A stretch of 64,000 bases of DNA from Pirellulales bacterium (GTDB lineage Bacteria > Planctomycetota > Planctomycetia > Pirellulales > Thermoguttaceae), in the NCBI GenBank assembly GCA_013360685.1, contig JABWBD010000001.1, positions 1 to 64,000 on the forward strand, written 5' to 3'. Within the stretch, counting starts at the first letter, position 1. Each line of letters begins with the position of its first letter. Below, piece after piece: positions 1 through 64,000 of this stretch. The notes beneath the pieces were generated by a model. It was not told where the DNA came from. It saw nothing but the letters and a program-made list of their open reading frames with translations, and did not search any database. The position numbers were made by a program, and so were the translations under genes.

Positions 1-1
1 C

Positions 2-460
2 AGAATCGCCGCGGTCAGCGTCAGCGTCCGCAAGGGCGAGTTGGATGCAGCCGGCCTGGACGTCGAACGCCGCCAGATCACCTCGCCGTTGGACGGGGTG
101 ATCGTCAAACGGCATCTGCACGAAGGCGAATGGGTCCGCCCCGGCGACCCCGTTCTCCACATCGTCCGCATGGACCGCCTCCGCATCGAGGCATTTCTCG
201 ATGCCAGGCAGGTTTCGCCCGGCGAAGTCGACGGCAAACCGGTCGTCGTCGAGGTCGCGCTGGCTCATGGCCGGACCGAGCCGTTCCCCGGCAAGATCGT
301 TTTCGTCAGCCCCACGGTCGAAGCCGGCCCGCGTTTTCTGGTCAAGGCCGAAGTCATCAACCGCAAAGAAAACGAGCACTGGCTCCTCCGCCCCGGCCAG
401 AACGCTCGCATGAGTATCCAGTGGAAGCAACCCGCCGCCCTCCTCGGCAAGTCCGGCTGA
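2..460 (+). CDS. HlyD/RND-type periplasmic adaptor subunit, C-terminal part (gene begins upstream of window)
   Basis: Open frame runs off the window start; translation ITSPLDGVIVKRHLHEGEWVRPGDPVLHIVRMDRLRIEAFLDARQVSPGEVDG is typical of lipoyl-like/beta-barrel membrane fusion proteins. Confidence 0.8.
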   Translation, partial: RIAAVSVSVRKGELDAAGLDVERRQITSPLDGVIVKRHLHEGEWVRPGDPVLHIVRMDRLRIEAFLDARQVSPGEVDGKPVVVEVALAHGRTEPFPGKIVFVSPTVEAGPRFLVKAEVINRKENEHWLLRPGQNARMSIQWKQPAALLGKSG

Positions 461-470
461 GGAAGAGAGC

Positions 471-498
471 TTAGATCTTAGAACTTAGATCTTAGAAC
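471..498. repeat. Heptamer tandem array (TTAGATC TTAGAAC)x2
   Basis: Exact 14-bp unit TTAGATCTTAGAAC present twice back to back. Confidence 0.9.
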
Positions 499-528
499 TC
501 GCCGGCAGACCTCTAAGAACTACAAACC

Positions 529-584
529 AAGCACGAGGCATCAAGCACTAAACACTAAGCACCAAGCACTAAACACTAAGCACT
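529..584. repeat. Heptamer tandem array, 8 units of the AAGCACT type
   Basis: AAGCACG AGGCATC AAGCACT AAACACT AAGCACC AAGCACT AAACACT AAGCACT; includes two near-identical 21-mers. Confidence 0.9.
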
Positions 585-593
585 ACCCACTCG

Positions 594-2837
594 ATGGCCA
601 CCCTAGCCGACAGCCTCGTCTCTAGTTCCGCCCGCAAGCTGCCCGTCCGCATGCGGCCCGATCTCAGCGCGCGGCGGCAGCGCTACCTGGGGCGAAGTTA
701 TTGGGTCGTCAAGGACCCGGTCGGCCTCCACTACTTCCGCTTCCAGGAAGAGGAATACGCCATCCTCCAGATGCTCGACGGCCAGAAGAGCCTCGACGAG
801 GTCAAGGACCAGTTTGAAGCCGAGTTCCCACCGCAGAAGATCACCCTCGAGGAACTCCAGCAGTTCCTCGGGATGCTCCACCGCAGCGGGCTGGTGATCG
901 TGGCCGTTCCCGGGCAGGGGCATCAGCTTTGCAAACGCCGCGACGAGCGTCGCCGCAAGGAAATCCTCGGGGCCTTGAGCAACGTCCTCTGCATTCGCTT
1001 CAAGGGATTCGACCCGGAGCGGTTCCTCAACTGGCTTTACCCCGCGGTGAAATGGTTCTTTCACCCGGTCATGATGGTGACCTGCATGCTCTTCGGCCTG
1101 TCGGCCCTCATGCTCGTGCTGGCCGAGTTCGACGTCTTCCGCTCGAAGCTCCCCGATTTCTACCAGTTCTTCAGCGTACACAACGCCTTCTGGCTGGCGA
1201 TCGTGCTGGGACTCACGAAAGTGCTCCACGAGTTCGGCCACGGGCTCTCTTGCAAGCATTTCGGCGGCGAGTGCCACGAGATGGGGGTGATGATCCTCGT
1301 TCTCACGCCCTGCTTGTACTGCAACGTTTCCGACTCCTGGATGTTGCCCAGCAAGTGGCAGCGCGCCTTTATCGGCGCGGCTGGAATGTACGTGGAGATC
1401 GTCCTGGCCTCCATTGCGACCTACGTCTGGTGGTTTACCCAGCCGGGGCTCCTGAACAACCTGGCGCTCAACACGATGTTTATTTCGTCGGTGAGCACCG
1501 TGCTGTTCAACGCCAACCCGCTGCTGCGCTACGACGGCTACTACATCCTGGCGGACCTCACCGAAATCCCCAACCTGCGGCAAAAGGCCACCACGATCCT
1601 CAGCCGCAAGATGGGCGAGTGGTTTCTCGGCCTCGAGCAGCCCGACGATCCCTTCCTCCCCGAGCGGAACCAGATCTTCTTCGCCCTCTACTCCGTGGCC
1701 GCCGCCGTCTACCGCTGGGTGGTTGTGCTTTCGATTCTTTATTTCCTGTACAAGATCTTCGAGCCGTACGGGCTGAAGGTCATTGGCCAGGCGATTGTAG
1801 CCATGTCGATGTATGGGTTGTTTATCCAGCCGCTGTACCGGTTGGGCAAGTTTTTCTACGTGCCCGGGAGATGGGATAAAGTGAAGAAGCCGCGGATGTA
1901 CGCCGCGCTGGCCGGACTGGCCGTGATCGCGCTGTTGGTGGTGTTTCTCCCGCTTCCCTATTCGGTGATGTCGACACTCGAGATCCAGGCCCGCGACGCC
2001 GCCAGCGTCTATATCGACGTGCCGGGCCGGCTCGACGAGGTTCTCGTCCAGCCCGGCGAAGCGGTCAGGGCTAAAAAGCCGCTCGCGCGCCTGAGCAATG
2101 TCGACGTCGAGCTGAAGATTGCCGAACTGGCAAGCTCGGTCGACGAATACAAGGCCCGCTTGGCGACCCTCGAAGGGATCCGCTACGAGGACCGCACCGC
2201 GTTCAACGAAATCCGCCAGGTCGAGGAAGCCCTGGCCAACGTCGAAAAGCAGTTGAAAGAACAGCAGGAAGACCAACAGCGGATGACCCTCGTGGCCCCC
2301 ATTGCCGGAAACGTGCTGCCGCCCCCCTGGAAGCCGAACCAGAAAGACGCGGGCGGACAGCTCGGCGCCTGGACCGGCACACCCCTGGAAGCTCAGAACC
2401 TCGGCTGCTTCCTGGAAGAGGGCTCGCTCTTCTGCCAGGTCGGCGATCCCGAACAGATGGAGGCCATCCTCGTGGTCGACCAGAGCGACATCGATTTTGT
2501 CCGCAAGGGCCAAGACGTGGACATCAAGCTCGACGAGTTGCCCCACGATCTTTTCCTCGGCAGTGTGGCCGAAATCGCCAAGATCGATCTGGAAGTCGCG
2601 TCCCGGCGGATGACGACCAAGGCGGGCGGCGAGCTGGCCACGAGGACCGACGAATCCGGAGTGGAGCGGCCCATGAGCACCTCCTACCAGGTCCGAGTTC
2701 CGCTGAACGACCCGGACCATCTCCTCCGCCTCGGCCTGCGAGGCCGGGCCAAGATCCACATGGGACGGGGAGACTGGCAGACCCTCGGCCAGCGTTTCTG
2801 GCGGTTCCTCAGCCAGACCTTCAACTTCCGCCTCTAG
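594..2837 (+). CDS. PqqD-like N-terminus / M50 site-2-type metalloprotease / HlyD-like C-terminal fusion membrane protein
   Basis: 747 aa; zinc motif VLHEFGHGLSCKHFGG, NANPLLRYDGYYILADL motif, multiple TM stretches, C-terminal HlyD-like coiled coil with lipoyl-like VYIDVPGRLDEVLVQPGEAV. Confidence 0.85.
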   Translation: MATLADSLVSSSARKLPVRMRPDLSARRQRYLGRSYWVVKDPVGLHYFRFQEEEYAILQMLDGQKSLDEVKDQFEAEFPPQKITLEELQQFLGMLHRSGLVIVAVPGQGHQLCKRRDERRRKEILGALSNVLCIRFKGFDPERFLNWLYPAVKWFFHPVMMVTCMLFGLSALMLVLAEFDVFRSKLPDFYQFFSVHNAFWLAIVLGLTKVLHEFGHGLSCKHFGGECHEMGVMILVLTPCLYCNVSDSWMLPSKWQRAFIGAAGMYVEIVLASIATYVWWFTQPGLLNNLALNTMFISSVSTVLFNANPLLRYDGYYILADLTEIPNLRQKATTILSRKMGEWFLGLEQPDDPFLPERNQIFFALYSVAAAVYRWVVVLSILYFLYKIFEPYGLKVIGQAIVAMSMYGLFIQPLYRLGKFFYVPGRWDKVKKPRMYAALAGLAVIALLVVFLPLPYSVMSTLEIQARDAASVYIDVPGRLDEVLVQPGEAVRAKKPLARLSNVDVELKIAELASSVDEYKARLATLEGIRYEDRTAFNEIRQVEEALANVEKQLKEQQEDQQRMTLVAPIAGNVLPPPWKPNQKDAGGQLGAWTGTPLEAQNLGCFLEEGSLFCQVGDPEQMEAILVVDQSDIDFVRKGQDVDIKLDELPHDLFLGSVAEIAKIDLEVASRRMTTKAGGELATRTDESGVERPMSTSYQVRVPLNDPDHLLRLGLRGRAKIHMGRGDWQTLGQRFWRFLSQTFNFRL

Positions 2838-2952
2838 CCTGAATCGCCGCCGACACCGTTGCACGACTCCCGTGGAGCCGCAGCGATCGCCTCCCACAAG
2901 CAATCCCCCCTGCCCTCCGTGCCGTCGTGATCGAGATCGGCCACGGAGAGAT

Positions 2953-3201
2953 CTACCTCACCCGGTTAGCAATGGCACATCGGTGAAACACCGTTTCCGC
3001 CGTGACGTAGATGTGGTTCGTAACACGAATCAGTTCCCGAGTTGTGGCGTTCAACGCTCCCAGCACGTTGTACCGTTGGCGGCCCGACGCGGCACGCACA
3101 AAGAGACGAGTCGCACACCACAGCCATCCCAGGAACGATCCCAAGACGAAGTGCGCGGCATCCACAAAAAACACCGCACGCGTTCCCGCCTGAGCCAATA
3201 T
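2953..3201 (-). mobile_element. IS630-family transposase fragment (degenerate, truncated at both ends)
   Basis: Minus-frame translation AVFFVDAAHFVLGSFLGWLWCATRLFVRAASGRQRYNVLGALNATTRELIRVTNHIYVTAETV matches the DDE-domain signature of IS630-type transposases; no N-terminal HTH part and no C-terminal remainder seen. Confidence 0.8.
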
Positions 3202-4631
3202 AGAGGCACGGGGCCGCAGGATGCAACCGCGCCGTCGAAGCGATTCATTCTGCCCGACGCATCGGTGACGCCGCCGGGCGTGGCGCAGGCGAGCGAGGCG
3301 CAGATCAGCTCCTTGTCGTTGCGCGCGAATACGCGGCGGTCGGCGTAGGCGGGCGGAGGCCACACCACCTTCCTTCCTGCATAGGGATAGGTCGGCTCCA
3401 CCAGACGAGCGCGGCTGATTTCCTTGTAGCCGGTGGAGGTGAGTTGCGCGCGGATCAGGTCGCCCTTGTCCGTGAAAAGTAGCGCGGCGTCGCCGTTGGG
3501 GGTCACGTGGACGCTCGTTCCATTCCGCAGTTCCGTCACCTTGTCGGTCTTCCAGACCTGCTTTCCGGTACGGGCCTCCAGGCACACGAATTCGCCCGAA
3601 AGCCTGGCCGAGAACACATGGCTGTCCAGGAAAACCGGCGTCGAAGTGTTGCTCAGGATCCTGCGGGAAGACGCTTTCGTCTCCGGCCACAGGACCGCCG
3701 CAGCGGGCTTCTCCGAGTCGAGCTTCAGCATCAGGCCGCTGACCAGCAAGAGATCCTCGTGAAAGACCGGCGTGGCGACCGCATTCTGGGCCATCGTGTT
3801 CATCGGCTCTTCCCAGAAGGTCTTGCCCGTCGCCGGGTCCAGCGAGGCGATCGACTTCTGCGTCCAGACGATTACTTGCCGTTTGCCTGCGGCCGTGATG
3901 GCGATCGGCGAACTGTTCGTCAGACCCGCGTTCGGGACTTTCCATGCCTCTTTGCCGGAGTCCTTGTCCAGGGCGAGCACCCATGAGGGCGACGCGCCGC
4001 CGTAACTGCCGATGCAGAGGACCAGAAGACCGCCTTCCAGCAACGGCGAGGCATTGAAGCAGAACTGCTCGACTCCGTACTCCTTTTCGAGGTTCCGTTG
4101 CCAGAGCACGTCGCCTTTCAAGGCGTCAAAACAGATGAGGTCGCCCTTGTCCCCCAAGGTGTACAATTTCTTGTTTGCGACGATGGGGGTCGCAGCCGGG
4201 CCCATCCCGGGCTCCGGCGTGAACGCCCAATCGGGATAGCCGACATCATACGAATTGGTCCAAAGCGGCCTGCCCGTCGCCGCGTCCAGGCATTGGACAC
4301 ACTCCTTGGCGTTGGGAGGCATCAGTTGGGAGTGGATGAGGTAGACCCGGCCTTGCGCTACGACCGGGCTGGAGAAGCCCGGGCCGACCGGGGCCCGCCA
4401 GCAGACCTGCAATCCCTCGGCAGGGAACGACTCGATGATGCCGGTTTCTCTCCACACACCGTCGCGCTCCGGCCCACGCCACTGCGGCCAGTCGTCCGCC
4501 CGGACCGTAACCGCCGGCAAGCAAGATAGAACCACGGCCATCGCCAGGCAGGCCGCCAGGGGAGACCGCGGTTCTTTCGACGGAGGGGCATTCCGCTTAT
4601 TGGACACGAATTGAGGGGCCATTGGTGACAT
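3051..4631 (-). CDS. Secreted PQQ-binding-like beta-propeller repeat protein; C-terminus apparently altered by an IS remnant
   Basis: Signal-like N-terminus then DDWPQWRGPERDGVWRETGI and repeated W-motif blades; the frame continues about 80 aa past the last blade through the IS630 fragment in another frame. Confidence 0.8.
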   Translation of the reverse strand: MSPMAPQFVSNKRNAPPSKEPRSPLAACLAMAVVLSCLPAVTVRADDWPQWRGPERDGVWRETGIIESFPAEGLQVCWRAPVGPGFSSPVVAQGRVYLIHSQLMPPNAKECVQCLDAATGRPLWTNSYDVGYPDWAFTPEPGMGPAATPIVANKKLYTLGDKGDLICFDALKGDVLWQRNLEKEYGVEQFCFNASPLLEGGLLVLCIGSYGGASPSWVLALDKDSGKEAWKVPNAGLTNSSPIAITAAGKRQVIVWTQKSIASLDPATGKTFWEEPMNTMAQNAVATPVFHEDLLLVSGLMLKLDSEKPAAAVLWPETKASSRRILSNTSTPVFLDSHVFSARLSGEFVCLEARTGKQVWKTDKVTELRNGTSVHVTPNGDAALLFTDKGDLIRAQLTSTGYKEISRARLVEPTYPYAGRKVVWPPPAYADRRVFARNDKELICASLACATPGGVTDASGRMNRFDGAVASCGPVPLYWLRRERVRCFLWMPRTSSWDRSWDGCGVRLVSLCVPRRAANGTTCWER

Positions 4632-4857
4632 TCGACAAGTCGGCTCTGTCCATGAGAATGCTCGCGAAGTTTGGTTTTCTATGAGGACGTGGTGTGCCGT
4701 CGTCCTTGGGTGTGGAGAGTTCGTCGACCAGCCCGGTCGATCTATTACTCTACCGGACCTGAAGGTTCGATTCCATTCCAGGCCACACTGGCATGCTGCC
4801 GGTGTGCTTTGGCCATCCGTGCCCAAACGCCCCGTGGCTTCTCTTTGAAAAAAACAC

Positions 4858-4886
4858 TTGACATGCCGCACACGATTGTCTACTGT
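4858..4886 (+). promoter_or_regulatory. Sigma70-like promoter: TTGACA - 17 nt - TACTGT
   Basis: TTGACA at 4858-4863, TACTGT at 4881-4886, upstream of the GntR gene. Confidence 0.6.
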
Positions 4887-4904
4887 AATAGATAACTAGT
4901 ACAG
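4883..4904. promoter_or_regulatory. 22-bp operator-like inverted repeat CTGTAATAGATAACTAGTACAG
   Basis: 9 of 11 base-pair positions are symmetric; overlaps the -10; sits 12 nt before the GntR start codon. Confidence 0.65.
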
Positions 4905-4916
4905 AGGGCGCGACCC

Positions 4917-5306
4917 ATGTTCTTTCAGATCGACCCGTCAAACGGGTTGGCCATCTACGATCAGGTCGTCCGGCAGATGAAATTCGCCGTGGCTGGCGGC
5001 GTGCTCCGAACGGGGGAGATGGTTCCATCGGTCCGGGAGCTCGCGAGGGAACTGGCCGTGAATCCGAATACCGTCGCGCGGGCCTATCGGTGTCTGCAGG
5101 ACGACGGGGTGCTGGAGACATTCCGCGGGCAAGGACTGGCCGTGACGGCCAACGCACGCGAGCGCTGCCTGGCAGACCGTCTGCAACTCATCCGCATTCG
5201 GATTCAGCAGGTCCTCGTTGAGGCGAAGCAGAGCCGGCTTGCGCCGCAGGAACTCAGAGCAATCGTTGAGGAAGAACTGCAAGGCCTTGGCGGCCGGGAG
5301 GAATGA
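4917..5306 (+). CDS. GntR family transcriptional regulator (YtrA-like, short)
   Basis: 129 aa; GEMVPSVRELARELAVNPNTVARAYRCLQDDGVLETFRGQGLAV winged-helix signature. Confidence 0.9.
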   Translation: MFFQIDPSNGLAIYDQVVRQMKFAVAGGVLRTGEMVPSVRELARELAVNPNTVARAYRCLQDDGVLETFRGQGLAVTANARERCLADRLQLIRIRIQQVLVEAKQSRLAPQELRAIVEEELQGLGGREE

Positions 5307-5309
5307 ATC

Positions 5310-6236
5310 ATGTCCGCGGTTATCCGTATGGATCGGGTCTGCAAACGCTTTAGGCGACAGATTGCCCTGGACCAGGTATCCTTGGACGTCCCGCCCGGCG
5401 TCATCTTTGCCTTGCTGGGTGAGAACGGCGCGGGCAAGACAACGGCCATCCGCATTCTGTTGGGACTCGCTGAGGCCGACTCCGGCGACTCGCAAGTGCT
5501 TGGGCTTTCCAGCCGCCGCCAAGCAATCGAAATCCGTCGCCGCGTGGGATACGTGCCCGAACGGCCCACCCTCTACGACTGGATGACCGTGGCCGAGATC
5601 GGCTGGTTCGCCGCGGGATTCTATCCGGACGGGTACTTGCAGCGGTACCTCCAGATCGTCCGCCAGTTCGATCTGCCCGAGCGCCGCAAAGTCCGGGCCC
5701 TGTCCAAAGGCATGCGCGCAAAGGTCTCCCTCTCGCTGGCCATGGCGCACGAACCCGATTTGCTCGTGCTCGACGAGCCGACCTCGGGACTCGACACACT
5801 CGTCCGCCGCGAGTTTCTCGAGAGCATGATCGAACGCGCGGCCTCCGGACAGACCGTGCTCCTTTCGAGCCACCAGATCGGTGAGGTAGAACGGGTCGCC
5901 GATGTCGTGGCCATCCTTCGCGAGGGGCAACTGCTGCTTGTGGAGCGACTGGACGCGCTAAAGTCCCAAGTCCGGGAGGTGACCCTCACGCTCGTCAACG
6001 GCGCCCTGCCGTCGCTGGATATCCCGGGCGAGGTTCTGGCCCAGCGGCGGCGGCCACGGCAGTGGCAATTGCTCGTGCGCGGCCTGGCGGAGCAGGAGCT
6101 ATCGGCCTTCCAGAGCGACCCGGCCGTTCACTCGGTCGAGGCCCGCTCGCCGAGCCTGGAGGAGATCTTCGTAGCCTACATGGAGCATCGCGCGTCGGAA
6201 AACGGCCATACGGTTGCGGAGGTGCCGGTACCATGA
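5310..6236 (+). CDS. ABC transporter ATP-binding protein
   Basis: Walker A GENGAGKTT, Walker B LLVLDEPTSGLD, H-loop LLSSHQIGEVERVAD. Confidence 0.93.
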   Translation: MSAVIRMDRVCKRFRRQIALDQVSLDVPPGVIFALLGENGAGKTTAIRILLGLAEADSGDSQVLGLSSRRQAIEIRRRVGYVPERPTLYDWMTVAEIGWFAAGFYPDGYLQRYLQIVRQFDLPERRKVRALSKGMRAKVSLSLAMAHEPDLLVLDEPTSGLDTLVRREFLESMIERAASGQTVLLSSHQIGEVERVADVVAILREGQLLLVERLDALKSQVREVTLTLVNGALPSLDIPGEVLAQRRRPRQWQLLVRGLAEQELSAFQSDPAVHSVEARSPSLEEIFVAYMEHRASENGHTVAEVPVP

Positions 6237-9112
6237 ACGGCTCAATTCTTCTGCGGATCCTGTGGAAGGAAGTCCGTGCGCAACGAGCGTTTTGGATCGC
6301 GATGCTGGTGCTGGCCGTCTTGGCACAGGCGGCAGCATTGGTCTTCGCTTATGAGGGTGATCGGCTTCTGTTCCTCTACAGCATTGCGATGGTCGTGCCG
6401 GCGCTTTATGCCCTGGGATGCGGGGCAATCCTTTTTGCGGCCGAGCACGAGTCGGAGATGTACGAATTCCAGAGAATCCTGCCGGTTACGTCCGGCCGGT
6501 TGTTCTTCAGCAAACTGGTCCTGCCTGTCCTGGCGGTCCCCGCGATGATCGGCGTGCTCTGGCTTGTCGCGGCACTGTTGGCCCGCGGACATTTCCTTCC
6601 CGGGCGAGACCAAGTGCATCTCTGGGGCCTGTGGGGATTCGCCGCCATCGAAGCGCTCGCGTGGAGCGTTGGCTTTTCGCTGGTGACGAAAAGGACGATC
6701 AACGCGGCAATCCTCGGCGTGGCCGCGGGCTCATTTGCCGTCCATCTCGCCGCTGCCGGCCACATCGGTTCGTCGGTGTACCGATACTGGGAAGCGGGCC
6801 TCTACACATCGGCCCTCCCGGCCCGTGCGGCAATCGTGGCCGTGGTTGCGGTCGCGGACGTTTGGCTGGGACTGCGTTGGTTGCGAGTGCAGCCGGCAGA
6901 GACGAGGCACGCCATGGGGCCGTGCATCCCTGTCGCTCATGAGGCAGGCGCCTCGGGACCGGCCCTCTTGAGGCAAAACGGGGGCTTCGGTCGCCTCGTC
7001 TGGCAGCACTGGCGGCAATCGCGTCGGCTGATGGGAACCGTCTGGCTTGCGATGTTGCTGTTCGCTCTGGCGGCGATGGTGATCTTGCCGGCGCCAGGTC
7101 GCGGGTACGACGGGTTTTTCCTCATGAATTGGCTGTTCTCGCTGATTGCAGCGGCTCTCATGGGGACGTGTACGTTTATTCCGGACCAGCAGGGCTTGGG
7201 ATTCCGGTTCCTCGCCGAACGGGGCGTATCACCGGGGCGAGTCTGGCTCAGCCGGCAGATGGTGTGGGGGCTGCCGACGCTCGTGGTCACGCTCATGATC
7301 GCTGCTTTGTCGCTGCCGATTTCGTCTCAACTGTTCGGTGATCGACTTGCCGCGGTCCTCCGCCATCGTCACGACATCGTATCGAACTTCTCGCGCGCCG
7401 CCATGACTATCGTCGATCTGGGCACGGTTTTCCGAATGGTTGTTTGTGTCCCGGCTGCGTACGCAGCCGCACAACTCTGCTCGATGGTCTTCCGCAGCAG
7501 CGTGCTGGCCGGATTCTGTGGATTGTTGTTGGCGGCCCTGCTCGTCGTCTGGACCAACGTGCTGGCGGAGTTGGGTATTCCCTTGTTGTGGTCCGTCTTG
7601 CCCATCCCCATCGTGCTGCTGCTGGCAACGTGGGCCCGCGCGCCGGGTTGGCTGATGGAACGACGGACCGTCAAGGCATGGGTGCCCACAGTATCCGTCC
7701 TGGCGGTTCCTGCAGTCGCGATCCTCGCGGGAGTTGCCGCGTATCGGGTCTACAGCGTCGGTCTGACCGACCCGGGATTCTCACCCGAGCGGTACGCCAG
7801 GCCCGCGACGGCCGCCGAGCGAGCTACGCTGGATCTCTACCGCCAGGCGGCGGCGCGTTTCTCGTTCGAAGGCTCCGAACAAGCTCGCGGCGGGTCGCCC
7901 AACGAGGAAGACCCCTCCTGGATAGTCGTCGGGCAAACGGCAGTTCCGCGGCTGGCGGAGACCCAATCCTGGGTCGAGGCCAACCCCGAAGCGATTTCGA
8001 TCGCCCTTGAGGCCAGCCGCCGCAACGAGGCGGACTTCTTCGATCCGCTGGACACGGACCGCATCGATCAGAGCGTTGCCATTCTCAGCCAATTGGTCCG
8101 CGCGAGTGGAACCTTGCTGGAATCCAAGGGCAAACTCGAAGAGGCCCTGGAACGCTATTTGGCCGCCCTTCGTATTTCGATTCACCTGCGCCACCGCTCC
8201 GGCCAACCGGTTCTCGCCGACAGCCTGGAGTTCTCCGTCTATGATCACCTGACCCGCTGGGCCGCCCATCCCCGGCAGACCGCCGGCACGATCCTCGCCG
8301 CCGCCAGGCAAATCGAGGGACTGACCAAGGACCTGCCCGAGCCGAGTACCGCGATCAAGAGCGGATACTTGCTCTTGCTAGGGCTCGTGTCGGCAGAGCC
8401 GGAAGCGATCGCCGGAGGTAGGATCACGCCGCAGCAGGCTTTCCGCATTTCCGTTTGGAACAAGTTGCCGTGGGAGCGACAGCGCGCCATCCGCTTGCTG
8501 AACGTATTGACCGCCGAAAACCTTCGACGTTGGCAAGAGGCGGCCCGCGCGGCGGAAAAGAGTGGAAGGATCGCATTCCCGCGTCGCGAGCCTAACGTCC
8601 ACTACATCTTCGACCCGGCGATACGGACGACCCCCTTGTTGGATTGGTGCTATCCTACCGTCGACCAAATGATCGACGAATTGCTCCGGAGCTTCGCGCG
8701 CATCGAAACGAAGCGTCGCGCCGTGCGTCTGATCCTCGCCCTGGAGGCGTATCGCGCGGAACACGGTCGACTGCCCGACTCCCTCGATGCCTTCAAGGGA
8801 CGCTATCTGGAACAACTGCCGGTCGATCCGATGTCGGGCGAATCGTTTCGGTATTTTCCCGAGGGAGTTGCCGTTCGTCTCGCGACGAGGTCGCCCGAGA
8901 TGTGGTTCAACGAAGCGGTCGATCCGGGCATGCCCTTCATCTGGAGTATGGGCGGAGACGTGCAACTCGCATCGCCTCGGCGAACGGTGAACAGCAATCT
9001 CGAGAAATACCAGATCTGCTTCTACTTCATGGAACAACCGCGGCCGCCGACCTCGGAGATCGACATCTGGCAAGCCGGCTGGCTGTTCCCCATCCCCGAG
9101 CGGCAAGAGTAG
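6233..9112 (+). CDS. ABC transporter permease with long C-terminal region ending in a GspG-like LPDSL...LPVDPMSG segment
   Basis: ATGA overlap with upstream ATPase; N-terminal half strongly hydrophobic; C-terminal half soluble with RLILALEAYRAEHGRLPDSLDAFKGRYLEQLPVDPMSGESFRYFPEG. Confidence 0.8.
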   Translation: MNGSILLRILWKEVRAQRAFWIAMLVLAVLAQAAALVFAYEGDRLLFLYSIAMVVPALYALGCGAILFAAEHESEMYEFQRILPVTSGRLFFSKLVLPVLAVPAMIGVLWLVAALLARGHFLPGRDQVHLWGLWGFAAIEALAWSVGFSLVTKRTINAAILGVAAGSFAVHLAAAGHIGSSVYRYWEAGLYTSALPARAAIVAVVAVADVWLGLRWLRVQPAETRHAMGPCIPVAHEAGASGPALLRQNGGFGRLVWQHWRQSRRLMGTVWLAMLLFALAAMVILPAPGRGYDGFFLMNWLFSLIAAALMGTCTFIPDQQGLGFRFLAERGVSPGRVWLSRQMVWGLPTLVVTLMIAALSLPISSQLFGDRLAAVLRHRHDIVSNFSRAAMTIVDLGTVFRMVVCVPAAYAAAQLCSMVFRSSVLAGFCGLLLAALLVVWTNVLAELGIPLLWSVLPIPIVLLLATWARAPGWLMERRTVKAWVPTVSVLAVPAVAILAGVAAYRVYSVGLTDPGFSPERYARPATAAERATLDLYRQAAARFSFEGSEQARGGSPNEEDPSWIVVGQTAVPRLAETQSWVEANPEAISIALEASRRNEADFFDPLDTDRIDQSVAILSQLVRASGTLLESKGKLEEALERYLAALRISIHLRHRSGQPVLADSLEFSVYDHLTRWAAHPRQTAGTILAAARQIEGLTKDLPEPSTAIKSGYLLLLGLVSAEPEAIAGGRITPQQAFRISVWNKLPWERQRAIRLLNVLTAENLRRWQEAARAAEKSGRIAFPRREPNVHYIFDPAIRTTPLLDWCYPTVDQMIDELLRSFARIETKRRAVRLILALEAYRAEHGRLPDSLDAFKGRYLEQLPVDPMSGESFRYFPEGVAVRLATRSPEMWFNEAVDPGMPFIWSMGGDVQLASPRRTVNSNLEKYQICFYFMEQPRPPTSEIDIWQAGWLFPIPERQE

Positions 9113-9155
9113 GCACCGGCGGCTGCGAGTGCCAAGGGTCGGGAGAGCGAGCGTT

Positions 9156-9503
9156 TCATCCCCGTGGCCGATCTGCCTCGTGCTGCTTCGCCAGCACATC
9201 ATCCACCCAGCTCAGCGCCGCGGCGACGCGGGGAAACCCAATCGTGCTCACCAGGAGCAGCACGGCATGGTAGATTTCCGCGGGCGTTGCCCCGGCTGTC
9301 ATGGCACGGTGGACGTGGCTGTGGACGGCGCCTTCCGACTGGATCGCGGCCGCCGCCGCGAGTTGGATCAAGTGGCCTGTCTTGTTCTCCAGCGGCCCCT
9401 GCTGCCGTGCTGCCTTTCCCAGTTCCTCCAGGGCCTCCATGACTTTCGGGAACCTCTCCTGAACCGATGCGAAATGAGCGGGCAGATTGTCGTCGATTGC
9501 CAT
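9156..9503 (-). CDS. Carboxymuconolactone decarboxylase (AhpD-like) family protein
   Basis: 115 aa; LENKTGHLIQLAAAAAIQSEGAVHSHVHRAMTAGATPAEIYHAVLLLVSTIGFPRV. Confidence 0.85.
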   Translation of the reverse strand: MAIDDNLPAHFASVQERFPKVMEALEELGKAARQQGPLENKTGHLIQLAAAAAIQSEGAVHSHVHRAMTAGATPAEIYHAVLLLVSTIGFPRVAAALSWVDDVLAKQHEADRPRG

Positions 9504-9515
9504 ACCCTTCCTCCT

Positions 9516-10571
9516 TCAACTTCCAAAGCCGCCGTTGCTGCCGATCTTGTAGGCACTGGAAAGCGCCAGGACTAACGCGATGATCTTGAAGATGCCGGCG
9601 AAACATAAGACGAAAGAGCCTACGACCAGGGCGATGCCCAGAATCGCGGTCTTGGCACCGGCCGGGATTTCTTGATCGGGAACCATTTCGGGGGCATTCT
9701 GGTCCTCGACAGGTTCCGCATCGGCCATTTCGCCGTCCGCTTGCGATGCGCCAGCCGAGGCACCCGGGAGAGGTTTCTCCACGGCAGCGGCGTCGACCGC
9801 ATGTTCTTCGACGGCCATTTCGTCGAGATCGACGCCGAACTTCTCAGGATTTGCGAAGACCGAGGCCAGGATCATGGCGTTGGCAGCCCAGATCCCCAGG
9901 AAGGCCATGGCCGCCGCGGCCAGGCCCGACAAAGCGTCCTGGTGACCGTAGCCCATGGCCATGCCCGCGCCGGCCATACCGCCAAGTGCCCACGCAATAA
10001 TACCGAATTCGTGTCCGGTGAGATAGGCGGCGATCCACCACATCACCGCTCCCACCAGCGCGAAACCGAGACTCATGGCACAACCACGGAGGAAGGCAAG
10101 TCCCTGGGACAACTCGCCGGAACGCTTCTTTCTTTTCTTTTTCGAGCCGGCCCCCGCGGCGCCATCCAGGGAATCGGAGTCGTCCGAAGTTTCCAAATGG
10201 AGCGTCCGACCGGATCGGGTGTCGAAGCCGCACTGCACGCATAGAATCGCGTTTTCGGATAACGATGCCCGGCAATTCGGACAGGAACGCGACGTCGGCG
10301 CCGGTTCAGGCGTCGGCTTGGGCGCCGGCTTAGGCGCCGCCTGAATCGGAAACTCTTCTTCGTCGAGCAGGCTCGATACGGAAGACTTTGACTGGAAAGG
10401 ATTCGGTGGCTTGGGCGAGGGCGAGGCGACGGCCGCCTGTTGAGTTTGAACGGCCGGAATCGTGAGAACTCCTCCGCATTGCGGGCACTTGACTTTCTTT
10501 CCCGCCAGCTTGTCTTCCGCCTTGAACTTCTTCTGACACGACCCGCACTGGACAACAACCGACATCGTCAT
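9516..10571 (-). CDS. Membrane protein with N-terminal zinc-ribbon domains
   Basis: MTMSVVVQCGSCQKKFKAEDKLAGKKVKCPQCGG plus second ribbon CPNCRASLSENAILCVQCGFD; several TM stretches at the C-terminus. Confidence 0.75.
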   Translation of the reverse strand: MTMSVVVQCGSCQKKFKAEDKLAGKKVKCPQCGGVLTIPAVQTQQAAVASPSPKPPNPFQSKSSVSSLLDEEEFPIQAAPKPAPKPTPEPAPTSRSCPNCRASLSENAILCVQCGFDTRSGRTLHLETSDDSDSLDGAAGAGSKKKRKKRSGELSQGLAFLRGCAMSLGFALVGAVMWWIAAYLTGHEFGIIAWALGGMAGAGMAMGYGHQDALSGLAAAAMAFLGIWAANAMILASVFANPEKFGVDLDEMAVEEHAVDAAAVEKPLPGASAGASQADGEMADAEPVEDQNAPEMVPDQEIPAGAKTAILGIALVVGSFVLCFAGIFKIIALVLALSSAYKIGSNGGFGS

Positions 10572-10814
10572 CCCCCCTTCAGAAGAGCTTTGTACGGAAA
10601 CCGTCACCGCCGCTTGTCTCTTTCGCCTTCGGGAGCGGAAACAAGGATGAGCCGGAAAGCTGGCCAAGGCGGAAGAGGCCAAGAAGGTGCCGCCGATTGT
10701 AGCACGGATCAGAGAGCGGAGTCTACCCCCTCCTGAGTGTAGGTGCCGCAGAATAGGTTCTTCCGTTCTTGGACGCCGGCCTCGGTGTCGGAGGCCGTCA
10801 AGATCGCGGGAAAA

Positions 10815-10834
10815 GACGGCCTGGGAAAGGCGTC
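10815..10834. repeat. REP-like palindrome, variant copy GACGGCCTGGGAAAGGCGTC
   Basis: 19/20 identity to perfect copy at 32741-32760. Confidence 0.7.
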
Positions 10835-11196
10835 CCACAGCAAGAAAGGGAGAGCCGCAAGACTTGTCCTAAGCCCGTACCGCCTCTGGCCTGCGATTCG
10901 GGTTCGTAGAGGCAAGCCCTAATGGTGCCATTTTCAACCGCGGGCGGTATAAAATGTCGCCAAACGCGAAGAACCAAGAGACGCCTGCAACCTTCCTCGT
11001 ACAATTCCTCTTCAGGTCGCGATGGGAGGCACATCCGCAAGTGCTGGGGCGTGCCTGCAACCTGAGATCGGATCTCGTGCAACACGATGGAAGGAGCCCG
11101 AGTGGCTCGGCGCAAGGCCGAAGGAATGGTATGGTAGGCGCAAGGAAGAATTAAGACGGGAACAACGGTATCCTCGATGAAACAAGGAGATTGGAC

Positions 11197-12927
11197 ATGG
11201 CAGGGCAACCCAAACCGGCGTTCTACGCGGTGTTAGGTCTCGTCGTCCTGGGCCTGGTGGCCTTTGCGATCTACCGGGCCGACATCTTCGCTCCGGAGGA
11301 AAAATCCCCAGTCGATGAGGGGGCGGCCAAGATCGACATGGGCGAACTGGGCCAGACCGCGGAAGCGACCGACACGGCCAGCGTCACCACGGTCAAGGAA
11401 TATGCGTTCGTCCCCGGCGAGCGACTTCCGGAAGTCAAGGGCGTTTCGGCGTACGAGCCGCTCGAGAACAACACGGTGAAGTTCGCCTTGAACGTCTGGG
11501 CCGGCTGGGGGCCGATCGTCCTGGCCAATAACGGCTTCAAGCCCGGCAAGGTCTGGAAGACGCCCGATGGGCAGGACTTCCGGCTCGAACTGGTGTTGAT
11601 CGACGACCCCGTGCAGATGCGCAACGCCTATGCGGCCGGAAAGGTGCACATCGGCTGGGGCACGCTCGACATGGTCCCGCTGTTCGTCGACGGCTTTGCC
11701 CGCACCGGCGACAGCCGCATCATGCCCCGCATCTACCAGCAGGTCGACTGGTCGAACGGCGGCGACGGGATCGTCGCGCGCGAGAGCATCCGCTCGGTTT
11801 CCGATCTGCGAGGCAAGAAGATCGTGCTGGCGCAGAACTCGCCGTCGCAGTACTTCGTCCTGAACATGCTGGTCGCCGGCGGGGTGCAGCCCTCGGAAGT
11901 CGAGATGATCTATACGAATACGGCGTTCGAGGCGGCACGGGCGTTTGAGGTGCAGAAGGACATCGCCGCCGCCGTCTCCTGGGCGCCCGACATCTACAAC
12001 CTGGCCAAGGTCAAGGGAAACCGCATGCTGGTGACCACCCAGACGGCCAACAAATTGATTGCCGACGTCTGGTTCGCCCGCGCCGATTTCGCCAAGGATC
12101 ACGCGGGGATCGTCGAGGGGCTGGTCCGCGGCATCTTCGACGCCATGGAGGCGATGAAGAACGAGGACCAGCGCAAGCAGGCCGCCAAGCTGATGGCCGA
12201 AGGATACGGCATCCCCGAAACCGACGCCCTGGGAATGATGGGCGATGCCCATAACACGAACTGGGCCGAGAACTACCAGTTTTTCCTCAACCAGAACAAC
12301 CCCACGAACTTCGAGCGGATCTGGCGGCAGTCCTACTATCTCTATCGCCGCATCGGGAAGATCGAGAACCAGCCGGTGCCGTTCGACCAGGTGATGGATT
12401 TCTCGATCATCTCCAAGCTGGGCAAGGAGCCGAAGTACGCCTCGCAGAAGGACGAATACCAGATCAGCCTGACGCCGAAGACGGTGAGCGAAATCCGCGC
12501 CGAATCCGAGGAAATCCTCACCAACACCGTGGTCATCCACTTCTTTCCCAACAGTTGGGACCTCTACAAGAAGGTGACCAAGGACGTCGATGGAAAACCG
12601 GTCGAGGAGCTTTACGATCCGAGCGTCGACGCGGTGCTCGAGGAGATTGCCAAGATCACCGAGCAGTTCGGCGCCGCGCGCGTGATCATCGAGGGCCATA
12701 CCGACGCTTCGATGAAAGGCCAGATCCCGGTTTCGCTCGTCAAGGAGCTTTCGATGAACCGGGCCAACGCCGTCAAGGAGGCGCTGGTCAAGAAGTACAA
12801 TCTCGACCCCAACAAGTTTGTCGCCGAGGGGATGGGCTGGGAACGGCCGGCCGACTCGAACGACCCGGCGAACCATGCCAAAAACCGGCGAGTGGAGATC
12901 AAGGTCTATCCCGCCGAACAAGGCTGA
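11197..12927 (+). CDS. NMT1/SsuA-like ABC substrate-binding protein fused to a C-terminal OmpA domain, N-terminally membrane anchored
   Basis: AGGAGA then ATG; TM segment FYAVLGLVVLGLVAFAIY; SBP core VKFALNVWAGWGPIVLANNG...LRGKKIVLAQNSPSQYFVLNMLVAGG; OmpA signature VIIEGHTDAS...LSMNRANAVKEALV...GMGWERPADSNDPANHAKNRRVEIKV. Confidence 0.88.
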   Translation: MAGQPKPAFYAVLGLVVLGLVAFAIYRADIFAPEEKSPVDEGAAKIDMGELGQTAEATDTASVTTVKEYAFVPGERLPEVKGVSAYEPLENNTVKFALNVWAGWGPIVLANNGFKPGKVWKTPDGQDFRLELVLIDDPVQMRNAYAAGKVHIGWGTLDMVPLFVDGFARTGDSRIMPRIYQQVDWSNGGDGIVARESIRSVSDLRGKKIVLAQNSPSQYFVLNMLVAGGVQPSEVEMIYTNTAFEAARAFEVQKDIAAAVSWAPDIYNLAKVKGNRMLVTTQTANKLIADVWFARADFAKDHAGIVEGLVRGIFDAMEAMKNEDQRKQAAKLMAEGYGIPETDALGMMGDAHNTNWAENYQFFLNQNNPTNFERIWRQSYYLYRRIGKIENQPVPFDQVMDFSIISKLGKEPKYASQKDEYQISLTPKTVSEIRAESEEILTNTVVIHFFPNSWDLYKKVTKDVDGKPVEELYDPSVDAVLEEIAKITEQFGAARVIIEGHTDASMKGQIPVSLVKELSMNRANAVKEALVKKYNLDPNKFVAEGMGWERPADSNDPANHAKNRRVEIKVYPAEQG

Positions 12928-12944
12928 GCCAGCCAGGAGAAGCG

Positions 12945-14009
12945 ATGGCCGACACCTCGAGGCACGATGCGGCAAAGCAACCTTTGCCTTTATCCCAAGC
13001 GGTCCCGCCGGCCGCCGGAGGCGCCGCGCCGCCGACCGTTCCGCCGCGCGAGTCGTTTCTCGCGCTGCGCCGCGAAGTGTCGCTCGGGCAGGCGATCTTC
13101 CTGGGCGCGCTGTGCATCGCCCTGATCGGCACACTCTGGTGGTTTCTCACCTGGGGAGAGCCCGAGGAGCGGATCCTGAGCCCCGGCGTTTTTCCCAGTC
13201 CCGCGGAAACGTTCGGCGATTTTCCGTCGCTCTGGTTCGACAATGCACTAACTCGCAACACGCTGGCCAGCCTGAGGCGCGTGGCGCTGGGGTTTGCCTT
13301 GGCGGCCTTGATCGGCATTCCGCTGGGCATTCTCTGCGGTTGCTTTCCGTGGATGAACGCCTTTTTTTCCCCGGTGACGATCATGGGCCGCAACATCCCG
13401 GTGGCGGCCCTCATCCCGCTCACGTTCTCGCTCTTCGGGATCGGCGAACTGCAGAAGGTGATGTTCATTTTCATCGCCACCGCGGCATTCGTGATCATCG
13501 ACACGGCCGCGGCCATCCGGGACGTGAGCGACCGCTACGTCGACACCGCCTATACGCTCGGCGCCCATCGTTGGCAGATCATCTCCAAGGTGCTCACGCC
13601 GCTGGCAATGCCGCGTGTGTTCAATTCCCTGCGGCTGCTGTTCGGGCTGGCTTTCGGCTACATCATGCTGGCCGAAGTCATCCAGATGGGCGGCAGTTCC
13701 GGGGGCCTGGGCGGGATCATCAATCGGGCCCAGAGCCGCGGCGGGCGCGAGACGCACATTTTGCTGGTGCTGATGGTCATTCCGCTGGTCGCGCTGGCCA
13801 TCGACCGCATCCTGTTCTGGATCCAGCGGCAGTTGTTCCCGCATCAGTACGGCGGGGCCGGACTGCTGCGACGCGCGTTGGCCGCCATCCGTCACACGGG
13901 GGAAGACCTGAAAGGTCTGGTGGTCAAACCGGTTCCCGCACGCGCGGCCGCCTTCCCCGGGCCGGGCAGTGCCTCGCCCGCGGCGCAGAGCGAGGGGAGA
14001 CGGCCATGA
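12945..14009 (+). CDS. ABC transporter permease, TauC/SsuC (NitT/TauT) type
   Basis: AGGAGA then ATG; LASLRRVALGFALAALIGIPLGILCG and DTAYTLGAHRWQIISKVLTPLAMPRVFNSLRLLFGLAFGYIMLAEVI EAA-like loop. Confidence 0.9.
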   Translation: MADTSRHDAAKQPLPLSQAVPPAAGGAAPPTVPPRESFLALRREVSLGQAIFLGALCIALIGTLWWFLTWGEPEERILSPGVFPSPAETFGDFPSLWFDNALTRNTLASLRRVALGFALAALIGIPLGILCGCFPWMNAFFSPVTIMGRNIPVAALIPLTFSLFGIGELQKVMFIFIATAAFVIIDTAAAIRDVSDRYVDTAYTLGAHRWQIISKVLTPLAMPRVFNSLRLLFGLAFGYIMLAEVIQMGGSSGGLGGIINRAQSRGGRETHILLVLMVIPLVALAIDRILFWIQRQLFPHQYGGAGLLRRALAAIRHTGEDLKGLVVKPVPARAAAFPGPGSASPAAQSEGRRP

Positions 14010-14923
14010 CGGACCAGACCGGCGGGAATCCCATCGCGATGCCGGACCCCGCGACGAAAATCGGCATCAGCGAGGTCCTCGATCTCTCGCGGCCGCGCGA
14101 GCCGTCGCGGCCGAAGATCGTCGAGTTTCGCCACGTGACGAAGACCTACAACGCGGGCATGCCCAACGCCTTCACCGCGATCCGGGACGTGACCTTTTCG
14201 GTGGAGGACTTGCCGGACAAGGGCGAGTTCATCGCGGTGTTGGGTCCCAGCGGGTGCGGCAAGAGCACGATCCTGCGGCTGATCGCGGGCCTCTCGCCGC
14301 AGCACCCGCCCACCGAAGGCGAAGTGCTCGTGCTGAATCAGCCGGTCGCCGGGCCCGGCGCGGACCGCGGCATGGTCTTCCAGGACTACACGAGCTTCGA
14401 CCACCGCACGGTGCTGGAAAATATCACCTTCGGGCTCGAATGCCAGGGAGTGGGGCGCGCCGAGCGCAACGAACTCGGGCGGAAATGGGTCGAGCACGTC
14501 GGGCTGAAGTTCGAGACCGACGCCGGCAAGTTTCCGCACGAGCTTTCCGGCGGGATGCGGCAGCGCGTGGCCATCGCGCGGACGCTGATCCTCCGTCCGC
14601 GGATCATCCTCATGGACGAGCCCTTCGGGGCCCTCGATCCGCAGACGCGGATGAACATGCAGGATCTGCTCGTCTCGCTGTGGCGCGAGGTGCAGGCCAC
14701 GGTCTTCTTCGTGACCCACTCGATCGAGGAGGCCGTGTTCCTGGGCGACCGGGCCTACGTCATGGGGAATTCGCCCGGAACGATTCTCGAAGAACTGCGG
14801 ATCGAGCCGGCAGACCGCCCGGCGCGATTCATGCAGCGCGAGCCGCGGTTCCTCGAGACCGTAAACCACTTGCGGGATTTGATCAGCCAACTCGAGGAGC
14901 AGAAACGGCCGGAGCGCGACTGA
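14006..14923 (+). CDS. ABC transporter ATP-binding protein, TauB/SsuB (NitT/TauT) type
   Basis: ATGA overlap with the permease; GPSGCGKSTILRLIAGL, LSGGMRQRVAIARTLILRPRIILMDEPFGALD, VTHSIEEAVFLGDRAYVM. Confidence 0.93.
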   Translation: MTDQTGGNPIAMPDPATKIGISEVLDLSRPREPSRPKIVEFRHVTKTYNAGMPNAFTAIRDVTFSVEDLPDKGEFIAVLGPSGCGKSTILRLIAGLSPQHPPTEGEVLVLNQPVAGPGADRGMVFQDYTSFDHRTVLENITFGLECQGVGRAERNELGRKWVEHVGLKFETDAGKFPHELSGGMRQRVAIARTLILRPRIILMDEPFGALDPQTRMNMQDLLVSLWREVQATVFFVTHSIEEAVFLGDRAYVMGNSPGTILEELRIEPADRPARFMQREPRFLETVNHLRDLISQLEEQKRPERD

Positions 14924-14924
14924 G

Positions 14925-15791
14925 GTGGACTTCGCCAAGTACTTCAAGACGGCCTTCCTCAACCAGTGGAACCTGCTGGCCTTCCTCGGCAGCGCCGCGT
15001 TCGGGGTCATCAGCGGCAGGCCGGACATCGTCTTGCCGCTGGTCGCCGCCGGCGAACTGGCGTATCTCGGCCTGTTGGGAACGCATTCGAAGTTCCGGAG
15101 CTACGTCGATGCCCAGGAGGCCAAGGCCGCCCGTGCCGAAACCACGCAGACCAGCCGGCAATTGCTGGAGCACATCACGGCGACGCTGCCGCGGGAGTTG
15201 ATGACCCGTTTCCAGTCCTTGCGGGCCCAGTGCGCGGAGTTGCGGCAGATCGCCGAGGAGCTCAGGCGCCCGGGCGTGGGCGAGCCGCTGCCGCTGGAGA
15301 AGTTCCAAGTGGCGGGGCTCGACCGGCTGTTGTGGATCTACCTGCGACTTCTTTACACGCAGTTCTCGCTCTCCCGTTTCCTTCAAAGGACGCGCGAGGA
15401 CCAGATCCAGAAAGACATCGAGCATCTCGAGGGCCGGATCCAGAAACTCCCGACCGCCAGCACGCCGCAGGCCGAACGCATCCGCCGGACCCTCGAAGAC
15501 AATCTCCAGACAAGCCGCAGCCGGCTGGAGAACGTCAAGAAGGCCCGCGACAACTACCAGCTCATCCAATTGGAGGTGGAGCGGCTGGAAAACAAAATCC
15601 GCTCGCTCAGCGAACTGGCGGTGAACCGCCAGGAACCGGAGTTCATCACCAGCGAGGTGGACCACGTGGCCTCCAGCATGCTGGAGACGGAGCAGACGAT
15701 GAACGAGTTGCGATTTGCCACCGGGATGGAGACGATCGGTGAGGAAGCGCCGCCGCTGATGGAGGAGCGGCTGTTGGAGAGCAGGGAGTAG
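14925..15791 (+). CDS. Membrane-anchored coiled-coil protein, last gene of the SBP-OmpA ABC operon
   Basis: GTG start 1 nt after ATPase stop; N-terminal TM hairpin followed by long coiled coil; no family recognised. Confidence 0.75.
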   Translation: MDFAKYFKTAFLNQWNLLAFLGSAAFGVISGRPDIVLPLVAAGELAYLGLLGTHSKFRSYVDAQEAKAARAETTQTSRQLLEHITATLPRELMTRFQSLRAQCAELRQIAEELRRPGVGEPLPLEKFQVAGLDRLLWIYLRLLYTQFSLSRFLQRTREDQIQKDIEHLEGRIQKLPTASTPQAERIRRTLEDNLQTSRSRLENVKKARDNYQLIQLEVERLENKIRSLSELAVNRQEPEFITSEVDHVASSMLETEQTMNELRFATGMETIGEEAPPLMEERLLESRE

Positions 15792-15805
15792 GGGGAGAGT
15801 TGCAG

Positions 15806-15853
15806 CTCTTGCTCTTGATCTTAATCTTACTCTTACTCTTAATCTTACTCCTA
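15806..15853. repeat. Hexamer array (ATCTTA/CTCTTA), left inverted arm
   Basis: 8 hexamers CTCTTG CTCTTG ATCTTA ATCTTA CTCTTA CTCTTA ATCTTA CTCCTA. Confidence 0.9.
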
Positions 15854-15991
15854 ATCCCCCGTTCCGCGTTCTCGGCCAAGTCGTTCTGTCGCTCCGCGGC
15901 GCGTTCCATGCACCGATTCGATCACGATGAGGTGGCCTTGGTTCGGTGGAATTCGGGAAGCCAGTTAAGCCTCCGGGGCCAGGAAGAAGAG

Positions 15992-16069
15992 GATTAAGAG
16001 TAAGATTAAGATTAAGATTAAGATTAAGATTAAGAGTAAGAGTAAGAGTAAGATTAAGAGTAAGATTAA
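15992..16069. repeat. Hexamer array (GATTAA/GAGTAA), right inverted arm
   Basis: 13 consecutive hexamers of GATTAA or GAGTAA; reverse complement of the 15806-15853 unit type. Confidence 0.95.
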
Positions 16070-16078
16070 GATGAGCTA

Positions 16079-16951
16079 CTACGGCACGAGCTTGCGCCAG
16101 ACCCAAACCACCAGCAGCGGCACGGCAAGACACATCGTGATCGCCAGGGCGGACCGCGGCTGGAACATGAGGGCCGCGCAGGCGCTCAGAAAAACCCACA
16201 AGACGATCCACAACCAGGTCGATCCCATCGTTACGCGGTAGGGCGTGGGCCAGGCTGCCCGTTCGACCAGTTTCCCGGCAAGCTGCCGCTGTTTCGCTTG
16301 GGTGCGGATCGACTGGATCACCGACTCGGTGCCCGGGGTGTCCTCGAGGAGGCGAGTCAAGGCGAGGGCCTGACGGTCGTGGCGGCGATTGTGGAGGAGC
16401 TCGGCCATGGCTGCCTGGGCGTAGGGATCGTTGGGATCGAGTCGCAAGGCCCGTTTCAGGCTCTCTTCGGCTTCCTGGAAACGATGGAGGCGGAACTGGG
16501 CCATGCCCAGCGCCGCCCAGGCCGTGGAGGCATCCGGGTTGGCCTCGATGGCCTCGCGCGCGGCCTCTTCCGCCGGTCGCGGCCCGCGCTCGCTGGCCAT
16601 GAACCAGGCGTAGTCGATCAACAGACGGGACTTGCGGCCGGAGAGCGAGATGGCCCGCTCCATGGCCTGCTGCGCCGCGCTGAGGCGGTTGTAGCGCCAG
16701 CCGGCGAGGCCGAGCAGAGTCTGGGCCTCGATGCTGGCCGGTGCAAGCTCGGCCGCGCGGCGTGCTTCGTCAAAGGCATCCTGGCCGGCGTCGCTCTTCA
16801 GGAGAGCCTCGGCCCGCATGATCCGCACCACGGCGTCGTCGGGCACGATCTCGACGAATTGGTCCGTCACGGCGATCACCCGCTCGTAGTCCTTACGTTC
16901 CAGTGCGCTGGCGGCTTCTTCGATGAGATTCGAGATTTCGTACGGTTCCAT
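16079..16951 (-). CDS. TPR repeat protein with C-terminal TM segments
   Basis: AEEAAREAIEANPDASTAWAALGMAQFRLHRFQEAEESLKRALRLDPNDPYAQAAMAELL. Confidence 0.85.
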   Translation of the reverse strand: MEPYEISNLIEEAASALERKDYERVIAVTDQFVEIVPDDAVVRIMRAEALLKSDAGQDAFDEARRAAELAPASIEAQTLLGLAGWRYNRLSAAQQAMERAISLSGRKSRLLIDYAWFMASERGPRPAEEAAREAIEANPDASTAWAALGMAQFRLHRFQEAEESLKRALRLDPNDPYAQAAMAELLHNRRHDRQALALTRLLEDTPGTESVIQSIRTQAKQRQLAGKLVERAAWPTPYRVTMGSTWLWIVLWVFLSACAALMFQPRSALAITMCLAVPLLVVWVWRKLVP

Positions 16952-17031
16952 GCTCGGTCTGCCGGCGGAGAGTGCCCTGGGACAGCCTACCGCCGCGGGC
17001 GGTGAAGGTCAATTGCGAGGAACGGATCGCG

Positions 17032-17073
17032 GAGAGTCGAGGGTCGAGAGTCGAGAGTCGAGGGTCGAGAGCC
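17032..17073. repeat. Heptamer array (GAGAGTC/GAGGGTC), 6 units, with inverted partner at 17098-17109
   Basis: GAGAGTC GAGGGTC GAGAGTC GAGAGTC GAGGGTC GAGAGCC; downstream GCTCTCGACTCT. Confidence 0.9.
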
Positions 17074-17189
17074 AGACAAGCTCGGGCTAGACTTTCCGCT
17101 CTCGACTCTTACTGGCGAACACGGGGAAAAGAAGAATGAGCCGTCGCGGCGTCTTGACGGCATGTCTCCTGTTTCGGAGAATCGGGCTC

Positions 17190-18206
17190 ATGCTGGTGAA
17201 CGTGAACCCGAAGAACGATTACGCTTTCAAGGCCGTCTTCGGCAGCCCATGGCATACGCGCGTCTTGATCCATCTGCTCAACGCGATTCTCGTACCTGGC
17301 GGCCTACGGGTACAAAGCGTGCGAATCCTCAATCCGTTTAATGAGATCCGGGAATGGGACGACAAGAGGCTGATCTTGGACGTGAAAGCCGCCGATCAAC
17401 TGGGACGACTCTACAACATCGAGATGCAGATGGTGCCGGCCCTGAGCTTCCCCGGCCGATTCCTCTACTACTGGTCCAGCATGTATGGGAGCCAGCTCAA
17501 AGAGGGGGATCGTTACGAGCAATTGCGCCCGGTAATCTCCATCTGCTTCCTGGACGGCATCTTGTTTCCGGAGTGCGACGACTATTACCTGCGGTTCCAA
17601 TTGCTGGAGGCGACGAAGCACTTTCCACTCACCGGCGATCTTGACCTGCACGTTTTCCAACTGTTGCACTATACCAAGCCGGCCGACGAACTGGAAACGG
17701 ATCTGGATTTGTGGCTGTACGTCCTGAATAATGGACAGGGGATGGATACTGAGAATCTTCCCAGCAAGCTGAGGGTGGCGGAAATCGTAGAGGCCTTGGA
17801 GGCATGGGCGATGTTGACTGAGGACCGGACGAGACGGGAAATTTACGAAGCCCGAGAAAAGGCGAGACGGGACGCCGAGGACTGGAGATCAGCCTTGCAG
17901 CGAGCGGAGCAGCGCGTACAGGACAGCTATATCCAAGGGCAGGAAGAAGGCCGACAGGTGGGGCTGACGGAAGGCCGACAGGTGGGGCTGACGGAAGGCC
18001 GACAGGTGGGGCTGACGGAAGGCCGACAAGCGGGGCTGACGGAAGGCCGACAAGCGGGGCTGACGGAAGGCATCATCGGTCAGATACGCCTGTGCGAAGA
18101 GCTACTCAAGCGTGCGCCGAGAGCCGAGGACGAACTGGCGGCGATGTCGATCGACGGCTTGCGGCAGTTGGCCGACCAACTGCGAGCAGAGCTCCGTCAG
18201 CGGTGA
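17190..18206 (+). CDS. Rpn/PD-(D/E)XK nuclease family putative transposase protein
   Basis: NPKNDYAFKAVFGSPWHTRVLIHLLNAIL...LDVKAADQLGRLYNIEMQM...PGRFLYYWSSMYGSQLKEGDRYEQLRPVISICFLD; alternative start at 17136. Confidence 0.88.
   Translation: MLVNVNPKNDYAFKAVFGSPWHTRVLIHLLNAILVPGGLRVQSVRILNPFNEIREWDDKRLILDVKAADQLGRLYNIEMQMVPALSFPGRFLYYWSSMYGSQLKEGDRYEQLRPVISICFLDGILFPECDDYYLRFQLLEATKHFPLTGDLDLHVFQLLHYTKPADELETDLDLWLYVLNNGQGMDTENLPSKLRVAEIVEALEAWAMLTEDRTRREIYEAREKARRDAEDWRSALQRAEQRVQDSYIQGQEEGRQVGLTEGRQVGLTEGRQVGLTEGRQAGLTEGRQAGLTEGIIGQIRLCEELLKRAPRAEDELAAMSIDGLRQLADQLRAELRQR
17949..18068 (+). repeat. 5 x 24-bp in-frame tandem repeat encoding GRQ(V/A)GLTE
   Basis: GGCCGACAGGTGGGGCTGACGGAA x3 then GGCCGACAAGCGGGGCTGACGGAA x2. 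Confidence 0.95.
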
Positions 18207-18262
18207 GCAGCCGATTTTCCCAATGGATGCGGGGAATTGCTATCTCAATCGCGGAGACTGCA

Positions 18263-18616
18263 ATGTTCCAGTACCTTGTAGACAAGACCGACTGTGTGCG
18301 AATGGACCCGTTTCCGGGCGTCACCATGCATGCCACCGAGGCGGAGAAGACGACGCTCTCGCTGGTCGAAATGGAGCCGGGTGCGATCATTGCGGAGCAC
18401 AGCCACCCGCACGAGCAGATCGGCTATATGGTCGCCGGCGGCGGTGAGTTCATCATCGCCGGGCAGTCGTACCAGGTGAAGGTCGGGCAGATGTGGCGGC
18501 TACCCGGCGGAGTGCCCCATAAGGTGATCGCGGGCCCGGACGGGCTGACCGCCGTCGACGTATTCTACCCCGTCCGCGAGGATATGCGAGGCGAGTGGAA
18601 GGCAGAGCAAGAATAG
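18263..18616 (+). CDS. Cupin domain-containing protein
   Basis: EPGAIIAEHSHPHEQIGYMVAGGGEFIIAGQSYQVKVGQMWRLPGGVPHKV. Confidence 0.88.
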   Translation: MFQYLVDKTDCVRMDPFPGVTMHATEAEKTTLSLVEMEPGAIIAEHSHPHEQIGYMVAGGGEFIIAGQSYQVKVGQMWRLPGGVPHKVIAGPDGLTAVDVFYPVREDMRGEWKAEQE

Positions 18617-18657
18617 CAGATTCGTAGTCAGGCAACTTGGAACGAAAGGGAACCTCC

Positions 18658-19413
18658 ATGAGTAGACACGCATTCCGATGGGCCCTCGCCGTTTGCTTGC
18701 TTTTCGCGGCGGAGGCGGCGGCCGCTGAGAAGGTCGTCGTCGGACTGGACCGCTACTACAACGCGGAAACCCGCAACGGCCAACCGTACCACTACGCCTG
18801 GGAAGACACAAAGTCGTCCGGGTACTCGGAATTCGGGAAGCTCCTGGAGGGCCTCGGCGCGAAGACCGCCTCGATCGACCGGGCGGCCTCCGCGGAGTCG
18901 CTGGCCGGGGTCGATCTCTACATCATCGTCGACCCGGACACGCCCAAGGAAACGCCCAAACCGAACTACATCGACGACAAGGCGATCGCCGCGGTCGTCG
19001 ACTGGGTGAAAGCCGGCGGTATCCTGGTCCTTCTGAACAACAACGTGGGCGAAACCGAATTCGAGCACTTGAACAAGCTGGCCGGCCGCTTCGGCATCCG
19101 GTTCAACGAGGACACTCGCTTTGGTTTGGACGCGGACCCCAAGAAACTTCAGATGCACAGCTTCCCGAAGCACCCGTTCTTTGCGGGTGTCGAGAAGCTG
19201 CACATGCGATCGGTGTGCACCCTCAAGGTCGATCCGACCGCCGAGGTCGTCTACCGGTTCCAGGGAGACAACATCATGGCCCTCTCCCGGTGCGGCGACG
19301 GTCTGGTATTCGCCCTGGGCGACCCGTGGGGCTATAACGAGTACATCGACTTCTTCGACAACCGCAAGTGCCTGACGAATCTCTTCCGCCGGCTCATCGA
19401 GCAAGCCAAATAA
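18658..19413 (+). CDS. Secreted protein of unknown function (signal peptide; DUF4350-like fold guess)
   Basis: MSRHAFRWALAVCLLFAAEAAAAEKVVVGLDRYYNAE...LYIIVDPDTPKETPKPNYIDDKAIAAVVDWVKAGGILVLLNNN. Confidence 0.65.
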   Translation: MSRHAFRWALAVCLLFAAEAAAAEKVVVGLDRYYNAETRNGQPYHYAWEDTKSSGYSEFGKLLEGLGAKTASIDRAASAESLAGVDLYIIVDPDTPKETPKPNYIDDKAIAAVVDWVKAGGILVLLNNNVGETEFEHLNKLAGRFGIRFNEDTRFGLDADPKKLQMHSFPKHPFFAGVEKLHMRSVCTLKVDPTAEVVYRFQGDNIMALSRCGDGLVFALGDPWGYNEYIDFFDNRKCLTNLFRRLIEQAK

Positions 19414-19494
19414 GTGCCGGGGAGAAGGACTCGGACTGACCAGGCATGCGTCGGCATCCGGACGCACGACGCGTTTTCCCAGAGGAGCACCATC

Positions 19495-20520
19495 ATGGAA
19501 TCGATCGGCGTGGGCATCATCGGGTCGGGTTTTATGGGGCGGACGTACGCGGAGACGATTTCGAAGTATTGCCCGGAAGCCCGTGTCGTGGCGGTGACGG
19601 GCGGCTCGCGCGCGGCGCAGTTGGCCGCCGACTACGGCATCGCCTGCGAGGAATCGGTCGGTTCGCTCCTGCGGCGCGAAGACGTTGCCGCCGTGTTCAT
19701 TACGACGCCCCACCACCTCCATGCCGAGCACGCCCTGGCCGCGGCAGCCGCCTCGAAGCACGTGATGATCGAAAAGCCGATGGCCGGCACGCTCGCCGAC
19801 TGCGACGCGATCCTCGCCGCCTGCGATCGGAGGAACCTGCGGTGTTCGGTCGCGTTCACCCAGCGGAGCCGCAAGTGCAACCTTCGCGCGAAGGAACTGA
19901 TCGACGCCGGCCGGATCGGCCATGTCCGGCAGATCCTCGAATGGCAGTTCTTTTCCGGCGGCGCCGCGGCGTTTCCCAAGTGGCAGTCCAGCGCCGAAAA
20001 CCTGGGCATCCTTTTCGGCCACGGCATCCATAATTTCGACCGCGTCCGCTGGTTCACCGGCGCCGAGATCGCCACCGTCTACGCGCGCTGTGCCGGATTG
20101 AGGGACGCGGCGGGCGTGGAGGGGACCTCGATGCTTGTGATGACGCTCAGCGACGGAACGATCGTCAACTTTTCCAGTTCGGGCGACATCCCCAAACCCG
20201 GCTTCCCTCGCACCGCGTTTGCCTGCTGGGTGATTGGCGAGACGGGACTTCTCGACTTGGACGCCTACGGCGAACTGCGGATTGCGCGCGACGGTCGCTG
20301 GGAAGTGGCCGAAGTGCAGGAACCGGTCGATTGGCAGGGCAAAGGCTTTCTGGATCCGGTACGCCTGGAATCCTATACGAAGCATTGCCGGGAGTTCTTC
20401 GAGTCGATCCGCCAAGGCCGGCCGCCGGCGGTCAGCGGTTGGGACGGCCGCCAGGCGGTGGCGGCGGCCCTGGCGGCCTACGAATCGTCGCGTACCGGGA
20501 GAGCGGTGGCCCTCGTATGA
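19495..20520 (+). CDS. Gfo/Idh/MocA family oxidoreductase
   Basis: GIIGSGFMGRTYAETI Rossmann motif; VFITTPHHLHAEHALAAAAASKHVMIEKPMAGTLADCDAI. Confidence 0.92.
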   Translation: MESIGVGIIGSGFMGRTYAETISKYCPEARVVAVTGGSRAAQLAADYGIACEESVGSLLRREDVAAVFITTPHHLHAEHALAAAAASKHVMIEKPMAGTLADCDAILAACDRRNLRCSVAFTQRSRKCNLRAKELIDAGRIGHVRQILEWQFFSGGAAAFPKWQSSAENLGILFGHGIHNFDRVRWFTGAEIATVYARCAGLRDAAGVEGTSMLVMTLSDGTIVNFSSSGDIPKPGFPRTAFACWVIGETGLLDLDAYGELRIARDGRWEVAEVQEPVDWQGKGFLDPVRLESYTKHCREFFESIRQGRPPAVSGWDGRQAVAAALAAYESSRTGRAVALV

Positions 20521-20653
20521 GGCGGAAGGTCGGTCGCGGGCGGCGTAGGTAGGTCGTCCCTTCCGGGCCGAAGCACGAAAGGCTTCGTCCGCGTCGGAGG
20601 CATCGCCGCCGAGTGCAATCGGTTCAGTAGGGGACACATTCGGAAGCAGACGG

Positions 20654-21694
20654 TCAGAGGAGCGAGATATTCGCCTCCTCGCACGCCTTCTGCATCGCCT
20701 CCGGCCAGATGCCGACGCTGACCTCGCCGACGTGAGCGGTCCGCAAGAAGAACATGGCCAGCCGCGATTGGCCGATGCCGCCGCCCATCGTCTGGGGAAG
20801 TCCGCCGTCGAGGAGCATGCGGTGGAATGGCAGGCTGGTGCGGTGCTCGAGGCCGCGGATCTTGAGTTGCTCCAGGAGCGTCGGGGCGTCGACGCGGATG
20901 CCCATCGAAGAGATCTCGAAAGCCCGCTGGAGCACGGGGTTCCACAGGAAGATGTCGCCGTTGAGTCCGCGGCCGCCATCGGGGCGGAGCGTCGTCCAAT
21001 CGTCGTAGTCCGGAGCGCGGCCGTCGTGGGGTTGCCCGTCGGCAAGCACGCCGCCGATCCCGAGGATGAACACCGCCTTGTGCTCGCGCACGATGCGGTC
21101 CTCACGTTCGCGCGGAGTCAGTTTGGGATAGAGCCGGCAGAGCTCCTCGGTGGTGACGAAGAGGATCTCTTCCGGCAAAATCGGCCGGATCGAGGAAAAC
21201 TGCGAGGCGATGTGGAATTCCGTGCGGCAGATCACGTCGTAGATGGCGCGGACGGTCGCTTCGAGTATCTCGCGGTTCCGTTCTTCCGGCCGGATGATCT
21301 TCTCCCAGTCCCACTGGTCGACGTAGATCGAGTGGATGGCGTCGAGGGTTTCGTCGGGCCGGACGGCGTTCATGTCGGTATAGATGCCCTCGCCGGGGGC
21401 GAAGCGGTAGCGGGCAAGTGCGAGGCGTTTCCATTTGGCCAGCGACTGGACGATCTCGACCTCGCAGTCCCCGTCGTCCTTGACGCGGAAACGGACCGGC
21501 CGCTCGATGCCGTTCAAATCATCGTTCACGCCCGTCCCGCTGCGGACGAACAAGGGCGCCGTCACGCGCTGAAGGTTGAGTGCCTGGGCCAGGTTTCGTT
21601 CGAAGAAATCCTTGACGTCCTTAATGGCGGCTTCGATCTGGTGGATGGAAAGCAGTGGACGGTAGTTGGCGGGAAGTCCCCAGCGGTTTGGCAT
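20654..21694 (-). CDS. asnA: Aspartate--ammonia ligase
   Basis: 346 aa; TAPLFVRSGTGVNDDLNGIERPVRF, ALARYRFAPGEGIYTDMNAVRPDE, SVYVDQWDWE-like IYVDQWDWEKII. Confidence 0.93.
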   Translation of the reverse strand: MPNRWGLPANYRPLLSIHQIEAAIKDVKDFFERNLAQALNLQRVTAPLFVRSGTGVNDDLNGIERPVRFRVKDDGDCEVEIVQSLAKWKRLALARYRFAPGEGIYTDMNAVRPDETLDAIHSIYVDQWDWEKIIRPEERNREILEATVRAIYDVICRTEFHIASQFSSIRPILPEEILFVTTEELCRLYPKLTPREREDRIVREHKAVFILGIGGVLADGQPHDGRAPDYDDWTTLRPDGGRGLNGDIFLWNPVLQRAFEISSMGIRVDAPTLLEQLKIRGLEHRTSLPFHRMLLDGGLPQTMGGGIGQSRLAMFFLRTAHVGEVSVGIWPEAMQKACEEANISLL

Positions 21695-21814
21695 CGGTCG
21701 GTCCTATGGAAGATCGTTCAAGGGCGAAAACCCCACTATTTTCCCGTACTGCGGCCGGCAAGTCCACGGGGAGTCAGACGATTCCACTTCCCCCTCGTCG
21801 GGGGGCAAAAGAAG

Positions 21815-21880
21815 AACCTCCGGGCGTTTGGGCGGGAGAGGGGCAAGACCGCTGCCTTCCCGCCCGAAACACCGGAGGTT
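21815..21880 (-). terminator. Large imperfect hairpin (23-nt arms, 20-nt loop) followed on minus strand by CTTCTTTTG; candidate degP terminator
   Basis: AACCTCCGGGCGTTTGGGCGGGA ... TCCCGCCCGAAACACCGGAGGTT, 19/23 positions complementary. Confidence 0.5.
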
Positions 21881-22003
21881 TTGGGAGTGCCGCCGGCTGG
21901 AGGCGAATCTGGCCGACGGCAACGCACTGACGCAGTTCTTCCTCTTCTCTGCCGGACGGCCCGGACAGGCCGTCCTGGTCCGGCGGCCCCATGGCGCGCG
22001 GGC

Positions 22004-23563
<1,560 letters not shown>

Positions 23564-23780
23564 ACTACCTATCTCCTATGCTTTCGTCGGACAAACCAAA
23601 GCCAAACCAATCCACGGCGATCGATCGTACCTGTGAACTTGTTGCCGTCGGAGGTGCACGTGTTGCAGGGGTTTTGGCGGGGAAATCGCAGGGCAGCCCG
23701 GACGTGGGGGAAGTGGTTCCGCAGAAGTGGCGGGCGGGTGAAGCGAGACTCCCTGGCGAAATCGCGGCCGCTCTGCCACA

Positions 23781-24638
23781 ATGGATTCTGGCAATCCTAT
23801 GGACTACCGCGAATCCCGTTTCACAACCGGCGACGGCCTGACGCTCCATTGTCGCTCCTGGCTGCCGCTTGGTGAGCCGAAAGCGGTCCTTGTGCTGGTG
23901 CACGGCCTGAGCGAGCATAGCGGCCGCTACCGAACGCTCGGGGAACACTTGACCCGGCACGGATACGCCCTCTCGGCGCTGGATCTCCGCGGGCACGGCA
24001 TGTCCGGCGGTGAGCGGATTTTCGTCCGCTCCCTGGATGTCCACCTGTCCGATGTGGCCGCGTTCCTCGACCGCCTCCGCGCCGAGCAGCCCGGCAGACC
24101 CTTGGTCCTCTTCGGCCACAGCATGGGCGGGCTGATCGTCGCGTCGTTGGCCGTTTTGCGGGAGCTCGACGTCTGCGGGCTGGTCCTCAGTGCTCCCGCG
24201 CTGCGTGTCAGCGACGAGGTTGCACCGGGCTTGCGCTGGCTTGCGCGTGCGGCGAGCCTTCTTGCGCCTCGGCTGCGGATCGTGAGGATTCGTTCGGGGA
24301 AGTTGTCTCGGGATCCCTCGGTCGTCGACGGCTTCAACAACGATCCTCTGGTCTACCACGGCTACATGCCCAACCGGACCGCCGGCGAGATTCTGCGGGG
24401 CGCCCGGTGGATCCAGCACCGGTTGGAATCGGTCCGGTTGCCATTCCTTGCAATGCACGGAACCGGCGACGCAGTGACCGATCCGGCGGGCAGCCGGCAA
24501 CTCTACCTTCGCTCGCAATCGACCGACAAGACCCTCAAGCTCTACGACGGCCTGTGGCACGACCTGCTGCGTGAACCCGAGAAGGCGCAGGTGATGGCCG
24601 ATCTGGTGGACTGGTTGGACGCACGGCGCGGGTGCTGA
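23781..24638 (+). CDS. Alpha/beta hydrolase, monoacylglycerol lipase/lysophospholipase-like
   Basis: VLVHGLSEHSGRYRTLGEHLTRHGYALSALDLRGHGMSGG; FGHSMGGLIVASLA. Confidence 0.9.
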   Translation: MDSGNPMDYRESRFTTGDGLTLHCRSWLPLGEPKAVLVLVHGLSEHSGRYRTLGEHLTRHGYALSALDLRGHGMSGGERIFVRSLDVHLSDVAAFLDRLRAEQPGRPLVLFGHSMGGLIVASLAVLRELDVCGLVLSAPALRVSDEVAPGLRWLARAASLLAPRLRIVRIRSGKLSRDPSVVDGFNNDPLVYHGYMPNRTAGEILRGARWIQHRLESVRLPFLAMHGTGDAVTDPAGSRQLYLRSQSTDKTLKLYDGLWHDLLREPEKAQVMADLVDWLDARRGC

Positions 24639-24803
24639 CCGGCTTGGATAACTTGGACCGTTTGCCGGCACCGGAGCGCTGTAGGGAACGCGCTGCGTGG
24701 CATCCCGTTCGTTCGGCAAGACACGCCTGTCCACGCTCCATGGAACGCCACGGAGGGCGCTGCCTACAGCGCGCGATTGTACAACGGATTCGTGCGGGGA
24801 TCC

Positions 24804-26648
24804 TTACAGCACGCGTTCGCCACGGCGGCGTTTCCGCGAGGCGATCCGGCCCGCCAACGAAGCGATCTCTCGCCAGAGTGCCTTCCAATGGATTGTCCCG
24901 GGCGGGAACTGGCGAGCGTACTCGCGCAGGAATCGCGCGCACATCGAACGAGTCACCCAGGGATGGGCGGCAAGACCGGCGGCGAGTCGGGCGAGGTCGG
25001 CCGGCGCGGCTTTGGGCGGGGCATGACGCGTGACGCGAACGTCGTCCACGTCGATCACGTAGGCATCGACCCGTTCGCCGCTTTCAACAACCAGGAGATT
25101 GGTCGCTTTCAAGTCGCCGTGCGAGATCCCCCAGGCGTGCATCGTTCCGACGAGCCGCCCCAGGCTTCGGGCGCACCGATCGGCCCTACGACGTCGATCG
25201 GCCGGCTCCGCGCCGGCAAGCCGCCATCCATACAGGTGCAGGTTTTCGGCACCCTCCAGCCACTGGGTGGCAAGATATGTGCGGCGTCCGAAACGGGGCC
25301 GAGAGGGCGCAATCATCGCCAGCGGCCGGGCCGTGGCAATGCCTCGCTCGAACAGGGCCTGGCCCAGACGCCAGCCGTGCAAGGCCCGATCGCGGCCGAA
25401 AAGCCGGCAAATCGCTTTCCACCAGTTCCGCGGCCGGTAGCATTTGTAGGCCACGGCTGCGGGGCCGTGGGCGGTCGACAGTATCGCCCTGACAACCAGA
25501 CTACTGTGACTGAGCTTTACGGGATGTTCCAGATGTCCCCAAAGAGGAGCCTCGGGGTGTTGGCCCAATTCCTGCAGAACGTCCTTAGCAATCTCCTGAA
25601 GGCAGTGAAGCCGGGCGCCATTTGTCCGCACGGCTTGGTAGTCGCGATTCGTGCGAAGTGGCCGTTTGTCTCTCTGCCGGTGGAGTCGGCGGAGAAATCG
25701 CCGCGCCCCGGCCTGTATCTGCTCCGCGATGGAACGGAGATCCGGCAATTCGGGCACGCGGCGGTGGGCGACATAAGCTCGCCAAAACCGCAGACGGTCG
25801 CTGCGCGTCGTGTGGTCCCTGGCGATGGCTGCCAGCGCAACCAGGTTCTCGCGAGCCGACCGCCACGACAACGGTTTCCCCAATCTCACTCCCGAGACAT
25901 CAATCAGGTGGAAATTGGGCAGGCCATGCTCCCGGCAGGACACCAGGATGTTGCCCATATGGAGGTCGTTGTGCTGGACGCCCGCCTCATGGATGCGAGC
26001 GAGAAACGCCCCCAGACCGTCGAGCAATTGCCGCCTGGTTCGAATTCCTTCGTGAGTCGGAAATGACGGCAATTGCCTTGCGAGGTATTCGTCAAGCGTA
26101 CAGGCGCCCTCGATTGCCTCGGTGACGAGACAGCTCTCGGTGACCATGCCCCCCTGCACCCGCTCCCCGCAAGCCAGCGGTCGCACGGTCGGGACGCCGC
26201 GACGGGCGATTTCCACGATCCGCTCCCATTCCCGACGCGCGGCACTTCCCCGCAGCAGGTCGCGAGCCACATTCCACCAATGGGGCGAGTGGAAGTGCTT
26301 TACGTAGACGTTGCCGCCGTTCCACTGGGTACAGGTGACGGTGCGATGCGGACCTCGCTTGACCACTAAGGCCCGCCGTTGGGTCTGCCAGGCGGACCAT
26401 CGAAGACTCCTCCAGCCGACGAGTGCTGCTACCCATTGGGCAGCCACCTGCCAGCGGGTGTTGTCGGCGGCAAAATGGACGTGCCGGTCGTTAGGAAACG
26501 CCCGAGCAGGCTCCACGGAAGCCGCGCTCCCACTGGCGGCGCTGTGGACTTCGAGTTCGCGGCCCGCAAGAGGGTGCGACAAGGGGGCTTTCTCCCGGTC
26601 CAAATCATCACGATGGCGGAATCCGAGCGTCGCGGGAATTGGTAGCAT
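24804..26648 (-). CDS. Tandem lipopolysaccharide/Kdo kinase-like (WaaP/RIO-type) protein with two kinase domains
   Basis: Two catalytic loops: GVQHNDLHMGNILV...FHLIDVSG and GISHGDLKATNLLV...YVIDVDD; longer ORF to 26813 has a non-homologous-looking N-terminus. Confidence 0.75.
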   Translation of the reverse strand: MLPIPATLGFRHRDDLDREKAPLSHPLAGRELEVHSAASGSAASVEPARAFPNDRHVHFAADNTRWQVAAQWVAALVGWRSLRWSAWQTQRRALVVKRGPHRTVTCTQWNGGNVYVKHFHSPHWWNVARDLLRGSAARREWERIVEIARRGVPTVRPLACGERVQGGMVTESCLVTEAIEGACTLDEYLARQLPSFPTHEGIRTRRQLLDGLGAFLARIHEAGVQHNDLHMGNILVSCREHGLPNFHLIDVSGVRLGKPLSWRSARENLVALAAIARDHTTRSDRLRFWRAYVAHRRVPELPDLRSIAEQIQAGARRFLRRLHRQRDKRPLRTNRDYQAVRTNGARLHCLQEIAKDVLQELGQHPEAPLWGHLEHPVKLSHSSLVVRAILSTAHGPAAVAYKCYRPRNWWKAICRLFGRDRALHGWRLGQALFERGIATARPLAMIAPSRPRFGRRTYLATQWLEGAENLHLYGWRLAGAEPADRRRRADRCARSLGRLVGTMHAWGISHGDLKATNLLVVESGERVDAYVIDVDDVRVTRHAPPKAAPADLARLAAGLAAHPWVTRSMCARFLREYARQFPPGTIHWKALWREIASLAGRIASRKRRRGERVL

Positions 26649-26947
26649 AGATTCGCATCCCGAAACAAGCTCAATTGGCGAGGTTTTCGGCTCGGCGCGA
26701 GTCCAGGAGTGGTTCGGGAATCGGTGGCCGACTCCAGGGAAAACACCGCGAGGCGTCCGGAAAAACGCCTGGAGGCGAAGCGTTTGTCCCACGTTGCTTC
26801 GAACCGCTTCCAAGTCCAGGTCTGTTCCCCCTCTTCCAAAGGCGGCGGAGCTATGCCATACTACAAGGTTTGCCAGCTACTCCTGGCCTTGTGCTGGAGG
26901 CAGGCTGTGACGTTGACTCCCTTTTCTCTAACCCATAGGAGGTAGAC

Positions 26948-27838
26948 GTGTTCAAGAATCTCAGTGCATCGGCCCTTGGAGTCACGGGTCACCAGAGTGA
27001 GATTATCGAACTGGCCCTTACCTACGGGTTCCGCGGGATCGACGTCAATATCCAGGAGTTCACCACCCGTGTGAAGGACCACGGCATGCCTTACGCCCGG
27101 CGCCTGATCGACAGCGCCAAGGTGCGCGTGGGCCGTTTCCAATTGCCGATTGCCTGGGAAAGCGACGACGAGGCATTTCAGAAGGAACTAGACCGGTTGC
27201 CGGCAATTGCCGAAGCGGCGGGCGAGATCGGCTGCACTCGCACGATCGTCACGATCAATCCTGCCAGCGAGCGGCGGCCGTACCATGAAAACTTCGAGTT
27301 CCACCGCCGTCGTCTGGCCGAGATCTGCAAGCGGCTTGAGCCGGCAGGGGTGCGGTTGGGCGTGGGCTTTCGGGCCGCAGAGAACTTGCGCAAGGGACAG
27401 GCCTTTCAGTTCATCCACGACTTGGACGCGCTGTCGCTTCTGGTAAATATGGTCGCCGCAGGCAATATCGGCATTCTCCTGGATGTTTGGGACCTGTACG
27501 TTTCGGGGGGATCCCTGGACAATGTCCGCGGGCTTCCTGCCGAACAAATTGTGGCAGTCCAGCTCGCCGATCTGCCGGCCGATGAGCCGCCGGGGTCGGT
27601 CACCGAAGCCGACCGTTTGCTGCCCGGCGCGACGGGTCGAATGGATATTCCGGCCGTTCTCGCGGTTTTGAAAGAGAAGGGGTACGATGGCCCGGTGACG
27701 GTGAAGGCGTCGCGGAAGGCATTTTCCGCGTCTCGACGCGACGAGGTCGTCAAGGAGGCCGGGGCGGCGTTGGACAGCGTACTGCGTGCGGCGGGTGTAG
27801 CCGGCGAGGGCCGTTTCTCGCCGAGAACGGCCGTATGA
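26948..27838 (+). CDS. Sugar phosphate isomerase/epimerase (TIM barrel, xylose-isomerase-like)
   Basis: ALTYGFRGIDVNIQEF...NLRKGQAFQFIHDLDALSLLVNMVAAGNIGILLDVWDLYVSGGSLDNVRGL. Confidence 0.85.
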   Translation: MFKNLSASALGVTGHQSEIIELALTYGFRGIDVNIQEFTTRVKDHGMPYARRLIDSAKVRVGRFQLPIAWESDDEAFQKELDRLPAIAEAAGEIGCTRTIVTINPASERRPYHENFEFHRRRLAEICKRLEPAGVRLGVGFRAAENLRKGQAFQFIHDLDALSLLVNMVAAGNIGILLDVWDLYVSGGSLDNVRGLPAEQIVAVQLADLPADEPPGSVTEADRLLPGATGRMDIPAVLAVLKEKGYDGPVTVKASRKAFSASRRDEVVKEAGAALDSVLRAAGVAGEGRFSPRTAV

Positions 27839-27930
27839 GAATGCGTTGAAGGTGAATGTGGTTTGATAAAAGAGTGGACTGGCTCCGCAAGACCTTGTGT
27901 CTTCACTCACATTGACGCGATTTCCTTGCG

Positions 27931-27947
27931 GGGCCTGGCCCTTTTTT
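27931..27947 (+). terminator. Short GC hairpin GGGC-CTG-GCCC followed by TTTTTT
   Basis: Sequence GGGCCTGGCCCTTTTTT, about 90 nt after the isomerase stop. Confidence 0.4.
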
Positions 27948-27963
27948 CATCAGGCCGGGGTGA

Positions 27964-28956
27964 GTGTGGATCGGCCATCGAGTCCGGTCCGGAACTAGGG
28001 GCGGAGAAGTGTTTTTCTGGGACAACGGACTGCGGCTGGCCCGGGCCGACCTGGCGATCGACTTCTCGCGCCGGCAACCGCGTGCGTTCATTTCGCACGC
28101 TCACAGCGACCATATGGCCCGCCACGCCTATGCTTTGTGCACGCCCGCCACGGCCGCCCTGTACCATTGCCGCCTGGGACCGCGGCCGACCCTGGAGATT
28201 CCGTACCGCGAGCCGATCCAGTGGGGCGGGCTTCGCCTCACCACGTTTCCTGCCGGTCATTGCCTGGGCTCGGCGATGCTGCTGGCGGAAGACGGCGAGC
28301 AGTCGCTCTTGTACACGGGCGATTTCAAGCTCTCCCCATCGGCTACCGCCGAACCGGCGGAATTGCCGCAGGCCGACATCTTGATCATCGAAAGCACCTA
28401 CGGGCATCCCGACTACCGTTTGCCTCCGCGGAACCAAGCGGTCGAGGAACTGGTTGATCGCGTCGGCAATGCCTTGTCGGAAGGCGCCCTTGCCGTGATC
28501 GAGGCGTATCCTCTGGGGAAAGCTCAAGAGGTCACGCGGCTGCTCACTGCCGCCGGCATACCGGTCTTGCAGCATCCCGCGATCAGCCCGATCAGCCGCA
28601 TCTACGAATCGTTCGGCGTAGACTTGGGTGAGTACGGACTCTGGACGGGCCGACCGGATCCCGGCCGGGCCGCGGTCGTGCCGCCGCGGACTCGGCCTCT
28701 GGATCGCGGCCGCGAGGTCCGCTTCGCGGTCACCGGCTGGGCGAACAGCGCGTCGGCGAAATATCGACTGCGGGTCGACCATGCAATTGCATTGTCCGAC
28801 CACGCCGACTACGATCAGCTTTTCGAGGCCGTCCGCCGCGTGGCGCCCCGCACGATCTACTGCACACACGGTCCGGAGTCGTTCGCCGATCGGCTGCGCG
28901 AAGCGGGCTATGATGCTCGCCCTCTGGGCCGGCCGCTCCAACGGACGCTCTTTTGA
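27964..28956 (+). CDS. MBL-fold metallo-hydrolase (exonuclease/beta-CASP-like)
   Basis: RAFISHAHSDHMARHAYAL, PAGHCLGSAMLLAEDGEQSLLYTGDFKLS; start uncertain. Confidence 0.82.
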   Translation: MWIGHRVRSGTRGGEVFFWDNGLRLARADLAIDFSRRQPRAFISHAHSDHMARHAYALCTPATAALYHCRLGPRPTLEIPYREPIQWGGLRLTTFPAGHCLGSAMLLAEDGEQSLLYTGDFKLSPSATAEPAELPQADILIIESTYGHPDYRLPPRNQAVEELVDRVGNALSEGALAVIEAYPLGKAQEVTRLLTAAGIPVLQHPAISPISRIYESFGVDLGEYGLWTGRPDPGRAAVVPPRTRPLDRGREVRFAVTGWANSASAKYRLRVDHAIALSDHADYDQLFEAVRRVAPRTIYCTHGPESFADRLREAGYDARPLGRPLQRTLF

Positions 28957-28990
28957 ATGCTAGGAACCATTCTGAAAGGCTGGCAATCGC

Positions 28991-29530
28991 GTGAGACACG
29001 AACAGATCTGGGCCCCCTGGCGACTTGGATATATCACGGGGAATCTGGACGAAGTGGACGCGTTGGAGGCCGAATTGCAGTTTCCGGCGGGTGCAGACCG
29101 CGACTGCTTTTTGTGCCAGGCGGTCGCCAGCCGGGCGGACCGGCAACGCCACGTGGTCCGTCGCGGAGAGCACACGATCACCATCTTGAATCGATACCCC
29201 TACAACAACGGTCACCTCCTGATCGCGCCCCGGTGCCATCGGGGCCGGCTCGATGAGCTGGACGCGGCGGTCCATCTGGCGTGTGCGGAAGAGCTCTGCC
29301 GTATGACCAGGCTCTTGGAACGGGTCTTGCGACCCGAAGGGTTCAATGTAGGACTCAACCTAGGAAAGGTGGCGGGAGCCGGATTGCCGGGTCATCTCCA
29401 CTGGCATATCGTCCCCCGCTGGAACGGCGACACAAACTTCATGCCCACCTTGGCCGCCGTCAAGGTTATCCCCCAGGCGCTCGACGCCCTTTGGGAGGCA
29501 TTGACCGAGGAGTTGGCCAGCCTGCCGTGA
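28991..29530 (+). CDS. HIT domain protein (Ap4A phosphorylase/hydrolase-like)
   Basis: GTG start; HTITILNRYPYNNGHLLIAPRCHRG and GLPGHLHWHIVPRWNGDTNF. Confidence 0.9.
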   Translation: MRHEQIWAPWRLGYITGNLDEVDALEAELQFPAGADRDCFLCQAVASRADRQRHVVRRGEHTITILNRYPYNNGHLLIAPRCHRGRLDELDAAVHLACAEELCRMTRLLERVLRPEGFNVGLNLGKVAGAGLPGHLHWHIVPRWNGDTNFMPTLAAVKVIPQALDALWEALTEELASLP

Positions 29531-30675
29531 AACGCTCCTCGTCTTCTTTCGTGGTCGGATTCGCGGAGCGCGAGGCCGCCCTGCTGGCGCCCTACGCAAT
29601 GCCGAGCGCGAAGTCGGCCGGTCGCAAGTATCCCGAACCGGAACACCCCTATCGCGCGCCCTTCCAACGCGACCGCGATCGCATCGTCCACAGCGCTGCA
29701 TATCGGCGTCTGAGCCACAAGACGCAGGTTTTCACGGGCGAACTCGGCGATTACCACCGGACGCGTCTGACACACACGCTGGAGGTTGCCTCGGTGGCCA
29801 GAACGCTGGCCCGGGCGCTTCGCCTCAACGAAGACCTGGCGGAAGCCCTCGCGCTGTTGCACGACATCGGCCATCCTCCCTTCGGCCATGCCGGCGAGGA
29901 AATGCTTGGTGAATGCCTGGCGCCCCACGGCGGGTTTGACCATAATCGCCAGGCCCTCCGGATTGTCGAGGAATTGGAGCAGCGGTATCCGGGCTTTCCC
30001 GGCCTGAATCTCTCCCAGGAGGTCCTGGACGGGCAAGCGTACCGCGCCCGCAAGCACACCAGCCCGGACAGCCCATTGCTTGAGGTCCAGGTTGTCGAGG
30101 CGGCCGACAGCGTGGCCTACGACACGCACGACGCCGACGATGCCCTCCAGATCGGCCTGCTGGGTTTCGAGGAACTGCTCGATGTGCCTTTGTGGAAAGA
30201 GGCGGTGAGACGGGTGGAGAGCCGCTGGATGCAGTTGAAACCGGACCAACTGCGGCGATCGGTGATTCACGAACTGATCGACTGGCAGGTGAGCGATCTT
30301 TTGACCGGGGCAACGCAACGACTGGCCGAAGGTCAGGTCGACAGCATCGATGCGGTATTGAGCCGCCAGATCCTGATCCATCCGGGCCATGAAATGGCCG
30401 AGAAGAAGGTCGAGCTCGAACGGTTCCTCTTTGATCGAGTGTACCGCCACCCACAGGTGCTGGCCGTTCGCCGGCACGCCCAGGACCAGCTCCAAGAGAT
30501 GTTCGGAGAGTTCTCCGCTCGACCCGAACTGATGCCCCCTCATTTCCTCGCGCTTTGCGAGCATGCCGGAGTTGCCCGCAGCGTCGGCGACTACCTGGCC
30601 GGCATGTCCGACCGCTTTGCCCAGCAGCAATTCCAGCAACTTTGCAGGCGGAGAAGAGGCGCCGCCGCGCACTAA
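29527..30675 (+). CDS. dgt: Deoxyguanosinetriphosphate triphosphohydrolase-like HD protein
   Basis: GTG start overlaps HIT stop (GTGA); RDRDRIVHSAAYRRLSHKTQVF...RLTHTLEVASVARTLARAL...ALLHDIGHPPFGHAGEEML. Confidence 0.92.
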   Translation: MKRSSSSFVVGFAEREAALLAPYAMPSAKSAGRKYPEPEHPYRAPFQRDRDRIVHSAAYRRLSHKTQVFTGELGDYHRTRLTHTLEVASVARTLARALRLNEDLAEALALLHDIGHPPFGHAGEEMLGECLAPHGGFDHNRQALRIVEELEQRYPGFPGLNLSQEVLDGQAYRARKHTSPDSPLLEVQVVEAADSVAYDTHDADDALQIGLLGFEELLDVPLWKEAVRRVESRWMQLKPDQLRRSVIHELIDWQVSDLLTGATQRLAEGQVDSIDAVLSRQILIHPGHEMAEKKVELERFLFDRVYRHPQVLAVRRHAQDQLQEMFGEFSARPELMPPHFLALCEHAGVARSVGDYLAGMSDRFAQQQFQQLCRRRRGAAAH

Positions 30676-30708
30676 CCCGGATGATTCACGTCTCCACACG
30701 AACCCGAG

Positions 30709-30748
30709 GCGCAAGCGAGGGCGGCACGATAAGCTGCCTCGCTTGCGC
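30709..30748. repeat. 12-bp perfect inverted repeat GCGCAAGCGAGG...CCTCGCTTGCGC
   Basis: Arms 30709-30720 and 30737-30748, 16-nt loop. Confidence 0.85.
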
Positions 30749-30764
30749 TTCGCGCAATGGGCAG

Positions 30765-30828
30765 GTAGCCGAAGTCGTGAGAGTTCGGGCAGAAACGGAA
30801 GAAAAGGGATTCTCACGACTTCGGCTAC
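30765..30828. repeat. 18-bp perfect inverted repeat GTAGCCGAAGTCGTGAGA...TCTCACGACTTCGGCTAC
   Basis: Arms 30765-30782 and 30811-30828, 28-nt loop; related copy at 45611-45672. Confidence 0.92.
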
Positions 30829-30912
30829 GGGTAAGTCATCTTCTGCCGGTCGCCCTGACGATGTCTGGATCGGAACCAGTCCCCGTTTTTCGGCGCGTTG
30901 CCGTTCTGGGGA

Positions 30913-31335
30913 TCAGAGCTTCTTGAGTATCTTCATGGCCTTGGCGGCATCGGGAGCGGCGTCGACCGCCAGGTAGGCGACACAGCGATCTCCGACGGCG
31001 GCGGCGGACAGGCCGCGGAGATTGATGCCTGCCTCGGCCATCGCTTGGGAGATCCGGGCGCAGAGTCCGGGTTCGTCCGGCGCTTCGATCCGAATCGAAT
31101 GAAGGCTGTCGGTCTTCTCGAAGCCTTCTTTCTTGGCCGCCCGGACCAAGGCCGCGCCTTTCAGCGGCGTCAGGAATACGACCCCAGTGCCGGGCTTGTC
31201 CGGCGCTCGGCGAGCGACGAGAAACTCCAACTGGGCGCCCGCCTTGGCCAGCGCGGAAAGCTTGCCGGCCAATCCGCCCGGCTTATCCTCGATACTGGCG
31301 GCCCACACGTCCACGCGAGAAACATTCAGTGCCAT
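30913..31335 (-). CDS. ACT domain protein (tandem ACT)
   Basis: VDVWAASIEDKPGGLAGKLSALAKAGAQLEFLVARR and IRIEAPDEPGLCARISQAMAEAGINLRGLSAAAVGDRCVAYLAVD. Confidence 0.85.
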   Translation of the reverse strand: MALNVSRVDVWAASIEDKPGGLAGKLSALAKAGAQLEFLVARRAPDKPGTGVVFLTPLKGAALVRAAKKEGFEKTDSLHSIRIEAPDEPGLCARISQAMAEAGINLRGLSAAAVGDRCVAYLAVDAAPDAAKAMKILKKL

Positions 31336-31372
31336 TGCGAATTCCTCCCAAAAGAGCCAGAGAACCCATCCG

Positions 31373-32647
31373 TCACGGAATCAGCAGAAACAGGTGCGAC
31401 TTGCGTTCGCTCTCGCCGAGGTAGATGGTGCCGTCGGCGCCGGTGGTCATGGCGTCGAACTGGTACCCGCGCCAGTAATAGTACGGACTTCGGTCGACGA
31501 TTACCAGCCCCAGGTCATCGAAGCCGCCTTCGGAAGAATCGTAGCAATAAAGCTGACACGGCCTGGCCGCGGAGCGTTCCCCGGCCATGAAGTAGACCTT
31601 GCCGTCGGCGGCGACCGCCAGACATCGCAATCGCCGCGACGCGCGGGCCTTTCCCAGATTGACGAGTTTCATCGTGTCGGGATCGAGTGAGAAGAGGTAA
31701 CCGTCGCAGGTTCCGCCGTAGATCAGGCCGGACGGGGCTTTGGCGAAGCACTCGACCACAGCGTGGTCCTTGTAGAAATGGACATGGTAGTAGTCGCCGG
31801 GGACCTTGAGGTCCGTTGCCTCGAGCTTGCCCGACTCGGGGCTATAGTACTTCAGCAGCCCGCCGGTGCCCGAAGTGAATACCCGTCCCGCCTCGTCGCA
31901 GACCAGAGCGCGGGGCAGGCTCCGCCAGTCGCGTTCGGGGCCGTGAAAGACCCTGTTTTCGTCGACCTCGCCCAGGTCGGTGAACTTCCGCTCGTCGATG
32001 CGGTAGATGAAAAAGTGGCCGTCGGGATACGTGATGCCGTGGATTTCGCCGCGGGCCGGGTTGATGGAGAGGGCGTAGATCGAGTTGTGGGGCCGCGGAA
32101 TGCCCAGATCCTCCAACTCGCACTCCATGTCGGGCAGTTTCACGCGGTCGTTGCTCTGGCGGGGGTGGTAGCGGTAGAGCCGGCCGCCGGGGTAGTCTTT
32201 GAATCGAGCGGTGATGTCTTGCCAGAGGGCCTCGTCGATCCGCTGGCCCGGGATGCCTTTGGAAAGCGGGAGGGGGTCGAAAGGGTTCCTGCCGGTTCCC
32301 AGGTAGAGAAAGCCGTCGGCATCTTCGACCAGGGAATGGTGGACGGACGGTTCGCCCGCGATCCGCCCCAGATGGCGGACTTTGTTCAGGGCCGGATCAA
32401 ACACGACCAGGTAGGCTTGCTCGCCACTGGTAGCGCCGTAGATCTTGCCGTCGCCGGCGGTCAGCAGCGAAGTGATGGCACTGGAATTCTCGGGAACCTC
32501 GTTCACCTCGGGATAGCCAAGGTCGCGGAGGTCCAGACGTTGGAGGTTCTTCAGTACCGGTTTGGCCCAATCCTGGGCGTGCGCGAGTGGGAGAGCGGCC
32601 AGAAAGCCAAACACCAGGAGAATGGAAACCAGTGGGCGGCGGATCAT
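31373..32647 (-). CDS. Secreted beta-propeller protein (PQQ/YVTN-like)
   Basis: Signal peptide MIRRPLVSILLVFGFLAALPLAHA; repeated DGKIYGATSGEQAYLVVFDP, DGFLYLGTGRN, DGKVYFMAG, DGTIYLGESER blades. Confidence 0.75.
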   Translation of the reverse strand: MIRRPLVSILLVFGFLAALPLAHAQDWAKPVLKNLQRLDLRDLGYPEVNEVPENSSAITSLLTAGDGKIYGATSGEQAYLVVFDPALNKVRHLGRIAGEPSVHHSLVEDADGFLYLGTGRNPFDPLPLSKGIPGQRIDEALWQDITARFKDYPGGRLYRYHPRQSNDRVKLPDMECELEDLGIPRPHNSIYALSINPARGEIHGITYPDGHFFIYRIDERKFTDLGEVDENRVFHGPERDWRSLPRALVCDEAGRVFTSGTGGLLKYYSPESGKLEATDLKVPGDYYHVHFYKDHAVVECFAKAPSGLIYGGTCDGYLFSLDPDTMKLVNLGKARASRRLRCLAVAADGKVYFMAGERSAARPCQLYCYDSSEGGFDDLGLVIVDRSPYYYWRGYQFDAMTTGADGTIYLGESERKSHLFLLIP

Positions 32648-32674
32648 GGATGGGCTCCTGATTGGTACACGCAG

Positions 32675-32760
32675 GACGGCCTTTCCGGGCGGTCATTGAG
32701 ACAAGGGTGACGGCCTGGGAAGGGCGCATTCCATCTCGGTGACGGCCTGGGAAGGCCGTC
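32675..32760. repeat. Cluster of three REP-like 20-bp palindromes related to GACGGCCTGGGAAGGCCGTC
   Basis: Copies at 32675-32694 (inverted variant), 32709-32728 (variant), 32741-32760 (perfect). Confidence 0.85.
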
Positions 32761-32771
32761 CTAAATCTACA

Positions 32772-34094
32772 TCATGGCCGGTAGATCACCAGGTGCAGGG
32801 CGGCAGGGGTCTTGTCGATCATGCCGGTGGCCTTCGACGCGTCGGCCACTTCCACCTGGCCGCAAAGGTAGAGCGTTCCGCCGGGCCCGACGGCGGCCCC
32901 TTCGCAGCCGAAGACGCGTCGGCCGTCGGCCGTCTGGAGGGCGCCGAGGTCGATCCGCTCGCCTTTCGCGATGTCGTAGGCGATGAGGTGGTGCGACTCT
33001 TTGCTGCCGAACGTCTCGACGTAGCCCTGGATCGTGTAGGGCCTCGCCGAGGGGACGAAGTAGACTTTCTTGTTGCGGCTGTCCAGCGCGAAAGCGAGCG
33101 TGGAATAGGGAATGTCTTTGCGCGGGGCGCCGAGGAATCGGCTGTCGCACATCCGCGCAAGCGGGGTGATGGCGCCTTCGGGGCCGTCGTGGGGATCGAA
33201 ACGGAACAGCGTCGAACCGCTCCCGCAGGTCACGCCGTAGGCCACCTTGTCGATTTCGTCCCATTGGATGGCGCGCCAGTCGTAGGAGCGGTCGATCATA
33301 GGGTTGCGCAACTGGGTGGGGAAGCCCGACGGATCGAAGGGGGTGCGGATCGAGAGGTCGCGGACCCGCTCGGTCTTTGCCTCGTATTTCCATACGCGAG
33401 CCGTGGGGAAGCTGCCGTAGACATTCCCCTCGTCGTCGCAGAAGATGTTGCGGCAGACGTCCCAGTTGCTCACGCGGCCGAGGTTCCTGGTGATGCGGTT
33501 CTTGATGTCGAAGCGGTAGAGATAGCCGGTAAACCCGATGCCGAAGAGATAGTTGCGGGTCTTGTCGATCGTGAGGGGATAGATGCCGATGCCTTCATCG
33601 ACCAGGCCGAGGTTTTCCAGTTTGCCCGTCTTGGGGTCGTACATCATCCAATGGCCCCCGCGCCAACTGAGGTAGTCGATCGTTTGCGGGCCACTGCCGT
33701 TGTTGAGGGGAACGAAATAGATGTTTCCTTCGTTGTCTTCGACGGGGCGGTTGTGGATTTTCCCGGAGGTGCGGACTGCCCTGCCGCGCTCGCCGAGGGC
33801 TTCGGCCATGTCGAACAAAAGGAGATTGGCGTCCTTGGCCGGATCGTAGACATAGAAATGGGCCGACTCACCTTCCCGGATCAGGCCCGAATAGACCTTG
33901 CCGTCCCTGGCGGCGTAGAGTCCATCCCACATGGCCGGGTCGCGGCCGGGGTATTCGCGGACATCGACCTGGCAGATCCGCGGCTGGTCGGCGGCGAGCG
34001 CGTGGGGCACGGCGGCGGCAGACATCATGACTGCGGCCAGGGCTGCGAACCATCGTGCCGGGCAGGACATCGAGGGGTAAAACATCAGGGGCAC
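32772..34094 (-). CDS. Secreted beta-propeller protein, architectural relative of the downstream gene
   Basis: Signal peptide; DGKVYSGLIREGESAHFYVYDP, GNIYFVPLNNG, GNVYGSFPTARVWKYE, GGTLYLCGQVE blades. Confidence 0.75.
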   Translation of the reverse strand: MPLMFYPSMSCPARWFAALAAVMMSAAAVPHALAADQPRICQVDVREYPGRDPAMWDGLYAARDGKVYSGLIREGESAHFYVYDPAKDANLLLFDMAEALGERGRAVRTSGKIHNRPVEDNEGNIYFVPLNNGSGPQTIDYLSWRGGHWMMYDPKTGKLENLGLVDEGIGIYPLTIDKTRNYLFGIGFTGYLYRFDIKNRITRNLGRVSNWDVCRNIFCDDEGNVYGSFPTARVWKYEAKTERVRDLSIRTPFDPSGFPTQLRNPMIDRSYDWRAIQWDEIDKVAYGVTCGSGSTLFRFDPHDGPEGAITPLARMCDSRFLGAPRKDIPYSTLAFALDSRNKKVYFVPSARPYTIQGYVETFGSKESHHLIAYDIAKGERIDLGALQTADGRRVFGCEGAAVGPGGTLYLCGQVEVADASKATGMIDKTPAALHLVIYRP

Positions 34095-34118
34095 TCCGTC
34101 GAGCAGAGTACTCGTGGG

Positions 34119-34733
34119 TCACTTGCGAGGCTTCGCCATACGCGCGGGCTGCGGCGCCGGTCCCAGGCTGTCGTCCTTGGCGCCGGCCGTGATCCATACG
34201 GCGATTCTGGCGATCTCCTCCTCGGTCGGTTGTGCCGATCCGGGAGGAGGCATGATTTCGCCCTCGTTTTTTTCCCCGCCCTGAAGCGCCAGGATCAGTC
34301 GGCTTTCCGCCGGCTTGCCTGGGACGATCAAGGCCCCTTTGTTTCCGGGCCGTTTCAAGGCGGCGTAGCTCGTCACATCGTAGCCGGCCTTGGGTTCGTC
34401 GGCGTTGTGGCATTTCATGCAATAGTTGCCGAGAAAGGCTTGGATGTCCATCGTGAAGCTGACGTCGACGGCGGCGTCGGTTTTCGCCGCCATGCGCTGT
34501 CTTGACCGCGACACCAACGCGACGTAGCGGCGGTCCGCTTTGCTGAGCCGGTCGAGGGGCACCGTAATCGTTTCGCCCGAATCCTTCTGCAACTTCACCA
34601 TTCCATCGGCGTAGCCCAGGAGTTTGGCTTCGGTGGAGAACCGTCCGTCTTCGGAAGTCCACTTCCGTGCGTCGGCCGGCAGCGCGGCGGCTATCAAGAG
34701 CCCCAACGTTGCCGCGGCTAGAACTCGCTTCAT
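34119..34733 (-). CDS. Secreted protein with SHD1-like domain and cytochrome-c-like CxxCH segment (planctomycete type)
   Basis: RKWTSEDGRFSTEAKLLGYADGMVKLQKDSGETITVPLDRLSKADRRYV; NYCMKCHNADEPKAGYDV, GEIMPPPGSAQPTEEEIARIAVWI. Confidence 0.85.
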   Translation of the reverse strand: MKRVLAAATLGLLIAAALPADARKWTSEDGRFSTEAKLLGYADGMVKLQKDSGETITVPLDRLSKADRRYVALVSRSRQRMAAKTDAAVDVSFTMDIQAFLGNYCMKCHNADEPKAGYDVTSYAALKRPGNKGALIVPGKPAESRLILALQGGEKNEGEIMPPPGSAQPTEEEIARIAVWITAGAKDDSLGPAPQPARMAKPRK

Positions 34734-34977
34734 GGCACCCTCATTCGGCATCAAGAGAACACGTCGGCAGCGAAGGCAGGCTCGTTGCCGAGAAACTCGC
34801 GTCTGGTTGCGTACATCGAGATAACCCACTCGCGGGGTCAGCGGCAACTAGCCATTAGGACTAGAATACACGGGTTGGGTGCGTCTGTCCAGTTTTGCGG
34901 CAGTGCGCGGCATGTTTTCGGGCCGCGTTCACCGCCGTGCCCGGATGCCAGTGATTCCAGAGAGAACTCGCAGCCGA

Positions 34978-36558
34978 TCAAGCCTCTTTCTTCATGCAGC
35001 ACTGCTTGTATTTCTTGCCGCTGCCGCACGGGCATGGCTCGTTGCGACCTATCGTTTCGCCGCGAGTCAGCGGGGCCGGCATCTCCGAGGCCCCGTCCGC
35101 GCGTTTGTTATCGTTTTCGTCGAAGTCGTCGTCTGCATCGACTTCGTCGTCCATGTCCTCATTGGATGGGCCGAGGTCCCGGGGGTCCACTTTCTCCTCT
35201 TCATCCTCAACCTCTTCGTCCTCTTCATCCTCATCCTCGTCTTCATCGAGATCGAACGACTTCCGATCGAAATCCACGAACCACAGCCGATAGTCTTGAA
35301 GCAGGCTGGCATGGGGATCCGCGTTGTTCGGGCACACCAGTTGGTCCAACCCCATGACAGAGAGATCGGCGTCTCCAGAGACTTCCACTTCCAGGCCCGC
35401 GGAGTCTTGGGAGAGTTCGCAGAGGCTGAGGGCCGTAACGGGACAGTTTTCGTCATCAACAAAGTCGGAGACGATCTCCATTGCGAGGGGAAAATTCAGG
35501 TTCTGGGCGAGGTACTGGCGATAGGTTTCCAACGTATCCTGGCTCACCGCCGGCACGCGCTCGTCGGTGGTCACGCCGAAGATCATGCGGACGCGATCTT
35601 CCGGGTTTTCAGGCGACAAGGGGCGGGTCTGGAGGTTGACGGGTTCTTCGAGTCTGACCGGGCCGCCGGGATCGGCGACCAGTTGATCTTCCTCCAGCCA
35701 GATTTCCTCGGGGTCGAAACCGTCGCGATGACAGCGCTTGGCGTAGACAGGATGAGCAAGCGCAAGCGTTTCCGGCGTCCACTCGATCCGGTACATCCGC
35801 GGGGTGAGATACCCGATGGCGATCACCGTGCCCGCCCAGCCCCCCAGCGGAAGATCCGGATACTCGGGGTGGACAACCCCTGGCTTGACGCACACGTCGT
35901 CCTCCACAGAAAGCATGGACGTCCCGCTCGGCGGCATGTCTCTGGCAAGCCGGCGTCGCAGCCCGTAAAGACGCCGGGCCGTCTCGTCCCGATCGAAGAC
36001 TTCGGGGTCGGGCACCCCCGGGGCGAATGGCTCCGGGCGATCACCGCTCTGCTCCAGATCGCGAGCGGCCTTGATGAGCGATTGCCATTTCTTGGGACCG
36101 CCGCAGTCCTCGTCGGGCGCGGCGCGCTCGCCTCCGAGGCACCGCGGGTACCTGGCGCCGGGCTCAATGGGCAAGGTGGCTTCGATCTCGACCGAGTGAT
36201 ACCAGAGGTCTCCGAAGTAGACGTAAACGAATCTCTCGTAGTTCTCTGCGAGGATGTCGCTCAGGCGGACCTTTCTTTCACGATCCCAGATTTCGCCGTG
36301 CCGGCGGGAGCGTCCCAGCCACGGCCGGTAAAACACGTGGGACTGATCATCATACCAATCGAACAGCTCCAGAATGACCTCGTGGAGCGCGCCGAGATGG
36401 TAATTCTCGACTTGCACTCGTCGCCAGATGGACGGATCGATGCCGTCGATCGCGATCTTCAACTGGTAGACAGGAAGCGAGGGATCGAGTTTCTTTCGTG
36501 GTACCGGGACCTTCTTCGGTTCCTTGGTTTTCTTCGTTTTTTTGGGTTTTCGGGCCAT
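34978..36558 (-). CDS. Plasmid pRiA4b ORF-3 family protein with acidic tract and C-terminal SEC-C zinc motif
   Basis: VYQLKIAIDGIDPSIWRRVQVENYHLGALHEVILELFDWYDDQSHVF; DLDEDEDEDEEDEEVEDEEE; GRNEPCPCGSGKKYKQCCMK. Confidence 0.88.
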   Translation of the reverse strand: MARKPKKTKKTKEPKKVPVPRKKLDPSLPVYQLKIAIDGIDPSIWRRVQVENYHLGALHEVILELFDWYDDQSHVFYRPWLGRSRRHGEIWDRERKVRLSDILAENYERFVYVYFGDLWYHSVEIEATLPIEPGARYPRCLGGERAAPDEDCGGPKKWQSLIKAARDLEQSGDRPEPFAPGVPDPEVFDRDETARRLYGLRRRLARDMPPSGTSMLSVEDDVCVKPGVVHPEYPDLPLGGWAGTVIAIGYLTPRMYRIEWTPETLALAHPVYAKRCHRDGFDPEEIWLEEDQLVADPGGPVRLEEPVNLQTRPLSPENPEDRVRMIFGVTTDERVPAVSQDTLETYRQYLAQNLNFPLAMEIVSDFVDDENCPVTALSLCELSQDSAGLEVEVSGDADLSVMGLDQLVCPNNADPHASLLQDYRLWFVDFDRKSFDLDEDEDEDEEDEEVEDEEEKVDPRDLGPSNEDMDDEVDADDDFDENDNKRADGASEMPAPLTRGETIGRNEPCPCGSGKKYKQCCMKKEA

Positions 36559-36669
36559 TGTTCCATCCTCCGTGTGTTGACCCCCGGGAATCGGGGCTCC
36601 ACTTCGCTTGCGCATCAGGCTTCAGCGACTTCTCATTCCATCCAATAATATCGCGAAAGCCGTTTGGTG

Positions 36670-37710
36670 CTAATAGTTCCCGAACTCCCGAATCGCGTCG
36701 AACATCGCCAGGACATTTTGCAGCGGCGTTTCTTCCAGGATCGCGTCGTGGCTGGCGCCGGCGATGTAGCCGCCGCCGGGCATCATGATCTCGAGCACCT
36801 CGCGGGTCTTCTCGCGAACCGTCTCGGGGGTACCCTTGATGAGCACGTGGTGGGAATCGATCGCGCCGTTGAAGACGATCTCTTCACCGAAGCAGGCTTT
36901 CAATTGCCGCAGGTCCATGCCCCGGCAGCAGGGCTGCACGGCATGGAGTCCGTCCAGGCCGACTTCGATCATCGCGGGAACCAGTTCCACAAATCCTCCG
37001 CAGCAGTGCATCATGACCTTGAGGTGATAGGCGTGACCCAAGTCAATGAGCCGGGCGAGGTGCGGGAGCAGGAAACGTCGGAACAGGGACTCGCTCAACA
37101 GCGGCCCGCGCTGGCTGCCGAAGTCGTTGCCGATGAAGAAGATGTCGATCGCGTCGGCGGAAGCGGCAAAGATGTTGCGGCTGACGGCGGCGTAGTAGTC
37201 GACAATGTGCGTGAGGATGGCGTCGATAAGATGGGGCTCGTCGTACATCTTCAGGTACATGTTTTCCATGCCCAGCAGGTCGATCAGGTCGTGCCAGAAG
37301 GGCGACCAGTCGCCGCCGAGGATTGCGTACTCGCCGCCGTAGCTTTCCGCCTCGGCGCGGATGTCCGAGACGTCCATCCAATCGGGATCGGGCCACCGAT
37401 AGGCGTGGATTTCGGCGAGGCCCGCGCCCGCCAGCGGATGCGAGAGAGGCTGGCCGTAGCCGATGCCGGTCCGTTGGACCCCGAACGGCGTGGCGTATGT
37501 AGCGCCGGGTTGGAATTGCGGCTGCGGGCCGATGTACCTGGCGAAGACGCGGCGGAAATCGTCTCCGAGTTGGAGGCGGAGCCCTTCGTCGTCGACTTTG
37601 AGCAATCGCTTGGCCTTTTCCCAGAAGTCCGGCGACGCCCCGCACCAGGCGGGCACCCGGTCGGGCTCCTCGTGGGCGAATGCCGTCAGTACGCGATCGC
37701 GGGAGTTCAT
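36670..37710 (-). CDS. Uroporphyrinogen decarboxylase (URO-D) family protein, probably methyltransferase-like rather than HemE
   Basis: MNSRDRVLTAFAHEEPDRVPAWCG; HLKVMMHCCGGFVELVPAMIEVGLDGLHAVQPCCRGMDLRQLKACFG. Confidence 0.85.
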   Translation of the reverse strand: MNSRDRVLTAFAHEEPDRVPAWCGASPDFWEKAKRLLKVDDEGLRLQLGDDFRRVFARYIGPQPQFQPGATYATPFGVQRTGIGYGQPLSHPLAGAGLAEIHAYRWPDPDWMDVSDIRAEAESYGGEYAILGGDWSPFWHDLIDLLGMENMYLKMYDEPHLIDAILTHIVDYYAAVSRNIFAASADAIDIFFIGNDFGSQRGPLLSESLFRRFLLPHLARLIDLGHAYHLKVMMHCCGGFVELVPAMIEVGLDGLHAVQPCCRGMDLRQLKACFGEEIVFNGAIDSHHVLIKGTPETVREKTREVLEIMMPGGGYIAGASHDAILEETPLQNVLAMFDAIREFGNY

Positions 37711-37935
37711 GGAGGACTCCGGTCGAATGTCGGTGGCGGGACGTATCCCAGTATGTACGGAGCAATCGCTCGATTTCAACGCCTTCACCCCCGTCCGAAT
37801 GCAGCCTCACCCATTTTGGGTACATGGCGGAGCGGCCACAATCGTTGCGGGGAAACGGAGGGGGCGCATGGCTTTCCGGAATCGATCGGCATATATTGAG
37901 CCGTTTACGTACAACTCCCCCGAAGGAACACAGCC

Positions 37936-38790
37936 ATGAAGATCACCCGAAGAGAGATGCTCAAAGCCGGGACCTGTGGAACCGGATTGTGGATGGCCGG
38001 GGCCGGTCTGCCCCGGCACGCAGCGGCGGCGGCAACGGCCAAGATCCCGATCGGACTGGGACTCTGGTCAGTCCGCGAGGAGTGCAAGAAGGATCTTCCC
38101 GCGGTGCTTGGGGCGGTAGGCGAGATGGGCTACCAGGGAGTCGAGTTGGCCCACGATGACTATGGCTTCGACGGCCCGGCCTGGCGCAAGTTCCTCGACA
38201 AGAATGGCCTGAAATGCTGCGGGATGCACACGACGCTGCCGAAGCTCGAAGGCGACGCGTTCAAGCGGATGGTGGACTTCCAGCAGGCGCTCGACAACCG
38301 CTATTTGATTCTGGCCGCCGTGCCGAAGAAGAACCTTGAATCGATCCAGGGCATGCACGATACCGCAAAGCTATTCGACGAACTGGCCGAAAAGCTCCGG
38401 CCGCACGGGATGAAGATCGGCTACCATTGCCACGGCGGGGATTTTCAGGCGGTCGAGGGGCAGATTCCCTGGGTAGTCCTCGGCGCCGAGAGCAGTCCCG
38501 ACGTGATCCTTCAGCTTGATGTCGGAAACTGTCTGGAAGGCGGCGGAGATTATCTGGCAATGCTCACGAAGTTCCCCGGCCGCGCGGTCACGGTGCATCT
38601 GAAGGAGCACGGCGCGAAGCCGGGGGGAGTCCTCGGCGAGGGAATGGTCCAGTGGAATGAAGTCTTCCGCATCTGTGAGACCGCGGGCGGCACCCAGTGG
38701 TACATCGTCGAAGATGAAACCCGCAAGGGGCCCGAGGCATTGGACGCGGTTCGCCGGTGCCTGGAGAGTCTCAGGAAGATGGGGAAGTAA
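37936..38790 (+). CDS. Sugar phosphate isomerase/epimerase, exported (Tat-like signal)
   Basis: MKITRREMLKAGTCGTGLWMAGAGLPRHAAAA then LGLWSVREECKKDLPAVLGAVGEMGYQGVELA. Confidence 0.87.
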   Translation: MKITRREMLKAGTCGTGLWMAGAGLPRHAAAAATAKIPIGLGLWSVREECKKDLPAVLGAVGEMGYQGVELAHDDYGFDGPAWRKFLDKNGLKCCGMHTTLPKLEGDAFKRMVDFQQALDNRYLILAAVPKKNLESIQGMHDTAKLFDELAEKLRPHGMKIGYHCHGGDFQAVEGQIPWVVLGAESSPDVILQLDVGNCLEGGGDYLAMLTKFPGRAVTVHLKEHGAKPGGVLGEGMVQWNEVFRICETAGGTQWYIVEDETRKGPEALDAVRRCLESLRKMGK

Positions 38791-38793
38791 GTC

Positions 38794-40485
38794 ATGGAAC
38801 CGTGGGTGGATGCATTGCGGAGCCGGCGGGTTTTGGAGTGGCCGCACGGTTCGGTGCAGCGATCGCTGTACAAATCGATGGGCTACTCCGACTACGACCT
38901 CCAACGGCCGCTGATCGGGATCGCAAACTCCTGGAACCGCGTCGTGCCGGGCCACTACAACCTGGGGCTCGTCTCGGAGTATGTGAAGCAGGGGATTTTC
39001 CAGGCGGGCGGAACGCCGGTGGAATTCGGGGTGATCGCCGGGTGCGACGGGATCGCGCAGGCCCACGCCGGCATGCACTGCATCCTGCCCACGCGCGACC
39101 TGATCGCGCACGACGTGGAGATGATGGTCCAGGCGCACCAGTTCGACGGCGTGGTGCTTTTGGGCTCCTGCGACAAGATCGTTCCGGGGCTGCTGATGGC
39201 CGCCGCGCGGCTCGACTTGCCGGCGATCCTCGTGGTCGGGGGGCCGATGGAGGGCGGCTGCCCGTTCGACGGCCGGGCCTCGGACATCACCTCGCTGACC
39301 GAGGGGCTGGGGATGTTCGCGGCCGGAAAGCTCGACGAGCCGGCCCTACGGAAGCTGGAGGACCAGGTTGCGCCCACGTGCGGCTCCTGCTCCTTCCTGG
39401 GCACGGCCAACACGATGTGCTGCGTGGCGGAGGCGATGGGCATGTGCCTGCCGGGATCGGCAACGATTCCCGCCACGCACGCCGCGCGGCTGCGTGCCGC
39501 GCAGGCGTCGGGCCGGCAGATTGTAGAACTGGTGCGGCAGGGAATCACGGCACGCCGGATCATCAACCGCAAGGGGATCGAAAACGCCTTCCGGCTGGGC
39601 GCGGCGATCGGGGGTTCTACGAATCTCGCCCTGCACATTCCGGCGATCGCGTACGAGGCGGAGTGTTCCGAGATCGACATCGACGCCCTCGAACAACTCG
39701 CGAGCACGACGCCGCACATCGCCAAGATGAACCCGGCCGCGGTCTACAACGTGCCCGACTTCCACGCCGCCGGCGGTGTGCCGGCGACGATGAAGGAGCT
39801 CCTGCCGCTGATTCATCCAGATGCGATGAGCGTCACCGGCGGCTTCTTGGGGCATATCCTCCAGGATGTTCCCGAGGGCGATCGGCGGATCATTCGTCCC
39901 CTGAGCGACCCGTGGAGCGCCGCGGGCGGACTGGCGGTGCTGCGTGGGAACCTTGCGCCGCGGACGGCGGTGACCAAGCCGGCGGCGATTGCGGCCGAGC
40001 AGCTTATCTTCTCGGGGTTGGCGCGGTGCTTCGACCGCGAGGAGGCGGCCATCCAGGCGGTCATGGACGGCGTGGTCTGCGAGGGCGAGGTCGTGGTCAT
40101 CCGCTACGAAGGACCCAAGGGCGGGCCCGGCATGCGCGAGATGTACACGACGATGAAGCTGCTCTACGGCCGAGGGCTGGCGTTGAAGACGGCGGTGGTG
40201 ACCGACGGCCGCTTCTCCGGCACGAACAACGGCTGTTTCGTCGGCCACGTTTCGCCCGAAGCGGCGGAAGGCGGTCCAATTGCCATTGTCCGCGACGGCG
40301 ACCGCATTACGATCGACATCCCGAACCGCCGCCTCTCGCTTGATGTGTCCGACGAGGAGATCCGATCGCGTCTTGCCGAGTGGAAGCGGCCGGCGCCGAA
40401 GTTCAAACGGGGCTATTTGGCGCTGTACGCCCGGCTGGCGGAGTCGGCGGATAAGGGGGCAATCCTACGGCATGAAGCTGAGTAG
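38794..40485 (+). CDS. ilvD: IlvD/Edd family dehydratase, likely dihydroxy-acid dehydratase
   Basis: 563 aa; GSCDKIVPGLLMAAARLDLPAILVVGGPMEGG, CGSCSFLGTANTMCCVAEAMGM, TDGRFSGTNNGCFVGHVSPEAAEGG. Confidence 0.85.
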   Translation: MEPWVDALRSRRVLEWPHGSVQRSLYKSMGYSDYDLQRPLIGIANSWNRVVPGHYNLGLVSEYVKQGIFQAGGTPVEFGVIAGCDGIAQAHAGMHCILPTRDLIAHDVEMMVQAHQFDGVVLLGSCDKIVPGLLMAAARLDLPAILVVGGPMEGGCPFDGRASDITSLTEGLGMFAAGKLDEPALRKLEDQVAPTCGSCSFLGTANTMCCVAEAMGMCLPGSATIPATHAARLRAAQASGRQIVELVRQGITARRIINRKGIENAFRLGAAIGGSTNLALHIPAIAYEAECSEIDIDALEQLASTTPHIAKMNPAAVYNVPDFHAAGGVPATMKELLPLIHPDAMSVTGGFLGHILQDVPEGDRRIIRPLSDPWSAAGGLAVLRGNLAPRTAVTKPAAIAAEQLIFSGLARCFDREEAAIQAVMDGVVCEGEVVVIRYEGPKGGPGMREMYTTMKLLYGRGLALKTAVVTDGRFSGTNNGCFVGHVSPEAAEGGPIAIVRDGDRITIDIPNRRLSLDVSDEEIRSRLAEWKRPAPKFKRGYLALYARLAESADKGAILRHEAE

Positions 40486-40742
40486 TTGCGCCGGGATCGC
40501 TTGGCGGGATGAGGAGAAGGCAGGCGGAAAAGGGCTCTGCTGTGGGGAGCAGGGCGAGCCTGCAAGATCGTGTGGGATCACGTGACCAATGTCGAGCACT
40601 TCCGAGCGCGGCATCGCGTATGAAGCGTTCGGCACCGGATGGCGAATCGTGCGAGGGGCTGGCGGAGACCAGACCCTGTCAGCTCTCCGCATGTAGGCCG
40701 CACTAGAGATCCTAACAGAACCCCAACTACCCTCACCCCCTG

Positions 40743-40797
40743 CCCCTCTGGGCGAAGCGGGAGAGGGGAGTGCGCTGGGGCCTCGCTTCGAGGCCCC
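40743..40797. terminator. Two adjacent hairpins in a convergent intergenic region
   Basis: CCCCTCT...AGAGGGG (40743-40768) and GGGGCCTC-GCTTC-GAGGCCCC (40777-40797) between ilvD(+) and hemQ(-). Confidence 0.45.
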
Positions 40798-40811
40798 TCA
40801 GCTCTCGACCT

Positions 40812-41645
40812 TCATTGGCCTACCCGGCAGTGGCGGAGGATCTCGGCGGCCGTAGCGAGGTAGCCGATATAGAACGGCCCGAATTCGCCGAACCGGGCGC
40901 TGGCCTCGTCGAACCGCATGCGGTAGACGATCTGTGAGAGGAACCCGGGATTGCGGGCCCAAAGTGTCACACCCCATTCCCAGTCGTCCAGACCGATTCC
41001 GACGGTGACCAATTGGGTCACTTTGCCGGCAAACTTCATGCCGCTCTCGCCGTGCTCGGCCATCAAGCGTTCCCGCTCGTGGAAATCCAGGCGGAACCAG
41101 TTCTCGGCCGCGGCCCGCTTCTTGTTCATCGGATAGAAGCAGAGCGCCGGCCAGGTCGGCAAGTCGGGTGTGAGCCGCTGGCGCCGCATGATCTCGAGCC
41201 GGCGCTCGTACTGCTTGAGTTTTCCTTGATGCTCGTCCGTACCGGCCGTCAAGCCTTCCTTGGCCAGGCGCTCCCCGTACTGCTCCACGGATGGAATGTA
41301 CTCGGAAACCTCCGTGATGGAGACGTACGACCAGGCGGCCACGAGAGCGGAACCAAGCGGGCCGGCCATCAGGCGCTGGTGGACGCTGTCGATCACGAGC
41401 GGGTCCGGGTCCATCGCCAGCAGTCCGAAATCGGCCTTGTGTCCGGCGATCACAAACGTCTGCAGCCGCGTCGGCGCCAGCGGGCCCTCGGGAGCGAGCA
41501 CCGCGAGGAATTCCGAACAGCCATCGCTTAATTCACTCGGACCGAGGCTTCTGAGCCTTGCACGGTCAAAGCGGTAGAAATAATGGCTGCAGTGCCAGCC
41601 TTCCGTCGGCTGCAACGAGATTTCCGGGCGTGGATCGGAGGACAT
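40812..41645 (-). CDS. hemQ: Chlorite dismutase-like / HemQ coproheme decarboxylase family
   Basis: GWHCSHYFYRFDRARLRSL; PALCFYPMNKKRAAAENWFRLDFHERERLMAEHGESGMKFAGKVTQLVTVGIGLDDWEWGVTLWA. Confidence 0.9.
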   Translation of the reverse strand: MSSDPRPEISLQPTEGWHCSHYFYRFDRARLRSLGPSELSDGCSEFLAVLAPEGPLAPTRLQTFVIAGHKADFGLLAMDPDPLVIDSVHQRLMAGPLGSALVAAWSYVSITEVSEYIPSVEQYGERLAKEGLTAGTDEHQGKLKQYERRLEIMRRQRLTPDLPTWPALCFYPMNKKRAAAENWFRLDFHERERLMAEHGESGMKFAGKVTQLVTVGIGLDDWEWGVTLWARNPGFLSQIVYRMRFDEASARFGEFGPFYIGYLATAAEILRHCRVGQ

Positions 41646-41668
41646 CGCTTTGGTGGGGTTCTGAGGGA

Positions 41669-42079
41669 CTAGGACAACAGCCGGTTGACACTGTCCAGCA
41701 GTCGGTCCATGGCGAACGGCTTGCGGATGTAGTCGTCTACCCCCAACATCTCGGCATACGCCTTGTGGCGGCTTCCCTCGTTTGCGGTAATCATGATGAC
41801 CCGCATCGGGATGCGACGGGTCCGGCGGAGTTTTTCCAGGACAAGGAAACCGCTCCGCTTGGGCATCATCATGTCGAGGATGACCAGATCCGGATCCTCC
41901 CGTTCGGCCATGGCCAGGCCCTGGTTGCCGTCGCGCGCTACGAGAATCTCATAGCCGAGAGCTTCCAAGGCCAACCGCATCGACTCGACGATCTCATAGT
42001 CGTCGTCGACCAGGAGGATTCGCTTGGCCTGGCCGTTTCCTTTTTCTTCGCCCGCCTCGTTCGTCGGTTCCTGCGCCAT
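41669..42079 (-). CDS. Single-domain response regulator receiver protein
   Basis: ILLVDDDYEIVESMRLALEALGYEI...DLVILDMMMPKRSGFLVLEKLRR...VIMITA...VDDYIRKPFAMDRLL. Confidence 0.92.
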   Translation of the reverse strand: MAQEPTNEAGEEKGNGQAKRILLVDDDYEIVESMRLALEALGYEILVARDGNQGLAMAEREDPDLVILDMMMPKRSGFLVLEKLRRTRRIPMRVIMITANEGSRHKAYAEMLGVDDYIRKPFAMDRLLDSVNRLLS

Positions 42080-42239
42080 TACATCAGTCCTGAAGGAAAT
42101 GCCGGGGAATGGAAGTCCGCCGACCGGGGTATGGCCATAAGTGAGGTATGTCCTAAACCTTTATCAATAGCGGAGTCGAGTCCTGAATGCAAGGCTCCCT
42201 TGGGGTAAACCGAGCGAGCTGCGGCTTGCTCTTCTTGTC

Positions 42240-42935
42240 TTAACGGCAACTCCTCGAAACACTTGCCGACGTTGTCGCGCTCTCGATCCGGCCTTCGCGG
42301 AGCGTCACCGTACGTTGCTGAGCATCCCCAGGCGAAAATTCCTGGTGCGTGACCAAGAGCACCGTCCCACCCAGACGGTGGAAATCAGCCAGGAGCGTCA
42401 GAACCGTACCGGCATTATCGGAATCGAGATTGCCGGTCGGCTCATCCGCCAGGATCAGCTTCGGCCGATTGAACATGGCCCTTGCGATGGCCACGCGCTG
42501 GCATTCGCCGGTGCTCAATTCCGCCGGGCGGTGGTTCAGTCGATGCCCCAAGCCGAATTCCTCGAGCAACGCGCTCGCTCGCCGCCGGACCGCCCCTTTC
42601 GAATCGGGCAATGCCGCCACGGCCACGTTCTCGACGACGGTGAGATACGGAACCAGGTGGAAAGTCTGGAAGACAAAGCCGATCCGCTCGGCACGAAACC
42701 TAGCGCGCGCCGAGGCGTTCAACAGCCGCAGGTCTTCCCCGGCCACGATGACGCGCCCCGAACTCGGCCGGCTCAGCCCGCCGACGAGGGTCAACAGGGT
42801 CGATTTCCCGGAACCGCTCGGGCCTCGAACCACAACGAACTCGCCCGGCGGCACGTCCATGCTGATTTCGGCCAGAGCATGGACCGGCCCGTCGGCGGTC
42901 TGGTAAGTCTTGGAGGCGTTTTCGAGGTGAATCAT
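42240..42935 (-). CDS. ABC transporter ATP-binding protein, LolD/MacB type
   Basis: MIHLENASKTYQTADGPVHALAEISMDVPPGEFVVVRGPSGSGKSTLLTLVGGL; LSTGECQRVAIARAMFNRPKLILADEPTGNLD. Confidence 0.93.
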   Translation of the reverse strand: MIHLENASKTYQTADGPVHALAEISMDVPPGEFVVVRGPSGSGKSTLLTLVGGLSRPSSGRVIVAGEDLRLLNASARARFRAERIGFVFQTFHLVPYLTVVENVAVAALPDSKGAVRRRASALLEEFGLGHRLNHRPAELSTGECQRVAIARAMFNRPKLILADEPTGNLDSDNAGTVLTLLADFHRLGGTVLLVTHQEFSPGDAQQRTVTLREGRIESATTSASVSRSCR

Positions 42936-42943
42936 GGTGTCGA

Positions 42944-44380
42944 TTATTCCAGCCGGCGCCGCCGGAGCAAGACCAGTCCGGCCGTCAGGACCGCGATTCC
43001 CGCAACGGCCGCACCCGCGCCGAGCGTCCACATCTGTCGCGAGGCCAGAGACACCGTGCCGGAAGGAGCAACCGGTGCCGCGGCGACAGGCCGCGCCCCG
43101 GATGGTGTCGATTGGGCGGCCGCGCCGCCTGAGCCCGTGGCTGGCGCGGGGGTAGTTGTCGCCGGCGCAGCAGGGGCGGCACTCTGGACTTCGGCCGACA
43201 TCCCCTTCACGTCGGTCGACGCCAAAGTCGTGGAGTCGGCTTGTTCGTTGGCTTCCTTGACACCGGCCCCACTTGAATCGCCCATCGGGACTTCCTGGTA
43301 ACCGATTTCTGGAGGCGATAGCGTCGGGTCGTTTTCCGCCATGCGATCCGCTGTGGATTCCCAATCCCACCGAAACAGCAGATCAACGCCCGGATTCTGC
43401 TCTTTCACCATGCAGGAGCACGCGCCGGCAAGAAACGCGACCAGCCCGCAGAGATTGTCGCTCGTAATCCCCTTGCCGACATACGGTTCCATCGATCGCC
43501 CTCGCCCATAGACGGCGAAGACCATCGGCTCGCCGATATATTCGTGCAGGTCCGGTTCAATCTTCATCAGCGACTGGACTAGCCACTTCTCCGCCGCATC
43601 CTCGCGGCCGACCGTAATCGTCGCCAGATTCAGGCGGTTGGCGGCCGCCTTGGCGTCGTCACCCGCCGTATCCGAAGCCTCGCCAGGCATCGGTTCTTCC
43701 GCGGACGACACCGGGATCTTCCCCGAAGCGGCCTGGGCGATCGTGTCGCGAATCACGCCTTCGACGCGCTCGTTTTCCACCGCATCTTTCCCCGGCAGCA
43801 ACAGGAGCACGGCGGCATTTCCCTGGTCGAGCAGTTCGCCCAGCTTCTTCCGCGCCGGCGATTCCAACAGCCCCGTCGCGGCGCGCTCGTCGAGCCGCTC
43901 CGCCGCCAATTCCGCTCCCCAGGGAGTCATGATCACATGGATCGGCAGCGCGCCGGCGTTCTTGGACTCAAGTGCTTCGCGCACGGGCGGCGGCAACTTT
44001 TCCGGCTGCCACTGGTCCAGATTGATCGGCTCCAGCACAATGTTCGCGACCGTGGACTCCCCTTTGGCGGCCTCGCGGAGCAGCCGGTTGACAGGCTCGT
44101 CTTGGGCATCCGGTTCGCCCCGGTGCAGATAACAGACCACGAACGGCGACGACGCCCAGTTGTACATCGCATACCGGTACACGGGCGTCGTGCACGCCGA
44201 AGCCGGCGACAGCGGGCCGAGAATCCCCACAAGCACAAGGATCGCGGCCCGCACAAGATAGGGAACGACCGTCCCAGAGCCTCGATCGGACCCGCCGGCC
44301 AACCGGGCACTCACGCCAAGGCCGAGGCCTTTGGCGGGTCTCCGGGACAAGTTCTTGCCCAGGATTGGGTGGTTTAACAT
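42944..44380 (-). CDS. Secreted, C-terminally membrane-anchored protein of unknown function
   Basis: Hydrophobic N-terminus YLVRAAILVLVGILGPLSPASA; C-terminal TM plus RRRR tail WTLGAGAAVAGIAVLTAGLVLLRRRRLE; 8 nt upstream of the ABC ATPase. Confidence 0.7.
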   Translation of the reverse strand: MLNHPILGKNLSRRPAKGLGLGVSARLAGGSDRGSGTVVPYLVRAAILVLVGILGPLSPASACTTPVYRYAMYNWASSPFVVCYLHRGEPDAQDEPVNRLLREAAKGESTVANIVLEPINLDQWQPEKLPPPVREALESKNAGALPIHVIMTPWGAELAAERLDERAATGLLESPARKKLGELLDQGNAAVLLLLPGKDAVENERVEGVIRDTIAQAASGKIPVSSAEEPMPGEASDTAGDDAKAAANRLNLATITVGREDAAEKWLVQSLMKIEPDLHEYIGEPMVFAVYGRGRSMEPYVGKGITSDNLCGLVAFLAGACSCMVKEQNPGVDLLFRWDWESTADRMAENDPTLSPPEIGYQEVPMGDSSGAGVKEANEQADSTTLASTDVKGMSAEVQSAAPAAPATTTPAPATGSGGAAAQSTPSGARPVAAAPVAPSGTVSLASRQMWTLGAGAAVAGIAVLTAGLVLLRRRRLE

Positions 44381-44627
44381 GACTCTCCTCAAAAGCCTCG
44401 TGAGCACCCGGAAGAACGCGTACGGGCAAAATGTCTGTTCCCGCTCTCTCGGCACCACCATATATATGGGCCTGGCAGGCAGAAAGCAAATCCCTCGTCC
44501 AATGGCAGCCGCGCGATTGCTGAAAAAGGGAATGGCTCCGCAGTCCATTGTGGCTGGATTGACGGCACACCCCGAATATTGTGCTATCAATACCCTTTTC
44601 AGGAAACTCAGCAACCGATGGAACATC

Positions 44628-45314
44628 TTAGAACCTGGACTCCAGCCCTTCTCCAAACGTAACCGGCAAGTCAATCGCCTTTTGAAGACGGCAAATGTAC
44701 TCTTTCCGGGGGATCTGAATTGCACCAAGCCGCGCAGTGTGGGCCGTCCGCTGCTGGATGTCCAGCAACTTGTAGCCGCGGGCCCGCAGATGGTCTACGA
44801 GATGCGCCAACGCCACCTTTGAAGCATCGCGGACCCGATAGAACTTCGATTCCGCGGCGAACAGTCCGCCAATCGACACACCGTAGGTTCCTCCCGCCAG
44901 CAGTCCCTCATGCCATACCTCGATGCTATGAGCGTGGCCCAATTCGAATAGCCGCGTATAGGCTCTGATCATCGCTGGGAAAAGCCATGTCGAATTCGTC
45001 CGCCCGTTTTCCGTGGCGCAACCCTGGATCACTCCTGCGAAGTCGCGATCGGACGTGACCGAGAACTTTTCACTGCGGCAGGTTCTCAGCAATCGCCTGG
45101 AAACATGAAAACCATCGAACTCGATGACGGCGCGAGGATCGGGCGACCACCAGGTCATCAGGCCCACGTCGCCGGTGAAAGGCCAGGGAAAAATGCCGTG
45201 TCGGTAGGCGTCGAGAATCCAAGGAGGAGAAAGCCTGCCTCCAACGGCAACGAGCCCATCCGGATCCGCGGTTTCCGGGGGAGGGAAGAAACGGGACGGG
45301 GGAAAAGTATCCAT
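44628..45314 (-). CDS. aat: Leucyl/phenylalanyl-tRNA--protein transferase
   Basis: FPPPETADPDGLVAVGGRLSPPWILDAYRHGIFPWPF; WWSPDPRAVIEFDGFHVSRRL; EVWHEGLLAGGTYGVSIGGLFAAESKFY. Confidence 0.95.
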   Translation of the reverse strand: MDTFPPSRFFPPPETADPDGLVAVGGRLSPPWILDAYRHGIFPWPFTGDVGLMTWWSPDPRAVIEFDGFHVSRRLLRTCRSEKFSVTSDRDFAGVIQGCATENGRTNSTWLFPAMIRAYTRLFELGHAHSIEVWHEGLLAGGTYGVSIGGLFAAESKFYRVRDASKVALAHLVDHLRARGYKLLDIQQRTAHTARLGAIQIPRKEYICRLQKAIDLPVTFGEGLESRF

Positions 45315-45610
45315 CCGAGACCAGCCGGCTTGACCATGATAGGGGCGCTCTTCGATCTTCGCGTCGCCCCGTTTATTCTACCGCCACTGCTCAGCCATGT
45401 TGCCACGCCCGAATCATCGCACATACCCCCCACCAGGGCGAGCAACACCGCACTCGGCCATCGTGAAGCGATTCCCAATTGTCGTGGCCGACGGAGGCAG
45501 CCGGCTTGCGTGTAATTCCTTTCCCGCCAGTCGCCCAAAGCGACCGCCGTCTGCTACAATGTCGGCTCCTTGGAGGACTGCGAGCGTAGTGCCGCTTCGA
45601 GGCCAAGAAC

Positions 45611-45672
45611 GTGGGCAGACGAACTCCTGAGAGTTCGGGAATCACGGAAGTCTTACGACTTCCCCTACCCAC
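45611..45672. repeat. Diverged copy of the 30765-30828 palindromic element
   Basis: GGGCAG...CTGAGAGTTCGGG...TTACGACTTC..CTAC aligns to GGGCAG..GTGAGAGTTCGGG...TCACGACTTCGGCTAC. Confidence 0.7.
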
Positions 45673-45698
45673 AAATGGAGCATTGAAGCGGCAGTGGA

Positions 45699-46550
45699 TT
45701 GCCCATGAGACATTACGACACAGTAGCGATCGTCGGGGTCGGCCTGATCGGCGGATCCATCGGGTTGGCGCTTCGCGAGCGCGGATTGGCGGAGAAGATC
45801 ATCGGGATCGGTCGACGCCAGGCCAGCCTGCGCACGGCCCGTCGGGTGGGTGCGGTGACGAACACAACGATCGACCTTGCCAAGGGAGTGGCCGACGCCG
45901 AACTGGTGGTCATTTGCACCCCCGTGGGGAGCGTCGTGGGAAACGTCCTCGAAGCGGCCGCGAACTGTCCGGAAGGCACGCTGATTACCGATGCTGGGAG
46001 CACCAAACAGGAGATCGTCGACGCGTTGGACGGCAAGTTGCCTCGCGGTTGCCGGTTTCTTGGGAGCCATCCGTTGGCCGGCAGCGAGAAAGCCGGGGCG
46101 TCGCATGCCGCCGCCGACCTTTTCGAGGGCCGCGTGGCCATTCTCACTCCCACGCTGAACACCCACGCCGAGGATTTCGACCAGTTGGAGCAGTTCTGGT
46201 CTGCGCTCGGCTCGGTTGTGATCCAGATGAGCCCGGTGGAACACGATCGGGCTTTGGCCGTCACGAGCCATCTGCCTCACGCGATTGCCGCCGTCTTGGC
46301 GTCGATGCTGCCCGAAAACTTGTTCCGTTTGACCGGTGCCGGCTTTCACGACACCACCCGCATCGCCGGTGGCGACCCGGAACTCTGGAAACAGATCTTC
46401 GCCGCCAACCGTACCAATGTGCTGGCCCTCCTCGACCAATTCAGTCAGCGGCTCCGTGCCTTCCGGTCCGCACTGGAGCAAAACGACGCGGCCGCGATGG
46501 AAGCACTCCTCAATCTAGCGAAAAAAAACCGAGATGCTTTGGGAAGTTGA
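45699..46550 (+). CDS. tyrA: Prephenate dehydrogenase
   Basis: [74 protein letters not shown]. Confidence 0.9.
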
Positions 46551-49500
46551 TATCTACCCTCGCGCCGGGCAGCCGGACCTCATCGGCACTCAAGTGGTCT
46601 CAGACGCCGCCGACCTGGGACTGGCAGCCACACTGGGAGTTACCGCCGCGCGAGGCTATCTCATCCAAGGCGACCTGGACCGCGAGCAGGTAGAGCGCGT
46701 CGCCGATGAACTGCTGGCCGACCGGGTTGTGGAACGGACCATCGTCGCGCCGGTCGGCGATGCGTTGCTGGCGGAGGCGCCCGAGGGACGGGTGCACCTG
46801 ATCCACGTGCTGCCGAAACCCGGGGTCACGGATCCGGTGGCCCAAAGCGCCCTGTCCGCCATCGCCGATTTCGGCATCGCGGCCCAGGCGGTTCGCACCC
46901 TGAAAAAATACTGGACCACGCGACTGCCCGACCAGCACGTCCGCCTGCTGTGCTCCAAGGTACTCGCCAATGATGCGATCGAACAGGTCATCATCGGACC
47001 CCTGACGTTCTCGCATCTGGAACTCGGCTCCCCGTACCGGTTCCAGCCGAACACCGTTCCGATCCGGGCGATGGACGACGAGGCCCTGAAACGGCTCAGC
47101 CGCGAGGGCCAACTTTACCTGTCTCTGGTGGAAATGCAGACCATTCAAGGCCACTTCCGCCAGCTCGACCGCGACCCCAGCGACGCGGAACTGGAGACCA
47201 TCGCCCAGACCTGGAGCGAGCACTGCAGCCACAAGACCCTGGCCGGCCGCATCCGCTATCGCGATGAAAACGGCGAGCGGCATTTCGAGAACATGCTTCG
47301 CGAGACGATCTTCGCGGCCACCCAAGAGATCCGCAAGGAGCTGGGCGAACGTGACTGGTGCGTGAGCGTGTTCCGCGACAACGCCGGGGTGATCCGTTTC
47401 GATGACCAGTACAACGTGGTTTTCAAGGTGGAGACCCACAACCATCCCTCCGCCCTGGAACCGTACGGCGGCGCCAACACGGGCATCGGCGGCGTCATCC
47501 GGGATCCGATGGGCACCGGCCTGGGCGCCAAGCCGATCTGCAACACCGACGTGTTCTGTTTCGCCCCGCCCGACACTCCTGCCGACCAGTTGCCGCCCGG
47601 TGTGCTTCATCCGCGGCGCGTGATGAAGGGAGTCGTGGCCGGAGTGCGGGACTACGGCAACCGCATGGGCATTCCGACTGTCAACGGGGCGATCTATTTC
47701 GATCCCCGTTACCTCGGCAATCCGCTGGTCTATTGCGGCAACGTCGGCCTCATCCCGCGTGAAAAGTCGAGCAAGGAAGCCAAGGCCGGCGACCTGATCG
47801 TGGCGGTGGGCGGGCGGACCGGCCGTGACGGAATCCACGGCGCCACGTTCAGCTCCGCGGAACTGACGAGCCAGAGCGAGTCCATCTCCGGCGGCGCCGT
47901 GCAAATCGGCAACGCCATCACCGAAAAGATGGTCCTCGACGTGCTCTTGGCCGCGCGCGACCGTGGGCTGTACAACGCGGTTACCGACTACGGCGCCGGC
48001 GGCTTCTCTAGTGCCGTGGGCGAAATGGGGGAACAGATCGGGGCCGAGGTCTGGCTCGACCGCGTACCGCTCAAGTACGAGGGCCTCTCGTATACCGAAA
48101 TCTGGATCTCCGAGGCCCAGGAACGCATGGTGCTTTCGGTGCCGCCGGAGAAGTGGGAGGAACTTCAGAGCCTCTGCCGGTCGGAAGGCGTCGAGGCCAC
48201 CGCGATCGGCCAGTTCGTCCCCACGGGACACCTGGTGCTCAAGTACAACGACCACCAGGTCGCGCAGCTTTCCATGCAGTTCCTCCACGACGGCCGCCCG
48301 CCCGTGGTCCGCGAGGCCATCTACACTCGGCCCGCTCCCCAACCATTGGAGATCTCCAAGGGCGAGTCATGGGACTTTGCCGCCCCGCTTCGGCAGATCC
48401 TCGGCTCGCTCAACGTGGCCAGCAAACACTGGGTCATCCGGCAATACGACCACGAGGTCCAGGGGGGCAGCGTGATCAAACCGCTGGTCGGCGTGCAGAA
48501 CGACGGACCGAGCGACGCCGCCGTGCTGCGGCCGGTCCTCGGCTCCCGGCGAGGACTGGTGATCGCCTGCGGCATGAATCCCCGCTACGGCGATCTGGAT
48601 CCCTACTGGATGGCGGCCGGCGCGATCGACGAGGCGGTGCGCAACTGCGTCGCGGTCGGGGCGGATCCGTCGCGGATTGCCATTCTCGACAACTTCTGCT
48701 GGGGCAATACCGACCGGCCGGAAACCCTCGGTTCGCTGGTCCGCGCCGCCCTGGCCTGCCACGACACGGCCGTCGCGCTCCAGACCCCCTTCATCAGCGG
48801 CAAGGACAGCCTCAACAACGAATTCCGGCCCGCGGGCGCAGCGGAGCCGATCTCCATCCCCCCGTCGCTGCTGATCAGCGCCATGGGACAGGTTGACGAC
48901 GTCGGTCGGTGCGTGAGTATGGACCTGAAGGAGCCGGGCAACTACCTGTACCAAGTGGGCGTGACGAAAGAAGAACTGGGCGGCTCCCATTACGCGATGG
49001 TCGTGGGATTGCGTGGCGGACAGGTTCCCCAGGTCGATGCGCGGCAGGCACGAGCGATCTTCGCGGCCCTGCACCGGGCGATCGACGCCGGGCTGGTCCG
49101 GGCGTGCCACGACTTGAGCGAAGGTGGCCTGGCGGTGGCCGCCGCGGAAATGGCGTTCGCCGGCGGTCTCGGCGCCCGCATCCAACTGGACCGAGTGCCG
49201 CAGGCGGTCGACGCGGGCACGACAGCCGCCGCCGAAACGGAACGTCTCTCCAAGCGGCTTCGCAACCAGGAATTCCATCCGCTGAGCACCTACTTTCCGG
49301 CCAATGAAGTCTTGCTGTTCAGCGAGTCGAACACGCGGCTGTTATGCGAGGTCCGCCCCGACGACGCGGAAGCTTTTGAGCAGACGCTGGCCGGCCTGCC
49401 GCATGCCGTGATCGGCGAAGTTTCCGACGCGGGAGTCCTCGAAATCCTCGGCATCCCTCGGCCGGTGCCAGACGACACCGGCCGCGGACGCGTGGAACTG

Positions 49501-49572
49501 GTAACGCCGCTGGTCATCGAAGCCCCCATCGCTCAATTGAAGGAAGCCTGGCAGAAGCCGCTGGCATGGTAA
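46534..49572 (+). CDS. purL: Phosphoribosylformylglycinamidine synthase, PurL with N-terminal PurS-like region
   Basis: [48 protein letters not shown]-terminus has [16 protein letters not shown] and [19 protein letters not shown] segments. Confidence 0.93.
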
Positions 49573-49623
49573 TGCGACCATGATCCCGCACCCCGGACCG
49601 CGCACCCTCCCATTCCCCTTCAA

Positions 49624-49642
49624 CCCCCGGCTCTGCCGGGGG
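49624..49642. repeat. Perfect 8-bp hairpin CCCCCGGC-TCT-GCCGGGGG between purL and purQ
   Basis: Direct reading. Confidence 0.8.
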
Positions 49643-49694
49643 TAGGTACCCGAATCCCAGATCTCCGATCTCTGTCCCCGGACCCCGATCCCCC

Positions 49695-50483
49695 ATGGCC
49701 CAACCCAACGTACTGATCCTCCGAGCCCCGGGAACCAATTGCGACCGCGAAACCGCCTATGCCTTCGAAGCGGCCGGCGCCGGTGTGGAGGTGTTGCACA
49801 TTAACAGTGTGCTCGAAAACCCAGCGCAGTTCGGGAATTTCCAGATCCTCTGCATCCCCGGCGGATTCAGCTACGGCGACGACGTGGCCGCGGGCCGCAT
49901 CCTGGCCAACCAAATCCAGCACCACCTTTACGCCGAGCTGACCCGCTTCAAGGAGGACGGCAAGCTTATTCTGGGCATCTGCAACGGCTTCCAGGTGTTG
50001 ATCAAGTCGGGAGTGCTGCTCGACAACGACCCCGAGTATGGTCCGCCCGCGACGCTCACTTGGAACGATTCCGGGCAGTTCGAGGACCGCTGGGTGCAGT
50101 TGGGCGTCGAGCCGTCGGATTGCGTTTTCCTGCGAGGGATTGATTCGATGTACTTGCCCGTCGCCCACGCCGAAGGGAAGTTCGTCACGCGCGACGACCG
50201 CGTGCTTTCGCGATTGGACGGAGGCAGGCAACTCGTGTTGCGATACCGCCTTCAGACGGAGGCCATCGTTGGGGAGGGGAAGGTGCCTTATCCCGACAAC
50301 CCCAACGGGTCCATGGCCAACGTGGCCGGGCTCAGCGACAAGACGGGAAGGGTCCTGGGACTCATGCCCCACCCGGAACGGCACATCGACCGGACGCATC
50401 ACCCGCGTTGGACGCGCGGCGAGGGCCGGCAGCCCGGCGATGGCATGCCGATGTTCCTTAACGCCGTCAATTACTTCGCGTGA
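49695..50483 (+). CDS. purQ: Phosphoribosylformylglycinamidine synthase subunit PurQ
   Basis: NVLILRAPGTNCDRETAYAFEAAGA; ILCIPGGFSYGDDVAAGRI; LILGICNGFQVLIKSGVL; LMPHPERH. Confidence 0.94.
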   Translation: MAQPNVLILRAPGTNCDRETAYAFEAAGAGVEVLHINSVLENPAQFGNFQILCIPGGFSYGDDVAAGRILANQIQHHLYAELTRFKEDGKLILGICNGFQVLIKSGVLLDNDPEYGPPATLTWNDSGQFEDRWVQLGVEPSDCVFLRGIDSMYLPVAHAEGKFVTRDDRVLSRLDGGRQLVLRYRLQTEAIVGEGKVPYPDNPNGSMANVAGLSDKTGRVLGLMPHPERHIDRTHHPRWTRGEGRQPGDGMPMFLNAVNYFA

Positions 50484-50559
50484 CATTCTGCACTAGGCCG
50501 CAGCCTCGCCGCGTCTCTGGGACTCCGCCGAGCATGCCCGGTGGTGAACCGATCCTGCA

Positions 50560-52278
50560 CTAGGCCGCCGGCGAGGCGGGCTGTGGGGGCGTGGCGCTTT
50601 TCATCAGCGCGAGGAACTCTGCGAAGTTTTTCACCCGCAGTACCTTGGCCAGCATCTGCCGGTCGTGGAACAGGTGGGACAGTTCGGCGGCGATCTTGAG
50701 CTGAGCCCCCGGATCTTCCTGGGGAGTGAGAATGAGAAAGATCCCGTGAGCCGGCTCCCCATCCGGCGCGTCGAAGTCGATCCCCGCCTCCGAGATCCCG
50801 ACCGCAACCAGCGGCTCGCGCAGCCCCGGCAGTCGGGCATGGGGCAAGGCGATGCCCTTGCCGATGCCGGTCGGCATTGCCTCCTCGCGGGTCCAAACGG
50901 CGCTCTCGACGTCGTTTTCATCGAGGTTCCCTGCCGCGCACGCAGCCGCAGTCAGTTCATGAACGGCCTCTCGCCGCGATACCGCGGCCAGTTCGCGCAG
51001 GAATGCCTTGGAAGAAAATGCCTTCAACAGGCGCCACGGTTTGCGGAGTTGCAGGATGATCTGCATCGCCGGGCCGCTCATCATGGAGGTAACCAGCGCC
51101 ATGATCACCAGCGCGACGAACAGCCGTTGCCGGATCACCCCCGCCTCCAGCGCCAAAAGGCCGAGGATGATCTCCATGGCCCCGCGCGCGTTCATCCCGA
51201 AACCGACGGCCCAGGCATCCCTCGCTGGCATCCCGCCCCAGCGGGCCCCGAGGGTCGCACCCGCCAGTTTTCCGGCGCAAGCGATCGCGAGGACCGTGAG
51301 GACCAGCGGCGCATCGAAGTGGGTCGCGAAATTCACCTTCAGCCCGATGCTCGCGAAGAACACGGGGGCAAAGATGAACGACACGAAATCATTGATGATT
51401 GTCCGCGTCTGCTCGCGCAGGTGGGAAGAATCGCCCACGGCAACGCCGACCAGAAAGGAGCCGAAAATGGCGTGGATACCGATCCATTCGGTCAGCGCGG
51501 CCCCGAAAAGTGCAAGCGTCAGGGCAAAGCTCAGCACGCCGCCCGGCCAGTGCGCATAGGCCTGCAGGTACGGCAAGACCGCGTGGACCAACCACCGCCC
51601 CGCCGTCAGCATCACGGCGGCGAACCCCAGGATGAGACCGATCGTCAGCGGTATGCTGATCGCGTGGCCGGTGGCCGTCCCCATGAGTCCCAGAATCACG
51701 GCAAACACGATCCAGCCGATCAGGTCGTTGAAGATCGCAGCGCTGACGATCACCATCCCAAGGTCGCTTCGATACAGGTCCAGGTCCATCAGCGTCTTGG
51801 CGATCACGGGGAGCGCTGAGATCGACAGGGCCGTTCCCAGGAAGAGGGCAAACAGCAGCGGATCGGCCTCGGCCTGCCGGCCGAGGGCCTGCGGCACGAT
51901 CCATGCCGCCAGGAAACCAAGGGCCAGCGGAACCAGGATCCCGGCGGTTCCCACCTTGAGAGCGACCTTGCCTCGCCTCCAGACCGTCGACAGGTCCACC
52001 TCCATGCCGGCGACCAGCAGGAATAGCACAACCGCCAGCGTCGCAATGCCGTCCAGGGTGATGGCGTTGGCGCCGTGCTTGGGAAAAAGCAGCGCATTGC
52101 ACGGCGGCGCCAGAGTCCCCAGAACGGTCGGACCCAGCAGGATCCCCGCGAGGATCTCCCCGAGGACGGCAGGCTGGTGCAACCGCTGCGCCAGCTCCCC
52201 CAACAAACGGGCCGTGCCCAAGAGGACTCCCAGCGCAAGAAGCATGACGGTGATTTCGTGGGGCGCAAGACTGTCCAT
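50560..52278 (-). CDS. CPA2/Kef-type cation:proton antiporter with C-terminal PTS EIIA-Ntr-like domain
   Basis: N-terminal LAQRLHQPAVLGEILAGILLGPTVLG; TM segments; C-terminal VWTREEAMPTGIGKGIALPHARLPGLREPLVAVGI...LKIAAELSHLFHDRQML. Confidence 0.88.
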   Translation of the reverse strand: MDSLAPHEITVMLLALGVLLGTARLLGELAQRLHQPAVLGEILAGILLGPTVLGTLAPPCNALLFPKHGANAITLDGIATLAVVLFLLVAGMEVDLSTVWRRGKVALKVGTAGILVPLALGFLAAWIVPQALGRQAEADPLLFALFLGTALSISALPVIAKTLMDLDLYRSDLGMVIVSAAIFNDLIGWIVFAVILGLMGTATGHAISIPLTIGLILGFAAVMLTAGRWLVHAVLPYLQAYAHWPGGVLSFALTLALFGAALTEWIGIHAIFGSFLVGVAVGDSSHLREQTRTIINDFVSFIFAPVFFASIGLKVNFATHFDAPLVLTVLAIACAGKLAGATLGARWGGMPARDAWAVGFGMNARGAMEIILGLLALEAGVIRQRLFVALVIMALVTSMMSGPAMQIILQLRKPWRLLKAFSSKAFLRELAAVSRREAVHELTAAACAAGNLDENDVESAVWTREEAMPTGIGKGIALPHARLPGLREPLVAVGISEAGIDFDAPDGEPAHGIFLILTPQEDPGAQLKIAAELSHLFHDRQMLAKVLRVKNFAEFLALMKSATPPQPASPAA

Positions 52279-52419
52279 CAGGCGATCTCCCGGGGGCCAA
52301 GAGAAACAGGACCGGACTCGAGCGGTCTTGCCGCCGGCGGCCTCCGTGGGCCAAGTGCCGCGGCGGCCGTGTTCGGCGATTCGCGCAACGCCTTCGCAGC
52401 GGTAGGCGAAGCGAGTTTC

Positions 52420-53841
<1,422 letters not shown>

Positions 53842-54083
53842 GGATTGCTCCTTCGGTGGCTCTGATGGATCATCGATGTATCATCATACCGGGTCGAGGT
53901 AGGGCTGGGTGTCTCATCGGTCCTTTTTTGCTCACGGGCAACCTTCTTCTTGGCGAGTCGCAAGGCCGCCAGGCTTTCTCTGCGACGAATACCTTTTTTG
54001 GCATAAGGACTTACGTTCAGTATCCGAACGAGGAAATTGTCGTGGTGATGTCGAACGACCGGTACAGCGCTGCCCGGGCGCGG

Positions 54084-54848
54084 TTACATCGCTGCCTGGG
54101 CGCCGCTGCCGTCGGCCGGGAGCCTTGCGGGGACGGGCAGCTTGATGGTGAACTGGGTGCCTTTGCCCACCTCGCTCTGCACGTCGATTCTGCCGCCGTG
54201 GGCCTCGATGATTTTGCGGGCGGTCGGCAAACCCAGGCCCGATCCGCCGCGCTTCGTGGAGAAGAACGCCTCGAAGATATGCTCCAGCGCGTTGGGGGCG
54301 ACGCCGCAGCCCGTGTCAATCAGATCCAGCCGGACCCCGTCGCCGCGATCGCTGGTGCGGACGACGAGTTGTCCGCCCTGCGGCATTGCCTGTTCGGCGT
54401 TGATCACCAGATTCAAGAGCGCTCCGTGGAACGCCTCGCGATCCAAGAGGACCGTCGGCAGGTCGGCGGCGAGATAGTCGATCACCTCAATGCCGGCGTC
54501 GTGGGCCTTCGGTTGAAAGAACTGCAGGACCTGCTTGACCTGCTGGTTGAGATTGCTCGGTTCGAGCTTGAGTTTTCGGACTTTGGTAAAGCTCAAGAAG
54601 CTGTCGAGCAGCTCTTGCAGGCGCTGGCATTCGCGTTCGACCACGGCCACCTTGGCCAGGGCCCGCCGCTCGCGAGGAGTTTCCGGGTTCCGGAGCTCCT
54701 CGGCCAACAACTCCATGCTCAGCCGGATCGTGGAGAGCGGGTTCTTGATTTCGTGGGCCAGGGCGCCGGCCAGGCGGGCAATCTCGGTGTACTGGTCGAC
54801 GAGCTTTCGCTCGGACTCGGAGGCGGTGGAAGCGGGAGGTGGAATCAT
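54084..54848 (-). CDS. Sensor histidine kinase (HisKA + HATPase)
   Basis: LAGALAHEIKNPLSTIRLSMELL; LVINAEQAMPQGG; GCGVAPNALEHIFEAFFSTKRGGSGLGLPTARKIIEAHGG. Confidence 0.93.
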   Translation of the reverse strand: MIPPPASTASESERKLVDQYTEIARLAGALAHEIKNPLSTIRLSMELLAEELRNPETPRERRALAKVAVVERECQRLQELLDSFLSFTKVRKLKLEPSNLNQQVKQVLQFFQPKAHDAGIEVIDYLAADLPTVLLDREAFHGALLNLVINAEQAMPQGGQLVVRTSDRGDGVRLDLIDTGCGVAPNALEHIFEAFFSTKRGGSGLGLPTARKIIEAHGGRIDVQSEVGKGTQFTIKLPVPARLPADGSGAQAAM

Positions 54849-54940
54849 GGCGACGGCCGGGCGAAGCTCCGGGAACAAGGACCGCCTGCCGGCACAGGGC
54901 CCGGCAGGCGGTCGTCGGAATGTCTGGGCCTGGAAGACCG

Positions 54941-57055
54941 TCAGCGTTTGTCGCCGGAAGGCTGCTTCTGGGCTGCCTCGCGCAGAACGGCCCTGCGGCT
55001 GAGTTTCACGCGGTCTTGATCGTCGATGGCAATGACCTTGACTTGCATCAAATCGCCAACCTTGCAGACGTCGGAAACGCTCGAGACATAGCCCTCGGCC
55101 AGCTCGCTGATGTGGCACAGGCCGTCCTTGCCGGGCAAGATCTCGATGAATGCCCCGAAATCCTTGACGCTGGTGACGCGGCCGTCGTAAATGCGGCCGA
55201 CCTCCACGCTGGCCGTCAGGGCTTCGACTTGCCGCATGGCCGCCTGGGCCCCTTCGGCGTTCTGGCAGGCGATGGTGACGGTGCCGTCGTCTTCCACTTC
55301 GATCAGGGCGCCGGTGCCGTCCTGGATCGCCCGGATCGTCTTTCCGCCGGGACCGATGAGCAGGCCGATCTTGTCCGGGTCGATCCGCGTCCGCAACAGG
55401 CGCGGTGCCCACGAGGAGATCTGGTCGCGCGGCCGAGGAATCGCGGTGAGCATCTTCCGCAGGATCTCGATGCGGGCGTCGCGGGATTGTTGCAGCGTCG
55501 CCTGAATGATCTCCTCGCTGATGCCGCCGATCTTCAGATCGAGCTGAATGCCGGTGACGCCGTTTTGAGTGCCGGCGACCTTGAAGTCCATGTCGCCGTA
55601 ATGGTCCTCGTCTCCGATGATGTCGGTCAGGAGGGTCCACTGGTCGCCCTCCTTGACCAGCCCGATGGAGATGCCGGCCACGGGATTGCTGATCGGAACG
55701 CCGGCCGCCATCAGCCCGAGCGTGGCGCCGCAGACGCTGGCCATCGAGCTCGACCCGTTCGACTCCAGGATGTCGGAGATGATGCGGATCGTGTAGGGGA
55801 ACTGCTCGGGATCGGGCAGCACGGACTTGACGCTCCGTTCGGCCAAGGCGCCGTGGCCGATTTCCCGCCGGCCCGGTCCGCGGATCGGCCGCACTTCACC
55901 GACGGAGAAGGGCGGGAAGTAGTAGTCGAGCATGAATTTTTTCGTGTACTCCTCGATCAGCCCATCCACGCGCTGCTCGTCGCGCGTCGTGCCCAGGGTG
56001 ACGGTGATCAAAGCCTGGGTCTCGCCACGCTGGAACACGGCCGAGCCGTGGACGCGCGGCAGCACGTCCACCTTGCAGGTGATCGAACGGAGATCCTTGA
56101 CGCCGCGGCCGTCGGGACGCGTGCCGCTGAGGATCAGATCGCGGACCGCGCGCTGTTCCAGGTCGTGCCACGACTTCTCCAGCGCCAACGGCGAGATCGC
56201 CTGGTCGGCAAGCGGATCGGGGATCATCTCCAGGATGACCCGCTCTTTGACCTGGGCCACCGCTTCCGCACGGGCCTGTTTCCCCTCGGTCCGCTTGGCT
56301 TCTTTCAATGCCTCGTAGTACTTTTCTTTGAGTTGATCGAAGAGCGAATCCGGTTCGGGGATGGGGTACTCCTTCTTGACCGGCTGGACTTTCGCGACCA
56401 GTTCTTCCTGGAGTTCGCAGATCTCGCGGACGTAGCGATGGGCCGTCATCACCGCCTCGGCCATGCGATCTTCAGGCATTTCGCGAGCGAAGCCTTCGAT
56501 CATCAGGATCACGTCCTTCGTGCCGGAGACGATCAGGTCGAGATCGCTTTCCTCAAGGTCGTCCTGGCTTGGAAAGGGCACGAATTCCCCGCCAATGTAC
56601 CCCAGTCGGATCGAGCCGATCGGGCCGTGAAACGGGATCGGCGCCAGGGTAAGACTGGCAGAAGCGCCGTTCATTGCCAGGACATCGCCATCGGTCTGGC
56701 GATCGCTGGCCATCACGAAAGCCTGGATCTGGACTTCGTCGTGGAACCAATCGGGAAAACTGGGTCGAATGGGACGGTCGATCAGCCGGGCCGTGAGAGT
56801 TTCTTTCGTGGTGGGCCGGCCTTCCCGCTTGAGAAATCCCCCTGGGAATTTGCCCGCGGCCGCCACGCGCTCGCGGTAATCGCATGTCAGAGGGAAAAAG
56901 TCGACGCCCGGCCGAGGCGGGCCGACTGCGGCGGCAGAGAGTACAACTGTTTCGCCGTACCCGACGAGGCAACTGCCTGCCGCCTGTTTTGCTAGTTCTC
57001 CGGTCTCAATCCAAAGGGTGCTCGCACCAATCCGTTTCTCTACACGTACTTTCAA
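54941..57055 (-). CDS. pnp: Polyribonucleotide nucleotidyltransferase (PNPase), TTG start
   Basis: GETVVLSAA; FFPLTCDYRERVAAAGKFPGGFLKREGRPT; TGIQLDLKIGGI; C-terminal KH (IGPGGKTIRAIQD) and S1 domains; GGTAGGA upstream of TTG. Confidence 0.95.
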   Translation of the reverse strand: MKVRVEKRIGASTLWIETGELAKQAAGSCLVGYGETVVLSAAAVGPPRPGVDFFPLTCDYRERVAAAGKFPGGFLKREGRPTTKETLTARLIDRPIRPSFPDWFHDEVQIQAFVMASDRQTDGDVLAMNGASASLTLAPIPFHGPIGSIRLGYIGGEFVPFPSQDDLEESDLDLIVSGTKDVILMIEGFAREMPEDRMAEAVMTAHRYVREICELQEELVAKVQPVKKEYPIPEPDSLFDQLKEKYYEALKEAKRTEGKQARAEAVAQVKERVILEMIPDPLADQAISPLALEKSWHDLEQRAVRDLILSGTRPDGRGVKDLRSITCKVDVLPRVHGSAVFQRGETQALITVTLGTTRDEQRVDGLIEEYTKKFMLDYYFPPFSVGEVRPIRGPGRREIGHGALAERSVKSVLPDPEQFPYTIRIISDILESNGSSSMASVCGATLGLMAAGVPISNPVAGISIGLVKEGDQWTLLTDIIGDEDHYGDMDFKVAGTQNGVTGIQLDLKIGGISEEIIQATLQQSRDARIEILRKMLTAIPRPRDQISSWAPRLLRTRIDPDKIGLLIGPGGKTIRAIQDGTGALIEVEDDGTVTIACQNAEGAQAAMRQVEALTASVEVGRIYDGRVTSVKDFGAFIEILPGKDGLCHISELAEGYVSSVSDVCKVGDLMQVKVIAIDDQDRVKLSRRAVLREAAQKQPSGDKR

Positions 57056-57239
57056 TTTTTCCTACCTTCACCTGCGCTGCAGCCCTTGCTGCCAGTGGAT
57101 GGAGGTAAATCGGACAGGGGCGAGCCGCCTTCGATAAGCGACAAGCAGGAGTTCACCGGCAAACGGTCGGGTTTGACACCACCGATTCGGGGTGTGCCGG
57201 ATGTGGGCCAGAATCGAAGCACGGTGAGGGCGTGCAGGT

Positions 57240-57509
57240 CTACTTGCGGATTTCCAGCTTCTGGATGATATCCAGATAACGCTGCGGATCAACTTTCTTG
57301 AGATAGTCCAGCAATCCGCGGCGCCGCCCGACCATCATCAGCAGACCACGCCGACCAGCGTAGTCCTTGGTGTGCGTCCGCAAGTGTTCGGTGAGCCCGT
57401 TGATCCGCGACGTGAGAATGGCAATTTGCACCTCGGCGGAACCGGTATCGTTGTCGGCCCGCTTGAACTCGCTGATCAAACCCTGCTTTCGCTCTCTGGT
57501 GATAGTCAT
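57240..57509 (-). CDS. rpsO: 30S ribosomal protein S15
   Basis: 89 aa [72 protein letters not shown]. Confidence 0.97.
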
Positions 57510-57628
57510 CTGCTACCGCAATTCCTTAAATCCGACCGGCTTCTGATGCTGCTCCTGAAGCCCGATCCTCCACCGAGTCAACAAGAACTTTGTCCTGAAA
57601 CGTCTAACACCAATTCGTCAAAGACGTA

Positions 57629-57656
57629 AGTTTAGCAATTGCCCACTTTTTTGCAA
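57629..57656 (-). promoter_or_regulatory. Possible sigma70-type promoter for rpsO: TTGCAA - 16 nt - TAAACT
   Basis: Minus-strand match in the AT-rich region 120-150 nt upstream of rpsO. Confidence 0.3.
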
Positions 57657-57869
57657 CGGGGGACTCCACTCCGGGGCGACCAGGAACGGCAGTCGCTGTC
57701 GCTCGGGGGGGGTTAGGTTGTGGTCGGGGTGGTGGGGTGATGGAATCAATAGCGTAATGGTGTGGCATGTCCGCTCCAGCGTGTACACAACAACCCCTCT
57801 TGACAGCTAGCTGTTACCTCAAGGCCCGAATACTCGGCTGCTCCATCGGTCTATCCCTCTGTCGCCGCG

Positions 57870-60365
57870 TCAGCGCGGGGGGTGGAATGGGACGACATCG
57901 AGGCGATCGGAGCTGACACGGACGCAAACGGCACCGCAGTAGGCGGTGTGGAAGATCTGTGCGCCGCCGGCCTGGTAGGCTGTGGCGGCCGCGTCCCAGT
58001 CGCGCGAGCGGCTGCCGCTAATGACGACCCACTCGGGTGTGCACCAAGCGGCCAGACCAGGTGGGTCGCTGCGGCGGCTGCCGTGGTGAGGAACCAGCAG
58101 GACGTCGCAATCCCAAGGCGGACGGGCCGTGATCTGGTCGAGGCCGGGCGGTTCGAGGTCGCCGGGCAGGAGGATTCGCCACTCGCGGTGCTCGATCGCA
58201 AGGACGAGGCTGTTGGCATTGTCGCTGCGGGAAACACCTGGGCGTTCTGGATGGATCACCTCGATTCGGCCGTCCTCGCCGGCGTGCAACCGGGCGCCGG
58301 CGGAGATCTCATGGATCGGAACGCTCGCGTCGAGGAGGGCACGTTGCAGACTGGCCGTGGCAGGACTGTCCTCGATTTTGTCGAACATCAAGGGCGGGAC
58401 GTAGACGGAGCCGACGCGGAACATCCTGAGCAATTCGGGGACGGCGTTGTAGTGGTCGGCGTCGTCGTGCGACAGGACCATCGCGTCGACATGGACGATC
58501 CCGCGCGACCAGAGGGCGCCGGCAACGGTGCGGGCGCAAAGTTCGGGCGAGGCAAGCTGCCCGGCGTCGTAGAGAATCGCCTCTCCCGAAGGCAGGCGAA
58601 TCAGGGCGGCGCAGCCGTGCCCCACCGAAAGGAATGTACATTCCAGGCAGCGCGGCGACCTGCCGGCGAGCGAGCATGACAACCCGATCAGGCTCCAGCC
58701 GGCCATGACCGCGAGGAAGCAGCGGCGGGACGGACGGGCCTGCGGTACGGCGGCCATCGTTGCCAGAATACCGTAGAACCCCGCGAGCCACCATTCCGCC
58801 GGCCCGGCAACCCAGAAGTGGCTGAGCGGGGCAGACTGAGCCAGGTCGACGGGGGCTTCCGTCAGCCAAAGCCCCACATCGCACAACCACCCGCTCAATG
58901 CACCAAGCGGGGGCAGCAGCCAGCCGAACGTCAGGACCAGGAAACCGCTCACTACCCCGATGGAGACCGGCAGCCAGATGACCACGTTGAGAAGCAGCGC
59001 CACGGGCGAAACCAGGTGGAAGCGTGCGGCAACCAGCGGCAGAGTGAGCAGCCAAATCGCTGCGCTGACCAGGACAAGCTCCCCGCTCATGCGGACCAGC
59101 CGCCTGGCGATTCGGACCGGCCAACTTCGACTCTGTTCGATGAGCCGGTCGAGCGGGTCGGCCTCACGACGGCTTTCCATCCAGTGGGGCGCGAACCACA
59201 TCATCCCGGCGACCGAAAGAAAGGACAACTGCGCTCCGACGCTGAACAGTTCGGCCGGGTTGATCGCCAGGACGACCAGGGCCGCGGCCGCCAGGGAGTT
59301 GAACGGGAGCCCTCGTTTTCCCGCTGCATACCCGGCACACATCACGACCACCAAGACCGCGGCGCGGACCGCGGGCGGTTCGGCGCCGGTCACCAGCGTG
59401 TAGGCGACGGTCGCTCCTGAAACGATTGCGGCGATGGCGCGACGTGGCACGGGCGTGAGACGAAACAGGGCAAGCAGCGCGCCGGCAACGATGCCCACGT
59501 GAAGTCCGGAGATCGACAGCAGGTGGACGGTTCCCGTCTCGAGGAAAGCGTCGTTGCGGTCATCACCGAGTTCCTCGCGGATGCCCAGGAGCAAAGCGGA
59601 AGCCAAGGCTGCTCGTCGTGGATGGATGTATTGCCACATCAGCCGGTCTCCGGAGCGCCGCAGGGCCTCCACCCAGCGCCCGGGACCGCCGACGGCCGGC
59701 CGCGCGAGCACGGTCACACAGTCAGGGTATTCCGACCGGAGGATGGCGCGGACCCGCGACCTGCGGGCATACGCGGCCCGGTCGGCTTCTCCGGGGTTTG
59801 CCGGCGACCGCGGGGCGGAAAGTTGTGCGAAGACCCGGAGGCGGTCTCCGGCGTGGACGCCCGGCAGGTGGCCATCGACGACGAGCGTTGCTCGTCCCGA
59901 GGCCGGCCGGCGGCGCGATCCGTCGCGAAGCCCGGCAACCTCGACCTCCAACCGTGTCCGATCGCCGGCCGGAATGATCCGCATCGGGTCGAAATCAGGC
60001 GCGGGAAGGCGAACGGGACCTTGGACGGCGACCACGTCGGCGCAAACCGGCTGCGCCGATGCGGTGACGAAACGCCCCACATCGTCGTCGGCATAGAGAC
60101 TCCAGCAGCCGTGGTGCCATGCCGCCGCGCCGGCTGCCACCGCCGGCAGGAGAATCCAAGCGGCAGCCCGGAAGCAGCCGCGGCGCCAGGCAACGAGCCA
60201 CAGGACCAGCCCGGCCGCCGCCACCAGCCACCACGCCACGAACCAGCCGCGCGCATAGCGGTCCGTCAGAATGCCGACGCACACGGAGCCGAGAACGAGA
60301 ACCAGCGGCTGGTACCGTGGAGCACGAGAATCCGTCGCGACGGCGATGGCGGCATGGTCCGGCAT
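57870..60365 (-). CDS. comEC: DNA internalization-related competence protein ComEC/Rec2
   Basis: Competence domain ALASALLLGIREELGDDRNDAFLETGTVHLLSISGLHVGIVAGALLALF; C-terminal MBL domain MVLSHDDADHYNAVPELL...LLVPHHGSRRSDP. Confidence 0.93.
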   Translation of the reverse strand: MPDHAAIAVATDSRAPRYQPLVLVLGSVCVGILTDRYARGWFVAWWLVAAAGLVLWLVAWRRGCFRAAAWILLPAVAAGAAAWHHGCWSLYADDDVGRFVTASAQPVCADVVAVQGPVRLPAPDFDPMRIIPAGDRTRLEVEVAGLRDGSRRRPASGRATLVVDGHLPGVHAGDRLRVFAQLSAPRSPANPGEADRAAYARRSRVRAILRSEYPDCVTVLARPAVGGPGRWVEALRRSGDRLMWQYIHPRRAALASALLLGIREELGDDRNDAFLETGTVHLLSISGLHVGIVAGALLALFRLTPVPRRAIAAIVSGATVAYTLVTGAEPPAVRAAVLVVVMCAGYAAGKRGLPFNSLAAAALVVLAINPAELFSVGAQLSFLSVAGMMWFAPHWMESRREADPLDRLIEQSRSWPVRIARRLVRMSGELVLVSAAIWLLTLPLVAARFHLVSPVALLLNVVIWLPVSIGVVSGFLVLTFGWLLPPLGALSGWLCDVGLWLTEAPVDLAQSAPLSHFWVAGPAEWWLAGFYGILATMAAVPQARPSRRCFLAVMAGWSLIGLSCSLAGRSPRCLECTFLSVGHGCAALIRLPSGEAILYDAGQLASPELCARTVAGALWSRGIVHVDAMVLSHDDADHYNAVPELLRMFRVGSVYVPPLMFDKIEDSPATASLQRALLDASVPIHEISAGARLHAGEDGRIEVIHPERPGVSRSDNANSLVLAIEHREWRILLPGDLEPPGLDQITARPPWDCDVLLVPHHGSRRSDPPGLAAWCTPEWVVISGSRSRDWDAAATAYQAGGAQIFHTAYCGAVCVRVSSDRLDVVPFHPPR

Positions 60366-60466
60366 GCCGGTATTGTGCGCGGAGAAAAGCCTCGGCTCAA
60401 GCAGACCGGGGATTTCCGGGACGCGCTGGGACGCCGGGCCGGATTGTGGCAGCCTTTATGGGAGTC

Positions 60467-60563
60467 GAGGGTCCAGGGCTGAGGGTCGAGGGTCGAAAGC
60501 TGAGGATCGAAGGTCGAGGGCCAGAGGGTTTGGCTCTCGACCCTCGACCCTCAGCTCTCAGCC
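60467..60563. repeat. Heptamer array of GAGGGTC type with inverted partner tract
   Basis: GAGGGTC CAGGGCT GAGGGTC GAGGGTC GAAAGCT GAGGATC GAAGGTC GAGGGCC, then GGCTCTC GACCCTC GACCCTC AGCTCTC. Confidence 0.9.
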
Positions 60564-60639
60564 ATCTTCGGCCGACATGGCGGGGCGTTAGCCCCGAAAG
60601 CCGGCCCGGATGCCTATCCTCGCCTCTTGGCACACGCGG

Positions 60640-61740
60640 TTACGCGGGTTTGTTGCGATCGTGGAATTCGAGCATGCAATCCCGCAGTGACTGGACGCCT
60701 TCGACCGGCATGGCGTTGTAGATCGACGCGCGGCATCCGCCCACGGACCGGTGGCCTTTGAGTTCGACCAGGCCTCGCGATTTGGCCTCCTTGAGGAATT
60801 TCTCCTCGAGTTCCGCATTGGGCAACCGGAAGGTGACGTTCATGATCGAGCGGCTGGCCGGTTCGGCGTGGCCGTCGTAGAAACCACCGCACTGGTCGAT
60901 CACACCATAAAGCATCTCCGCCTTTTGCTTGTTGATGCGATGCATCTCGTCCAGGCCGCCGATGTCGCGGAGCAGCCAATCGGTCACCAGCTTCACCATG
61001 TAAACGGCGAAGGTCGGCGGAGTGTTCAAGAGCGACTTGGAATCGGCCAACTCCCGGTAGTTGAGCATCGAAGGGAGATCCGTCGGCATGCTCTGGAGGA
61101 CGTCGTCGCGGATGATCACGACGGTCACGCCCGCGGGGCCTGCGTTCTTCTGGGCACAGGCGTAAAGGATGCCGTACTTGGAGATGTCCAGCGGCCGGCA
61201 GAGGAAATCGGAGGACGAGTCGCACACCAGGGGGACGTTGCCCGCGTTGGGCTCGTTCGGAAATTGAATGCCCTGGATCGTCTCATTGGAGGTCATATGG
61301 ACGTAGGTGGCCCCGGAGCGGATGTCGAGTTCGTTCTGGGAGGGCATCCGCTTGAAGTTTCCGGAGGAGCCGTCCCAGGCGACCCGGACTCCGCCCTGGG
61401 TCTTCGCCTCCTGCATGGCCTTCTTGGCCCAAGAGCCAGTCAGGATATAGTCGGCCGATTTGCCCTGCCCCCGAAGCAGGTTCATCGGGACCATGGCGAA
61501 CTGGAGCAGAGCGCCGCCCTGGAGAAACAGGACGCGGTACCTGTCCGGGATGCCGAGGAGTTTCCGGAGGTTGGCCTCGGCCTCGTTGATGATCGCCTCG
61601 AATGCCTTGGAGCGGTGACTGATCTCCAGGATCGAAATGCCTGTGCCGGGCAGGGCCTGCAAGTCGCGCTGGGCTTCCTCGAGGGCAGCGAGGGGCAACA
61701 TTGCGGGGCCGGGCGAAAAGTTGTAGATGCGGTCTGCCAT
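60640..61740 (-). CDS. serC: Phosphoserine aminotransferase
   Basis: YNFSPGPAMLPLAALEEAQRDL; ILEISHRSKAFEAIINEAEANLRKLLGIP; HMTSNETIQGIQF; CAQKNAGPAGVTVVIIRDD. Confidence 0.95.
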   Translation of the reverse strand: MADRIYNFSPGPAMLPLAALEEAQRDLQALPGTGISILEISHRSKAFEAIINEAEANLRKLLGIPDRYRVLFLQGGALLQFAMVPMNLLRGQGKSADYILTGSWAKKAMQEAKTQGGVRVAWDGSSGNFKRMPSQNELDIRSGATYVHMTSNETIQGIQFPNEPNAGNVPLVCDSSSDFLCRPLDISKYGILYACAQKNAGPAGVTVVIIRDDVLQSMPTDLPSMLNYRELADSKSLLNTPPTFAVYMVKLVTDWLLRDIGGLDEMHRINKQKAEMLYGVIDQCGGFYDGHAEPASRSIMNVTFRLPNAELEEKFLKEAKSRGLVELKGHRSVGGCRASIYNAMPVEGVQSLRDCMLEFHDRNKPA

Positions 61741-61816
61741 CGTTCGTTCCTGACTCGTGCTATGCGTGGATGGAATCAGAACAGTCTACCTTAAACGGCA
61801 AGGGTGTCCAGCACTG

Positions 61817-62857
61817 CTACCAGGCATACGCCTCTGGGGCCTGATTGCCCGGCCCCGGCCAGATCTCGTCGAGCCGCGCCAGAACCTCGGCGGAGAGTTG
61901 GATTTCGACCGCCCGGACGCTGGAGTTCAACTGGTCCAGGGTGCGAGGGCCGACGATCGGGGCCGTTACGCCGGGCCTGCTGAGGAGCCATGCTGCCGCC
62001 ACATTGGCCGGGTGCTCACCCAACTCGCGGCAGAACGCTTCATAGGCATCCAATTGCGGACGGTATTTGTCGAGCATTTCGGCGGGAAGACTGCCGCGGC
62101 GACCTTCGGTTGTTTTCTCAAGAGCACCGGCCAGAAGGCCGCCGCCGACCGGGCTGTACGGGACAATCCCCACTCCCAAGGCGCGGCAGGCGGGGACAAC
62201 CTCCAATTCGACCGTCCGGGTCGCGAGGTTGTACTTGCTTTGTTCGGACACCAGCCCGAGGAAACCGCGGGCGGCGGCCAGTGTGTTGGCCTGCGCGATA
62301 TTCCAGGCGGCAAAGTTGCTGCTGCCGACGTAGATGATCTTGCCCGCGGCAATCAACTGTTCCATCGCCTGCCAGATCTCTTCCCAGGGCGGCCCGTGGT
62401 CGCAGGCACGGATCAGGTCCATGTATTGCAGGTTCAGCCACTTCGGTGCCATTCCGGAGGGGTAGCCCCGGTCGATATGGTGCATCTGGTAGAGGTCGAT
62501 TGCCTCGACGCCGAGACGGCGGAGGCTTTCGTCGCAGGCCCGGCGGATGTGCGCGGCGGACAAACCCCGCTGATGCGGGAGCGGTCCCATCGGACCGTAG
62601 AGCTTCGTGGCGAGGATGATTTTCTCGCGGCGGCCGCCGCCCTGGGCGAGCCAGCGGCCCATCAGCGTCTCGGTGACGCCGTTTCCCAGCGGCCGGCCGT
62701 ACATGTCCGCGGTGTCGAAAAAGTTGATCCCCAGTTCCAAGGCGCGGTCCATGATCGCGAGACTTTCCGCCTCGCCGGTGTCGGCCCCGAAGTTCATCGT
62801 GCCCAGGCCGAGGCGGCTGACCGTAAGCCCGGTGCGTCCAAGCTGTGTATAGAGCAT
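61817..62857 (-). CDS. Aldo/keto reductase
   Basis: MLYTQLGRTGLTVSRLGLGTMNFG; NFFDTADMYG; IYVGSSNFAAWNIAQA. Confidence 0.93.
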   Translation of the reverse strand: MLYTQLGRTGLTVSRLGLGTMNFGADTGEAESLAIMDRALELGINFFDTADMYGRPLGNGVTETLMGRWLAQGGGRREKIILATKLYGPMGPLPHQRGLSAAHIRRACDESLRRLGVEAIDLYQMHHIDRGYPSGMAPKWLNLQYMDLIRACDHGPPWEEIWQAMEQLIAAGKIIYVGSSNFAAWNIAQANTLAAARGFLGLVSEQSKYNLATRTVELEVVPACRALGVGIVPYSPVGGGLLAGALEKTTEGRRGSLPAEMLDKYRPQLDAYEAFCRELGEHPANVAAAWLLSRPGVTAPIVGPRTLDQLNSSVRAVEIQLSAEVLARLDEIWPGPGNQAPEAYAW

Positions 62858-62979
62858 GGTAATCCCCTTCGTTCATCCGCAGATGTATTGCGGTTGACCT
62901 CCTTTCGTCAGACCCGGAGAATAGATGGCCCATTGCCGGGCCGAATCCCCGGGATCTCGCTTTCGCCAAATTACCATCC

Positions 62980-63918
62980 ATGCCGACTATCCCGCAAGCG
63001 ACCTCCAATCCGGCGGTTGAATTGGAAGAGACCGGCTGCCTTCTGTGTGGCAGCCGGAACGCAACGACGTTTGTCGAGGCGGCGGATCCCATCGCACGGA
63101 GCGGCCAGGGGCGCTACACGGTGGTTCGTTGCCATGCGTGCGGCCTGTGCTTCACCAACCCGCGGCCGACGCCCGAATCGATCGCGGCAGTCTATCCTTC
63201 CGAATACGGCCCGCACCAGGATCGCGATGCTCGCAGTTCCCATTCGCAGCGGCGCGGTCGTTGGTCGCGGTGGATGGCGGCGATTCGGGGCCGGCGACAG
63301 ATCGCCTGGCACGGAGGGGGCCGGCTATTGGATTTCGGCTGCGGGGCCGGCTCGTTTCTGCGGAGGATGCACGAGGAGGGCTGGCAGGTGACCGGGCTGG
63401 ATGCCTCGTCGGCGGTTGTCGAGCGGATCCGGAACCAAATGGGACTGTGCGCGTTTGCCGGGTCGTTGCCGCATCCGGAGCTTCTGCCGCAAAGCTTCGA
63501 CGTGATCACCATGTGGCAGGCCCTGGAACACGTTCACCGGCCGCTGGATGTGCTGCGAGCGGCGCGGCAACTGTTGGCGCCGTGCGGAAGGCTGGTCATC
63601 GCGGTGCCGAACCTCGAGAGCCGGGCTTTCCGCAGGTTCGGTCCCGACTGGTTCGGGCTGGACCTGCCTCGCCACCTGATTCATTTTACCCCAAGCACGC
63701 TCCGCCGCATGGTCGAGCAGGCGGGCTTCCGCGTGGAGAACATCCGGACAATGAGCCACGCGAGCTGGTTGCAGGGATCGGCAAAACGGGCCGTGGAGTC
63801 GGGCAGAGCAGGCATCTTGGTGCGACTGCTGCAATTCCGGCCGTTTTGCCGGCTCGCGGCTTGGAGCCATTTGGTGTCCGGATCCGCGGACGCAATCGTA
63901 GTCACTGCGCGATTTTAG
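62980..63918 (+). CDS. Class I SAM-dependent methyltransferase with N-terminal zinc-binding-like motif
   Basis: TGCLLCGSRN...VVRCHACGLCFTNPRPT; LLDFGCGAGSFLRRMHEEGWQVTGLD; ITMWQALEHVHRPLDVLRAARQLLAPCGRLVIAVPN. Confidence 0.92.
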   Translation: MPTIPQATSNPAVELEETGCLLCGSRNATTFVEAADPIARSGQGRYTVVRCHACGLCFTNPRPTPESIAAVYPSEYGPHQDRDARSSHSQRRGRWSRWMAAIRGRRQIAWHGGGRLLDFGCGAGSFLRRMHEEGWQVTGLDASSAVVERIRNQMGLCAFAGSLPHPELLPQSFDVITMWQALEHVHRPLDVLRAARQLLAPCGRLVIAVPNLESRAFRRFGPDWFGLDLPRHLIHFTPSTLRRMVEQAGFRVENIRTMSHASWLQGSAKRAVESGRAGILVRLLQFRPFCRLAAWSHLVSGSADAIVVTARF

Positions 63919-63945
63919 ATTTTGGATTTTGGATTTTGGATTTTG
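63911..63945. repeat. Heptamer array (GATTTTA)(GATTTTG)x4 overlapping the methyltransferase stop codon
   Basis: Five consecutive 7-bp units; TAG stop at 63916-63918 lies inside the array. Confidence 0.92.
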
Positions 63946-64000
63946 GATTGATCCAGCGGGCGGGGCGGTTGTTAACGCGAGCAGCCGGGCTGCCGGCGAT

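Follow-up and report, generated by a model that had tools for sequence, protein, structure and literature searches.

Does a single planctomycete polypeptide carry two working kinases of the Kdo/WaaP type, or has one of its halves taken on another role? The question is raised by a gene on the minus strand at 24804..26648 of the window, by which we mean the whole 64,000-nucleotide stretch of Pirellulales DNA analyzed here. An ORF check places its ATG at 26648 and its stop at 24804-24806, giving a product of 614 aa counted from that ATG; the plus-strand frame across 24804-26648 is interrupted by stops. The true start is uncertain, because homology begins near query residue 47-66 in most relatives, residues 1-47 are predicted to be disordered, and other possible starts exist (GTG at 26516, TTG at 26813), with the frame staying open upstream to 26813 and beyond. 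Kyte-Doolittle means along the protein peak at 1.1, so no segment is strongly hydrophobic, and on that basis the protein is probably cytoplasmic.

The Pfam profile PF06293 (Kdo/WaaP; gathering cut-off 21.3 bits) matches the whole protein at 135.3 bits in two stretches, and in a six-frame search of the genome the halves scored separately at 79.0 and 61.3 bits. Domain 1 (D1) comprises residues 56-344 (25617..26483, minus strand), as defined by the best PF06293 stretch (residues 87-292), the residue tally described below and the AlphaFold2 model. Domain 2 (D2) comprises residues 345-614 (24807..25616, minus strand), with its PF06293 match at 24918-25406. AlphaFold2 predicts two kinase folds for the whole protein (pLDDT 85.6, pTM 0.80), and D2 modeled alone gives a pLDDT of 92.6 and a pTM of 0.89. 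For both models the top PDB match is WaaP (6dfl), followed by the KEOPS kinase PRPK/Bud32; comparison with a set of viral structures gave nothing informative. These predictions suggest that each half folds as a WaaP/Bud32-like kinase, and they agree with a first-pass annotation of this DNA, which had read two WaaP/Kdo-type kinase domains in one polypeptide. The protein belongs to the Kdo/WaaP superfamily and reaches none of the equivalog cut-offs that NCBIfam sets for WaaP, KdkA and Bud32. For WaaP/RfaP (NF011703), the scores are 104.4 bits for the whole protein, 74.9 for D1 and 34.0 for D2, and the cut-off is 170 bits. KdkA (NF002475) is the second-ranked NCBIfam match of the whole protein and the top one of D2 alone; this Kdo kinase shares the PF06293 superfamily with the tandem kinase, which differs from it in having two domains and in scoring 69.5 bits against a cut-off of 142.

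To compare the two active sites, we tallied residues over the non-identical rows from all fetched loci (n = 65 for D1; n = 70 for D2, the latter leaving out the strongly decayed D2 copies of genomes G080, G065 and G408). All coordinates that follow are on the minus strand. In D1 the catalytic set is complete. The nucleotide-binding Lys K117 (26298..26300) and the α-C Glu E140, part of an R-E-W motif (26229..26231), are each present in 65/65 rows. The catalytic loop HNDLHMGN (residues 226-233, 25950..25973) supplies H226-x-D228 and N233, with D228 found in 63 rows (Glu in the other 2) and N233 in all 65, and the metal motif LIDVSG (residues 248-253, 25890..25907) supplies D250, also found in 65/65. 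A separate observation concerns a distant family, where G524 and G556 (L125:9216-10826, L126:8225-9892) have HGE in place of HxD in D1, the catalytic Asp being replaced by Glu, and keep HxDLK in D2; the direction of decay here is the opposite of the usual one.

D2 of the window protein keeps K402, H510-x-D512-K514, N517 and D533. K402 (25443..25445) is Lys in 68/70 rows and is invariant in A2; K378 is likewise invariant. The loop HGDLKATN (residues 510-517, 25098..25121) is similarly well conserved (D512, 68/70; K514, 64/70; N517, 70/70), as is D533 (68/70) of the metal motif VIDVDD (residues 531-536, 25041..25058). The first-pass annotation had picked out both loops and both metal motifs correctly, but its view of DVDD as a departure from the canonical metal motif did not hold up: DVDD differs only slightly from IDLDG, the consensus of D2 (IDLDGV in relatives), and the solved WaaP structure has D188-L-H at this point. 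We therefore ruled out an abnormal metal motif.

The real departure lies elsewhere. When the D2 profile is aligned to the 6dfl chain, the column that pairs with WaaP E78, the equivalent of the α-C Glu, is occupied in the window protein by G425 (25374..25376). Glu is present at this position in 65/65 D1 rows versus 0/70 D2 rows, the D2 column consisting of A (32), S (20), G (9), N (5), T (2), D (1) and C (1). No substitute conserved acidic residue was found on the D2 α-C helix; the acid-rich N-lobe columns 366, 447 and 462 lie outside it. Hence the proposal of two active kinases in tandem stands as regards the nucleotide-binding Lys, which is present in both halves (K117 and K402), and falls short as regards its Glu partner, which is present in D1 (E140) and missing from D2. 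Since the Glu is absent from D2 in every relative tallied, the two active sites, as judged from sequence, are not equivalent.

How much weight this loss should be given can be gauged from WaaP itself. In the WaaP structure E78 is the partner of K51, and in Pseudomonas aeruginosa the E78A variant supports growth with hypersensitivity to EDTA, whereas K51A, D163A and D188N give no growth (PMC6147952). Loss of the Glu is thus a real departure, yet no proof of inactivity. The tandem kinase resembles WaaP/RfaP (P. aeruginosa, 6dfl) in its fold and, in D1, in the layout of Lys, Glu, HxD and metal-binding Asp. It differs in having two domains per chain, in the lack of an E78 equivalent in D2 and in its catalytic loops: WaaP has an HRDxYxxH loop, in which growth of P. 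aeruginosa depends on Y165 as well as on H168 (PMC6147952), and both residues are absent from D1 and D2 alike, with Asn standing where WaaP has H168. PF06293 has been placed in the KdoK-Rio-Bud32 cluster of protein-kinase-like families, and, in the part of that survey consulted, the families with a conserved replacement of the corresponding Glu (E91) are CAK-chloro and HSK2, both with Phe (Kannan et al. 2007, PMC1821047). Set beside the families named in that part of the survey, D2 is a lineage that lacks E91 and has small residues, not Phe, in its place.

Genomes with matches to the tandem kinase number 21 of 61 in the family, 49 of 197 in the order, 182 of 298 in the class and 267 of 392 in the phylum, some of these matches being only single-domain WaaP-like or one-domain proteins. 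Proteins with both domains, about 550-740 aa long, occur repeatedly across Planctomycetota. A scan of genome contigs yielded one close relative, from a Rhodopirellula sp. MAG (66% identity), which is also the closest named one. Comparison of the window gene with this relative gives dN/dS values (YN00) of about 0.18 in D1 and about 0.16 in D2, and both halves are thus under purifying selection. In an unrooted tree of D1, D2 and WaaP sequences, D1 and D2 sequences fall for the most part into two different clusters, within each of which the branching follows planctomycete family. This pattern suggests that the fusion or duplication is old and that inheritance within Planctomycetota has since been mainly vertical. 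The separation of D1 from D2 is incomplete, with weak support at the deepest forks (74) and ten D2 rows, from the most distant families, placed on the D1 side. At three loci (L018, L019 and L047, of G054, G031 and G219), an insertion of >100 residues separates the strands with which D2 begins.

The domains are also separable. Stand-alone D2 genes with intact motifs occur in G010 and G296, and in G394 such a gene exists besides a two-domain protein. The tandem proteins of G248 and G353 have a degenerate C-terminal domain, and each of these two genomes carries elsewhere a stand-alone D2 gene with intact motifs. In the tree, the stand-alone D2 genes of family f22 group together (97), as do, separately, those of family f1 (95), indicating at least two origins. 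Some of the f1 cases are on short contigs; the G010 gene lies within a 300 kb contig. These genes are the strongest hint that D2 may have a function of its own.

On balance, we favor the view that the protein is a two-domain ATP-dependent kinase of envelope glycans, in which D1 would be a conventional kinase and D2 a second one lacking the α-C Glu. In D1, the Lys-Glu pair, catalytic Asp, and Asn/Asp metal ligands would serve to transfer the γ-phosphate of ATP to a sugar hydroxyl. D2 would bind ATP and metal through K402, N517 and D533, with its catalytic Asp and Lys kept, would orient K402 without the usual α-C Glu, and most likely would carry out a second phosphorylation. The near-universal presence of the catalytic residues in both domains (n = 65, n = 70) argues for retained ATP chemistry, the intact stand-alone genes argue for D2 activity of its own, and the separability of the domains would fit two distinct reactions; the first-pass annotation had suggested phosphorylation of two LPS core positions as one possibility.

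The main rival to this two-kinase reading is that only D1 is catalytic and D2 is a nucleotide-binding, pseudokinase-like partner that gives D1 allosteric support or positions it, in the manner of kinase/pseudokinase pairs. We regard this as rather unlikely, though it accounts well for the missing Glu, which is absent from D2 everywhere, and for several cases of decay: in G080 and G065, D2 no longer has the Lys or the HxD motif, next to an intact D1 set, and the degenerate second domains of G248, G353 and G408 (the last in the protein inspected) have nevertheless been retained. However, nearly all D2 domains otherwise keep the Lys, HxDLK, Asn and metal Asp, and stand-alone D2 genes keep their motifs, G248 and G353 carrying one alongside the degenerate copy. 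In addition, growth of the WaaP E78A strain indicates that loss of the Glu need not abolish activity (PMC6147952), and the Asp-to-Glu change of G524 and G556 affects D1, beside an intact D2.

The likeliest substrate would be the LPS core or a similar envelope glycan. At 16 of the 20 loci inspected outside the window's order, a same-strand glycosyltransferase gene (GT4/GT1-type, GT2 or GT9, assigned by Pfam on cluster representatives) lies immediately beside the tandem kinase, and at some of the loci outside the order a GT9 heptosyltransferase or O-antigen ligase gene is close by too. At one locus (L123:12788-14812, G493), a single open frame encodes a Kdo/WaaP kinase domain together with a GT4-type glycosyltransferase, near a tandem kinase and a GT9 gene. 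No glycosyltransferase or LPS genes were seen beside the tandem kinase in the window or at loci of its order, and this counts against the envelope-glycan reading. The window copy is flanked by a hydrolase gene and a xylose-isomerase-like gene, and order relatives have as neighbors a TPR gene at 11 loci, a GGDEF gene at 9 loci and other genes. The TPR gene is directly upstream on the same strand at these 11 loci (e.g. L067:7663-8679, L070, L072 and L088), and DUF6793 genes occur in 11 of the fetched stretches.

The source genome contains three GT9 genes. Next to one of these, a heptosyltransferase gene, and 3 bp away from it, is a WaaP-like gene that is distinct from the tandem kinase gene and encodes a single-domain protein with the WaaP-type loop HRDLYCGH. 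Given this adjoining pair, the tandem kinase is probably not the ordinary WaaP of the organism, and the heptose-I step may already be covered. The Kdo transferase family WaaA (PF04413) is found in the source genome and in 213 of the 216 good-quality genomes of the phylum sample. WaaA being present in nearly all genomes, co-occurrence with LPS genes proved uninformative as a test. Many planctomycetes carry WaaA without a tandem kinase gene, so the tandem kinase is not required for LPS as such. A more far-reaching proposal, of a bifunctional kinase found phylum-wide, with D2 active without its Glu, two phosphates added to the LPS core or another surface glycan, and either activity repeatedly lost, decayed or moved elsewhere, is one we offer tentatively, at somewhat less than an even chance.

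The same neighborhoods bear on the idea that the protein is a protein kinase or an RNA-modification-linked kinase of the PRPK/Bud32 type instead of a glycan kinase. Bud32/PRPK (TP53RK) of KEOPS is like the tandem kinase in fold and type of catalytic loop, PRPK/Bud32 provides the second-best structural and sequence matches (arch_bud32 ranks third among the NCBIfam matches), and the TPR and GGDEF neighbors within the window's order would be compatible with such a role. However, the score for TIGR03724 (Bud32, KEOPS) is 49.7 bits, far below the equivalog cut-off of 125, WaaP ranks ahead of PRPK in all PDB searches, and the tandem kinase differs from Bud32 in its two domains and in its glycosyltransferase neighbors in other orders. 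We consider this reading improbable. That an assembly or annotation artefact has joined two genes, a concern raised in the first-pass annotation and lent some color by the fragmented source assembly (563 contigs, 77% complete), is refuted almost beyond doubt by recurrence, since one open frame spans about query residues 60-611 in many independent genomes, single-contig ones included, and the rows of each domain cluster by planctomycete family.

Our searches of the open-access literature found no description of planctomycete tandem WaaP kinases, and one may exist elsewhere; the tandem kinase is apparently an old, widespread and undescribed planctomycete protein. As far as we searched, little has been published on phosphorylation of outer-membrane glycans in planctomycetes, despite their Kdo and lipid A genes. 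With a conventional and a Glu-less site in one chain, stand-alone D2 genes and degenerate copies, these proteins offer a natural comparison for departure from the Lys-Glu pair and for the course of kinase-to-pseudokinase decay in bacteria.

Elsewhere in the window, an ORF at 17136-18206 contains, at 17946-18071 on the plus strand, a 24-base unit in five in-frame copies that are almost identical (98% match) and encode EGRQVGLT/EGRQAGLT. The product of this ORF is presumably similar to transposase-related proteins of the Rpn/PD-(D/E)XK type. Upstream of the 24-base repeats, at 17032-17071, there is a short GAGAGTC repeat.
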